DNA from: Polytrichum commune
Taxonomy: Eukaryota; Streptophyta; Polytrichopsida; Polytrichales; Polytrichaceae
Assembly (NCBI GenBank): GCA_950295325.1
Contig: OX485808.1
Location: forward strand, 3,226,501 to 3,290,500
Direction: 5' to 3'
DNA length: 64,000 bases
The notes under the pieces are model-generated. The model worked only from the letters and a program-made list of their open reading frames with translations, ran no database searches and was not told where the DNA came from. Made by a program: the position numbers and the translations under genes. Of the stretch, positions 1 through 64,000 are shown piece after piece. Position 1 is the first letter of the stretch; each line of letters begins with the position of its first letter.

Positions 1-1538
1 TTACGTGCTCAAAGTTTGTTAACCATTTCTATATTCACTAGTCAACATTATTGGGGGGGGGGGTGGCTATATGAGAACATATATGATCTCTACATGAGAA
101 CCCGTGATTGAAGAGCCAGCCTCCTGGTTTCGAGGAAAGAGAGTGTAGTAGCCTAGCCTTCACATGGCCCTTAAGGCTTCACGGTTTTACTCACTACTAC
201 AAAACTTTGAACTTATCCTCTTCTTGAAAATAAGTACACTATAAGGTGTACGAGCATATGACTTTATACTTTTGGGCTGTTGGATGGGATCGTAAATTGT
301 TGAATGCGGTGGGCAATTGTAAATCGTGAATTGGTATGCATATGTATTCTAAGTGTTGAACATCGGAGTTGAGATGTAAAAGAAAATATTATTGTATTCA
401 CTTTAAAGCTATCACATGTGTCCTCACAAGTGTGTTGAAACTCTGATGAAGATTCGCCATGCACATTTTGGGCTTCAAGATGTCATATGGAGGGCTTTAA
501 GACTACTTCTTGATGTTTTAGCTAAAAGTCTCAACAACGGTTCTATCTATTAGCAGTTCATTTGTTATATGCATTATTTCGTTTGGAGCATCCATAAATG
601 TAAAATAAAGTATAAAGAGACATGAGCTCGTGTAATTGACTTAGACTCAAATACATACCACGTATCTCTTTCAACATAGTCACGTATGACTTTTAATAAG
701 TTATACTAGATATAACTCAATACCATAAACCAAACAAAATATCATTTTAAGACTTGTTGCTCAGGTTTGTACAAATCGGCACGTACCTTGAATAAACACA
801 CCCACGATCAGTTAAGAATTAATCACTAAACCTAAGACAATGTTCTTGTTTTGAGGACACCCTGAACAATCTCATTGTAAAATGTGTGTTTTTGGTGTCT
901 ATTATGCGCTACAATCCTCAACATGTCCAAGCCTCTTACAAAAGGGTGTTTAGTACTAATAGATTCAAGCTCATATAACATATTGTGAACAATCTAAGTT
1001 ATCTAATATTTATGATTTTTTATTACCCTAGTTGGCTAATTGATTTAAAAAGCCTTGGTAAAGCATAATTGACAGTGCTCAATGATGCCGTCAATGGTTT
1101 TGGAAGCATGTCACATGAAACAACACTTGGCTTGTAATATTCTTTTGTCAACCTGCAAGTAATTCCATCAACAACAAAACTGGGTATCCTATGACCATGC
1201 TGATTTTTTTTACTAACATTCCTTGGGAATTTTTTTCATGTACAGATTTGTTTTCGGGCATGACAAAACAAATGTTTTTTATAGGGCAATAAACATTTAA
1301 ATTTTCTTGGTAAATTTTCTTGTAAATTGGATTCACGGTAAGCATGCGAACCGTGAATGTGTAACCTAAGGCTTAAGATGTGTAATGTAAATGCAGTCCA
1401 ATAAAATTTGTTGACTTTCGGGACTTCCTTTCATATATTTTATAAAGTGACTATTATCAGAAGTAAACAACTACGGGAGAGTTTTGAGTGTGGTGTTGAT
1501 GTGAACACATGGGAAGTGCCACCTCAACAAAAACACAC
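1..1538. other. Gene-free AT-rich stretch
   Basis: Frames are short and in no family I know. Apart from the poly-G run there is no clear structure. Confidence 0.5.
53..63 (+). repeat. Poly-G run of 11
   Basis: Uninterrupted G run in AT-rich sequence. Confidence 0.8.
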
Positions 1539-1541
1539 TTA

Positions 1542-2022
1542 GGGCCACTTCACACATGAGCCAAGAGCCTTGACCATGAAATTGTGTGAGCCCGAAAGAA
1601 AGTGTCCAAAGGCCGTCCCAACACACCTCCAAAACTCTTGTAGTGTGGTCACAGACCCTCAAGTGTAGTGCGAAGTCATATGTGACCAGGCCCTCAACCA
1701 AATGCTATTTCAACGAACGTCTATTCATGCGGGTCTTCACACATGATAAAATAGAATAAATCAACGGTTGTGAACATTCAAAGTGCCATGGTCACCCGGT
1801 TTTGTATCAGGCCTACCTCCAAGAGGTGGTTTTTGAAAATAGTCCAAATGACAATGAAATACTTGTATACATGAAAATTAAATGGATCATGTGTAAAGTC
1901 TACATCCGTTGGTCCCTCAAGTGTAGTGTGAAGCAAACTCGGACCGGTTCCGCCTTTTCCACCAATGAGAGTGCTTGAAGTGTAATGGTCACGGGCTCTC
2001 AGTCTTGTGTGTGAAGTGGCCC
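1542..2022 (-). mobile_element. PIF/Harbinger-type MITE, family H1, copy A
   Basis: TIR GGGCCACTTCACACATGAG at the left and GTGTGTGAAGTGGCCC at the right, flanked by TTA duplications at 1539-1541 and 2023-2025. It is similar throughout to the copies at 9750, 16264 and 24976 but in the opposite orientation. A three-base TTA/TAA duplication with a GGGCC-starting TIR is the hallmark of PIF/Harbinger elements. Non-coding. Confidence 0.78.
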
Positions 2023-2025
2023 TTA

Positions 2026-4734
2026 GCTCTCTACACATGGTTGAATACACAGGGTACTAAGGTCAGTGGCATGAGGGACCGGTCAATGGCATGAGTAATC
2101 GAACACCGGTCCTTCAAGAATGTTAGAAATATCTAGCAAGGTGTCCTCAATGGAGTACATACTATTGATTGTAATCTTCGTGTAGATTGTGAGAAAGTGA
2201 ACTAAAACCCATATCCATTTTATACAATTTATAATTGACCACAATTCAATATTGAATTAGTCGGAGTTGAGAACGGGCAATCATCTATTGTAATGAAGTG
2301 GGAAAGTTAAATCACTTTCTTTCCAACTAGCAAAGCATATGATACATGTATGCACATTGAGCAAATGTGTGCATACAAGACGCATGTGTATGTGTGAGGA
2401 TTTGAATAACTATCTTTTGGAATAGCGTAGTTGGATATGATTTGTCTGCATATTGGTATCATTATGAAAGTACTAAGTATATATCCCCTTTTGTTGGGCA
2501 TGGGAGACGTGTATTGGAACTGAAATCTTGACCAATACAAAGCTATCAATGCAGTGTTCTTTAGTTTTCATTATTGCCGATGGCAATGGCATATTTTGTT
2601 CAAAAAGGAAATGTTTCCTTGGACAATAAATAAATAAATTTATGGGTTGCCCAAAAATATGGAGGTAGGCCTATACATAGGCCTATAAAACCACATTACA
2701 TGCTTCGCCTTTCGCTGCTTTACCCAATGAGTTGGTGATTTTGGATTAGCTATCGAGTAAAATAGGTTTGGAGGGTCCGCTCACATGAGCATGCTCATCA
2801 AACATACACAATCTTGAATGACCTTACCACAACTCCTTACACGTGGAACGCAAAAAGAACAATAGGTCGGCTTTGAAAGGAAAATAAGTGTGACCCACCC
2901 AACTACCCTTTGTTTTATAGCATGACCCAACAAACATATAAAATGCCCTAAAATTTGAGCCAATAAAATTAAAAATAAACTCATCACCCAACAATTGATT
3001 CTTTTGCAACAAGATATCCATTGCTTGTACAGGGGAATGCACAAGGTTGAGCAATAATCCGAGACTTCTAACATGTGGAATTTGCATTACGATTGGTACA
3101 CTCAAGATAGACTATCATGTTGTGGTAATGTAGAACGCACCTTGGACTCTCCAAGGGGAACTCATATTAAGCACCCGATTCCAACACCATTCCTCTCCCT
3201 CCCCCCCCCCCCCCTTCCCCAGCCAAATGAACAACTACGTATTACAACATGAACACTACTTACACTATTATTAAGAAAAAAAACTAAAAACACATCTCTT
3301 CAGTCAAAGAAGACAAAATGTCAACGAAGAACAATGTCCATTTTGGGAGGGGGGCCATGTGACTAAGAAAGGTCAAATGAGGATCGAGACTTTGACCGTT
3401 TATGAAGAAAAGAACGGATATGCTCCGATTCATGTGATGTTGATGTCGTTGTGTTTGTAACGTAATTACTAACCCAAACAAAATAATTGGATAAGTTGTC
3501 CGGATTAGGTAAGAGACCGTAGGAGCTCAAGGTGGTCATGATAGTCCTCTCTTCGACCTTGAGGTTATGGAACGTCCGATTGAAGTTGAGATGTGTTCAC
3601 ATCGACTTCGCCTGTTGCCTCACGTGTCTCTTGGAGGAGATCTTAGAAAATAAGTGAGAACAATCTTATAAAATGTTGGTATTGTCTGTGGTCACTATCT
3701 CAACATGGGAAAAAATCTAAGTACTGCATGGGAGTAGAGTCCTTTAGACTCCGGATTGTCGCTAGGGTACCGTAGTCACGATAACATAATGTTTCAGTTG
3801 GAATAGAATACATTTGTAAACTATTGGGCAATGGGTTCACGATGTTTACGTAAACTCATTCATTGCGGAGGTGGAATTGTAGTGAATTATATTAGAGGTT
3901 GGAAATGATCGCTTTTAGAAGAGTTGACTCTGGAAATAGCATCAAAGATCTCAAAATAGTGTAGTAGATTATAGGGGAGTTGGTTTTTACTAGAGCCTCT
4001 CTTCCATCCGTGATGGATGAATTTACATAGACGCCACGAATCTCAAGCCAAACTGTTGTCGCGTTGTGTACATCCAACTGAGTCATCGAATTTATACCAA
4101 AATGGTGTCAAATATATCACCTACTTAATCCTCAATAAAAGAATAAAAACTTGGTCAGAGACAAGCACCAATAACGCTGCCACCGTAGGCGCCCCTTGTT
4201 TTTACACAATATCATTTCAAAAGGAATACAAAACCCTTTATGATGCATCATGGATAACCATGATTAGAATAAGGGTAACCTGCTCATATTCATGTTGGTG
4301 CATGAACACCAACATTTCCTTTTCTTTTTCTAGAATATGTATTTCAAGGATTTTGTGGTCGATCAACTTCATGGTCCCAAAATCCCTCTACGTTTGCATC
4401 CATGGGTATCACATAATAAGTATAGCTAATGACAAACCTTGGCCTTGGTATGAAAAGTCACGAGCAAATATTTGAATTCATTTTTGATATCGCACTTGAC
4501 GATTTCTTGAGGGTGAGTGAAACGCTAAAATTTGTCAAATCATGGTTTTATATGGCCACCAAAAATATTGTTGCTCGCCTACTGTTTATTTCTTCTATTT
4601 TTTTTTACTATACTTGTTCAAAAAATCAATATCGATGTCAAATGTCCACCTGACATTTCCACGTAATCGCATTGAATTCCTAAGCTAATATTTAGTTTGA
4701 AATGAGAAGAATCAACATGTACCCTTCTCGAGAA
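2026..4734. other. Gene-free stretch
   Basis: Holds a poly-C run (3201) and a small inverted motif, TAGGCCTATACATAGGCCTA (2668). The frame of 152 codons at 4017-4475 (+) has no recognisable motif. I see no gene. Confidence 0.45.
3201..3214 (+). repeat. Poly-C run of 14
   Basis: C run inside a longer pyrimidine tract (3190-3220). Confidence 0.8.
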
Positions 4735-5165
4735 AGCAACAAACCTCCAAGATTCAAGGTTGAATATGAAAAAGGGTAGGGATAGGGTTTAGGGTTTTAG
4801 GTTTTCTCAAAATGAGCACTATACGCTCATTATTCTCAAGCGCACGGAATATCTCCGGCATGCTCAATAATGTCATGCAATCCACAACGAATAGTGCTTT
4901 GTAATCTATGGTTGACCTATATGGCACACTTGGCCCCTTGCAACCGGTTTGAAGAAATTCCTATACTACCATTGAGTTTGAAATGGAGGAAACACGTGCA
5001 AAAAACACACATACAAGAAGCATTGGACGGACACATACCCTTCCCCGTTGAAGGAATGAACCTCCTAGATTCAATGTATAATATGACAAGGGTAGAGTAA
5101 AGCTTTCCCCAAACAAGCACAATCCCCTTGTCCTTCTAGGGCCCACGGAACGTCTCTCATGCATG
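4735..5165 (+). repeat. Two-copy direct duplication
   Basis: About 4735-4875 and 5050-5165 share AACCTCCAAGATTCAA/AACCTCCTAGATTCAA and the CGCACGGAATATCTCCGGCATGC-like end. The first copy contains a short telomere-like GGGTTTAGGG motif. Confidence 0.4.
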
Positions 5166-5279
5166 TATGCTTAGTAAAAGCTCTGCAACCATGATGGTTA
5201 AGGGTAGATGGGTATTGAATGGTTGCCTTTTTCCAAATAATCCACTTTCTCACAAGATACAAAAACACACAACCCGTAC

Positions 5280-5580
5280 GAGATGGTTAGCGAATCCAAA
5301 TCGAGACCCTAGCCACATCGATCACAAGTTTTGGAGTTCACATGAATATCTCATTCATTATCAACCCAAAGATCCCCATGCTCTTTGAACGAGCAAACAA
5401 CCCCCATTGATTACTAAAACTAGATTGGTCATCATATTTCAAACATGTAGTCCGATCTCTTTTGAACATGTGTCTTTTTGGTATCCATTATGGGAGGCAC
5501 ACCTAACCACTTACAACACTCGTTTAATTATAGATGTATGTTGAAAACAAGTAACTGAATTAGAAAGCACATCTACCTTA
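5280..5580 (+). repeat. Dispersed repeat D3, copy 1
   Basis: A 300-base block with TATCTCATTCATTATCAA, ACATGTAGTCCGATCTCTTT and TGTGTCTTTTTGGTATCCAT. It recurs at about 28480-28800, 46720-47060 and 55325-55520, and partly at 23730-23885. It ends next to the pogo-like element at 5588. Non-coding; it may be remains of an LTR. Confidence 0.55.
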
Positions 5581-5587
5581 ACTAGTA

Positions 5588-6317
5588 TTGTTATCCCTCT
5601 TTAGTATGACGCGTTTGGGAAACACACACAAAAAAGTCGTATTACCGAGGTGTCGTCTTCTCATTAATATGACAAATGGCGTAAAGTTGTTGAATTATTG
5701 AGGGAATACGAAAACATAAGAAATATGAGCTTAAAATATATAGACAACGAGTTTAAGCAGTTTAGATGGTATGAATTAATAACTTGTAACTCCAAACAAA
5801 TACAAATATTCTCAAGAGCTCTTGAAATAGGAGTACAAAGATCTTCAGTGTTGCCTACCCAAGTTAGCAACTACCATCTTATTTAAATTCCCTACTAACT
5901 TTTGAAAACCAATAACTTCATTAACACCAAACTATAAAGAGTTTTCTAATAAGAAACTAGACAACAACGATGTGCGGCGTTGAGCAACACACTAGGCAGG
6001 AGACCACTCCGACCCTAACCATGTCCATTGTGCATTAGCAACCCTAATCCTCACTAAGTTCCCAATAGTAAGCAACGTTCCCAAGTAGTTCCCAAGCGAA
6101 AAATGGATGCATTTTAGATGTACATAACATAGATGGAAAGGAAGGTTAGCATTAACTACCTCTTTGATATGGCAAACCGGGGATTCTAAATGTCGCGTTA
6201 TCGAGCGCCGGAGGTCATGTAAAAGAGGGAGTCGTGAAATGTCACGAAAACGTGTGGTAATATCATCGAGGGGTGTCGTATAAACTACACGAGTGTCGTG
6301 TTAACGAGGTTAGAGTG
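5588..6317 (+). mobile_element. Pogo-like (Tc1/mariner) non-autonomous element, copy 1
   Basis: 730 bases flanked by TA on both sides. The left end reads CCCTCTTTAGTATGAC. The right end, reverse complemented, reads CTCTAACCTCGTTAACACGAC. Repeats of the form CTCGnTAATACGAC run inward from the ends, as in pogo/Tigger elements. The body matches the inverted copy at 30857-31561 over most of its length. No transposase frame is visible. Confidence 0.7.
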
Positions 6318-6319
6318 TA

Positions 6320-6764
6320 TTTCGTAACCTACAATCAATGTCCATGGCTCCGAATATTGCCCAAGCTTACTAAGCAATACACGAGACCCGGTGCATGGAG
6401 CGGCCATTGGTTACTTTTGGGTTGCCCTTGTACACCAAGAGAGGTGGTACAAAGGAGGCCTCAGATTTCGGTGCGATTTATCAATTGATCGATCGGGAAG
6501 AGTGCTTCACAAGCACACGAGGATCGGGCAAGTGCCTTTTGCCCCCTCCGTGGACCAAGTCTCAAGATCTACGGACGTCGTAGATCTCGGGGGTGAATTC
6601 TACCCAGGACAAAGATTCTGCAGTGGCGATGGCCGTTCTCGAACTCCCCGTATGGTAAAGTACACAGAGAAAGTCTTGAGGGAAAGGCTGGGGGGAAAGG
6701 CCTACTAAGTTAAAGTCCCTCCTGAGTGGGGTGCGGCGGCAGCCACAGCCACAGCCCCTGGCCC
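6320..6764 (+). other. Moderately GC-rich stretch with overlapping frames
   Basis: Frames of 105 codons (6391-6708, ending LGGKAY) and 62 codons (6395-6583) overlap. This strip is richer in G and C than its flanks and could be a gene fragment between repeats, but I cannot place it in a family. Confidence 0.3.
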
Positions 6765-6960
6765 AAAGGGCCTGTCAAGGTGTGTGGGTGTTATGTGGTT
6801 CGTGTTTTCCAAGGTTCAAAAACTTCTGTCGATTAGATTTACACGACGAAACCCTCGTGTTGGATGAGCAACTCCACGATGAAACATATGCAAAAACCCG
6901 GACTGGAAATCGGATGTTCCCTGCTTTGGATCTGGTTGTCGGAAGTGCATGTTTGTTGGT
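6765..6960 (+). repeat. Dispersed repeat D2, copy 1
   Basis: About 190 bases with GATTAGATTTACACGACGAA, ATGAAACATATGCAAAAA and GGAAGTGCATGTTTGTTG. Related copies lie at about 51510-51695 (same orientation) and at 10828-10975 and 27925-28098 (inverted). Confidence 0.6.
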
Positions 6961-8689
6961 CTTTTAACTGGATGTATAGGTATTTTTTCCAATTGTGTTT
7001 CACTGTTGAGTGTAGAGTAGTTATCGATCTTTGAAGACGTAGTCCGATCTCTCCTTTAAATGTGTGTCTTTACAATGTTTGAACCACGTATTAAACAAAT
7101 GTAGCCACTTTTGTGTTGTTTGCCTTAAGTTGCCATCGGCATGGATTGATGGTGTTGCTTCATTCTTGAGTTGGTCTAATTTTGTATGTATGTGATTGTG
7201 AAATGACCATTACAAGGATTAGAGGCCCCTTGACTGACGACTACTGCCTTCTTTTGAAGGTGAACACATGGAGTATGTGCAAACGAGCTGGCCAACATCT
7301 ATTCTCTTACCCTCACAGGCAAGCCCCTAGGTTCCCACATCGTTGGGTTGGAAGTGCCAAATTCACTTGGATAAACCCCCCCCCCCACTATGATTGAGTG
7401 GATCATAGGTGGTAGGGCACACCATAAATCCAATGCTAGGAAGGTCACTCGTGTTTGTTGACAAGTTTTAGTATGGAGATTGGAGAGAAAATATCAACCC
7501 TCTGAGCCCACCGATGGACAAGATTAAGTAAGCCAAGTTGTCCTAATAATTGTCATGAAGAACCTTAGTATCCTTAAGCTTATAGTGTTTGCATATTTCC
7601 ACCACATTACACGCCTATCGCATACACTTTGAGCACATTTGTTTGAGCACATTCTCAACTAATTGAAGTTAATTAGTGTGAACTCCACAATATAGAATCA
7701 TATCCACTCCATTTAGATGTTTGACACAATGTCGACTTTCTTAGGGTTACAAACAAATCTATCCTAATAAATCTTCAAGTGAACCATATGACACTAGATA
7801 TCATATGTAGTGTGCTACCTAGTAAGACCACACAATCCCCCTAGTGAATGTGAGTTGAGCACCGAGGTGGATCCACAAATCCCAACCTCTAAAATCTCCA
7901 CTCATTGAAAAAGGGTAACACATCACACATTTTTTCTAGCACCTACTACCTAGTAGTTTTTGAATGTACTTTGCTTGAATTAGGGTGCATTTCCATACGA
8001 GAAGCAGAAAACGAAACTATGATGATGTCACCGAGAATCTATGGCAATTCTTGATATGCGCCCCACAACTTCCACCTTGTAATACGTGTTTCGTATAAAG
8101 TGGAATGTTGATATGCAATGTAGTTGTAGAATCCAAAGCGACAATAGAGATGCCATTAAAAGGTCGAATAGAGGGTGAAACACAAGGGGAAAAAAATCCG
8201 ACTTTCATAGGCAATTTCATAAAGCTTGTCTCCATGGTGTTAGGACCTATAAAGAAAGACGTGGTTAAAGATTATTTTCCTCCTATTCGGCTTCGTTGGA
8301 GTATGATTCCAAGTTAAATGAACATGTAAATTGAGTTTGGGAGCTATGAGGGGAGTGAAATCGGTGGGCCAAGTATTATGCTTGTAACCAGAGTGTTTGC
8401 TGGAACCATAGAGTTTTTGACTAACAACTCCAATGACAAGATGCACCTCCAATGGATGGTTTTGGCTCTCATCCTTGGATGGATAACTCTATTGCATGGC
8501 ACAAATTCTACATTCCAACCATGTGATGCCATGACCTCAAAATTTCATTGTGGTGTAAGTTTTAATTATAGTTTTTTGGCGGCATCAATACTCAAAAATC
8601 ATTTGTTGTCCAACTTTAAAATATACAATATGATTTATAGAATCATATTCACATAGGGGTAAGTATGTTACAATTGTAGGTAGAATAAC
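6961..8689. other. Gene-free stretch
   Basis: Frames up to 92 codons without recognisable motifs. The first part (to about 7090) continues repeat D2. Confidence 0.4.
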
Positions 8690-9655
8690 CTGATTTTCAA
8701 GAGACCTACATACATGTTATTCACCAGCAAGTCCAAATGTTTTGGGAAAGACACCTCTTTGTCAAGTGTTAATTAAGTAGTTAACAATGGACGGGCTTTC
8801 AGTCCATGACCATCATGTCTATACAACTCCCTAGATGCATGAAAAAATTAGTGTCAAATATTTGACCATGGGTTCCGGTCAAGTATCTTCCATCATACAT
8901 ATAGTTATGAGATTTGTGACGAGAATAGCACTAGCTTATTACTAAGGAAAGAATAGCCCCACTACACTCTAACCTCTCTAATACCACACTTTGTGACAAC
9001 CAAAGTGCATGTGATATTAAGAAGGTGTGTAGTGTTAACATGGATGCGTGATAAATTAGTGTAGCATGTGACATTATGGAATAACACAAAGTCAACATTA
9101 CACTAATGACATTGATGACAGCGTGATGCATGTGAGGATGTGGTTTGAATTCTTTGGTGGATTATTTATCATCAAAACTCATGATATACGGGAAAGAATT
9201 ATGACAACAAGGAGCTGAGCACATCCATTCCCTAAGATTGGGATATAATAGAGGGAGTGAAATTATGGAGGTTAAGGTGTAATTAGATATTTTCCTCTTT
9301 AAATAGTTAACTTACGTATTTAGGCTAGTGAACAATTACAGTAGCAACACCCAGGGGAATGATCACTTACTTTCCAGATTCAAAATATGCAACATGATTT
9401 CGAATATGCTATCAAATATGATATGATATGAGCATACATAGAATAACCAGTTCTTCAAGAGATCCACCGGTTTTCCAACAGATCCACCAGTTTTTCAGCT
9501 CCAATAGTTTGGGAAAGAGACCCGTCTCACTATTTTAGTAATAAAGGATCATGGGCTAAATAGTAAGTTTCAGTGCATGATCATTATATCTGCACTCCTA
9601 GATGTGTGAAAAAATTAGGGTCGGAATATTCTATTATGTCTTAATTAGGTTGGGA
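8690..9655 (+). repeat. Pair of diverged direct repeats about 740 bases apart
   Basis: About 8690-8890 and 9430-9650 share CAAGAGA(C/T)C, TTGGGAAAGA, TCAGTCCATGA/TCAGTGCATGA, CTAGATG..TGAAAAAATTAG and following blocks. Direct repeats at such spacing could be short LTRs, but no primer-binding site was seen. Confidence 0.4.
8955..9112 (+). repeat. Pogo-like TIR fragment, family D4, copy 1
   Basis: Carries CTCTAATACCACACTTTGTG, CAAAGTGCATGTGATATTAA and TGACATTATGGAATAACAC. Copies lie at 42770-42905 and, inverted, at 40990-41115. The repeated CTCTAATA..CAC blocks recall pogo-type ends. Confidence 0.5.
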
Positions 9656-9749
9656 ATCTTCCCCCAAGCATTTAGTATGCGATTCTTGATGTGATTAGTA
9701 CTTGGAAGCAAAGATTAGCCTAATTGGATCTTTCCCTCTTGGAGATTAA

Positions 9750-10247
9750 GGGTCACTTCACACACGAGACCGAGAGCCCATGACCATTACACTTCAAGCA
9801 CTCTCATTGGTGGAAAAGGCGAGGCCGGTCCAAGTTCACTTCACACTAAGCTTGAGGGACCGATGGAGAATGTGAATGCAAGATGGATGTAAAGTCAACA
9901 TGGATTCCTACATGGCATCAAATGGATCATGTTTCATGGTCACTTGCATTATTTTCAAAAACCACTTCTTGGAGGTAGGCCTAACACAAAAGCAAGAGAC
10001 CACGGCACTCCGAACGCTCATAATTATTGTTTTGTTCTATTTTATCATGTGTGAGGATCCACATGAATAGAGTTCATTAAAATAATATTTGGTTGAGGGC
10101 CTAGTCACACATGACTTCACACTACACTTGAGGGTCCGTGACCACACTACTTGATTTTGGAAGCGTGTTGGGACGGCCTTTGGACACTTTCTTTTGGGTT
10201 CTTACAATTTCATGGTCACGGCTCTTGGCTCATGTGTGAAGTGGCCC
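9750..10247 (+). mobile_element. PIF/Harbinger-type MITE, family H1, copy B
   Basis: 498 bases, TIR GGGTCACTTCACACACGAG and GTGTGAAGTGGCCC, flanked by TAA at 9747-9749 and 10248-10250. The internal motif CATTGGTGGAAAAGGCG is shared with copies C and D. Confidence 0.8.
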
Positions 10248-10827
10248 TAAGCTAGTGAGCATGTTACTATACTAAATAGTCCTATTAGTGTGGATGGAAA
10301 ATTAGCATACAAATCGTTAGCATGGGCCACACTAATTTGTAGTCAAGGTGGAAAAAATCCGGGTTAAGTCTTCATGAAGACCTCCGACCAACACATTAAT
10401 TACTAGTCATAGGACAATAGTGGCACAAAATCAAATAACCACCCATGCATCCAAATATCCACTTTCGATGCCCCAGGTTAAATCACATCCGTGTTCGGCT
10501 GGGCACCACCCCTCCCATGCCTCCTTCACTACTTGGTGTTCCTATCCGCATATGTGTGGGAACTCCTTGTTGGGAATCAATGTGACAATAGCCAGTCACT
10601 GAAGCCATTTAGGTCCTTTGGCATGTGAAGGAACTCCATCAATTAACTTGGGAATAATGAAAGTGATGTTAACTCGATTATTTGTAATTTTGATTTGGCA
10701 TTGTCATGTTGGTTCCCGACGAGGAAGAGTGCCCACGCAGGTGCGGGTAGGAAGACCGGACAGTGAAGGAGGCGTGGGAGGGACGGGGCCCAGCTGAACA
10801 CATATGTGATCCAGCCCCGGGCACTTT

Positions 10828-10975
10828 CGATAATCATAACTAAATCTAGGATAGTCCGTTTTTCAATCCAATGTTTGCATATGTTTCATCTTAGATTTGC
10901 TAATGCAACACTAATCAACAGAAGTTGGAGGACATGGAAAACGAACCAAATAACACCCACATATATACCTCGTGA
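10828..10975 (-). repeat. Dispersed repeat D2, copy 2
   Basis: Shares AATCATAACTAAATC, TTGCATATGTTTCAT and GAAGTTGGAGGACATG with the copy at 27925. Confidence 0.6.
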
Positions 10976-12886
10976 GAATTAGCATGAGCTCTAGAAATTT
11001 TTGTGGCCCGTAGTGAGTTAATAGGACCATTTAGCGTACCTATTAGGGATTCTAGAAGGGAATGATAGGGTCTTAAGTTCAGGTGGGCGACGGCGACGGC
11101 CTCATTCATTCATCCAGTCATTCACCGTTCATTTAATGCTGGCATATTCATTGAGTGACGGCGACGGCGGTCCCTTCCATTGAAGACAAACAGCAGCCGG
11201 AGTCAGCTGTCCCTAATTCCTCATTCAAAAGTACCAATATTTTTACTATTGGCACTTCTAATAGATTGTTTAGAATTTAAGTCAATTATATTAAGTATCT
11301 CATCAAACTTCTTGAGATTGAGATTGAGGTTTTGTTAGTTAGTTAGGGATAGACATCATGTTGATTTTTGAGTCATATTATGTGAGCACGCAGTCCAATA
11401 TTGTTTAAACACATGTTTTTATAGTGTCTTTTCTTGGATCAAATATAGGTGTTCAAATTATTGCTATGCTCGATTTAGGCATGTTTATCTTAAGATGAAT
11501 TTTTGAAGTAATCATTGTTTTATATCATAATGGTAGGATCGAAGGTGTATCTATTTCTCATGCTTAAAAAGTAGAAGAATGATGTGTATATTTGAAGCAC
11601 ATGTATTTTTGGCGTTTTTCTTCTTCTTAAGAACAAGCTTAGACATACATCACTCAAAAACATGTGTCCAAATGAAAGGACCGACCACAAAAGGTCCATT
11701 ACATTACATTGGTTTTAAAATAACGATGTTAATGTGCAATTTGCAAAATATATGGGAGGTGATGTGGCACTTGAGTATGGGTAAAAGAATTGGATAGTGT
11801 GACCCACGTTTTTCACAATATAAGGAATGTGGTTCTATTGTGGCCACTTTCAAGTTTGTTGACAATTTTTGATTGTAGGATAGGATTGGTAATTGGTCTT
11901 GTCCAAATGTTTGAATGCAAATAGCAAAGATTGTCATATCAAATTTTAAAATAAGAGCTCAAAGTGAAGATCTTTTCTCACTTTAAAGTTTGATTACATA
12001 GGTTGTCCACCTCTGAGAGGGACATTATTCTACAAGGTCCAACCAATTTTTGTGATGTTTGTTTTGGAATTGGTGCCTACAAAATTGACAACACCATTGT
12101 CCACCTTGGTATCCCAATGATAGCCATATCTTCTCTTCCCTCACTCTTATCACATGGTAGGCCCTCTAAGTTGTGTAAATTGTTGCACCTAGAATGGGGT
12201 ACGGCCACGGTTGTCCTACGAACAAACACTTTATTCACTCCGGCCCCTAGTAGGGACCGGAGTTCTTCTTCTTCTTCTGCACCTAGAATGATTATTGTAT
12301 TTTGAGGTCAAAATCTAATCTTATGGTACCACATGACTTTTGAAGCTTGTTCTTAACCACAAGCCTTGCAAGATACCACTAAAGTACATGTTTTGTTCAG
12401 AAGAGTGACCACAAAAGGCCCACACTAAATATGTAGGCGGGATGCGGGTGGGGTGGGGGTGTTACTAATTCTTAATTAGATACCTATTTTTGAATGGTCG
12501 GTGGTTAGGTGGGGATCCATGAACAAACACCGTTCAATACAAATTTACAATGTTGAAAAACAAAAAACGGGACTATGTCTTCAAAGCTTTTCAACTACTC
12601 TACGCACATTAGTCAACGCAATTAGGAAGGAGGGGTGTGGGGAGGCAATGCTCCTTTTTGACCGGTCCACCTTCATTTCATTTGATAAGTTGTTTTTTGT
12701 GCCTTTCAATGTGACGGACAACATCAAAACCTACCTTTCAAATGACCGCTTGAGAAAATCTTAATATTTCACACAAAATTCAAGATGAACCCATATTCAT
12801 TCAAAATTAAATGTAGAGAAATGTGAACTTCTTACAATATTTAGTTCAAATTAAGAACTCTTTGATATCTCATGTTGTGTCATAAC
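10976..12886. other. Gene-free stretch
   Basis: Short frames only. A GGCGACGGCGACGGC motif recurs at 11088 and 11157. The 100-codon frame at 12003-12305 (+) has no recognisable domain. Confidence 0.4.
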
Positions 12887-14870
12887 TCATATACTACCCT
12901 TCAATTCATATTCTCTACCTCTATCCCACATGATGGTATTCACATCAAAGCATCTTAAGCGTTCAACTTCAACGAAGCTCACGAGTGGCTCTTGATGGAT
13001 TTTTGTTTTGAAAATCCCCTTTCACAAATTGGAATACTTGAAGGAATGACAAGTAATTTTGCCAAAGTTTCATGAGATGTGATCAATTGGTCACCACTTG
13101 TTGATGCCCCCACAAAATTGCCATGCCTCGTAAAATGATTTGTTTTCACATTCATGCCTCAAAGTTTCTACAAACTCAAGCAACTCTGCTCTACTTACAT
13201 TGCTTCCAGCCGCCATCAATCCAAATTTTATGATCAGTCTCTCCAACCATTGCTCTGGCATAGTTATACAAACTTCTTCATCGCTTGGATAATACTATGG
13301 ACTGAAAAAATCTGATGTATTGAAAACATGTAAATTGGGAAACCTTTTATTCAAACCATCCACATCTGCTTGCACATACATAGCTCCCATCATCTTGCAT
13401 TTTTCTAGTGTGTCCTCCTGATAAAAAATTTGTATGTGATGCATAGGATGATGTGTGCCTTCAACATCATCATTGGCCTTCCATCTTACTATACCATCCA
13501 CCCAAGCTTGGGACGAAAATGAACCCAAATTCTTGGTTCATCGTGCAAAGTTAGGTCGTGACCACATAAAAATATATCTCTTCAAATAGAAATTGATGAT
13601 ACCAAAGTAGATCCAACTGCTAAAATATCAACCAAGCCATATTGAAATTTCAATTTAATTTATTTAGTTCCGCCAACATATCCACAAACCACCACATGAT
13701 GAAACATTAGTTGAAACTAGAAGGTCATAGCTTGATGGTACCAATATGAACCTTTCACTTGGAAAACATCCAAATTTGTTGGCATATAGTACAAAATCCA
13801 ATCCAACACTTGACCTCGAGAAAGCCAACAAACTAAATGGAATTGCAAAATAGCCAATGGTTGTAAATCAAATTAGATCATCAAACTTTTGAGTTGCTTG
13901 CGTCAATTACTACTTCTCTTTACCCACTCAAACTTTTTGTTAGCAAGTTGATCCAAAATCAACAATTTTGGTATAATTTTGACTCCATCGCATATATACA
14001 AAACTTCTCAATTTGCAATGCAATGAGTGTTGACCAAAGCGGTCACATCATGCCTCAAAGGGGTCATCAATCCATGACGACAACATGTCATTGGAGCTGC
14101 TCCATTTGAACCTAAAACCACAAGTTGATTAGTATTCCACTATATTCTTTCCAATGAGCTTTGTTGTTGTTGCGAGATGCATATTTTCTCCCGTAGAATC
14201 TTCAATTGCTAACAATTACACAAAGGATATAGTTGCTGCTCCCTTCAAACTCAAATAACAACAATAAATTATTCAATATTGTTCCATAGTTGGGCTCGGT
14301 TGATTCGTCAATCATGAGAGAAAGATAAAAATGGAATTTTGATGCATTAGATTGTACAAATTGTCTCAAATGATACAACCCATAAAAATCCAATCCAACT
14401 ATATTTGTGATGTAGGATACGTACTCATCATTCACAGGCATGTCAGAAGTGTTCAAAAGCTTTAGTATTTGATACTCTTTTAAAACTAGTGATAGATAGA
14501 ACAATATTTATTGTAAAAGATAAGATTTTCATGCAAGTGATATTCTTTGCATGGTCTTTTCAATAGCATTTTGAACTTAACGAGTAATATAAATAAAACC
14601 ATTTGGAGTAAAGTGAAGGGCCTTCTATGTAGCCACTGAGGACTTGTGATCATTGCTATTCTTGCGATCACGTATGGATGTTTTTCTGCATACTTTTGCA
14701 ATATGCTTCCAAACCCCATGGCGAGTTTACACAAAATTCCTCACACTCAAAGCATTCTATATAACCACATATAGACCCACCATGTGGTCTCATGTGCATG
14801 AGCCATTTCTTGCCAATTTTCTAAGATGATCTAAACTTCCTTTCATATGTTCGTACACAAGCTTTTGTGG
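12887..14870 (-). pseudogene. Decayed hAT-type transposase (DUF4371/ZNF862-like)
   Basis: Fragments in several minus-strand frames line up in family order. An N-terminal RKFRSS...GKKWL segment (about 14850) and CKLAMGFGSILQ (about 14730) come first. The core segment FYLSLMIDESTEPNYG (about 14320) carries the first catalytic Asp. NTHCIAN (about 14030) corresponds to the usual HC(I/V)AHR motif. MPEQWLERLIIKFGL and the dimerisation end ETLAKLLVIPSSIPICERGFSKQ (two adjoining parts, about 13270-12990) follow. Numerous stops and frameshifts separate them, so no transposase can be made. I did not find convincing terminal inverted repeats or an 8-bp target duplication, so the element borders are not set. 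Confidence 0.7.
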
Positions 14871-15479
14871 GTGCAAGTTGTTGAACTTCTTGGGAGTCTC
14901 ATAAATCATTGTTGGAAGGGGAATGTTCACTATTTGAAAGTGGTTTATTCACTTGAGTTTGTGATGCAATTTGTACAAACCCATCCTTGATTGATTAGAG
15001 TGTAAGAAAATGAAAATGAAAAACATCAATAAAATAACATAAAGTAAAATAACACATAAAAAACAACTTATATGGTAAATTTTAAGTAAGATAATATAAA
15101 TATTAATCTTTGCATATTATTCACAATTCAATCATGCATATTAAAAAGAATTACATAGTCAATATCTCCATAACTCATGTAGCTTAGAGGAAACTATTTA
15201 AAATATGCTCCTCTTGAGAAGGTTCATGTCTCAAGAACCAAATAAAGATGTCACAATTTGTTGGTGAGGATCAGGCCCCATTGGTTTGCCCAACCTTGAA
15301 TTACTTTCCAATGCTATCTTGAGGTTGATTTGATAATCTAGTCTGGGTTGCAAGCAAGGTAAAGTGGACAACTCTTGATCCTTGCATAAGTTTGAGTGAC
15401 AGTGATTCAAAACAATATACTAAAGTATATTAAACATATTTGAATTTGGTGAAAAAATCATAATTATTTTAAAACATTG

Positions 15480-15514
<35 letters not shown>
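15480..15514 (+). repeat. TA microsatellite
   Basis: About 17 TA units directly against the left end of the element at 15515. TA-targeting elements often sit in such tracts. Confidence 0.85.
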
Positions 15515-15517
<3 letters not shown>

Positions 15518-16137
15518 ATCTCCCGCTTAAGTACGCACTTTGGACCGGAGCCGTTGGTGCGCACTTAGTTGGTAGGTAGGTGTGTACTTTACTCATATCG
15601 TTAGTGTTCCAGATTGGGCAAGTCGAAAAAAGTAACTGTTTAATACCCATCTAGCTTAACCCCGAAGAATACATGTTAGGATGCTCACAAAGCTACTGGT
15701 TTTGTTCGATCCCCTTCCCATTGAGGCTTGATGTTGACGGACGAGCTTCGACGACCTCAGAAGAAGAACCACCTATCGATGACGAAATCCAGTCTATCGA
15801 GACATTTGCTGAATCTAAAAGTGCTACCGACTTCAACGGCTTTGAAGCTCTACACATCGCCGTCCTCGACATCGACGACCAATTGCTTTGCTCGGATGTT
15901 CAAACAGAAGTTAGACGGATGTATCATGAATTGTGACGATTGTTCGAGACGTTTCAGCGGAACGTTCACAAACCGACATCGAATGTTAAGCGTAAAAGAT
16001 TCATGCGTTCACGACAAATGGCCTTGCATGACATGTTCAAACGATACAATACAAACCCTGATTTTTGTCAAAAAAATTTGCGCACTTACCGGGGATGTGT
16101 ATTTAAACGGGTGCGTACTCAAGAAGCGGGAGATTAC
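15515..16137 (+). mobile_element. TA-flanked TIR element with pogo/Tigger-like transposase C-terminal remnant
   Basis: The ends are inverted: GTAATCTCCCGCTT at the left and its reverse complement at the right, followed by a second pair of AGTACGCAC motifs, with TA on both sides. One plus-strand frame (15673 to about 16063) stays open for roughly 130 codons except for a single TGA after RRMYHEL. It is acidic first (ASTTSEEEPPIDDEIQ) and ends RSRQMALHDMFKRY. That order, an acidic stretch, a helical stretch, then RQ..L..FF-like residues, resembles the C-terminus of pogo/Tigger transposases. The DDE core is absent, so this is an internally deleted, non-autonomous copy. Family placement is inference. 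Confidence 0.55.
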
Positions 16138-16263
16138 TATAGTGTGGGTGACACTAACTACACGGGCGGTTTCCAATTAGTGTTGAGCCAGACAAACTGA
16201 CTGGGTTGGTGACACTAACTACAATGTGTTTAGGGTACTGACGGTGCATTCAGCTCAAGTTAA

Positions 16264-16766
16264 GGGCCACTTCACACATGAGACTGAGAGCCCATGACCA
16301 TCACACTTCAAGCACTCTCATTGGTGGAAAAGGCGGAGCCCGTCCAAGTTCGCTTCACACTACGCTTGATGGACCAACGGAGTATGTGAATGCAAGATAA
16401 ATGTAAAGTCTACATGGATTCCTACATGGCATCCAATGGATCATGTTTCACGGTCACTTGGGACTATTTTCAAAAACCACCTCTTGGAGGCAGGCCTAAC
16501 ACAAAACCATTGGGAGACCATGGCACTCCGAACGCTCACAACCGTTGATTTATTCTATCTTATCATGCATGAGGACCCACATGGATAGAAATTCATTGAA
16601 AGAGCATTTAGTTGAGGGCCCGGTCACATATGACTTCACACTACACTGGAGGATCCGTGACCACACTACATGATTGTGGAGGTGTGTTGGGACGACCGTT
16701 GAACACTTTCTTTTGGGCTCTCACAATTTCACGGTCACGGCACTTGGCTCGTGTGTGAAGTGGCCC
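16264..16766 (+). mobile_element. PIF/Harbinger-type MITE, family H1, copy C
   Basis: 503 bases, TIR GGGCCACTTCACACATGAG and GTGTGAAGTGGCCC, flanked by TAA at 16261-16263 and 16767-16769. It keeps the full consensus ends and is probably the best-preserved copy. Confidence 0.82.
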
Positions 16767-16805
16767 TAAGGTATGTGGGGAGGGATGTGGCTGGGGTTGC
16801 GGAGT

Positions 16806-16828
16806 GGGGGGGGGGGGGGGGGGGGGGG
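16806..16828 (+). repeat. Poly-G run of 23
   Basis: Uninterrupted G run beside the MITE at 16264. It can form a G-quadruplex, and its length may be inexact from sequencing. Confidence 0.8.
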
Positions 16829-16991
16829 CTTGTGCATTGAATTTTGTGACCAGTCTCTCTCTCGTGTGTGTACGAACGGCAGTCTATGGTGGAGTGGCTC
16901 TGGAGCAGCGGCAGTTGGTGGGGCGGTTCTGGGCAGCTCAGAGAGAGCGAGCGACCGACTGTGCTGCCATTTGCATGTGCACACTGTTGCA

Positions 16992-17205
16992 CAGTGATTG
17001 GGGAGAACCGCTGGTTGAGTTTGAGAAATAACCGGTTGGAGTTGTTCAAGATTGCAGGAAAATTAACTGATCGTTTCAGAGGAGTTTATAGAATATACCC
17101 CATTTTAATAAAGGAAAACCGGAGGATGTCAACATGTAACTGGTTGGACTTGCAAACACTAGGATCTCAACTGATTAGTATGCCCAAAAATCTCCCCCAC
17201 CACTG
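16992..17205 (+). repeat. Dispersed repeat D1, copy 1 (half of an inverted pair)
   Basis: About 210 bases starting CAGTGATTGGGGAGAACCGG and containing GATGTCAACATGTAAC and AACACTAGGATCTCAA. Its ends are weakly inverted (GGGGAGA on both sides). It pairs with the inverted copy at 17333-17533. Confidence 0.7.
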
Positions 17206-17332
17206 CACTGTTGTCAAACTTGCTGGGAAGAGGGGAAGGGGGAAGTGGTCTACCTTACATTTTATCGCTCTAGACATTCAAGCCACACGTCACTCCAGGC
17301 CCTAAGTGAGTGAATGCAAACGGCATGTGGAG

Positions 17333-17533
17333 CAGTGATCGGGGAGATTTTTGGGCATAATCGTTTGAGATCCTAGTGTTTGCAAGTCCAACCTGCTACA
17401 TGTTGACATCCTCCGGTTTTCCTTTATTAAATTGGGGTATATTCTATAAAGATCTCTAAAACGATCGGTAAGTCTCCTGAAGTCTTCAACTTCAACCAGT
17501 TGTTTCTCAAACTCAACCGGTTCTCCCCGATCA
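17333..17533 (-). repeat. Dispersed repeat D1, copy 2, inverted relative to copy 1
   Basis: Starts CAGTGATCGGGGAGATTTTT and carries the complement of copy 1, ending TCTCCCCGATCA. About 130 bases separate the two copies, so a transcript across both would fold into a long hairpin. Confidence 0.7.
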
Positions 17534-19235
17534 TAGATGTGGAGAAGTGGAAATGGACGTTGATGTCGCTTTGGAGTAGGTAGGTAGGTAGGTAGGTAGT
17601 CTAGTTTGAGGGGGTTCATAGTTGAGCATGAGGTTAAACGTGTCATTCGAACTTGATGGCGTCCTACGTGGCATTGGCGTGGTCCAAGGATCCGCCTCTG
17701 TGCCCTCGCTGCGCATGACTGGCCAGACCGCGGCTCTACGACACTGACCCGGTCCGGCCTCCGTTCCCCAACGTTGACGGAGCTCGCCCACGACGTCCCA
17801 GCTCTAGCGGTGTCGCAACCCTTGCTAACTTTCCTTAACTTATCTTGACCGCTTTCCAACTCTAGCAAGTGCCACGAGCACTAACCTGCACATCCCACAC
17901 ACGTGCATGGTTAGCTCCCCATACCGTGGACCTCCAAGCTCATGGCTTGGTCACCAAACTCTCCTACACATGCATTCGGCATTATTCCCTTAGTAGGTAG
18001 CCAATGGTTAGATGTGGACTTCCCATCCATGGAAGTCCACTTTTGAGTTGATCATCGTGTTGCCAAAGCAACACTATAACAACCCGAAGCATAGTTGCGA
18101 AGTGTGCTCTAGGTGGGGTCGGTCGGCAAAGCCACCTCACCCATATAATCCTCTAGGGACTTTGGACAGGGCCCCTACCCCACCGTCACGTAGCCTTTTG
18201 TCTCTCTCCCAAGGGTTGGGGCCAAGTAGACATTATCCCTTAGCGCGCTGGGGTTAGAAGCCCCCAACAACTTTAGATCACCATAACTTCTTGTGATCTT
18301 TGACGCTATCAAGCGACCACTCTATTGACATCTATTCTTTGCATAAATGCCGATGAACTCCTCACTTGCCTCATTCAAGCAAGTAGTGACGAAGTTATGG
18401 CTGTTCAAACCTCAACAGTCTTGGGCGCTACTCCCAGGGCGCTCTCCCTAGGCAGCGCCCCACTCAAATTGCCATATCTCTTAGCTTACACATCCGATTG
18501 AGGTGTTCTTTGGCATTCTAGAATCCAGACGCCATAAGCCACTCATAGCTCATGGCCTTACCCTCGTGACTCCTAGACTCTGTGGGTGGGAGGCGTTCTC
18601 AACGCCAGGGCCCTCGCCCACACTAGGATCATTTGGGCCCTCTCACCAATGGCACCACAAGTCCCAGGTGTCAGTACTCCGGGGTCCCCCTTGTGCCCAT
18701 GATGTTGCGGGCATTCCTCATGGAAAGGTGCGCGACATGCAACGTGCACTTTCATCGACAAAGATCGATGTTGTTGTTTCATCACTCCAATGGGACGTGT
18801 TGCACTGCGACATAATTCTAATGGAATGTGTTGCATCGTACCGGGTGGGACATCATCAATGACCAAGTCCTTCATTACTCAAAGCAATCATCGATCTGCA
18901 TGTTCTTCTAGTTGGAAAGATGGTTTAGGTTGCAGTTGTTTTAGTCTCACACGAGTGCTCCGCCTCCCATTTTGTGTTTATGTTGTGGTGAGTTGTTTGA
19001 GGAAGTGAATCTATTGTGGTTTGGGGTTTAGGGAGTGTTTCTGCTACGGCAGTCTCTCATGCGCGTGCGTGTGTTCAAGATTTGAAGTGCGTGGTTTTGG
19101 GTTTTCAATGTTTAAGCTATGTCCAACGAGAAAGACTTCATGTGCTGTCATGTGGATCAAGGAATTTATTTATGATAATAAAGTGAAGCACCCATAAGAG
19201 GACAATGGACATTCATACTTACAACATAATTTGAC
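17534..19235. other. GC-rich unassigned stretch
   Basis: Frames on both strands reach 188 codons (17302-17868, minus, running into repeat D1), but their composition is irregular and no domain is visible. This could be old retroelement sequence. Confidence 0.35.
17575..17599 (+). repeat. AGGT/GTAG tetranucleotide microsatellite
   Basis: About six GTAG units. Confidence 0.8.
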
Positions 19236-19238
19236 TAA

Positions 19239-22200
19239 GGGCCCGGCCGCACCAGGGGGTGTTGGAGCGGGACCGACAGGGAGGAGGGCCTACACGGAAC
19301 CCCCAAACCGGGTAAGAGTGGGTAGCAGGGCCGATGTGGCAGTGCTGTGCCAGGGGCCACACAGGGCGGCTCTGTGCCGGATATGGCGTTGTTCATCCAC
19401 TACTTTTTGTTGGGTTCCAACGTTCCGAGGGCTCTGGGGCATCGCCGACTGCGAGGGTTGTCCGCTCTTCGGGGTTCCTGCGACTGTCTCACAAAATCCG
19501 AACACCAATTGCTGGAGATGGAAGAAGACAACACGATTGATAGCGAGCTGCGGGGCCTAAATTTCGGGTGATAAACTCATTGTTCTTTTTGTGTGGTTGC
19601 TTGCCTTCACAATGGAGCAGCTGTGGATTTTGTGCGATACATGCTGTGTTTCGTTTGCTTGGGCAGGGTTTTGTTGTGGGTGTTGTTATCCGCGTTTAAA
19701 GTAACTGACCGACATGTTCTGTTATGCCCTGTGTGTTTTGGACGTTTCGCAATGTGTATGCAGGGCGTGGGATTACTGGCATGGATATAAATTGTTTTGC
19801 TACGCTTTTTATACCCATTCTCTGCCGCACGAGGCCGAGTTTCGGGCGTCCAAATTGGGTGCGTGTGCGTCCCCCCTCCTGGATTTTGTTTGCTTTGAAT
19901 GTGGTATCTTTTGTTGCTACGTTTTTTGCTTCCATGCTGTGATCGAGAGGTCGAGGTCCCCTCATGAATCTACTGGTACAGGCCAGCTTGTGTGGAGGCG
20001 ACATCGTGCGTCCAGTACTCCCTCGCACCATGCCCTCCGCGCCACATGCGTGGGACTCCTCCCCCTTGTCGAAATGTTTTGCAAATGGGAGTTACAAGAG
20101 GACTGCAGCAATCTGCGGGCACTCATGCTCCGCTTCGACTCCGAGGCTGCCTTGGAGACGCACGTCCTAGGCCGATCTCTGTTGCTGATGCTGCGTGATG
20201 ATGATGTTGGGCTGGAAAATCTCCCGCAGCGCCCGATTTCCGATACTCATGTGAACCCCTTTGACGCCATTAGAGGCAGGCTTGCCGCAGTGGACCTCGC
20301 ATTTCGGGGTTTTCATGCACAGGTGCACGTAAATGTAGATTTTTTTTCCAGAAAACACAGTTGCATGGATGCACATGCTGGCATTCGTCGCAGCAGTTTG
20401 CCTGTTTTCGGTCTTGTGGCTGCAACTTTCCCTGGAATTAAAATCTTGCTTCACAGTTTATTGGACCCCCTTTGGTGCACACTCTTGTTTGTGCGCCGTC
20501 CCCGTGATGGTGTTTGCATTCAATTTTTTTGTGAATATCTTTTGACTTGGATTCCTCCCCCCTCGTGCCCTCAATGCCCACTTCCAATCGGCCTTTCGTG
20601 GCTGTAAACTTCCCACCACAATGTTGCCTGTGATCATTGATGCACACTGAACCCATTGTTCAGCCGCGTCCCCAGCTGCGTGTGGCCCTCTTCGGGATAG
20701 TCGGTGGCTGTGGTCGGCATTGGCCCCCACATGCATGTCCCACCTGCGTCCTGGATTTATTGTGCCATTTCAAGCTTGCTTTCGGGTGCCTGTCATGCAT
20801 CGATAGGGTTGTCTAATCCTTGAAATTCACAGTCTCCCTTTCAGAGGCATGTGCGCATGCCCCTAGGAAACGTGTAGGTTTGAGTTCGGGCATTGGTTTG
20901 CATTTGTGCACGCAACAATCCCCGCAAGCCTCGTCCATCATGTTCTCTGCATGTACTGGACTGTAGAAGCCAGCTGTTGCTTTTCAAAGTCTTTCATTTT
21001 ACCCTTGATGTGTGTCTGGGATTGCTTCAGAACTTCCCTGCATACGGGGCAGGGAATTCCAGCCCCGCATTTCGGCCCCCTTGCTTTCATGTTTTTGGGA
21101 TATGCGGCACATGCACAATCCTTTGAGCATACAAGCAGAATAGATGGAGAACATCACATTCACGCAGAAGCCCATTCACCCCAACCCAATAACCGTTTCA
21201 CATTCCCAATTTCTACCATCTATACACATGCAACATCCAGGAAACATAAATATGCATATGTGCATGCAGATCAGCAAAAGGACTCGCATTCGTGCATGAC
21301 TCAAAAACTTTGTATTCTCTGCCGGCTCAAAATGACAGCCATGTTGTCTTGCACTTTGCATTGTTCTGTAATTGCACATCAGAAGCTGTGGCCCACAGTC
21401 GTGCCACAAATGCCACAAAGAGAAATGCCAAAACCCCAAGCATGGACACTGCCTACTCGGGGGTGGATGTGGCAGTCAAAGCGACAAGATACAAAAATTG
21501 CACCCAGTAACACCAGCCACAAGAAGAGGGCGCACAAACCGGGAGAGAGAACGCACAACGACGGAAAAAATGAGGCAGACACAAAGGCAGAGTGGGGTTG
21601 CGCTACGGCATTGCGATGCGCCGACCCAAAACGTTCAAAGACACCATATTGCCAAATATCGCGCAACGACGACAGAATTCCATGCCCCACCCACACCCCA
21701 CCCTTACCGCACCATGCCCGTTGTGGGTCCTTCTGAACATCCGAAACCCACAAAAATTACCCCCAATCCACTCACCACATTTATCTGCTATGCAGGTCTT
21801 GAGGCGCACCAAAGCACAAGCGTCCCCGCCGTTGCTCCTGAAGAGACGCAGAGTTTCGAACGTGGGATCCAAACCATACTTGCACACTGGACCTGCGACA
21901 TGCACAGCGAGAGTCCACGCCGAACGAAGCTCCCGCGCGAACCAATTCGTGTAGCATGACGCAAACCCTCAGCACCGTCCCCGCGGTGACAACGACCCTG
22001 TCCACTCTGACGACGACCTCCTGGACAGAATTTGTCCGCACTTGCGCGTTCTCATCCGCAGTGGTTCCTAACGTTGCTTGCAGGCAACGTTACAAAACCC
22101 TGCGTTCTGTGTGCTAAACTCCGATTTCCGGGAGCCACGTGGCTCCAACAGCCTCTGACACACCTAGAGGCGGGCCGCTATGGACCCACCGTGTGCGGCC

Positions 22201-22269
22201 TCTGTTTCAGCCTAAAAGTCCGGTTGCCTCTCCGGTCCCGGCCTGTGACCCCCGGGTGCGGCCCCCCCC
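19239..22269. mobile_element. 3.0 kb GC-rich TIR element, PIF/Harbinger-like ends, family H2
   Basis: The left end is GGGCCCGGCCGCACCAGGGG. The right end, reverse complemented, is GGGGGGGGCCGCACCCGGGG, and similarity continues inward for about 50 bases (CGGGACCG in both). TAA duplications stand at 19236-19238 and 22270-22272. The interior is clearly richer in G and C than its flanks and has several overlapping long frames on both strands, the longest 297 codons at 19714-20607 (+). None shows a Harbinger nuclease or Myb-like motif I recognise. Either the coding part is too diverged to read, or this is a non-autonomous element with captured DNA. Confidence 0.6.
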
Positions 22270-22272
22270 TAA

Positions 22273-24972
22273 GTGAACAAGGCCGTGGGAATGCTAGCGT
22301 TCCAGGATCGTTTCTCCATTGTACTATTATGTTAAACTTGCAAGGGAAGTTAGGATTTTATTGTTCTCTTTGCACAAAGTCTTTCAATATGTCCCAAGGA
22401 ATTGTTGCAATTTGGGAGTCAATGTAGGATCCCTTCCATGTGGTCCTATGAGGTAGCCAATTGAGATTACCATACCGGATTAAACCAGGTTCATGGTTCT
22501 ACAACGTGTCTTTCTGTGCTTGCAGGAGTGTCGCCTCCCTTTGTGGACCGTAGGGTATATCGGGGTTGGGCTTGTCGTCTTGAAAGGGAGAGGTTTCAAT
22601 AGCATCATGTAGCACCATTTTCCTTGCAAAATAAGGCAAGATTCTAGAGTGAGAGGAACTACAAAACATAATCACCCCTAAACCTAAAATTGTTGTGAAT
22701 CAAGATCGTATTCTAAACCACCTAACTCTAAATGGTGTGAAAGGCATGGAAGATGTAGTACTTAAAGTGAATAGCAAGCAAACCTTGCTCACACGAAGAT
22801 TGGGAGCAATTGTAAACCCGGTCCTTCAACTACACGATTGGTATGATGCGTTGCAACCACACGCTGGATTTGACATACTGTTGGCATATGCTCTAAGTAA
22901 TGTCCTGCACTCCCATCCTGTTATTCTAGCCGAATCTCCTAAACTCGAAGAGCACTTTAGTTGTACAAGGAATAGTGGAAAACATATGGAGTGCATGAAA
23001 GAGACTACAATACCCTTAAAATGTTGCCCTAAACTCTTTAATTGTCTTCATTTTTGAGGACCCGCAAAACGAGGACAATTTGAGATGGCCTTACAACACA
23101 CAATGAAGGTAGGACGTTATACGTGTCTTCAATAATGACGACCCGGAAGCCGAGGAGATTTTGAAATGGTTATACATGACAAAGCAAATTGTAGAACGGC
23201 GATGAGACGACATGTGAGGGGAAGGAGTCCACCCTCCAAAATGATGGAAGTAGCCTTACTGTGAAGATTGCTAAAACATGATCAAGGTAAGGAAGAACAA
23301 GCTCCCATTCATGTTGATGTAAAAACAACCACCAATGTGCTTTATTGTTGATAATAGTAGTAGTAATTTATTTACTAAATTTATATGAAGGGAGGCAAGA
23401 CAACATACAAGAGGGATATGTTTTGGGTTGCAATTATTAATCTTCTCCTTCTCTCTAATTTCTCCCTTCAAACATTATGCTTTTTTCACTTGTGACTTTT
23501 GCTCCAATTAAGAAAATTCCTAGTGATACTGGTATTCAAATCGATGCACCCCCCCCTCAATTTAGTCCTTTTCAAGTTCTCCAACTTCTACCGACCAAAA
23601 TTACGCAACAAAACTTGTGTTTTGTGATGAAACATCAACGAATATCAAAATACATATTGACTATTCCTTGATTTAATTATGGTTTTTGAAAATGCATGTG
23701 TGCCTATTGTTAAATTGAGTACCTAGATCCCCCAACTATGTAAACTATTGAGTCTAGAATGGTCGATTAAATTTGAACACGTAGTCCAACATCCTTTAAC
23801 ACCCTAAACACATGTCTTGTTGGGTGTCCATTCTTAGATCTAACCTAATCACACATCACTTGAATGTAAGTGCCCGATTAAGATAAACCACCAAATAGGA
23901 CTCGCATACATTTGTCATGTTATGAGTTAGTTTTTTTCTTTTTTCGGTTGAAGTATTTCACCCGAAAGTGCCTCGAAAGGATACTACTTAAACAGCACAG
24001 GAAAAGGCCCAACAAGCTTCCCAAGGCACTTCAAAGTCCCACGGGATTCAAATACAGAAGACGACTAATGATTAAAATGCACTTTCGGAATGTTCCCTTG
24101 CAATATGATGTAGTAGGTCACAGGCGCTTTTTGTAGGCTTGCTGTTGGGCATTTCATTGAGCTCATTGATAGGCACTAGAAAAGGCGGGCACACATATTG
24201 ATTCAACCTCCTGGTAAAGAAAGTCCAAGGAGGAAATTGATTCATCAATTTTTGTTACATACCCCTTTTCCCCAAAAAAAGAAAAAGAAAAAAAGACGAA
24301 TGTCCAAGCAGAGACAAATTAAGGTCCTGGATAATAATAGTTCCATGAGCATTTTGCCAGGTGCCCGAATCTTGAGCTCCAGCCTTGAATTTCGAACTTA
24401 CAAAAAGATCATACTTAATTATTGTCACACTGACTTTACAAAAGCCCAAAGTGTGAACACTACAAGCATTCATCGCTTTTGTAGCAAGCAAAACAACTAA
24501 TACGAATCTACACTAATTAATGTATTTAGTGCCATGTGGTATTCTATGTCATTGTGGTGGCTTTTCTAATGACACTTGTTATGAAAAAGTTAGTAAAAAC
24601 GAATGTGATCTTGTTGTGCTTTTAGTTCATCCAACTGCTAATTATTGAGATTGAGTTTGGTGTATACTAGCAGCATCCTAACATTTATGGAAATGAAATT
24701 TTGTCATGGATGATTGAAATTTGGATGGAAAAATCACTTAATGAGTGACAAGTATTTGCGCGCATTATAAATCTGTAGTGCCCAAATGATGGTTACAAGG
24801 AATGACAAATAATATCAGGTTTACATTTAGTGTTGGTGACACTACACATGCAGTTTACAATTATTGTTGAGTAGAAAAAATATGGAATTGGTGACACAAT
24901 ATGCAATATTTATTGTAGTTACATGGGACAATGATAACTCATAGTGACAACAATCATATATATATATATATA
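22273..24972. other. Gene-free stretch
   Basis: The 120-codon frame at 22695-23057 (+) has even composition but no family I recognise. About 23730-23885 is a partial copy of repeat D3. Nothing else is supportable. Confidence 0.35.
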
Positions 24973-24975
24973 TAA

Positions 24976-25462
24976 GAGCCACTTCACTCATTAGATTGAG
25001 AGCCCGTGACCATTACACTTCAAGCACTCTCATTGGTGGAAAAGGCGGAGCTGGTCAAGTTTGAGGGACCAACGGAGTATGTGAATGCAAGATGGATGTA
25101 AAGTCCACATGGATCGAATGGATCATGACATTGAATGGATCATGTTTCATGGTCACTTGGACTATTTTCAAAAACCGCCTCTTGGAGGTAGGCCTAACAC
25201 AAAACCGGGAGACCATGACACTCCGAATGCTCACAACTGTTGATTTATTCTATTCAATCATGTGTGAAGCCCCGCATGATTAAAAAAATCCTTGAAGTAA
25301 CATTTGGTGGAGGGCCCGATCACATCTGGCTTCACACTACACTTGAGGGTCCGTGACCACACTACATGATTTTGGAGGTGTCTTGGGATGGCCTTTGGAC
25401 ACTTTCTTTTGGGCTCTCACAATTTCATGGTCATGGCTCTTGGCTCGTGTGTGAAGTGGGCC
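24976..25462 (+). mobile_element. PIF/Harbinger-type MITE, family H1, copy D
   Basis: 487 bases starting GAGCCACTTCACTCATTAG and ending GTGTGAAGTGGGCC. TAA flanks at 24973-24975 and 25463-25465. It sits directly after a TA microsatellite and is missing about 20 internal bases found in copy C. Confidence 0.77.
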
Positions 25463-25840
25463 TAAAGTCCATTGACGTGGGTCGATTGCACGGGAAGTGG
25501 GTATCAATAAACATTAAAATTTTGTGTTGAACTTTTTAGATCTAAGCTTTTTAATTTTAATTTCATTTTTAGCTGCCTGAATTTGAAAAGAAAGTACATG
25601 GTTGAAACTATGACAATCAAAAGTAATCCTAGGGAATGCCAACATGCACTTACAAAATGCCGACAACTAACACTAGCATGAGTCTCGGCTCCCGATACTG
25701 AACTGGAATGGTTGCATAAATTGGAGAGAGGGAATTTTGTGTATGAGCGTACCTCTCATCCATCCAACATAAAAACTTGAACCCTTATAGGCGTGTGGCC
25801 GCTTCATGTCAAATGACTTGGACTAGACTACACCACTTAT

Positions 25841-25982
25841 GGTATTTGGTGTCACTTGTAATATCTTATCAAGTAAAGTCTTCTGATGTTTTATAATGTC
25901 CAAACGACCAATTCCACTTTCGCCAGGACAAATCAAACTCTTGGATTGCGTGGTCCCAAATAGTAAGTGACACTAAATACCA
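25841..25982. mobile_element. Inverted-end MITE, family S2, second copy
   Basis: GGTATTTGGTGTCACTT at the left and, reverse complemented, GGTATTTAGTGTCACTT at the right. The internal block ATGTCCAAACGACCAATT is shared with 36686-36880. Confidence 0.55.
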
Positions 25983-26177
25983 TAAACAATGTAGTTCAAA
26001 ATCTCATCGGAGTTTATTATGATGTCAAATAACCAAAAAAGACAACTCCTAGTTGCAGAATATGTCAAGGTTTTTATGTTGGATGAATGGAGGGACACTC
26101 ATCATTTGAGACAAAGTCTACAACACCAACATTGTGTCATTGGAGGTCCATACTTAACTAATGTTGCCACCAATGTC

Positions 26178-26390
26178 CAGGGAACTTTTTGGGCAAAATC
26201 GGTTGCGATACAAATGTTTCCCAAGTCCGATAGACTAAATATGGACATTTTTCAGTTTTCCTTCATTAATTCAAGGTATATTCTATAGATTCTTCTAAAA
26301 CGATGGACAATTTCCCTAAGTCTTGAACTTAAACCAATCAAATCTCAAACTCAACGTGCCCATATGTAACTAGCGGTCGGATCTCCCCAT
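26178..26390 (-). repeat. Dispersed repeat D1, copy 3
   Basis: A diverged copy in the same orientation as copy 2. It shares TTTTTGGGCAAAATCGGTT, TATTCTATAGATTC and the closing TCTCCCC. Confidence 0.6.
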
Positions 26391-26400
26391 TCGTAGATGT

Positions 26401-26414
26401 CCACCACCACCACC

Positions 26415-26445
<31 letters not shown>

Positions 26446-26463
26446 CTTCTTCTTCTTCTTCTT
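26401..26463 (+). repeat. CCA and TTC trinucleotide microsatellites
   Basis: Five CCA units (26401-26415) followed by about 16 TTC units. Confidence 0.85.
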
Positions 26464-27878
26464 TCACTTTGATGATCGATGTACCGGAGTAGATAATGTT
26501 TTTTCCACCATAGTCCGATATTGGTCCAAGTGAATCCACCTCTCACAGCTCTTCATAAGTTCGGCTATACTTAGTCCTATTGTTGGTCCCATTGTACTCC
26601 ACATACACCACTCATGATGCAATGCTCAATCCACCACGGTTCGTTGTCTCCACTTTTGATTTTTGGGGCACACCGCACGTGCCACTCTTGCTACTAGCTC
26701 GTTACAAGGTCCATTGAAGTGGGAAGACCTAATGTGTACTTATAAGATATTGCATGTGGGCCTTATGTGGTCACAATTCTTGATTGGACACCCGTATTTG
26801 AGTCAAGGTACATGGCAAGGCTTAAAGTCAAGAACGGGCAACCGAAATGCATGCGGATGATGAGTTTGGCTTACGTCTCATGAAGGCTCTACGGTTCATA
26901 AACCTAAGTCACATGCAAAAATAAGCCTAATGAACCGCACTAAGTTTCATGAAGATTTTGCACTTACATATATATTGAGGGAGGTTGGTTGGATTAGCTC
27001 ATGTGTGGTCTTGGTTGTTAGTGGTATTGCGAATTCATTGAGTCCCAGTTGGTAGCCGTCATTGTTACACAAAAGATCGCCTTTGAACCAAATGTGGCTT
27101 TGGGTTGACACTTCATTGTTTCATAGTAGGAGACGTTGGGGCAGCCAAACCCTTTGGGTCCAAGTAGTTCGAGTGGGGTAGCGGACTTGTCATGAAAACA
27201 AACACATAGCATCACTCAAAGACACCTAAGTGCTCCTATTCCTATAATTAAGAGGCCTACTAGGTCTCCCAGGAATCACCCACCTTTATTCCCTACGGCG
27301 CTGTACTTGCAGAGATGTGGGGAGCAATGGTTGGGTACCAACATATTTTTTATTTAAAAATAAACAATTGCTCCAGTTAGTGAACCTGGACATCACCCAC
27401 CTAACTGGCCCACCCATGTAGAATGAATAATACTCAACTTGAGTACTTTTTGTTTTGCAAGGGTGGCCCAACATATAGGGGAATAATCCATACATGATTC
27501 ATGGCACTAGGGGTTCAACACCCTAGTGCTAAGTAATGTATACACTCCCGATCTAGCATTTGATGCTTAAAGATTACATCGAAAACTCTATTTCAGTTGA
27601 AGGTGTCGAGGCAAATAGGAAGGTGACTTTTGATTTGGGAAGTAAGGATGTCTCCTAGATGTGGGGTCACTTTTGATGCCAAATCTTGTTGCAATTTGTT
27701 CTAAGGTAGATGGGTCTTAAGTGGCTTGTTTTCGTACCTGGACCCCTAGATTTGACTAGTATGTGGTTTGGTGAGGATCAAAGAGAAAACATCATAAAGA
27801 AACATGTTTAAAAGATGACCACATCTTCAAATATTAATGACTACTCTACACTCAATAATGAACACAATTGGTCGGACA

Positions 27879-27900
27879 CGCACACACACACACACACACA
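27879..27900 (+). repeat. CA microsatellite
   Basis: About 11 CA units next to repeat D2 copy 3. Confidence 0.85.
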
Positions 27901-27924
27901 TATATTCAATTAAAAAATCAACAA

Positions 27925-28098
27925 ACAAGCACTTCCAATAACCATAACTAAATCGGGGGAGGTCCGATTTTCAATCCGATTTTTGCATATGTTTCATGGT
28001 AGGCTTGCTAATGCAACACACGTTTTTTTTGGGTGTTAATCTAATCGATAGAAGTTGGAGGACATGAAAAACGAACCAAATAACACCCACATACCTGA
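27925..28098 (-). repeat. Dispersed repeat D2, copy 3
   Basis: Shares AACCATAACTAAATC, TTTGCATATGTTTCATG and GAACCAAATAACACCCACAT with copy 2, with an extra T-rich insertion after CAACACA. Confidence 0.6.
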
Positions 28099-28439
28099 GT
28101 CAGAATGTTTACTTCTAAGCTTTTCAACTGGTCATGTGTGCTTTTTGGATGATCACGGACTCTGACTTCATCTTGTACTAGTTAGCTTTTGAGGTGTTCG
28201 TATAAGATTGAGAATAAACGACGGCCAGAGTTCTGTCCTTTGTTTGAAATTGACATTCGAACTTTTTAGGGTTCATCATTGTCATTGGGTTTAAAGATTT
28301 TTTTTCTTCCTCCTGTGGTGGATACGATCGTCAAGGTGTTGTGTACCAATTTTTCTCAATCATAAAATTTTCTCTGGACTGCATCCAACTAAACTCTGCA
28401 GCCACTCCAGTAAGGTAGATGGGTCTTAAAATGGTTACT

Positions 28440-28810
28440 TTTCCCAACTAGCCCACTTTTCCTAGGATATGAAACACGCAATTAGCATGAGATAGTTAGC
28501 GAATCCAAATTGAGGCCGTAGTCACTTTCCTCATTATTTTTGGAGCTCCCATGCATATCTCATTCATAATCAAAGTGAAGATTTTCCGCTAATTGAATGG
28601 TAATATAGGTCCCCCCACCCACCCAATTATGTTGACTATTGAACCTAGAATGGTTATCGTATTCTAAGTATGTAGTCCAAACTCTTTTTAACATACGTCT
28701 CTTGGTATCCGTTCATGGAGCCACACCTAACTACATACCCACTCAAGTATAGGTGTCCAATTCAGATATGTAATTGAATTAGGCAACTCTACCTTAATTC
28801 ATTAGCTAAA
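28440..28810 (+). repeat. Dispersed repeat D3, copy 2
   Basis: Shares TTAGCGAATCCAAAT, GCATATCTCATTCAT, TATGTAGTCCAAACTCTTTT and CAAGTATAGGTGTCCAATT with the other D3 copies. Confidence 0.55.
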
Positions 28811-29291
28811 TCTTCCCCATGGTTTCCGGAAGATCGCAAAACTGATCTCCAAGTCCATCATTTGATAGTAGAATAAAACTTGTAAACAAAGGAGATCGAC
28901 GATTTTTGAATGCAAAAAGGGAATAGTGGATCCTCTGCTAATTTGAAATGCAATTTAGTGGCTAATATACAAAGCTCCGCGATATGGGTAGTCTGTACCA
29001 CTTGAGTAGCACGATGATCACAGTCAAATCGCTGACTTCATCAAGACTATGGAAGATAATACACTGATTTTTTTCTTTCAAAATGGTGCTAGCTGGAGCA
29101 TTAATTAATTGGTTTGCATAACACGCAAAGCTAACTGCAGGGGGTAAGTTAAGGAAGTTGTTGTAGGGATCCGCTCAGGGAAGGAAGGAGTTCAAGGAAT
29201 CTCTTGAATCTGTCTACAAAAGAACTCTATTTCCAGGTACTTATGGTAGCTACCGGTCACCAGTCTATGGAACAAACCTGAAATTCTGAGC

Positions 29292-29516
29292 TATGATTGG
29301 GGAGAACCGGCAGTTATTTACAGATGAACCAGTTGAGTTTGAGAAATAACCGGTTGAAGTTCAAGACTTCAGGAGAATTACCGTTCACTTTAGAGGAATC
29401 TATAGAATATACCTTGAATTAATATAGGAAAACCGAAGGATGTCAACATGTAACCGGTTGGACTTGCAAACACTAGGATCTCAACCGATTATGCCCAAAA
29501 ATCTCCTCGATCACTG
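29292..29516 (+). repeat. Dispersed repeat D1, copy 4, just downstream of the UGT stop
   Basis: It carries TGATTGGGGAGAACCGG, GATGTCAACATGTAACCGG and the end ATCTCCTCGATCACTG. It ends 45 bases from the UGT stop codon, so it probably lies in or next to the UGT 3' untranslated region. Confidence 0.7.
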
Positions 29517-29561
29517 ATTCTGAGCCCAGCATCATGTAATAGATAGTGATTCCATTGATTA

Positions 29562-32500
29562 TTAAACTTGTGGTGCCTGCACTTTGGGTTTTGTGCACTT
29601 GCATGAGGCTGTGGTGGAGGAGATGGGCATTGGGCAGATATCGTTGAAACACTTTTCGAAGTTTGCCCTGGACGATCCGCCATCAGCTATGGCACTTCTA
29701 GCTACCTGTCGAAGCTCCAGCATATTTCTTCTCGCCGATTTGCCTTCTTCGCCATCCATCATTTGTGCAACCACCCTTTCGATCTCGCTCTGTTTGATCA
29801 TTCCCTCCGCATCCCGGTTGAATCGTAACCCAATTTTCGCGGTGTCCACAATGAACCTGCACAAGCAGAGCGAACAATGAACTCGGCTTCCTGGGCAACT
29901 CAATGGATCACGTTTGGAGAGTGAATGGAAGAGACCGCTCCAATGTTGCCACTAATGTGAAAAACCAGAAGAATTATAAGCCATATATGCTCTTAATGTG
30001 AATGGGTGAATGTTCTCACTTATCCTGATCATGTTTCACCAAGCGTCGGTATAAGGGTACTTCCGCCCTTTCGGGAGGTGGTCACCATGCCACCCATGTG
30101 ATATTATGGGGTTGTTTCATCTTTGAGTTGGTTGGATTCTATATGAAATGTTGAAAACGGGCATCATCAGTATTAAAGGGACCTAGAACAATATCGTCTC
30201 CTTTCAAAAGTGGACAACTCAAAGTTAGTCCACACCTATCTCTCTTAAGGGCAAATCTTTAGGTCCCACATGGTTGGTTGAAAATATCTGGTACATTTAG
30301 ATACCCCCACTATGACTGGGTGTAACACGGGGGTGGGGGGTTTAGTGTGCACCAAAGATCAAGTGCAAATATTTGGGTCTCACATGCCATTACTATTCCG
30401 GCCATAGGCAACCTGACTTCGGAGTTACGCATGGAATTAAGATTAAGACCTTTGGTTTAACCCACCACTACAAGCATATGAATCTTGGGCAATTGACTTG
30501 TGCCATTGAAGATTTGACCAAAGTCATTGGAAATTCTGCAAATCTTATGTGATACCACTATCTTCAATTGTAGATTTTCCATATTTTTCTCACCGTCGGA
30601 GGACGATTGAATATGATTCATTTGCTGGTAGTGTGCACCCCTTACTGTAGAATATATATATATATATCCACATTGATGAAAGCATGTGATTTTGGAGAGG
30701 CAGGTGAACTGATATTGGAATTTAAGAGTTGCAATTTAACTTCCTGGTTGTGGGTGACATCATGTTTCGTTGGTTTGATGTGCACTCCAGAAACTAGGAT
30801 GAAAGATACTTGCAGGAAAAGCTAAATATTTGCAACAATATATTATATCGATGATACAGTCTAAGCTCATAAATACGACACTCGTCTGTACTACACCCTC
30901 GATATTACGACACATTTTTGTGCGACTGAAGTTTTTAATCCAAAACTCCCTCTTTTATACGACTATGACACTCGACAATGTGACATTTGGAATCTCCGTT
31001 TTGTCATATTAAAGAAGTGGTTAATGTTAACATTCCTTTCATCTATGTTATGTTCATCTAAAATACATCCATTTTCACTTGGGAACTACTTGGGAACTTC
31101 ACTCATCATTGAGAACTGAATGAGAATTAGGATGATGTTGCTCCACCTACAGTAAAGCTTAGTGATGGTAAACGTCATGCATCATTGTCGTTTAGTTTTT
31201 TTTAGAGCACTCTTTATATTTGGGTGTGAATGAAATTATTAGTTTTCAAGAGTTAGTAGGGAATTCGGCGAAGATGACAGTTGCGAACTTAGGTAGGCAA
31301 CACCAGAGACCTTCGCACTCCTGTTTCAAGAGTTCTTGAGAATATTTGTAATTGTTTGGAGTTATAAGTTACTATTTCATACCATCTACATTGCTTAAAC
31401 TCGTTGTACATATAGATTCAGCTCCTATTACTTACGATTTCGTATTCCCTCGATAATATGACAACTTTACACCATCTGTCATGGTAACGAGAAAGACGAC
31501 ACCTCGATCATACGACGTTAATCGTGTTTCTCAAACGTGTCATACTAAAGAGGGAGAACAGTACTGGGTTGTGGAGGAGAATTGAAACCTCATGTTTGTT
31601 TTTTGGTCTGCCCAAAATGGCCATGTGAGCATCGGAACTCCTGTGCACAGGGCCTCGAGTGTGGAATTCCACCCACAGTGCGACATGAAAGCCCCCGTGG
31701 ACTTGTGTGACAGGATTTGCAATTGGGGTGCCCAGCCTCTGATCAGCATGCCACGGCCTCGTATCCGTTCTTCAAATCCTGCACTTTGTCCAAATCACTG
31801 TGTTCGTTAATCAGAGGTTTTGGAAAGTCTCGAAATAAATGCAAATGGTTTAGTATTCAGTTCGATTTCTTATTGTGTTGTTGACATGAATTTGTGCCAA
31901 GCTGGTCAGTGCCGTCCATGCAAATCATTTTATTAAATCACATTGAATATATTTTTGTGATTTTTTGTTCTATATTTGAAAGCCACGTCTCTAAATAGTC
32001 TCAAAATCATGAAAAAGTCTCCGATTATCGAATATAATGAATTTTGTCAGCTCACTCAGAATCACCCAAATTATATCTCATTTCCATGTTGAGCCTTCAA
32101 GAAAGTCCATCCCGCACGTGTGAAATCTCTCAAACTGACAAGAATCCTCTGTGTGTTTTGTCTGTCTTTACACATGCACCTCACGGGTATTCGCCAGTAG
32201 TTAAAACCTTGGAGACTTGTGAATTGTTTTACAACTAGTACTGTTTTGGCTACTACTCCTAGTAGAGTACGACTGTTATAGAAACAAACATATTTTCCCT
32301 ACAGGGAGGCGCTCTCTAAATTTTGATTAGTGAATGATTCCCCATAGATCATTTTTAATATTTTCTTAACAAGCTAAGGTGGCTACATGAATGTAAAGTG
32401 TTTTTTTTGGTTTAGTCTTTTTTGGACTCTTTGGCTAGTGGATGATCTTCGAGCAAACAACCCTCTTATATTTGCATCAGTACAGATGATTTACAATAGG

Positions 32501-35500
32501 TTTCGCCAGTGACAAATCTCAGCACAATATTTGACATTATTTCTAGTGTTAACTAGGATTGAAGTAAATATGGACAAAAGGCTCATCCAAAATCAACAAT
32601 GCACCTAAGACTTTTTTTTTGCCCAGTTGAGACGTACTTATTGTGAAACAATGTATTTGGAGAAAGAAACTAGAGAAATTATGATGACGTTCCCAATCAT
32701 ACATACTTTGAGTAGGAATCTGACCAAACATTCTCTCTGGATGCGTACTTTTTCACAAATAACACAACGTGCATGCAACTGAAACGTGCTATAACAGGAG
32801 ATGCAATTCACATCTAGAATTTGTTGCTGCCATTTCTATCATAAAATCCACCGAGAAAACTGAACGTATTAAAATGATCAACACTTGTGAATAAGTCTAG
32901 ATTTACTTAAAACATACATAGTTTGCTACACTTGGTAGTCATTTAAAGGGAGAGGGTACATTATATGGTCGCAACGTAATAAACATTTGCAAGCCCGGAC
33001 GCAAGCGACCTTCTTCAACGAGATGCGCAGTTTGTGATGTGTACCTGGGGGGATGCACTCCTTGCCGGAGGGCGGAGATGAGTGATCGTGGATTTTGTTG
33101 ACTTGCGGGAGTCCGGGAGGTCGATGCACCCACAAGAACAGGTATGGGCTGGCTTCAAGCGCAAGAGCCAGCTCCCTCACCTGCTCTTCGGAGACGATGG
33201 TAGTCAGGCTCCCGAACGATATGTAGAGCACCGAGTGTGCCTCTTGAGCGTCCAGCCACCTCTCCGCCTCCGACTTGTCGTTCTCGTCGCCGCCGCGGTC
33301 GTCGTCGGCTACTAGCGCACGGGCCTCGCCTCCCCACGCACAGTCGGGGACCATGGGGCCGATCGGAACCAACCTCGGCACCTGCAACACATCCATGGCA
33401 TCGTGAAACACAAGCGTAGGCCATGCCGCCAATTCATCGACGACGGTTCCGGAATCAGAATACCGTAGTACCATAGCTGGTTCGTTCAAAAATAATTCTA
33501 AAAATAAAAAATGTAAAAATTATGAAATTATGAAGACAGAAAAACGAAAATAAAATAAAATAATTTTTGCAATCTTTTGGTGTTTCTAAGCCATTTAAGG
33601 TCATTTTTACTGATTTTTTTGCTAAAAATGAAAATTGAGAAATTCAGTTTTTTGAGAGGCGAACCTTATTTTTTCAAAATAAATAAATATTCGTTCGCCA
33701 GGGGACGAACCAACTATTGTGTTACGGTAATCGAGACACTTTTGCAATGGAGCTCGCTAAAATGACCCCTTGTTGCCTGACTTTAGCTACGTCTAAAAGT
33801 TCTTTCTAAATTAAAATCACAGTCGGGCGGACCATTGATCGGGTCGATCGGAACCAACCTCGGCACCTGCGAGACATCCACGGCATCGTGAAACAGAAGC
33901 GTGGGCCACACCACCAATTCATCAACAACAGTTCCGGAATTGAAATAAACGGGACACTATGCAATGGGACTCGCTAAAATGCCTCTTTCCTGCCTGACTT
34001 TAGCTTATGCCCCCTCCCCGCCTGATTTTAGCTAAGCCTAAAGGTTCGTTCTAAAACCACAGTCGGGGACCATGGGGCGGATTGGAACCAACCTCAGCAC
34101 CTGCGACACTTTTGCAATGGAACTTGCTAAAATGCCCCCTTCCTGCTTGACTTTAGCTTAGCCTAAAAGTTCATTCTAAAACCACAGTCGGGGGACCATC
34201 AGGCCAATTGGAACCAACCTCGGCACCTGCGACACATCCATGGCATCGTGAAACAAACGCGCGGGCCATGCACGCCGCCAATTCATCGACGACAGCTCCG
34301 GAATCAGAATATACGAGACACTATGCAATGGAGCTCGCTAAATGACCCCTTTCTGCCTGACGTTAGCTTAGTCTAAAAGTTCGTTCTAAAACCACAGTCG
34401 GGGACACTCGGAACCAACCTCGGCACCTGCGACACATCCATGGCATCGTGAAACAAAAGCGCGGGCCATGCACGCCGCCAATTCGTCGACGACAGTTCTG
34501 GAATCAGAATAAACGAGACACTATGCAATGGAGCTTGCTAAAATGACCCCTTCCCGCATGACGTTAGCTTAGCCTAAAAGTTCGTTCTAAAACCACAGTT
34601 GGGGGACCATCGGGCCGATCGGAACCAACCTCGGCACCTGTGACACATCCATGGCATTGTGAAACAAAAGCGTGGGCCATGCTGCCAATTCATTGACAAC
34701 AATCCCGGAATCAAAATAAACAAGACACTATGCAATGGAACTCGCTAAAATGCCCCCTTCCCATCTGACTTTAGCTTAGCCTAAAAGTTCGTTCTAAAAC
34801 CACAGTCTGGGGACCATCGGAACAGTGCCGCCAATTCAGAAACCAGAATAAACAAGACACTATCCAATGGAACTCGCTAAAATGTCTCCTTCCTGCCTGA
34901 CTTTAGCTTAGCCTGAAAGTTCGTTCCAAAATCATGGCCTCCACAACATGATCGATGTTATCTAGTCCTGAGCTTAGTTTGGCGAAGGACGTGGCATGGT
35001 TCAAAAGTGGAGGTTTTAATCCTCGAGCACTGACCCTCCCATTGGTACGTAGAGATGAGGCAAGAATGTAGGACCTTTAAAAGTGTTGCCTCCAACCCTT
35101 GTGATTCGTTGCTTTTAGTCCTAGCTATGAGGGCGCAAGGAGCTACATCAACAAGAAGCGATGGTCAGATAGATGGGTGGTAAGGCACTTGGGGATGGGA
35201 CAAAAACTATCCAACATGTCATTGCTTGGTAGCTAAAACGATGAAACATGTGCGAGAGCTACTTAACTAAAACCTACTCGAAAATCTCCACAACAAGTTC
35301 TTGTAGGTGCATCAGGATAGCTGGGGTGCCTCCACCATAATTGACAGAGCTTTACCATTGATCTACTTTGCCTTACCACTCAACTACTTTACCATCGCTT
35401 TTTGCTAATGAAACTCCTCATGCCCTCATATCTAAAACCAAGAGCAACCAATCACAGGAGTCAAAGATGACACTTTTGGAAGTCCCACATTCTTGCCTCA

Positions 35501-38500
35501 TCTCTAAATACCAATGAGAGGGTCAGTGCTTGAGGTTTAAAACCTCCACTTTTAAACCATGCGACGTTCTGTGCCAACTAGGCTCAGAACTAGATAGCGT
35601 CGATGGTGCGGAGACCATGTTTTCAAAACGAACTTTTAGGCTAAAACACCATATTCGAAATTTTGGGAGATTTCCAGTCTCCCAATTTGATGACAGTTTA
35701 GGTGGAGTCGACCTAAAATGTACCCAGTGGGTACATTTTAGGTCGACTCCACCTAAACTGTATTTTCCCAAAATCATGGAATTTTCCCAAAATTTCGAAT
35801 ATGGTGTTCTAAGTAGGGTTCTACTAAAGTCATGTGCGAAGGGGGCATAAACCCTCAAAAGAGATGGAAACACCTGCATTAAGGTAGGGTCAATAAACTC
35901 CATGATAAAACTGATTTGTTTCTCGTTCCTTTCACGTGGACGAGGCTTGCACAATAAAAATCCCATATTTGAATAGATCAGGTAATAAATTTGCACGGGT
36001 ATATTGCATCATGTAATATCCAGAAGAAAGTATACGACGCATGTGAGCCAGCTGTAGATGGGTTAAGAGATTATTTTTTTCCCCGACCTTGAAATTAGCG
36101 GCAAACATGCCGCTCCTCATGGACTCAAGTGCCACACTCTCGAGCTCCTCAAAAGTGTTGATGAAAATTGTGTCGGATTCCGTGAGCCGCTTGATGTTCT
36201 TGAAGTGGAAGTCGAAAAGCTTGTGGTCAGGCTCCTTGAATGAATCCCAAATGTCCTCCGCATAAAGTGTTATAGAGCCAGGTACAAGGATGAAGTTTTG
36301 TCGGTCGTCACCGCGAAATGGAAGCTTGCCTTCCTCAATAAGAACTGATGCCTGCAACATCAAAATCCACTCCACTTCCTGAGTCGTAATTCCCTGTTTT
36401 ATTAACATTCTTATCTTGTGTGCAAGGATTGTTTCTTAAATTGACCCAACAATGGCGTGTAGTAGTAACAAATTACAACAAAGCTTGGAGCAGTGTCCGG
36501 GGAGAGTTTTGGTCATTATCGGTCAACATCCCAATGTTTTAAATGTCCAACCAACTACATGTTGTGATCTTTTCGGTTTTTCTTTATCAATGTGAAGAAT
36601 ATTCCATAGATTCCTCTAAATGATGGGTAATGTTTCAGAATTCTTGAACTTCAACTGGTTCATCTGTAAGTACAACGAATATTGAATTTAGTGCCACTCA
36701 CTATTTGGAGTTACACAATGCTATATCTTTTCACTATTAAAAAAATTGTTTTACCCAGTAGAGATGTTAATGCTCGATAATGTCCAAACAACCAATTTGG
36801 CCTTTGTTGGCAAAACATGAGATATATAGTGAATAACTATAGCATTGCATAATTCCAAATAGTATGTGATACTAACTACAATAATTAGTGCAGTGGTCAG
36901 TTTTCCCCCTTCATTTGCATGGAGGCCAGGCACCGGAAATGCAGCTCAAATGACTAGGACGAGTGCGTTGATTCCAATGACATAATTGACATGTACATAT
37001 CTAGGTGACGTGATATGATGACAAAGGATTATAAAGTGCAATTTAGGAAGAATAGCTTGCCATTTAAGTGATGATATGTATGACGATGAAATTGGTGATT
37101 ATCTGAAGTCTAAACTATGCAGGTGTTGATTGGTCATTTTTCATAATTGGACATCTATATTTGGTTGGTAACATGGAATTCGTGAAATGTCATATGGCAC
37201 GCAAAAATGCCACAAGTGCCGTTTTCACAAATACAAGGAGGGCCGGCTTGAATTAGTCTTTGGAGATAGCTTTTGCCAACTACATCTGGATGTATTTACA
37301 GAATGCTAATAGCATGTGCAAGTGATAAAGAGGAAAGAAGTCTTCTATATTATGAATGTAATGCTCTTCAATATTACTTCAAACACTCTTCATAGCAATC
37401 AAAACATAACATTTATGATATTAAAAGGCTTCTTCTGTACTCTATGAACTTGTACCATAGGTGCCCATATAAAATTAGTTTCAAAATGCAAATTTTCTCA
37501 AAGTTGAAGTGCACTCCACAAGACTAGAAACTAAGTCGGCCTTGAAAAAAAAACGTCACATGTGACATTTTCACAAATACTATGTTTTGTGTGTGGTGAG
37601 GTCAAGATTAATGAAAAAACTATCATTAAGGCATATGTTTAACAATAGATTGGACTACGTTTCCAAATCATATTAACTATTCCACATTAAATGATTGACA
37701 TAAATTGGAGCAAGCAATACCTACCCGTGCTAAACATGTTTAAGAAGCTCACTTCACTTCAAATCAAACCTAAATGTCTTTGGACCAAGTTGACGTCACC
37801 TTATTGCCCACTATATATAATGTCACAAAAGTGGATATCCTCTCTCATCAGAAGCTTTGAATAATCACTTTGTGACATTATAGTGTGCAGTATGGTGACA
37901 TTAACTCAGTCAGGACAGATTAGTAATTAAGTAAACTGTCATACATGGGAAGAATTGAGCATTGTAAATATTGCAGGGAGAGAGTTGCCACCCTAGGAGA
38001 GTTAGAGACAGTTAGATCTACCCTTGAAGAATTGAAAATCATGACAATGCGTTGTGACTGAGTTAATGTCACCTAACTGCACACTATAATTTCACAAAGT
38101 GGAAATTCTCTCTCAACGGAAGGTTCAATTAATACAAGACATTCGGATTTGCAGTTGAAGAGTCGATGGCGCTCATGCTAATGTGTTTTGACAGAGTTAA
38201 TGTCACCTTACTGCACGTTATATATATAGAAAGTCACAAAGTGGAAATACTCTCTCTCAGCAGAAGCTTCGAATGTTCTCCTTGTGACATTACAGTGCAC
38301 AGTAAGGTGACTCTAATCAACTCGGTTAAAACGCAATAGTAACAGGATCACTTCAATTCAATCAAATTGAGGAGCTGAATTAGAAATGCAGGCATGGGGA
38401 AAAGTTGAGATCAATGAGCAATATTGTGGACAGTAGTGCACACTTACCATGAGTGCGGAAGCAAGAGTGGAGGCAGGCATAGTGAACAAAGTGTGCTTGG

Positions 38501-39020
38501 GGATCCCAAACTTGTCAGCTGCATCTTGCACCCACCCCACAAACATGTCTGCAACAATGCAACAGGGAGTGGGAGACAACCGCTCTATGAACTCCTCCAG
38601 CTTCACCTGCATCTCCTTGTCACTCAGTTTCTGTATCCAATCCTCCATCGTCTCCAGCTTCACCGCAGGAACCTCACCCTCATCTTTCTCCAACAAGGGC
38701 TGGAACCGAATTCTCTGACCGGTCGCATTAGTATCCTTACCCTGCACGTCATGACCCCCATGCCGCAGATTCTCCAAGACATGGCCAGTGCTCGCACAAG
38801 TCACCTTGTACCCAGATGCAACCAGCTTGTCAGCAAATTTGGTGCAAGGCAGAATGTGGCCCGGTGCAGGAATAGAAACGAGCAGAATGTGAGGCACCAT
38901 AGCTGCAGAAGGTAATTTGTTGCCATTGGTGAGTGCCGGAGATGGAGGTGGAGTTTCCATAGCTGCAGGAAGTAAAATGTTGTTGCCATTGGTGAGAGCA
39001 GGGCATGAAGGTGGAGACAT
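29562..39020 (-). CDS. Family 1 UDP-glycosyltransferase (UGT), five exons
   Basis: Exons 39020-38448, 36351-36088, 33381-33045, 31778-31589 and 29856-29562 join in phase (0, 0, 1, 2) with GT donors and AG acceptors, giving 552 residues. The acceptor half has [13 protein letters not shown] with the likely catalytic His55 and its acidic partner Asp158 (CIVADMF). The donor half has SVLYISFGS and a complete 44-residue PSPG box at residues 407-450. That box starts WAPQ, contains HCGW at 425-428 and ends in Gln, which is typical of UDP-glucose users. These soluble cytosolic enzymes move a sugar from UDP-sugar to small acceptors; the acceptor cannot be read from sequence. The protein is longer than the usual 450-500 residues because of a duplicated N-terminal leader (residues 1-40) and a tail of about 25 residues after FEKCFND. 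Met41 is where most family members would start. Introns of 1.3-2.7 kb are loaded with transposons, but no exon is broken. Expression is unproven. Confidence 0.88.
30857..31561 (-). mobile_element. Pogo-like (Tc1/mariner) non-autonomous element, copy 2, in UGT intron 4
   Basis: 705 bases bounded by TA duplications at 30855-30856 and 31562-31563. On the minus strand it begins CTGTTCTCCCTCTTTAGTAT and matches copy 1 (5588-6317) along its body. It lies in intron 4 of the glycosyltransferase gene, 26 bases past the 5' splice site. No coding frame is visible. Confidence 0.72.
33341..34935. repeat. Tandem array of seven units derived from the UGT exon 3 acceptor region
   Basis: Units of about 200-215 bases start near 33341, 33822, 34060, 34186, 34398, 34598 and 34803. 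The first contains the true 3' splice site and the first 41 bases of exon 3. The others, all inside intron 2, repeat those exon bases, the splice acceptor, about 100 bases of upstream intron, and a shared tail (GCCTAAAAGTTCGTTCTAAA). Five copies keep an AG acceptor followed by the VPRLVPIGP-like codons (boundaries near 34637, 34426, 34226, 34100, 33866). The last unit has lost it. The unit at 34060 is internally deleted, and the first is split by the MITE at 33463. Confidence 0.85.
33463..33727. mobile_element. Small Tc1/mariner (Stowaway-like) MITE in UGT intron 2
   Basis: Ends CCGTAGTACCATAGCTGG and, reverse complemented, CCGTAACACAATAGTTGG, flanked by TA. The AT-rich body is non-coding. 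The neighbouring tandem units keep the uninterrupted sequence (CAGAATAAACGAGACAC), which shows the empty site and confirms the borders. Confidence 0.75.
34905..35655. mobile_element. Foldback element with long inverted arms in UGT intron 2
   Basis: The sequence from about 34905 to 35150 recurs inverted from about 35655 to 35440. Shared blocks include GAGATGAGGCAAGAATGT, AAAGTGGAGGTTTTAA and TTAGCCTGAAAGTTCGTT against their complements. Arms of about 220-240 bases flank a loop of about 290. The outermost bases of each arm match the tail of the neighbouring tandem units. No coding frame and no clear target duplication. Confidence 0.65.
35646..35807. repeat. Nested palindrome with perfect 34-base arms
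   Basis: Positions 35693-35726 and 35728-35761 are perfect reverse complements around a single G (ACAGTTTAGGTGGAGTCGAC... on the left). Outside them a second pair (35646-35668 and 35785-35807, ACACCATATTCGAAATTTTG and complement) also pairs, so the whole can form a cruciform or a long RNA hairpin. It lies in UGT intron 2 beside the foldback element. Confidence 0.85.
36491..36672 (-). repeat. Dispersed repeat D1, copy 5, in UGT intron 1
   Basis: Begins CAGTGTCCGGGGAGAGTTTT and shares the ACTACATGTTGTGATC and CTTGAACTTCAACTGGTTC blocks with the other copies. It is more diverged. Confidence 0.6.
36686..36880. mobile_element. Inverted-end MITE, family S2, in UGT intron 1
   Basis: The left end ATTTAGTGCCACTCACTATT and the right end complement TAGTTAGTATCACATACTAT are imperfect inverted repeats, each followed by TTGGA and GCAATGCTATA-like blocks. 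The element at 25841-25982 has related ends. Confidence 0.5.
37789..37912. mobile_element. Short hairpin MITE, family S1, in UGT intron 1
   Basis: The left arm TTGACGTCACCTTATTGCCC...AATGTCACAAA pairs with the right arm TTTGTGACATT...GGTGACATTAA. The same arms occur at 38186-38336, and a half copy lies near 38055-38110. Confidence 0.6.
38055..38336. mobile_element. Half copy plus full copy of hairpin MITE S1 in UGT intron 1
   Basis: Bases 38055-38110 repeat the left arm (GAGTTAATGTCACCTAACTG). Bases about 38186-38336 form a full hairpin from GTTTTGACAGAGTTAATGTC to its complement near 38330, with TCACAAAGTGGAAAT inside. Its inner edge is about 110 bases from the exon 1 donor. Confidence 0.6.
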
Positions 39021-39839
39021 TGCTGAGTATGAGTACTGGTTCGAGTCTAAGTCGGTACCAAGGGATGAGTATCACCACCGGGCTCTTGGAACCGACATAT
39101 GCTCGTTCAAGAGTGATCACTTGGAAGAAAGAAAAATGAGGTGAGTGAAATTATGATGATGTTGTAAGTAGTTTGGTGGTGCTGCAGGCTAGTAATGAGT
39201 TAACATGATGTTGTCGGATTGTCTTTTCCATGAATTGTCCATGAGGTGAGTAGAGGTCGGCTATGGGTGGTGCACGCGAAGCTTCACCCAAACTGACAGA
39301 CAGGAGGCCGTCGAGCTGCTCAAACATGCTCATCAGCATTGACAGGCGTTTCAGAGAGTGTTTTTAACCTTTAATTTGAAGAGCCTGCTGTTGCCGAGTA
39401 CACACTGACACCCCAGAAAAAGGTTCCTGGGTGACAGAGTGGGTATAAGCTTAGAGACTGATAATGATAAAGGGAGGGAGCTAAGCTAGCTGCAGCAATC
39501 AAGTACCCCATTCTCGCACAAATGTCTTGTGGCTGGAAGCTAAGCAAGAGAGAGAGAGACAGGAATATTCGGATATGTTAGACATCAATGTACTTCATGG
39601 CCGGCTTGTTCACCTCTCAATGTTTTGGAGGCTCAGACATTGCGATGGGTCTGTGGGGTGGAATGTATACAAAACGATATCTAACTTCCCTTTGATTTTT
39701 GGGTGATCCATGCGGGATCGGGTTTTGTGCAAGCCATTTTGTTAATTTGTACAATGTTGCGCAACATCTATAATTAATCACCACAGAAACAAATAGGAAA
39801 ACACTATGTGACAACTATATATACTACTAAGCTTACCCA
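39021..39839 (-). promoter_or_regulatory. Presumed UGT upstream region
   Basis: This precedes the UGT start on the minus strand, so the promoter and 5' leader should lie here. A TATATATA tract lies at about 39817-39824, roughly 800 bases upstream. No transcription start can be fixed from sequence alone. Confidence 0.3.
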
Positions 39840-40560
39840 TGTCCTGGGATGACAAGTGAGATATTCTGACATGGATCATGTACCTTGCTTTTTGACAGAT
39901 GACAATGCACATTTTTTCCAGGTCCGAGTTACGAAAATCCTCACCATTTATACGTTGAGATGATAATAGTTAAACTTAACAATATTCACAACTGGAATCC
40001 AGTGGATCTAATGTCATATTTGTTTGTCAACTTTGTGACATTCTAAGTTTCTACTGACAAAGTGTCATATTTGTGAAATTATTGTGCTCAATAAGTTGGC
40101 ATCAACGCAGACAAAATGTCCACAGATCGATGTGCGCAATACTTTCAACTTCATATTGATAACCATCACAAAAACCTGCTAATTGCCACAGATGATCATG
40201 AAAAGATCAGCGTCCAAGTTATGAAATACTCGCAATCATGTCTAGGTAACTTACAACTAAAACTTGTCAACAATTACTGGCCATGTCCACAGATTGATGT
40301 GGGCGATATTTTTTACACTTGACATTACAATCTGCGTGCAACCAATGCAAAATTTTAGGGTCCAAGTTACGAATTCCACAAACTATGTCAGAATGATAAT
40401 TATGATACCAACAATTATGTGACAACTACCGGCCATGTCCACAGATTGACATGCACGATATATCATTTGATCTACATCAAAATCTGCTCGGGACACTAGA
40501 TGACCTAAACCAAATGTCCAAGTCCAGGTTATGAAATCCTCCCGACTTCTACTAGATGAC
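39840..40560 (+). repeat. Diverged tandem repeat upstream of the UGT gene, about four units
   Basis: Units of about 150-165 bases marked by ATGTCCACAGATYGAYRTG (40113, 40279, 40431) and by GTCCAAGTTATGAAAT-like blocks (39921, 40211, 40359, 40521). The units differ a good deal. No coding frame. Confidence 0.6.
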
Positions 40561-40989
40561 ACTTATGTATACCCGTGTGTTGAACAAGATAGACGGAGGC
40601 TGGTGTAGCAAAATCTTGTTCGGTTGATATCCTCATGATCATGAACTACACCCTAAACTTCATAATATCAACTTCCATAATCTCACACACTCTCTAATAC
40701 CCCGAAACCCTAGGGATCGGATCTTCGTAGTTCAAATCTCACTCCTTATTGTCACATTTCTCCCCCTTATATCACGAAATTTGTCACTAATGCAAACTAC
40801 TCAAGAAGTCAACCCACACCTTCACATTGCATCATGTGTCAACATGTGGAGTGCCATCTTCTTCTTGTTCTGTCACTTGTTGAATGTTGGTGCATGTGTC
40901 TGTCACATTGCCTGGGAAGGCCAAATGGAGTGGACCACACTAGCGTAGGTGACGGGAGATCGAATTCAAATTGTCCTCACATCTCCTTT

Positions 40990-41115
40990 GTGTCATTCCA
41001 TAGTGTCACGTGCTACACTAATTCTATAGTATCACGCATCCATGCTAACACCACAAAACTCCGTAATATCACATGCACTTTGACTGCCACAGGTGTGATA
41101 CTACGGAGTTTAGAG
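40990..41115 (-). repeat. Pogo-like TIR fragment, family D4, copy 2
   Basis: Inverted copy with CATTCCATAGTGTCACGTG and a hairpin between ACTCCGTAATATCACATGCA and its near-complement ending TGATACTACGGAGT. Confidence 0.5.
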
Positions 41116-41406
41116 TGTACTGCAGAGTAACTGGGCCAATGTGTAGAATAATAGGTAACTCACATACTTGTGGGAGTATTAGAAACTGGGTAGGTGGGCA
41201 TCAAGGCGCCGCATGGGCTATAAATGGAGATGGACACATTGGAAATGAAAGCTGCATACGAAATTTTATGATTGTCCTCCACCCGTCCTCCACGTACCCT
41301 ATATATCTCAACCGAATTCCTGAAATCATGAGCAACCGATTCTACATGAATTTCTTTTCTAGTAAGTCCACTTACACGCGGTATTTTCATGCAAATCCTC
41401 AAGGGA

Positions 41407-41650
41407 AAGAGGGAGTTATCGTATACGAGTGTACCTCTCATTCATCCAACATAAAAGCTTTGAAATAGTTAGTATGCAGCCTGGAGGTCACATATTTTTG
41501 TTGATTAGTTTTTGTTGATTAGTTTCAAAGACTCCGAATTAGTTTATTTGAGGTCATTTGAGATGAATCGGCAACAAACCTATAGGAGGTTGAGTTTTTA
41601 TGTTGGATGGATGAGAGGTACATACGTATATAGTCATTCCCTCTCTCCAT
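41407..41650. repeat. Inverted repeat with about 64-base arms
   Basis: AGGGAGTTATCGTATACGAG...CATCCAACATAAAAG (41407-41470) is inverted at 41588-41650 (TTTATGTTGGATGGATGAGA...). A related single arm lies at about 25725-25775. Non-coding. Confidence 0.6.
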
Positions 41651-42769
41651 CCTCAAATGAGAGAGAGAGGACACCTACCACTTTTGTTGGCATGAATAAG
41701 GGTCGCTTTGCTTTGATCATATCTACAAGTTCATATTATGTGAACCTCGAATGGGTTAATAGAGTAGAGCGTACAAATCCTCCACTTATAATGTGAGTAA
41801 AATACTCTATGTGTGATTTGAGTTGTTTATATTTGGAGGCTAAAGTAAGTGGCCTCATTGTGGACACATCTAACTCCATAAACTATTGCAGATGTTGGAT
41901 CGGACTGGCAATTGTGTCGTTTAATGACCATGAACGAATTGCACAGACTTACATTGCAAGTTTCAACATGAGGGGTAAACAACCCCCATGGATGGACTCT
42001 TTATACCACGTACAAACTAAGCTAAGTGGAAGAAGGGGTATTATTTGAGGCATTAGCGTACATACTTTACATAGAAGAGAGGTATTATTATTTCTCTAAT
42101 GTGTACATTTAGAAAGGTTATTAAGATTTATGAAGAAAAGGTAGATGTACAAAAGAGGGCCCTACGGCTTAGAGGGAAAATGACAATAGATATGTTACAT
42201 AATTGTGTTACAAGAGATTGTCATTCTCTTTTAAGTGATCACATAGGCTCCTCTCCTAATTGAGTTTGTAATGATGTCTATATCATGAGAACATAGTCCA
42301 ATCTCAATCCTAACGCATGTTGGTTTGTTGGACTTCAATTCTTCACAACAAGCCTCGTCTTGTAGGACATAATAGGTACTACACCACTTTTCCCAATCAC
42401 TGCATGTAGTCCTAATTCTTGAAACACACAATGCTTTGCCAAGTTTTAAAATTAGTGAAGGCTGAATTTTTTATTGAATGATACTATAATCATAAATACA
42501 TGCTATTTACCATACATTTTTCAATAAAATTAGTACATGCTCTAAAGTGCTTGTGGAGTGACAAAAAAATAAATTATATGCAAACACATGCTTGTCAGTG
42601 AATAGTGCCAGAGATGAACAACACTAGTACTATCAATGAATAGTGTTACTTTAAATAATATTTTTAGCAAATAGTACCAAAATGAACAATGATTCCTGGA
42701 TCTTTTGGCGGCAATAATGTCATAGCGTAAAGAAATTTAATATCTTCCTCACTAATTTCCCACGCTCAT

Positions 42770-42905
42770 GACGTCCTAACCTCCCTAATATCATGCTTGT
42801 GGCAACCGAAGTGCACATGATATTAAGGAGGTAAACAATGTTAGCATAGATGTGTGATAACAAAAAGTTAGTGTAACATGTGACATTGTGGAATAACACA
42901 GTCAA
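42770..42905 (+). repeat. Pogo-like TIR fragment, family D4, copy 3
   Basis: CCTAACCTCCCTAATATCAT, CACATGATATTAAGGAGG and TGACATTGTGGAATAACAC match copy 1 closely. Confidence 0.5.
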
Positions 42906-43159
42906 CACTGCAATAATGACAACGTGTGGTTTGAATTCTTTGGTGGATTATTTTAATGTCAAAGCCCATGAAATATGATAACAAGGAGGGAGATTCAAAC
43001 TGAGCAAGTCCGTTCCCTAGGGTTTCAAAATTTAAGAGAAAGAGTGACATTACAGAGGTTTGGGTGTATTAGCCTGCCCTCATTAATTGGGATATTTAGT
43101 GGCTATTCCAAATATCAGTGTCCAATTATGAAGAGTGACCACAAAAGGCCCACAATAAT

Positions 43160-46100
43160 GTATTAAGAGATTGATAGATCTTCCGGATTCATCTGGAGTA
43201 TTCCGAGTCCCAACACAGGATTGTTCCGGCACCATCCGGAAGAGTACTACCGGATTCTTCTGTACAGTCCCGCATTGGTGGCGAGTAATAATGTAAGTTG
43301 GGAGTTGACATCCAACAAAGTTGAAGGCAGTTTGTCCAGTGGAATTTATTGAAGAAAATGTATCAGTAGATACTTTTCATGTAGTATTTTCAAAATATAC
43401 TAGATTCTAGTGTACTCTACCTCTGAGCATGTCATGAAAGGAATGAATTATGAGATATGAAACTCAAAGAATATGAAAAACAAAAAGACAATTTAAGTGG
43501 TATCTAATCAGAAATTAATATAGATAGATCATCCTAGAGAGAACTTGGATTTTCTTTCTTGAACAACAAAATTTTGGGGTGGATTTACATCCTTTGCTAA
43601 ACATCAATGTTTTCCTGCAATCAGACCTAATTCTCTTCTACAGGACCCCGAAATCGAGGAGATTTTAGGGGTTTCCTTCAAAACAAATCAACCCTACCTC
43701 ATCTTCACAAGCTTGATATATAAATAAATAAGTATAGGGGATTGTTGAATCGACCACATACTGGTTAGAACGACCACCAAGACGCATACATAAGCATTGG
43801 CCAAGTTATTTTTAGTTGGTCAAGTTTTTTGATTTTAATAGAAAGTTGATGTCATGCTCCTCTTTGTGTGTGCGATGAAGAAAGAAAATTTGACAGGTCA
43901 TGTGCCTATGCGACACGTCTCTGTGGTCATTTTAACTATGTGGATTGTTTTCACAATCCCCTGGATAAATAAATGTTTAATGAGGATTAAAAAAAGTTTT
44001 TGAATGCTATATGGAACTTGATTAAAATGATATGGCATCAATACAAAGCTACCCACCTGCCCCTCCTCATTCCATTCATTATTACCATTGGTTCTCATTG
44101 AAGGTTCTCACTAACAAACAATGCGATAAGTCACTATTAGAATTTTTTTTCTTCAAATCAATTTGAAGTTGTACATAACACCTACTTCTGAACCAAGCCA
44201 TTTTCAACTTGACATTTAAGTACGTTTCGTCAAACCACTTGTCCAAACATAATAAGGGATGTGTACTTGTGGGGACAAAAACATTAAATGACAACAACAA
44301 AAGCAACAACACAAGAAGCAACTTCAAATGTTTGTATTCCATGTTCAACAACCACCATATTTTTGTAGTTTTGCAATCTAGTGTACATCATATTGATAGT
44401 TGAAACTGTCCATAATTTATGCATAAATCCAATATATACTTAAAATCCTAGTTTTCCATGTTAACAAAAACATTGGTCATTTGTCATAAAATGTAATCAC
44501 AAGAGACATGATGGTAAAAAAACAAATTTGAAAACTGTGGAACAAAGTCAACGGTGTTGATTTAGGGGTTAAATCTATAGACTATTAGTTGTTGGTCTCA
44601 TAGAATCATTAATGAATGAGATTCTATGACTGACTCTCAAATATAAAGCGTAATAAAATATTCTATATACCTTTGGGCTTTTCTTAATGTTTGCCATGAT
44701 TAGCATATGTAGAGTTATATATGCCAAGAAATCATTAATAAAAAATAAAAACTATTTTATAAATTGCTACAAGAGAAAATAATAATACTTCAATGCAAAC
44801 TTGAACACCACAAAGAATGGATTTGCATATGGACATTATGTTGTACAGGTACAAGGAGTTGCATGTGATTCATTCAAGTAGCTTCGAGTATTGGACAAAA
44901 AGTTGATAAAATGTGGCAAAAGGGAAGATTCGAATCATGAGTTCAAGGGAATCTTCATCAAAGCGTGTCTTTAGTGTCCTCTTTCATACTCCCTTCCAAA
45001 AAAAACCTCATGATTTGAATCTTCCTTGTTGCAAAACTGAGTTTTGATTCAAGAATAGATTTTTTGTGTGTTTTCAAGGTCGATTCTTGTGTTTGCACCA
45101 TCCGGAATCGACATCAACCACCTCTATTTGGATGATTTGGTGTCACCTCTTGTTATTCAAAGTCTAGAAGAAGTCCATAATTTAAAGTATACTTAATAAA
45201 TATATAATATTTTGTTTATTTTCATTGAATTCCTGAATTTCTAAGGCAACCATGAGTAATATGTTCTGCCATTCAGAACAAATTAATTGATGACCCCCCC
45301 CCACACACACACAAACACACATTTATGTATATGTGTATATTTACATATTGATTGAGCTTCCATTGGCATAATATTTGGAAAGATGTCATAGGAAGCGAGT
45401 CAACATGGAGTCAATTGACAAACCATTGAATACAGGGGGGCACTTTGCATCTTTGCATGAATACCACTTTGAAAGCATGCATGGCAAAGGTTGGAGCTTA
45501 CATGAAAATTTGGTTGGTTGATAAAGAAAAATAGAATTGTGTGGGGATTGAGCCTTGGCAACTGTCATAATTTCATAGGGAAAGTCATGAAAGCGCGTAA
45601 CATGCAATATCTCCATGGCCCCTCCATGGGAATGAGAACACACTAGTATGTCTAGAACTCATTCTTTATGGAAAAGACTCAAACCTAAAGTCACTCCATA
45701 ATTGCATACTAAGATGCTTATGAGTCGCATCCATGGATGAAAAAGTCTTCAATGACTTTATTGATAAATGCTACAATGTTGCATTGTACATATGATAGGG
45801 GTTGATTGTTAGTCAAAAGTATATTGGTATACTTATGTTGATGACTATAAATGAATGTAAGTTTTTTTTTTCATGTACATATTTTCACTTTTATTTTCAA
45901 CATTGACAATGTATGTGTATTGCTGAATTTTACAAAAAATAAAATGAAATTGTATATAGGGCATTTTTAATGTATATTGCAAATGCATGTAATTTTTGGT
46001 TTTAATGAAAGGTGTGCATACTACAAGATATAATTTGTCTAGCATATGTATACGTAGTAAGGCAAAGTTCAAATCAATATCCTTTGTGTGCACTCACATA

Positions 46101-46673
46101 TAGTCGTACGTGCCTACTATACTAGTCATCCCCCGGGAGTGAACTTGAGCACCGCCAACAAATCCCATGTGCTATTCCTTTCAGACAACAATTCATTCAT
46201 AGCCTCTGGTTTTTGTCCATGAGTGTTTTCATCACATAAACACAAACCATTATGGATTGAGCACTAGGTGGATGTCTCACCACATTGCAACTTGTAAACC
46301 ATCAGCAACTTGAAGATATTCACCTCCTCAAGCCATTTATGCACACCACATTATCTAATTGCTCATCCAAGTGGAGAGCATTGCCAACAACTCTCAATGT
46401 GTTTTTCTCCCCTTAACCATTTGGTGCTTGAGGTGGCGTTCTAGAATTGGGGAAATGGATAACATCCCTAGAACATAATCTTTGTTGTTCTCCACCCTCA
46501 ATCTAAGCCATAGATCTCCATAGTCGGAGGGTCTACAACAAATGGCAACCCAATGGTTTTATTTGGTAGAACTCATATATTAAGTAAATATGGACATATT
46601 TTCAACAATTGGGTGCTTCAATTCTATAGGCGAATATGTTGATACAATTATATTAAGGAAGATGCGTCTACAA
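43160..46673. other. AT-rich gene-free stretch
   Basis: Frames up to 89 codons, none with a known motif. A cluster of CCGGA motifs occurs at 43180-43260. No repeats strong enough to define. Confidence 0.45.
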
Positions 46674-46692
46674 TGTGTGTGTGTGTGTGTGT
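46674..46692 (+). repeat. GT microsatellite
   Basis: About nine GT units before repeat D3 copy 3. Confidence 0.85.
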
Positions 46693-46719
46693 TTCATTTA
46701 TTTTATTTTATATTTTTTT

Positions 46720-47060
46720 CCAACTAACCCACTTCTTCTAGGATATGAAGCACGCATCTAGTACGAAATGGTCAGCAAATCCAAAGCAAGGCTAGAGCCA
46801 CTTTCTCATAATTTTTAGAGCCCATAGGAATACCTTATTCACTATCAAAGCAAGGATTCTCATGTTCATCAAGTGCTCAGATAGGTCCCTCCAATGATGT
46901 TGACTATTGAGCTAGAATCATTATCATATTTTGAGCATGTAGTCTAATCTCTTCTAGAGACATGTCTTTTTGGTGTCCATTCTTTGAGCCACACCCAACC
47001 ACATACCACTCAAATATAGGTGTCCAATTAAGATAAGGAAGCAAATTAAGGATGTATACC
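46720..47060 (+). repeat. Dispersed repeat D3, copy 3
   Basis: Shares CACTTCTTCTAGGATATGAA, CATGTAGTCTAATCTCTTC, TTTTGGTGTCCATTC and AAATATAGGTGTCCAATTAA with the other copies. It follows a GT microsatellite. Confidence 0.55.
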
Positions 47061-49040
47061 TTATACCTAAATTCAAGCGACATGTGTGAATTCTCAATAA
47101 TTACTTGAATCATGTTATGATACTAAAATATCATATATGGTTGAAAAATCAAACATATATTTATTTGATGTTAAATATGCATTAAAAATTAAAAAATTAA
47201 AAAAGATATAATAATGCAATTGTTATCTATGCATATTCTATTGGAGTATGCTACCATACAATCCTATTGGAGAATCCTACAATAAGATTCAACATGTTAA
47301 AATTCAAGGCTTGCAAGACTTACTCCAATTTTACTTAAATACCATTTGTAGCCTCCTTGGGCCTTTTGGCCCTTGAACATTACCTACTACATAACTTTCA
47401 ATTTAATTTCTAAAGCAAACCATTTTTGTCCTATAAATGGTTGAGTAGATGGATGACCCGTCACTATCGTAGTTTATCATCCATTCTCCTCTTGCCAATT
47501 ATGTAGTATATAACAAATCACTCAATCAAGAATGTTGGGTTTAATATCAAACTCATTAAAACATTTTTAAATGTATAGAGGTGCAATATTATCCATAAGT
47601 CCTAGATTTATGATCCAATAATCAACTCGAGTAGAACATTAGACGACTTGCCACTCGGACCCGCAACTTGTCCTCTACTCTCCTCGCATTGATTTCTAGT
47701 CTTCGGGATTCACATGGGGTTGGTAGTTCAACTCCCTCATCGTTGCAAAAGGAAGTGTACATTGCAGCAATCATGATGACGAAGAAACCTGTCTAATCGC
47801 TCCATGAATTCGCTAGAGGTTTAACCAACATAAATGTTCCTGTACTGTAGCAAATTGTTTAGTGAGACTGGGATAGTACATTAATTCTGCTCTAATGATC
47901 TGCTAATGCGAGGGTGAAATGATCCTGTGAGACTAATTCGAACACACCTGCTGAAGAAATGAAGGATCACAAAATGTTTGCGATGCTGGAATTGATGCTT
48001 TGAGTTTGAGGCTCGTGCGGATTTTTCTGTTGTCGAGATATGGAGGTAAGTACAGCTGGTGGCCTAATGCTGACTGATGAGTGGATCTAAACAAACTGTC
48101 TTATGCGTCCAGAAATTCGACGTCTCACCTGGTACCAATGCACCTGATCACACCGGCCACACCGGCCACTTCTGGCACCATCCATCAGCATCTCCGGTTT
48201 GAATAGTGTGAAAAGTGGTGGGCCAGCAATTTCACAGCTAGAACCGGACGGAAAGTTTGGTGTGATCGGAGCATCATGAGAGAGACAAAGAGAATAATCC
48301 AATATACATGTTTGTAATGTAGCACATAGAAATTGCTACTTAATTCTGCTTGGTTGATTCGTTGAGACTTTTGCGATGTGCAGCATCTTAAGAGTTTGAC
48401 ACGTCGGTGACAACGACAATTGAATCTCCAGGTATGCTGCCGCTGATGGCGTTCGATTGTTTGTAGATTCCTCGACTATTTGGAGAAATACCGTAAGAAT
48501 GTTACTTTTAGATTGGTCCAGGTGGCAATTGTGACACTTCCTGTTGCTGTCCTCAGAGATTGCTCATACAGAGGACGACGGAGAATTTGTCTGGCCCTTT
48601 TCTTTAATCCAGGTGCAGGACGAATTATGCACGGAACTTCTTAGGAGTGAATTTCATCGGTAATTACAAGTATTTGTGTACTAGAGAATAGGAGACTGGT
48701 AATCATCGTGATTTACAAGGGGCTCTTGGAATATCACACAGGTAAATATCTTTACGTCTGATGTAAGGTTGGTATCCGGGTCCAATTGGAGCTTAGACAC
48801 AATTGTGAGAGAAATTCTACTCTTGCGAGATGCATAGACATGGCGTTGGACGTGGAACATGTGTTTCATGACCATGGATTTCTTCCCTCGATTGGTGCAT
48901 TGCCACCGTAAAAAGAAGTCGAGGCGGGAAACTCTTGTTTCTTATTCTTATTTTCTTTGGAGATCTAAAGTTTTCTTGATGTATTACCAAATTGACTATG
49001 ATGTTCTACTGATTCCAGTTTATTAATTACCCTGTCTGTG
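47061..49040. other. Unassigned stretch upstream of the SDR pseudogene
   Basis: Mostly low-repeat sequence, turning less AT-rich after about 47640. It may hold the former promoter or first exon of the SDR gene, but I could not identify one. Confidence 0.35.
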
Positions 49041-50376
49041 ATGGAGCTGCAGCTGGTGGACAGCAGAGACAGTAGCAGTTGTGAAAGGAGCCAACAAAGG
49101 TGTATAATATGGGATTGTATGAAAATTGGCACTAGAAGGAATTACAGTAGTGTTGACAGCGCGTGATGAGGGACGTGGTTTGAAAGCCACTGACGATCTC
49201 CATGGCGCCAATTTGAAGATGTTGTATTCCATAAGCTCGACATTGCAGATCCCGATTCTGTGACAGAGTTTGCAATCTGGCTCAAACAAACATACGATGG
49301 CCTGGGCATACTCATAATTCCAATAATTTATCTATCTATCTCTTTATGAAATTGTTGTTGGTGTGGGAACATTCGCGAAGTTTTAGAGACCTCGTCGGAG
49401 CCACCTTTGTACTGTTTATGTCTTGCTCTACATTGTATGAACTCATCAACAGATCCACGTCGCCATGGCCAGGTTAACAACCCTGCAGTAACCGGTTCAA
49501 GCCATACATATGATACAGCTGTGTATTGCTTGAGCATCAATTACTTTGGAACAATTAATTCGACAGAGAATCTTTTTCCAATGTTCAACAAATGTGCCGC
49601 AGGTGTGCGTATTATTAACATCAGCTCCACCGCTGGCTTCTTGGCTGTAAGTCACCGTCTTCAGGATCATTGGATTCTTCTGAGGATCTTTTGTGGTGCC
49701 TCCTGTGACTATAGAAACCTTCAGTAGCTCTGTCGTCAAGTATTTTACTCGAAGGAAAGAAAGAATTATGAAACACGTAGTAAAGTTATCTTCAATTGGC
49801 CTAAAACACCCCGTACTAATCGAAATATTGTAAACCTCCAAATGAGGTCTCAGTTTTAGACGATGATTCGGTTCCTATTTGGTGCTGATCATGTGGTCAT
49901 CAATTTCAGAACGTGAATGACGAATATTTACAGCGACATCTCAGTGAGACAAGCAATTTTTGATCAAGACTTCGTCAACAACATTGCAAAGAAGTACGAA
50001 GCAGCTTGTCAGGCTTGCAGCGACGAGGTTCATCATTATGGAAATTCTCCCTACGTTGTCTCCAAACTCCTACTCAATGCGTACACCCGCTTGCTTGCAG
50101 AGAGAATAGCAGATCTGCCAGACGGATCGAAAATATACGTCAACTGTGTGCATCCTGGTGCCGTGGATACCGAAATGCTGCATAAGTACCGAGAGGCCAT
50201 AACTCCCGCAGTCTTGGAAAGAAGACTTGGCTAGTGGAAAACTCGGCAAAGATGCTCTGGTGACTGCAAAGGTGGGCGTTGATACGCCTGCTTGGTTGGC
50301 CCTTCTGCCTCCCGGTGGTCCGTTTGGCCTCTTCTGGTACAAGAGAACTGTCCTGAGCTACTTTTACTGGTCGTGA
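49041..50376 (+). pseudogene. Short-chain dehydrogenase/reductase (carbonyl reductase-like) pseudogene
   Basis: Three blocks match a plant SDR of the carbonyl-reductase/menthol-dehydrogenase kind. Block 1 (about 49041-49311) holds the Rossmann region, ETVAVVKGANKG, then TVVLTARDEGRG and KLDIADPDSVTEF. Block 2 (49473-49646) holds VNNPAVTG, INYFGT and the serine strand IINISSTAGF. Block 3 (49910-50376) holds the catalytic YVVSK, VNCVHPGAVDTEM and the end motif DTPAWLALLPPGGP. Damage includes a frameshift between the only nearby ATG (49041) and block 1, the glycine-motif Thr changed to Lys, in-frame TAA and TGA near 49105-49120, and a one-base loss near 49219. A GT donor has apparently become AT after GILI, NNA has become NNP, and single extra bases sit in the T run at 49957-49961 and the A run at 50218-50220. 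Two of these are homopolymer indels and could be sequencing errors. The two stops and the Lys are substitutions, so a true pseudogene is likelier. Confidence 0.82.
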
Positions 50377-53300
50377 CAATCAGGTCATCAACAACTTCTT
50401 ATTGCACAATTACTTTGGAGATGAGTGTTTCCCAGTTCCAACTGTAAATCCTCAAACCGTGATCCAGTTTAATCTACAATAGACCATGCATAAACGATGA
50501 CTGCATCACTGCTCCAAAGTTCCAAAGCCATTTGCTTTCGGAGGTGGCATTTGAGCAGACGGTGCGGGGATGGCCTACAACTTTAATTCATTAACTCATA
50601 TGCACGAATGCCACAGACCGAGGCGGCACAGCCCAAACTCGTTTATTTATGCGACTCGCTATGTGAATATGTCATGTGCTGAAACCCAGTAATCCAGGGA
50701 TGAATCACAACTTCTGACTTACGTTGAAAAGATTGCATGAATTGTCTAGACTCATGCTGTTTTGTGTCGGAGCCAGTGGGTTAAATTATAGGCGCATGCA
50801 GGACAAATGTTTATTTAGGAACTACACCTGTTTTGTGATTCTGTTCAGGATGGAGAAGTTGACGCAGACCGATTAATGCAGCGATTATTCACATCTTGCG
50901 CAACAGAAATTTGGCTATTATGCTAAGCCTGACTAAACCCGACTAAACCCCTCCTTCAGAAATCTATTGCAGTATATAGCCGTTCCAGGTGCATTGAGGT
51001 GCTGCATTCTACATGCTCTCAGATAAACCGAAACTACATGCACTCTTATAGCCCCATGACGACACCTCTAGATCTTTATAAATCTGTAATTACTTTGTGC
51101 TCAATTTGTTCTCAACAGCGTTCATGGCATTAGATACATTATTCCACTAATAGAAATTGTTGTTGCTTAATGTCTCGAATGATGGACATGGACAAGTAAA
51201 AGTGATAATGTCTCAACCCTCAGAATAGAAGTCTCGCCACCAAAAATGTCTAGCTTAAGGTTGAAGAGAGTTTTCGGGGCAGGTGCAGTGCAAGGCAAGC
51301 ATCAAATGGGTGTGCTCCGATGGTTCGGGGTTTATTACCCCTCCCCCAACTTGAATTCACCCCTAGAATCCTAATTTACACCTGTTCTCCTCCATTAACT
51401 CATGATGCCATCGCAAGAAAGATGATATAGGCAAAGGGGAGGGAGGAGGAAATTATCGTATGGTGGGAGGCGCTTTGCTTTTGACGAACTTCCAAGACAT
51501 GAGGTTGACCAAAACATGTAAGGTATGTGGGTGCTATTTGGTTCTTTTTCATGTTCTCTAACTTCCACCGATTAGATTTACACAATAATACTCGTGTTGC
51601 ATTAGCAAATTTACAATGAAACATATGCAAAAATTAGATTGAAAATCAAACCTCCTGTGCTTTAGTTATGGTTATCAAAAGTGCATGTTAGTTGATATTT
51701 TTAACCTCCCATTTGTGTTCACTATGGAGTGTAGTGTAGTTATTGACATTTGGAGACATAGTCCAATCTCTTTTAAGCATGTGTCTTTATGATGTTTGCT
51801 CTTTGCTCCTCACAGAACCACATACCAATCAAATCTAGAGGTCCAATTAAGAAAAGTGACCGCATAACACCTGCATATCTTAGCTGCATTTCGGAAAGCT
51901 AAGACTACTTCTAATGGATGGAAGCGAAACCAAAGCTTTTGAATAGGAGGTTTGTGTGCATTCAAACAAAAATTTGTATATGTTGCTTGAGTAGCCACTC
52001 TGAATATGATTCATATCATGGTTGTGGTCACAAGGTGAGTGAAGGTCATATGAAGCTCAGTTCTGAGGATTATAGAGGAGCTATATGCTACGGATGACTT
52101 TGTGTTGTGTTGCAATTCATCTAAACATTAGTTTGAGTTGTAAATTTAATTTCGGTGGAACCTCAAGATTAATGTTGAGAGTTGGGTCAAGCAAAAAACT
52201 ACACACAACACAAAGTCTTGAGAACTTTTTAGCATAAAACAATCAAGATCTGACTTTAATGGATGTAAACCATACTTTAATGGCTTTTTGAGGCTCAAAA
52301 GCTTGGAGTTTGCCTGCATGTTGGGACTTGTTCACATGAGTGGGACTTGGGACCCCATGTGAATCGGTCCTAGAGTTCATTCCATCGATGAAGTAATGAA
52401 GGGAACACTAACTTATTATGATGCACGAAATTTCAAACAAGGTATTTACCAGTGTTGGTATAGTATCAATTTTTTTATAATATTTGAATATTCATAATGA
52501 GGATTTCAACATTTTGGATACCAACAGGGTAGGGGTACTTGACAATATTTTTTTATTTTTGATGCTATTCAAGTCTATGTACCACGCAAGAACCTTCACA
52601 CCTAGGCAACATTGCCCTAATATTAATATGGTTTAGAATGATATGCAAAGATTCTCTCACCTTGACATACCCCCCAAATATCAATATTTGACTGGTATTA
52701 CAATTTTAATACCTGGAAGTAGATTCTTTGATACCATACTTGAGATCAATTATTGATACCATGCATTCACTTTTATACCAGACCAACATTTTACCTGCTG
52801 CACCTGTGAAACACTTCAAATTTGGAGTACTCAATTATGAGTAACTGATAACATTGGGTTTCCTTGATTTGGTTGTACCCAGAACCAGGGGAATAGCAGC
52901 GGTGCTTCTCAAATGCACTTCAAGCAGCATAGCGATTGTAGGAGAAACTTGCACTTTCTTGCTTATTACAAAGTCATGTCACCTGAATTCAAAGAAATTC
53001 TACCTGGATGGATAGAATTTTTCAGGAAAGATGACAAGAAACAAATAGATCTAATATGAGGATGAGAATTTCAGAAATAAATAGTTGTTGAAAGGAACGT
53101 GAATCCTCAAGTCATCGAGTGCTTTGAGATATTTTTTCTGCTTCGGGAGGAACTTTGGAGCTGTTTCTGCGTGAATATTGTTAGTCCTGGACCTAACTGT
53201 GTACTATTTTGCAATAAAAAAATTGGTACACTTTTAGCTTCGTCCCTCTTTGTATCACTAATTGTTAGATCGTTTTTCTCTCAAGCCAAATGGTCCCAAG

Positions 53301-54879
53301 AGTAATTCCTCTGAGCAATAGTTATGTTCTGGAGTACTTGCTTAAAGATGACGGGATCTTCCCCAAAATTCTATGATGTCAATTTAAGCAGCACCCACAT
53401 CTTTCTTTGTTTCACCCTTGGTTTCACACTGTTGATAATGCCAGTTGCAGAGTTCCATGTTCTACAGGCAAACCTGCAATCCCAAAATCCATGTGCAATG
53501 TTTATATCATGTTTTAAAACACGTTAGAAACATTTTTTAGGTTTTTTTGGTTGTTGGATTTCAAGTCCATTTGTGTTGGAAAGTACAAAACCATTCCCAA
53601 TCTGTAAGGTTACTTTTATATATATATATATATATAATCACTCTTTTCTTGTGACAAAACCATACCTATCTGTTATTTATTTGAACTTTCATATGATGGT
53701 TTCCAAACACATTGGGAAATAATTTTCTTGAAATGGTTTTCATACACATTGATCACAAGAAATTGAATGTCTTAGAAACACTAGGTGCCTCACTTTTGTT
53801 GGAGCATAATTCGATATTACTTTATTCAAGCACTAATAGATCACACTAGATCAGATCACTACTAGATATAAGATAAATGTTAACTGTATTAAAGCATGGA
53901 ATTATTGATTCACAATGAAAAATAAATAAATAAAATACTCAGTTTGCTTGTATATACTACCATAATTTTTTTGTTGAAAAAGAAATTGCAATGGTTTAAG
54001 AACCTTGGCATGCTAGAATGAGATTGACCCTCAATTGACCGATATAAAAAAAATTACATTCAAACCTCCACATACTCCAAGCATGCACCAAAAACTTACC
54101 AAGCATGGAAAGTTTAGTACTCAAAACAACCACCTCCAAGCTAAAATTCCTGTTGAATTAAAGGATAACTTTACTTTATTAACATATCTACTGAAAGTAC
54201 TTGTATCAAACAATGTTTCAATTACCAAGTTCAATGAGATGTGCTCAAACCTCCCTCTGTGATTTGACTTCAATAAGCAAGAGCCTTGCTCTTGAATATG
54301 ACTTTGAAAATGTCAATATTGAATAATAGTAGGTAAAACAAAATAACCCAATTCATTGAGCACATGCATAGAAATGATGGCCTTGACATTGTTCAGTATT
54401 GGTGGGATTACGAAAAATAATCAAACACACACACAATTCTACAAAAAACAAAGAGTATAGATGATTTACTTGAGGACATTACCAAAGCAAACAATCTCAT
54501 TAGAAGAATTGATGAATCATAATGGAGCCTACCAGAGAGAGCTGTAGGAAATTCCTATCAATTGGGAGTTGATCGCTGTGTAGTCATAGCAGTATTCCAG
54601 AAGCATTTTAATGAAGCTGGAAATTTCTTGATACCTTGTTGCACAGAAAATTCATTAAAATCCCGCATGAGAATCCTTACCCTTGATTGAACCTTCCCCT
54701 TGCAAAATTAGTCCTTGCAAAATGAATCTCATTGAGTTACACTGTGCCTTGATACCTTCATTTCTTCTGTTGAGTCCTTGCAAAACAAAAATTTCACCTC
54801 ATAAAATTGTTCTGAGTGCACAAGTAGAAAATTACAAATAAGTCAGGATAGAAAACTGGAATACGCTCTTCGTTTACGT
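50377..54879. other. Intergenic stretch between the SDR pseudogene and XRCC1
   Basis: Holds repeat D2 copy 4, a TA microsatellite near 53619 and several GATACC-rich lines at 52440-52790. No gene seen. The XRCC1 3' untranslated region should begin just below 54880. Confidence 0.45.
51510..51790 (+). repeat. Dispersed repeat D2, copy 4, with downstream extension
   Basis: Matches copy 1 (6765-6960). The similarity carries on past it: GAGTGTAGTGTAGTTATTGA here and GAGTGTAGAGTAGTTATCGA at about 7008. The unit is therefore longer than 190 bases and may be part of an LTR-type element. Confidence 0.55.
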
Positions 54880-57800
54880 TCACGTGTGCTTATATCTGCC
54901 AATGAGCTTCTGTGTGCAATCTTCAACAGCTTCCATGTCCATGACTATCGTGTCATCGCTGTTGTAATCAACTGTCTCCTGTGAGTCCACATCCGACATC
55001 ACCTCTGTTGCATCATCATCAAAATCCTCTTCCTCACTTCCACTGCAAAACATTACAATACCTGAGCAGGAGTTTTACAAATCCCCTTTATTCTATATTC
55101 AGCTACTAGAAAATTAGAATTAGACCTATCATGAATGATTGCAGATTCTTTGGGTTTGTCTGCAAATAAACATCAAAAACAATGATCATACAAGAGAAGA
55201 ACATTTTTTACCTATATGTTTTTGAAGTACTCTACATCCTCAGAAGATTCCCAATTATTGACTTCATATTCATGCTACTAAGGTAGAAGTCTTTAATTCA
55301 GATACTTTTCTCTCTGCACCCACTCCTTGTAGGATATGAAACATGCAATTAGTGTGAGATGATTAGCAATTTCGAATTGTGCCTATAGCCATTTGCCTTA
55401 TATTTTTTGGAGCTCATATGAATATCTTATTCATTATCAAAGTGAAGATTCTTGTGCTCATTAAGTGGTCATATAGGTGTTCAGATTATTGCTATGCTGG
55501 AATAAGGCACGTCTACCTTAGGATATAAAATAGAAATCTGAACAGACCTCCTTTTGGACTAAGACCCTGAAGGAAAGGACAACCCTTGTAATATACAGTA
55601 CATGTGTGACATGGAACAAACAATAATACAGCACCACATTAAGGTGGGGGAAAACCCCTGAATGGAGGTGATTGATGGTCTTACCCCTTTTTCTGCCGTG
55701 AGGCACCCACAGGGGCCTTTGAAGGAGTTATGAAGTGTTTCAGATTTTCCATGTAAATTCCTTTCAATCTTTCAGCTTCTCCAAGCAAACTGCTTCTCAT
55801 GGATTTTGCATATCCATCCTTGCCCTCCTCCATAGCTGATAGCTCTTTCACCGCCCTTGGAAGGAAACCCCAATTTTCAACAACACTCCTTATTCCCTAC
55901 AAGTATAACATCACTCTTTAATAAGCAAAGTGGCATTGTCATCCAAAGAAAACTGGACAAATACACTTTCCCCTCATTGAAATACCAGCATGCACCTGGA
56001 ATGTTCAACCCCTAATTACCTTCATTGCAGGCCAACGAGGGGTAGGGAGGACCACTCCAAAAACTCCACACCAATATGCCCCTTCCAATTGAATATATTT
56101 TGGTTCTTTATGGCTTGGATTTTGATCTAAAGACATTTGTGAAGTTCAGACAAAAACAGAGGAGACCTCTCATAAACCACCAATGGAACTAATTGGCAGA
56201 ACATCATACATTCAGTGAACAGTCATTTGCCTTCCAAGTACAAAGTTGTCTACACAAATCCCACGATATTGACTTGGCATGTAACCTGCAGATTTGATGC
56301 AAAGGTGGTGTTGTTGACCTAAGGAACTCACTTGATTTTCTTGCAGGTTTTTTATAGTATCTTCAAGGCAGAGTAGAATTCCCTGGGCAGCTGTAGATTT
56401 CAACTCCTTAGCTTCTGGCTGGAAAAACACAATTGACAATATTGAGTAGACTCCAGCAACAAGTAACCTGGTACAGGCATCTTAAATCTTTAGTACACAT
56501 TGTACCAGGCAGCTATCATGCTGCCCGGCAATAAAATGTCATGGTTGCATCCATATTTACATTTGTATCCAGAATATTGGAAGTAAAACAACTGCAAATT
56601 GGATGACATGATTTCAACCAACGGGGGGATGTTCCAAGTTTACATCCAATTCTTGGCAGTTCTCAGGCATTATTTTACTTTCCCACCATACTGGGCAGCA
56701 TGATGATTACCCACTTCACTATTGAATGAATCTCATATCGGCTAATAATTGAGCATTAGAGGAGTTGCATTCTGAGTTTAGGGTTCTGAGTTTAGTGAGT
56801 TCTGAATATAGTGAATTTTTCTCAATATAACCTAGAATACCTTTGCATCTTGTTGTTGCAGCCAATCCATTGTAGAAGTGAGATCATCATTTACCCACTG
56901 TCGAATCTCTGCCACGGATCCACAGCTCACCTTTTTCTGTATCGAAATCTCAACCTTGCCTGTAAGAAGTAAATATTTCAAGTTTCTGCCATCATAAGCA
57001 CAAGTGCAAAAAACTAACAAAGAGAAATGTGACAGAAATGTGACAAATTCAATTTTAAGAATTTACCTAAAACAGCATCCACTGCCTGTGATGAACTGCC
57101 TAGTGTTCTCCATGGCTTCGATCCCTTGTTCATAAGGAATCTGCATGGATTCAAAAAATGGGCATACATGAAGTACAAAAGATTAAAGAAATGAGAGGTA
57201 AAGTTGCAACACTTTTTCAACTTTGTCATATAATATTGCTCACTATTGGCTTGGCATACACTCAACTATGGACAGTCTGACAACATAACTCCATGCATGC
57301 CTGAAAAATATACATTTAAGACTACCTGTCTATATCTACAAGTTTTCGCTTCTTATAGCACTCGGGTATCCAATCCTGCAAACATCCCACCCCCCATTAA
57401 CAATGTTGATAATTTACAAGTTGATGAGGTATGCTAAACTAGGAATAAAAATCAAAAATACCCTCAGATATTCTCCACTACATTTAACTGTTGACATGAT
57501 GTTTTGCATAACATGATCTGAATTTTCTTAACAAGTAGCTCAAAAATTTATTGCATGTCCAGTTGGAGCCATCAAGATGTTAGCAACAGGTTTCAGTTAA
57601 AGCAAGAGTTAGAACCTTGGAAACAATAGTGCCGTCATCTCCTTTGACTTGTTTAAATTTTGGTGTATCCATGAATGCACAGACAAGAAGGGTGCAGTCA
57701 TCAGTCCAGTCAGGACGATACCGAGCTCCCATTTCCAAGGCCTCAGTTCTTAAATTTCCTCTCTCAGGATTTTGTATGCCTGAGATCGCAAAAACAACAC

Positions 57801-60593
57801 CTTCCTACACCATTTCGAAAATAACATGTACCTGGTGAGTGTCCATGCCATTGATTGCTTACATAGCATATATCATGTTTAATAGTACTTGGAAATAAAA
57901 AATATTCATGAACATCACTATGCTGATAGTAACCTGTACTTATCAGAATTTTATACAACTACAACCAATCTGACCAAGATTCATAAAAAGCGGGAAAAAG
58001 AAGAAGCCATGAACTCGCTAGTCTTCTGAAAGCCTTGAACTAAATAGTACACAAATGAATATCACTAGATTGCTTCTTGCACATTTCTGAGAATCCTACC
58101 AGAATTTTTGTGAAGTCTTGCTCTGGCACTTTCTTTGGGGCAAGACTTGTATCCGTCGGATCTCCAACTTTCTTACTCCCAAGTGCTGCTCTCCTTGAAC
58201 CTGCAGATGATTGCCCTCTTTCTTTTGATAAAGAAACCCCAGTTTTCTGATTATCATCATCGTTTCCACCTTGAGCTGCATCTTGTTGATTATCAGTCTT
58301 TCGCCTCGTCCCTCCAGTTTCAGGCTGGGCACCAGCATCCGAGTGTTTTTCATTTGACAGGGTGCTACATTTCCCTACACCTGCTTGGTCGACCTTCAGT
58401 TTCTTGGGCTCCTTATTTTTTGTTACATCTTTCACACCTACACTCAGGTGGTTTGTGGTAGACTTGCTGCTTTTCTGGTACTCAAAATTGTCTTTATCTG
58501 TTGATGACTGACTTATTTGAGCAAGAGACCTTTTGTTATTTACCTTCTTTTCATCCTCCAAATCTTGAGTGTCCAAGACTTTTTCAGGCTCCTCTTTATC
58601 TGTTGTTTTCAGATTCGTGCTATCCTTGCGTGGATCTCGGTTAAGCTTACTCAGTTCCAAATCCAACCCAAAATCCTCATAACTATCGCGTTTCACAGCA
58701 TTTGGGTCTACACTTCCCTTCAACTTTTTGGGGGATTTCCCTTTCAGAGGCTCCTCAGGCTCACTTGGCGTTGCCCACGATGGAAGTTTCCTTTTCATAA
58801 CAGTAGTAGTGGGTTTGCCCTGGTCATTTTTCCCATTTTGATCTTTTTTTAGTAGCTTCTTGTTAGCTACAGTAGGCTCGCAAGGAGTGAAATTAATGCA
58901 TGCCAAACCTATGCAAGCACGATGTTCGAGAGTGCCAAAAGGTTGCCGACAATTCACCCTTATCCTTCTCCACCTGAAAAATTAAGCACATGCCCGTCAA
59001 ATTTAGGGGGTCAATCTAACCTCTTCATTGCTTATTTGATTGATCACAAAACTTTTTGAGAGTTATCTTTGTAACCACATCAACAGTAGACTTTGCTTCC
59101 AGTTGGCAAAAACAAAAAGGTAGAAGCAGACATCACAACTTTCACCCAATTTTGAAAAATCTCAACAAAATTAGTCCAACACCACATCCTTGATAAGGTT
59201 GTGATGATGGTACCTCATACTTATACATGAGTCTGAACTTGCTACAAGTCTTACTTGCAATATGGGAACACCATAAGAATAACAGAAGCCACTTTAAGCC
59301 CTACTGGAAAATGGTTTTGATTTTCTTTAGCTTTAGCTTTAAAATCTTGTGGTCAAAACTAGTCTCAATGTCCTTCACAATTTGACCAATGTAATGTACG
59401 GTTTTATCATGTGGATTAAGAATTTTACTTGTGTTGGGCGGCAACTGGCGAGAGCTTGCGAGTATCAATGTCATACACAAACGCTCGGTTGCGGTTGCTC
59501 TTGCTCATTAAATCCTTCACTGACATGACCTGCATCACATGTTTCCACAGTTGCTACGTTGTATTATATGTATGAATACATAAAACTACACCCAGTGGGG
59601 TATATTGCAATTATCTTCTAAACTATGTGATAATTTTGATTGACAATCTGCTACCTAGTAGCAGAATGTGGCACATATTAGAAAATAAGAAAATCACAAC
59701 CATAACATGTTAATGAGAAATTTATTATGTTATTTCAACATTTTATTGTTTCTACATGATAATTTTACCTCAGGAAATTTGTGATGTGTTTATTGCGATC
59801 ATCCATAATCTAACTTGTTATTGCTCGACGACACATAACCTCCTTACAGGGTTTAGGGTTTAGGGTTATGGATTTGGGGTTAGGGTTTAGGAGGAATACC
59901 ACAAGCAGGACAAAAAGTTCATAATTGGCATATTTTCATGACTGATCCATGATACATACCGATCATTGGGTAATTTCAAAATAGCACTCTATGCAGTGTT
60001 TGGAACTATGACATCAAACTAACCACCTCTTTTAACCTAGTCAAGGATTCAAAAGCTTTGCTGAGGACAAATGTGATCAAACTCAAACTGTTACAGATCG
60101 ATATGCATAAATGTACTACTCAAGAACCCAAAAAGAAGATCAATGATGAAAATTGAGGTAAAGAATGAGCAGGAGTAAATTTCGCTCAGCTTACTTCAGC
60201 AGGAAACAAACTCATGTGGACTAAGCACACTAAAAAGAGGGGTAGTTAAAATTGCTGAATTTCTCCTCCAACAACCTGCTGAAGGTGCAGACTAAATCAT
60301 AACTAACCCACCTGTTGTGCAGACAAGAGAAGCTCATAATCCTCAATTTCCTCCCCCTCAGCGTCCTCCCGCAGCCCATGAATCTCCACAAGTGCCGATC
60401 CCGCATTCACCATCTCCACTTTGTGGAATGCCGTGGGCGGCCGTGGTTGCAGTATTAACCATGCGTCATCAGTTGGGGATTCTGTCTGCCATAGCCTGTA
60501 CCTGTCTGGGTTTAACACATTTGTGGCTGGGTGCACCTCATCCTCCGAGGATCCATCTTTTACTACCCATTCAACTTCTTCTTCCTCCCCCAT
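54880..60593 (-). CDS. XRCC1: DNA-repair scaffold XRCC1 with N-terminal XRCC1_N domain and one BRCT domain
   Basis: Ten exons, all joined by GT-AG introns with matching phase: 60593-60312, 59529-59429, 58973-58100, 57804-57616, 57375-57326, 57140-57067, 56959-56841, 56418-56332, 55896-55685, 55042-54880, giving 716 residues. A TGA lies directly upstream of the ATG in frame, which fixes the start. Residues 1-158 read as an XRCC1_N (galactose-binding-like) domain, including NPDRYRLW, SALVEIHG and RVNCRQPFG. Residues about 159-413 are a charged, lysine-rich linker with nuclear-localisation-like runs (KRK, SPKKLK). Residues about 414-520 are a BRCT domain (GVVFAISG, CTLLVCAF and the conserved Trp in DWIPECY). 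The C-terminal part resembles the post-BRCT part of flowering-plant XRCC1 and ends in an acidic Ser/Asp-rich tail with CK2-type sites. The family scaffolds single-strand-break and base-excision repair in the nucleus. Human XRCC1 has a second BRCT that is absent here. Arabidopsis XRCC1 is about 350 residues and has no N-terminal domain. Confidence 0.92.
55325..55520 (+). repeat. Dispersed repeat D3, copy 4 (partial), in XRCC1 intron 9
   Basis: Shares TGTAGGATATGAAACATGCA and TATCTTATTCATTATCAAAG with the other D3 copies. It lies inside the 642-base intron 9 of XRCC1. Confidence 0.55.
59849..59891 (+). repeat. Interstitial telomere-type repeat (TTTAGGG) in XRCC1 intron 1
   Basis: GGGTTTAGGGTTTAGGGTTA followed by GGGGTTAGGGTTTAGG. 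These are plant-type telomere heptamers, slightly diverged. They could be a healed-break footprint or a telobox. Confidence 0.8.
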
Positions 60594-63083
60594 TCAACCC
60601 GAACACCTCACCAACCCTCACAGAGTCCTTGTTTCTTTTTCAAAATTGCTGAAAAATGTTGAGAGTTCAAGAGTAAATCCTTCCCCCATTCATCAACCCT
60701 CAAAACTTCCTTCACTGACTTGATTCCCAAGTCTTCACTTAAAACTCTTCTCTCTCTCTCTCTCTCCTCCCCTCTTACTCATACATAGATACATAACCTC
60801 CCACATTCACCCAAACACCTCACCGAACCTCACAATGTCCTTGTTTCAAAAATTTGCTACAGAACCTTAAGAATTCAGGAGTTGGGTAGCAGAGACATGC
60901 TTCTCTTATTTACGAAGAGTTTGAAGACCCATCTCTCCTCAAACTCCTCCCCCCACATTCACCCAAAACCTCACCGAACCTCACAATGCCCTTGCTTCTT
61001 CTAAACATTCCTGCAAAATGTCAATTGTTCAGGAGTTGGGTCACAGAAAAATGCTCCTCTTAAATTATTCACCAAGAATCGGGAGACCGACCATACTGAG
61101 AGTGTGTCTAATATGTACTGCCCCGCGTCACTGAGGCGCTGTGAACGCCTGCCGTATGTTCGGGGCTAGGAAGATCTCGGCCGTCGATTACGATCTGACA
61201 GATCTGAAGGTTCTTATGTTCTCCCAGCTTATGGTTTTTCGTCCCCTTAGCATACATTGTGACGGTAGCATGTTGCATTCATTCATGAGTAGGCATAATT
61301 TCAATTCATATGACTTCACAAATTGTTGGATGTCTTGATTGGAAAATTGGAGATCCAAGTGATACCAACATCGACGAAAGTGTTGGAGTGTCTAGGCATA
61401 GCATTTTCTACTAAATTTTTTGGATGGAATCATGTAGTAGATTACAACGATGTGTCATGGATGATGCATTTTTGGGATAATTCAAGAGATGATTCAATCG
61501 CTACAGTAGTGAGATTTGTAGCATTGTTGTTGTTTTTGCAAATTTAACAACACATTTTTATGACATATCTTATGTTTGAAAATTTTGATGAATGGCAAAG
61601 AATAGCCTTTTGCAATCTTTAGGAAAAATTAAAGATGCACAAGTTGAACACATGTCAAATTGTGAGTGGTGAAGGTGCAAGGTGTGTCGATGTTTGTGCA
61701 TTGTACGACAATAAATATATTAAAATTTGTGTCGGGGGTCAGGGTTGTGAGTTATATTCTTCATTGTGGATAAGTAGTGTGTGGGTAGTGAATGTTGGCT
61801 ATGTGTCACTTGGGGTGGTGAATACTACTTATTAAGTAAAAGCAGTGTCTCCGTGGTCCTAAACACTATGTTTTTCTTTGTGTGAAAGTAAATGTTGGTG
61901 AGATAGTATTGGCCCTGAGGACAAATTTTCATGCTCAACGTTGGTGGCTCTGCAAGTTTCGGTGTTGTGGTAGTTTGTGACACACCATCAAATCTCCAAC
62001 TTGCACTAAGATTTTGCACATAAACCCTCGAATTGTCTATTGTGATGATTTGCTTTGAGGACCTTGTTGAGTTGATTGGTAGTCGTCCTTGTGTTGAGCA
62101 TATTCAAACATCTTTGGAGAGGTTGCGGTGCAACCCCTTACTTGCTCGATGTGGAGGTTACATTTTTCTAGGGGAGGTTTAGGAACCATCTCAACTTTTG
62201 GATATGAGTACATTCAAGCATTTTAGTGTTATTGTCGACACTTGTTGTGTTGGGGTTTGCTCACATTTCTCCCTTGGTCAAGAGTTAGCCAAGTGTAGTT
62301 GTTTTGGATTTGGTTGTGATTGTGTTCCATGTTTTAGGATAACGTAAATCCTTCTTTCTTTCTTTTTCTTTTTTTCCTTTCTTTATCCCAATGAGGGGGA
62401 GGATAAGAGAGGGCAAGCCTGCCATGTAGATTTTATTTTTTAAACAAATTTTCTAGGTACGTAGAAGATGACGTGTGTTTTTATGGTGTAGTCTTTTGGA
62501 AATGTTTATGAGAAATTGCATGTTAATTAATAAAAATGTCAACATACAACTGAATATAGGTCTTGATCTAGAAAAGTCCACCCTCTATAAAGGTTACACC
62601 TATAAGTGTTAACCCTCTCTAAATGTGAACTTTCTTCTACTCCCCACATATTGCACACTATAAATGTTAAACGTGTTAGCTGTTAACAAAATGGTACTCC
62701 CTTCTTTGTTAATTTGACTCTATAAATGTTAACGAATGAAATACAACCATAATATGGATGATAAAAACTACACATCCAGTTACATTCCTCTCTCTCTCAC
62801 CATGCGTTAGGGCGAGGCACAAGGCAGCGAGGGTGGGATGGTGGCAGAGCGGCAGAGAATTGATTCCCAAAGCTTGAATTTGCAAGCATGTACAGTACAG
62901 GGATGCAGGGAGCTCCACCCCGAGGAGGAAAAACAAGAGAGAAGCACACAAGATTCGATATTCTCTGTTCCACTATGACCTCCCTTGGCATGTCACTCCG
63001 CCAACTCCTCTTACACGATCAACCACTCCTGATGCTCCCAAAGAATATTCCTTTCTTGTCACGGTCCGCACCCCTGCTTACAG
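60594..63083. other. XRCC1 upstream region and gene-free flank
   Basis: The first few hundred bases should hold the XRCC1 promoter and leader; they are pyrimidine-rich on the plus strand. Two similar stretches with TCACCRAACCTCACAATG lie at about 60820 and 60970. Beyond 61100 only short, unrecognised frames appear. Confidence 0.4.
60747..60768 (+). repeat. CT-rich tract upstream of XRCC1
   Basis: TCTCTCTC run about 155-175 bases upstream of the XRCC1 ATG, seen as GA on the coding strand. GA/CT tracts are common in plant promoters and 5' leaders. A regulatory role here is a guess. Confidence 0.6.
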
Positions 63084-63086
63084 TAA

Positions 63087-63633
63087 GGGCCAAGTTCCAT
63101 GTGCCGGTCCCGGTCCGTTTTTTAAATGGGTGATAAACGGGTGACATCATCCAAAAAATGGATGATGTCACCCATTTTATGGAGGGGTACTTCTATGTGG
63201 GGTGCCGATTTTTTCGATTTCCTACTTTCTAACTAAATTTGGTGAGTGATAAGACATGACACTTTATGAAGGTCACTGGCAATGAAGGTCACCTAGATTC
63301 TAAAAACATCATAAAATACATGTTCCCTAGGAGTACTCCTCAAAAGAAGGGATTAGAAGAACAAAGTGGCCTTTAGTATCCAAGGGTGTACCCTAGGTGA
63401 CCGGACGATCCGGTCACCGGAGCTTTCTAACCGGCACATGTCCTTCTCGTTACCGTTAGGACCGCCAGTCCTTTGGCACCCGTTCTTGCACAACACAAAA
63501 TGTGGGACACCCATCCATGGGGGGCACCGGTCCTTGGGTGAGAAGGATGGGCACATGGCACCACCCTCTTTTCACCGGCCCACCCATTTATTTTGAAAAA
63601 AACGGACCGGGACCGGCACATGGAACTTGGCCC
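63087..63633. mobile_element. PIF/Harbinger-type MITE, family H3, with near-perfect long TIRs
   Basis: Both ends read GGGCCAAGTTCCATGTGCCG inward, and the match continues through the GGTCCCGGTCCGTTTTTT run, about 38 bases with no mismatch seen. TAA duplications flank it at 63084-63086 and 63634-63636. A second hairpin (GATGATGTCACCC and its complement) lies at 63138-63172. No coding frame. Confidence 0.82.
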
Positions 63634-63636
63634 TAA

Positions 63637-64000
63637 GATCTCACCTTTGAAGCCTCACAACTTTGGATTACTTAAATAAAGTACAGGCTGCATTCTCCTC
63701 CAATGCTACATTTTGAAAGACCCTAAAAAATGCATCGCCAAGGAAATGCATTCAAGGTTGTGAGCACCTTCTGAGCAGCCCTTAAGGAATGTGCTTCGGA
63801 GATGCTGCCACTCCTTCACAATTGTGTTGTGGCTCTTTGAAGAACAAAAGTGTTCGAACGTTTCTTCACATGGTTGATCCACTTCACATTCAGAGATTCT
63901 CAATTCACATGTGTGAGATCTCACCTCATCCTCAGAAAATCCAAAATAAAGTATAGGCTCAATCCTCCTCCAATGTTACGTTTTCATTGACCTAAAAAGT
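63637..64000 (+). repeat. Direct repeat of about 273 bases, second copy cut by the window end
   Basis: GATCTCACCT begins at 63637 and again at 63909. Each is followed by AATAAAGTA(C/T)AGGCT and TCCTCCAATG(C/T)TAC. The MITE at 63087 abuts the first unit. Confidence 0.55.

Follow-up and report, generated by a model that had tools for sequence, protein, structure and literature searches.

The window, a stretch of 64,000 nucleotides from the moss Polytrichum commune (contig OX485808.1, positions 3,226,501 to 3,290,500), carries on its minus strand a gene encoding the DNA-repair protein XRCC1. Read from 60593 to 54880, the gene comprises ten exons with consistent phases, which join into 2151 nt (716 amino acids and a stop), and its introns are GT–AG in 9/9 cases. 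The exons, with the evidence for each, are as follows:

60312..60593, minus strand: exon 1, start codon and N-domain, residues 1-94 (frame and splice sites; XRCC1_N at 1.3e-12 from this exon alone)
59429..59529, minus strand: exon 2, N-domain (spliced frame, Pfam match)
58100..58973, minus strand: exon 3, end of the N-domain, long linker and start of the BRCT match (spliced frame, Pfam match)
57616..57804, minus strand: exon 4, BRCT (spliced frame, Pfam and PDB matches)
57326..57375, minus strand: exon 5, end of the BRCT (spliced frame, Pfam match)
57067..57140, minus strand: exon 6, 3′ of the BRCT (spliced frame, whole-protein genome match)
56841..56959, minus strand: exon 7, C-terminal region (spliced frame, whole-protein genome match)
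56332..56418, minus strand: exon 8, C-terminal region (spliced frame, whole-protein genome match)
55685..55896, minus strand: exon 9, C-terminal region (spliced frame, whole-protein genome match)
54880..55042, minus strand: exon 10, acidic tail and stop (spliced frame, whole-protein genome match)

Exon joining, phases and splice sites show that the coordinates and the length of 716 residues given in a first-pass annotation of this DNA were correct. An in-frame stop lies immediately 5′ of the first ATG, so the frame has no upstream extension within exon 1. Intron 1 contains two tandem TTTAGGG units, and an exon of a UDP-glycosyltransferase is also present within the window.

Pfam places XRCC1_N at residues 11-154 (E=2.2e-25; 89.8 bits, the cut-off being 21; model positions 9-146 of 148), which bears out the N-terminal domain claimed earlier, and BRCT at residues 416-489 (E=9.6e-9). 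No second BRCT was found in the 716 residues by Pfam at E up to 1, and the earlier claim of a single BRCT holds with this one stretch. A PDB search at E up to 1 returned nine distinct sequences, the first four of them XRCC1 chains, which we take to be human; the BRCT matched 2d8m (DNA-repair protein XRCC1, E=4.6e-28) best, and the N-domain matched three PDB XRCC1 sequences at E values of 1.3e-15 to 1.8e-15. In local alignment of the N-domain with PDB XRCC1, 45 of the 123 aligned positions are identical, with a score of 181 against a mean of 27.5 (sd 4.3, maximum 52) over 500 shuffles. The alignment to PDB XRCC1 also shows that the BRCT keeps the Ser, Arg and Lys that presumably form its PAR pocket. 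The C-terminal region may resemble that of Arabidopsis XRCC1. The gene is confirmed as real, and its combination of an N-domain with a single BRCT is unusual.

The 407.8 Mb genome has four sites that match XRCC1_N, but the idea of four working paralogues was rejected, since three of the loci are 5′ fragments without the BRCT exons. A search of the genome with the whole protein gave at least 14 matches, nine at the window locus and five across the three other places, and matches from residue 415 onwards fell at the window locus only; exon 5, of about 16 codons, is too short and gave no match of its own in this search. In DNA identity to the window the three fragments reach 97.7, 98.6 and 98.6%. 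They share a left edge near window position 60979, as well as some 187 bp that the window lacks, and their right ends are nested, at window positions 58838, 59533 and 60232. They appear to be duplicates of the gene's 5′ end rather than working genes, and the window holds the one complete XRCC1 locus found in the genome. Only 10 exon sites vary among the 5′ copies, and a selection test based on them was for that reason rejected. Among viral contigs, 34 stretches fit a pattern and none encodes a relative.

The polymerases of family X in the same genome were sought with three domain models. The thumb model gave one match, at C5:815090-815179 (E up to 0.001, partial, 34-63 of 63), the palm model one at C5:817196-817294 (E up to 1, partial, 24-56 of 113) and the fingers model one at C5:818497-818637 (E up to 1), from five, one and one candidates scored, respectively, and all three lie on the same strand in a single locus, C5:815090-818637. 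Higher plants are stated to have Pol lambda and no Pol beta in the available part of one source (PMC10787897), and the moss locus resembles Pol lambda. Its fingers exon reaches 51.1 bits with Pol lambda versus 40.2 with Pol beta, and the best match of its C-terminal piece is Pol lambda (E=0.0026), followed by TdT (0.061), with Pol beta at 1.3 only, below unrelated chains. The exon for the 8-kDa domain matches HHH_8 at 5.3e-9. Upstream, a joined stretch gave BRCT at a sub-threshold E of 0.0092 and a single PDB match, to PAX-interacting protein 1 (0.0066), and the larger exon of this stretch matched no family by itself, so an N-terminal BRCT in the Pol lambda-like protein is likely but weakly shown. 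A Pol lambda-like enzyme is thus the only family X polymerase found. Pol beta was not found by this exon-by-exon search with three models, which recovers partial domains and is uncalibrated on a genome known to contain Pol beta; its absence is therefore absence of evidence at the sensitivity of an exon-wise search and not proof.

The N-domain of XRCC1 is the known handle for Pol beta. Human F67, V86 and R109 align locally to L68, L88 and F111 of the moss protein, so that no contact residue is kept, and human C20 aligns to P22 and, in the PDB alignment, C12 to a Gly, both cysteines being presumably redox residues. In the available parts of the cited papers, F67 and V86 of human XRCC1 are described as forming a pocket for the V303 loop of Pol beta (PMC6614843), V86R as abolishing the complex in one assay, and R109A as weakening Pol beta binding (both PMC8405949). 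The human contact pattern as a whole is thus not kept, although the changes from F67 to L68 and from V86 to L88 are conservative and binding may still occur; the pocket, with its two leucines, is still hydrophobic, which favours a protein ligand. Pol lambda would most simply rank first among the possible protein partners. Against its simple docking on the N-domain stands the human complex, in which, in the part of the study available, the contact was mapped mainly to the N-terminal region of Pol lambda and the central/C-terminal region of XRCC1; the Kd is ~9 nM, and ~139 nM without the BRCT and SPR parts of Pol lambda, a difference that the authors put down to contact with that region of XRCC1 (PMC11241748).

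Taking these observations together, we think it rather probable that the gene encodes a working XRCC1 that retains the ancestral order of N-domain and BRCT1 and whose N-domain docks some protein that is not Pol beta. The BRCT, with its conserved pocket residues, would bring XRCC1 to ADP-ribosylated breaks, the linker and C-terminus would bind the partners reported for XRCC1 of other plants, namely ligase I, end-processing enzymes and PCNA, and the N-domain would serve as a hydrophobic docking module for the non-Pol beta partner, most simply Pol lambda; flowering plants without the N-domain would rely on the remaining contacts. The change of R109 to Phe counts against this explanation, since R109A weakens Pol beta binding (PMC8405949, available part). 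Because animal XRCC1 shares the domain order, the parsimonious reading is that the N-domain with a single BRCT is most likely the ancestral architecture, as sampled here in one plant genome, and was shortened later in Arabidopsis.

That no Pol beta was found with the three domain models would also suit an N-domain that needs no polymerase partner and persists as a sensor of nicks or gaps in DNA, a role in keeping with the conserved R33, W35 and SNxNR run (alignments to PDB XRCC1) and with the preference for nicks and gaps reported for the human N-domain (cited in PMC6395731). The available part of that paper, however, also gives no DNA binding by the isolated human N-domain in one study and says that damage sensing was not reproduced by its authors or by others, while residues 1-160 of the moss protein hold 18 basic versus 28 acidic residues, which does not favour DNA binding, and the two pocket positions remain hydrophobic; we regard a sensor of this kind as unlikely. 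The same result of the polymerase search, and the change of both the contact residue R109 and the redox residue C20, could instead mark the N-domain as a relict, encoded and folded but partnerless and heading for the loss seen in Arabidopsis, yet a near full-length XRCC1_N match without stop or frameshift and the 45/123 positions identical to an animal protein make this quite improbable.

A further view takes exons 1-2 to be part of a different transcript, or a product of duplication, and has the working XRCC1 start in exon 3 or 4; in its favour, three other loci carry duplicates of the gene's 5′ end that have one left edge in common. Those copies are truncated and have no BRCT exons, though, and the N-domain ends within exon 3, where a single open frame continues across the linker as far as the BRCT exon. 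The domain order is moreover as in animals, and we consider this view very unlikely indeed. Exon 3, in which the last part of the N-domain, the linker and the start of the BRCT match lie in one open frame, likewise speaks against exons 1-3 being a separate gene, one of two outcomes that the first-pass annotation had named as fatal to its own reading; the other, a lack of any XRCC1_N match at residues 1-158, is contradicted by the Pfam match.

The linker contains, at residues 188-194 in exon 3, the sequence KRKLPSW, which conforms to R-X-X-P-X-W, the core consensus for Ku binding (PMC4831024, available part). In shuffled sequences [KR]R..P.W occurred in 80/20000 and R..P.W in 534/20000, figures to be read with the knowledge that the pattern was picked after being seen. 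A second fit of the core, at residue 447, falls within the BRCT match and is probably a decoy. The peptide had no PDB match. As a short motif KRKLPSW offers a lead, a candidate for Ku binding. On a bolder reading, XRCC1 of early land plants would join two pathways: its N-domain would have exchanged Pol beta for Pol lambda, an APLF-like linker motif would tie the scaffold to Ku, and angiosperms would later have dropped the N-domain and kept the rest. We give this little credence, but if true, one scaffold would serve both single-strand-break repair and end joining.

Returning to our preferred reading, of a working XRCC1 whose N-domain docks a partner that is not Pol beta, the new point is that the N-domain is kept in a genome where Pol beta was not found, which means either that its role is older than the holding of Pol beta or that its partner has changed. 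Loss of the N-domain would also be placed within plant evolution and not at the plant root. A seedless plant amenable to cultivation and editing would make the role of the domain directly testable. A radial spoke family match in the genome (E=2.6e-38) implies motile cilia, in keeping with a seedless land plant, and the plant probably makes flagellate sperm.

Considering how the moss protein compares with known XRCC1, it shares with the animal (human) protein the order of N-domain, linker and BRCT1 and differs in having no second BRCT, the domain with which animal XRCC1 binds ligase III, and in having Leu, Leu, Phe and Pro where the human protein has F67, V86, R109 and C20. The APLF motif, with R184 and W189 (PMC5207133, available part), has the same R-to-W spacing as KRKLPSW, which, by comparison, is a short candidate motif. 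In the accessible portion of one survey, prokaryotes yielded no XRCC1 (PMC3969565). Among the matches listed from open-licence PMC papers, by their titles and the starts of their abstracts, there was no report of a plant XRCC1 with an N-domain, though databases may contain annotated proteins of this kind. As far as the available texts go, plant XRCC1 is described as being without BRCT2 (PMC6728418) and Arabidopsis XRCC1 as having neither the N-domain nor BRCT2 (PMC10573277), the latter, a review, agreeing with the earlier claim that the Arabidopsis protein has no N-terminal domain. The moss protein has a single BRCT and no BRCT2 in common with Arabidopsis XRCC1 (AT1G80420) and rice XRCC1 (PMC6728418, PMC10573277), whereas the N-domain, missing from the Arabidopsis protein (PMC10573277), is kept in the moss.

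Outside the window, the XRCC1 gene is matched at three other places in the genome by 5′ fragments that carry the XRCC1_N match and no BRCT exons, as follows:

C2, 55.66 Mb: XRCC1 5′ fragment (L005)
C3, 41.98 Mb: XRCC1 5′ fragment (L006)
C2, 28.50 Mb: XRCC1 5′ fragment (L007)

These fragments show 97.7-98.6% DNA identity to the window, introns included where a fragment extends that far, and they have a left edge in common and right ends that are nested. Their origin looks like copying by a putative mobile element.

A 313-base stretch, 99% identical between L005 (4106-4418) and L007 (1-313), lies, in the orientation in which these stretches were taken, after the XRCC1 fragment in the former and directly before it in the latter. 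Within XRCC1 intron 1, two tandem copies of TTTAGGG, the plant telomere type, occur at window 59852-59865. The window also contains another gene feature:

32929-33519, minus strand: UDP-glycosyltransferase exon (UDPGT, E=8.4e-6)

A single Pol lambda gene was found in the genome:

C5, 813400-833300 (stretches L010 and L011): Pol lambda gene

It has exons for the 8-kDa, fingers, palm and thumb regions, and probably an N-terminal BRCT, for which the support is weak. The XRCC1 linker itself carries a candidate Ku-binding motif resembling that of APLF:

residues 188-194, exon 3 (58100-58973): KRKLPSW, candidate APLF-like Ku-binding motif
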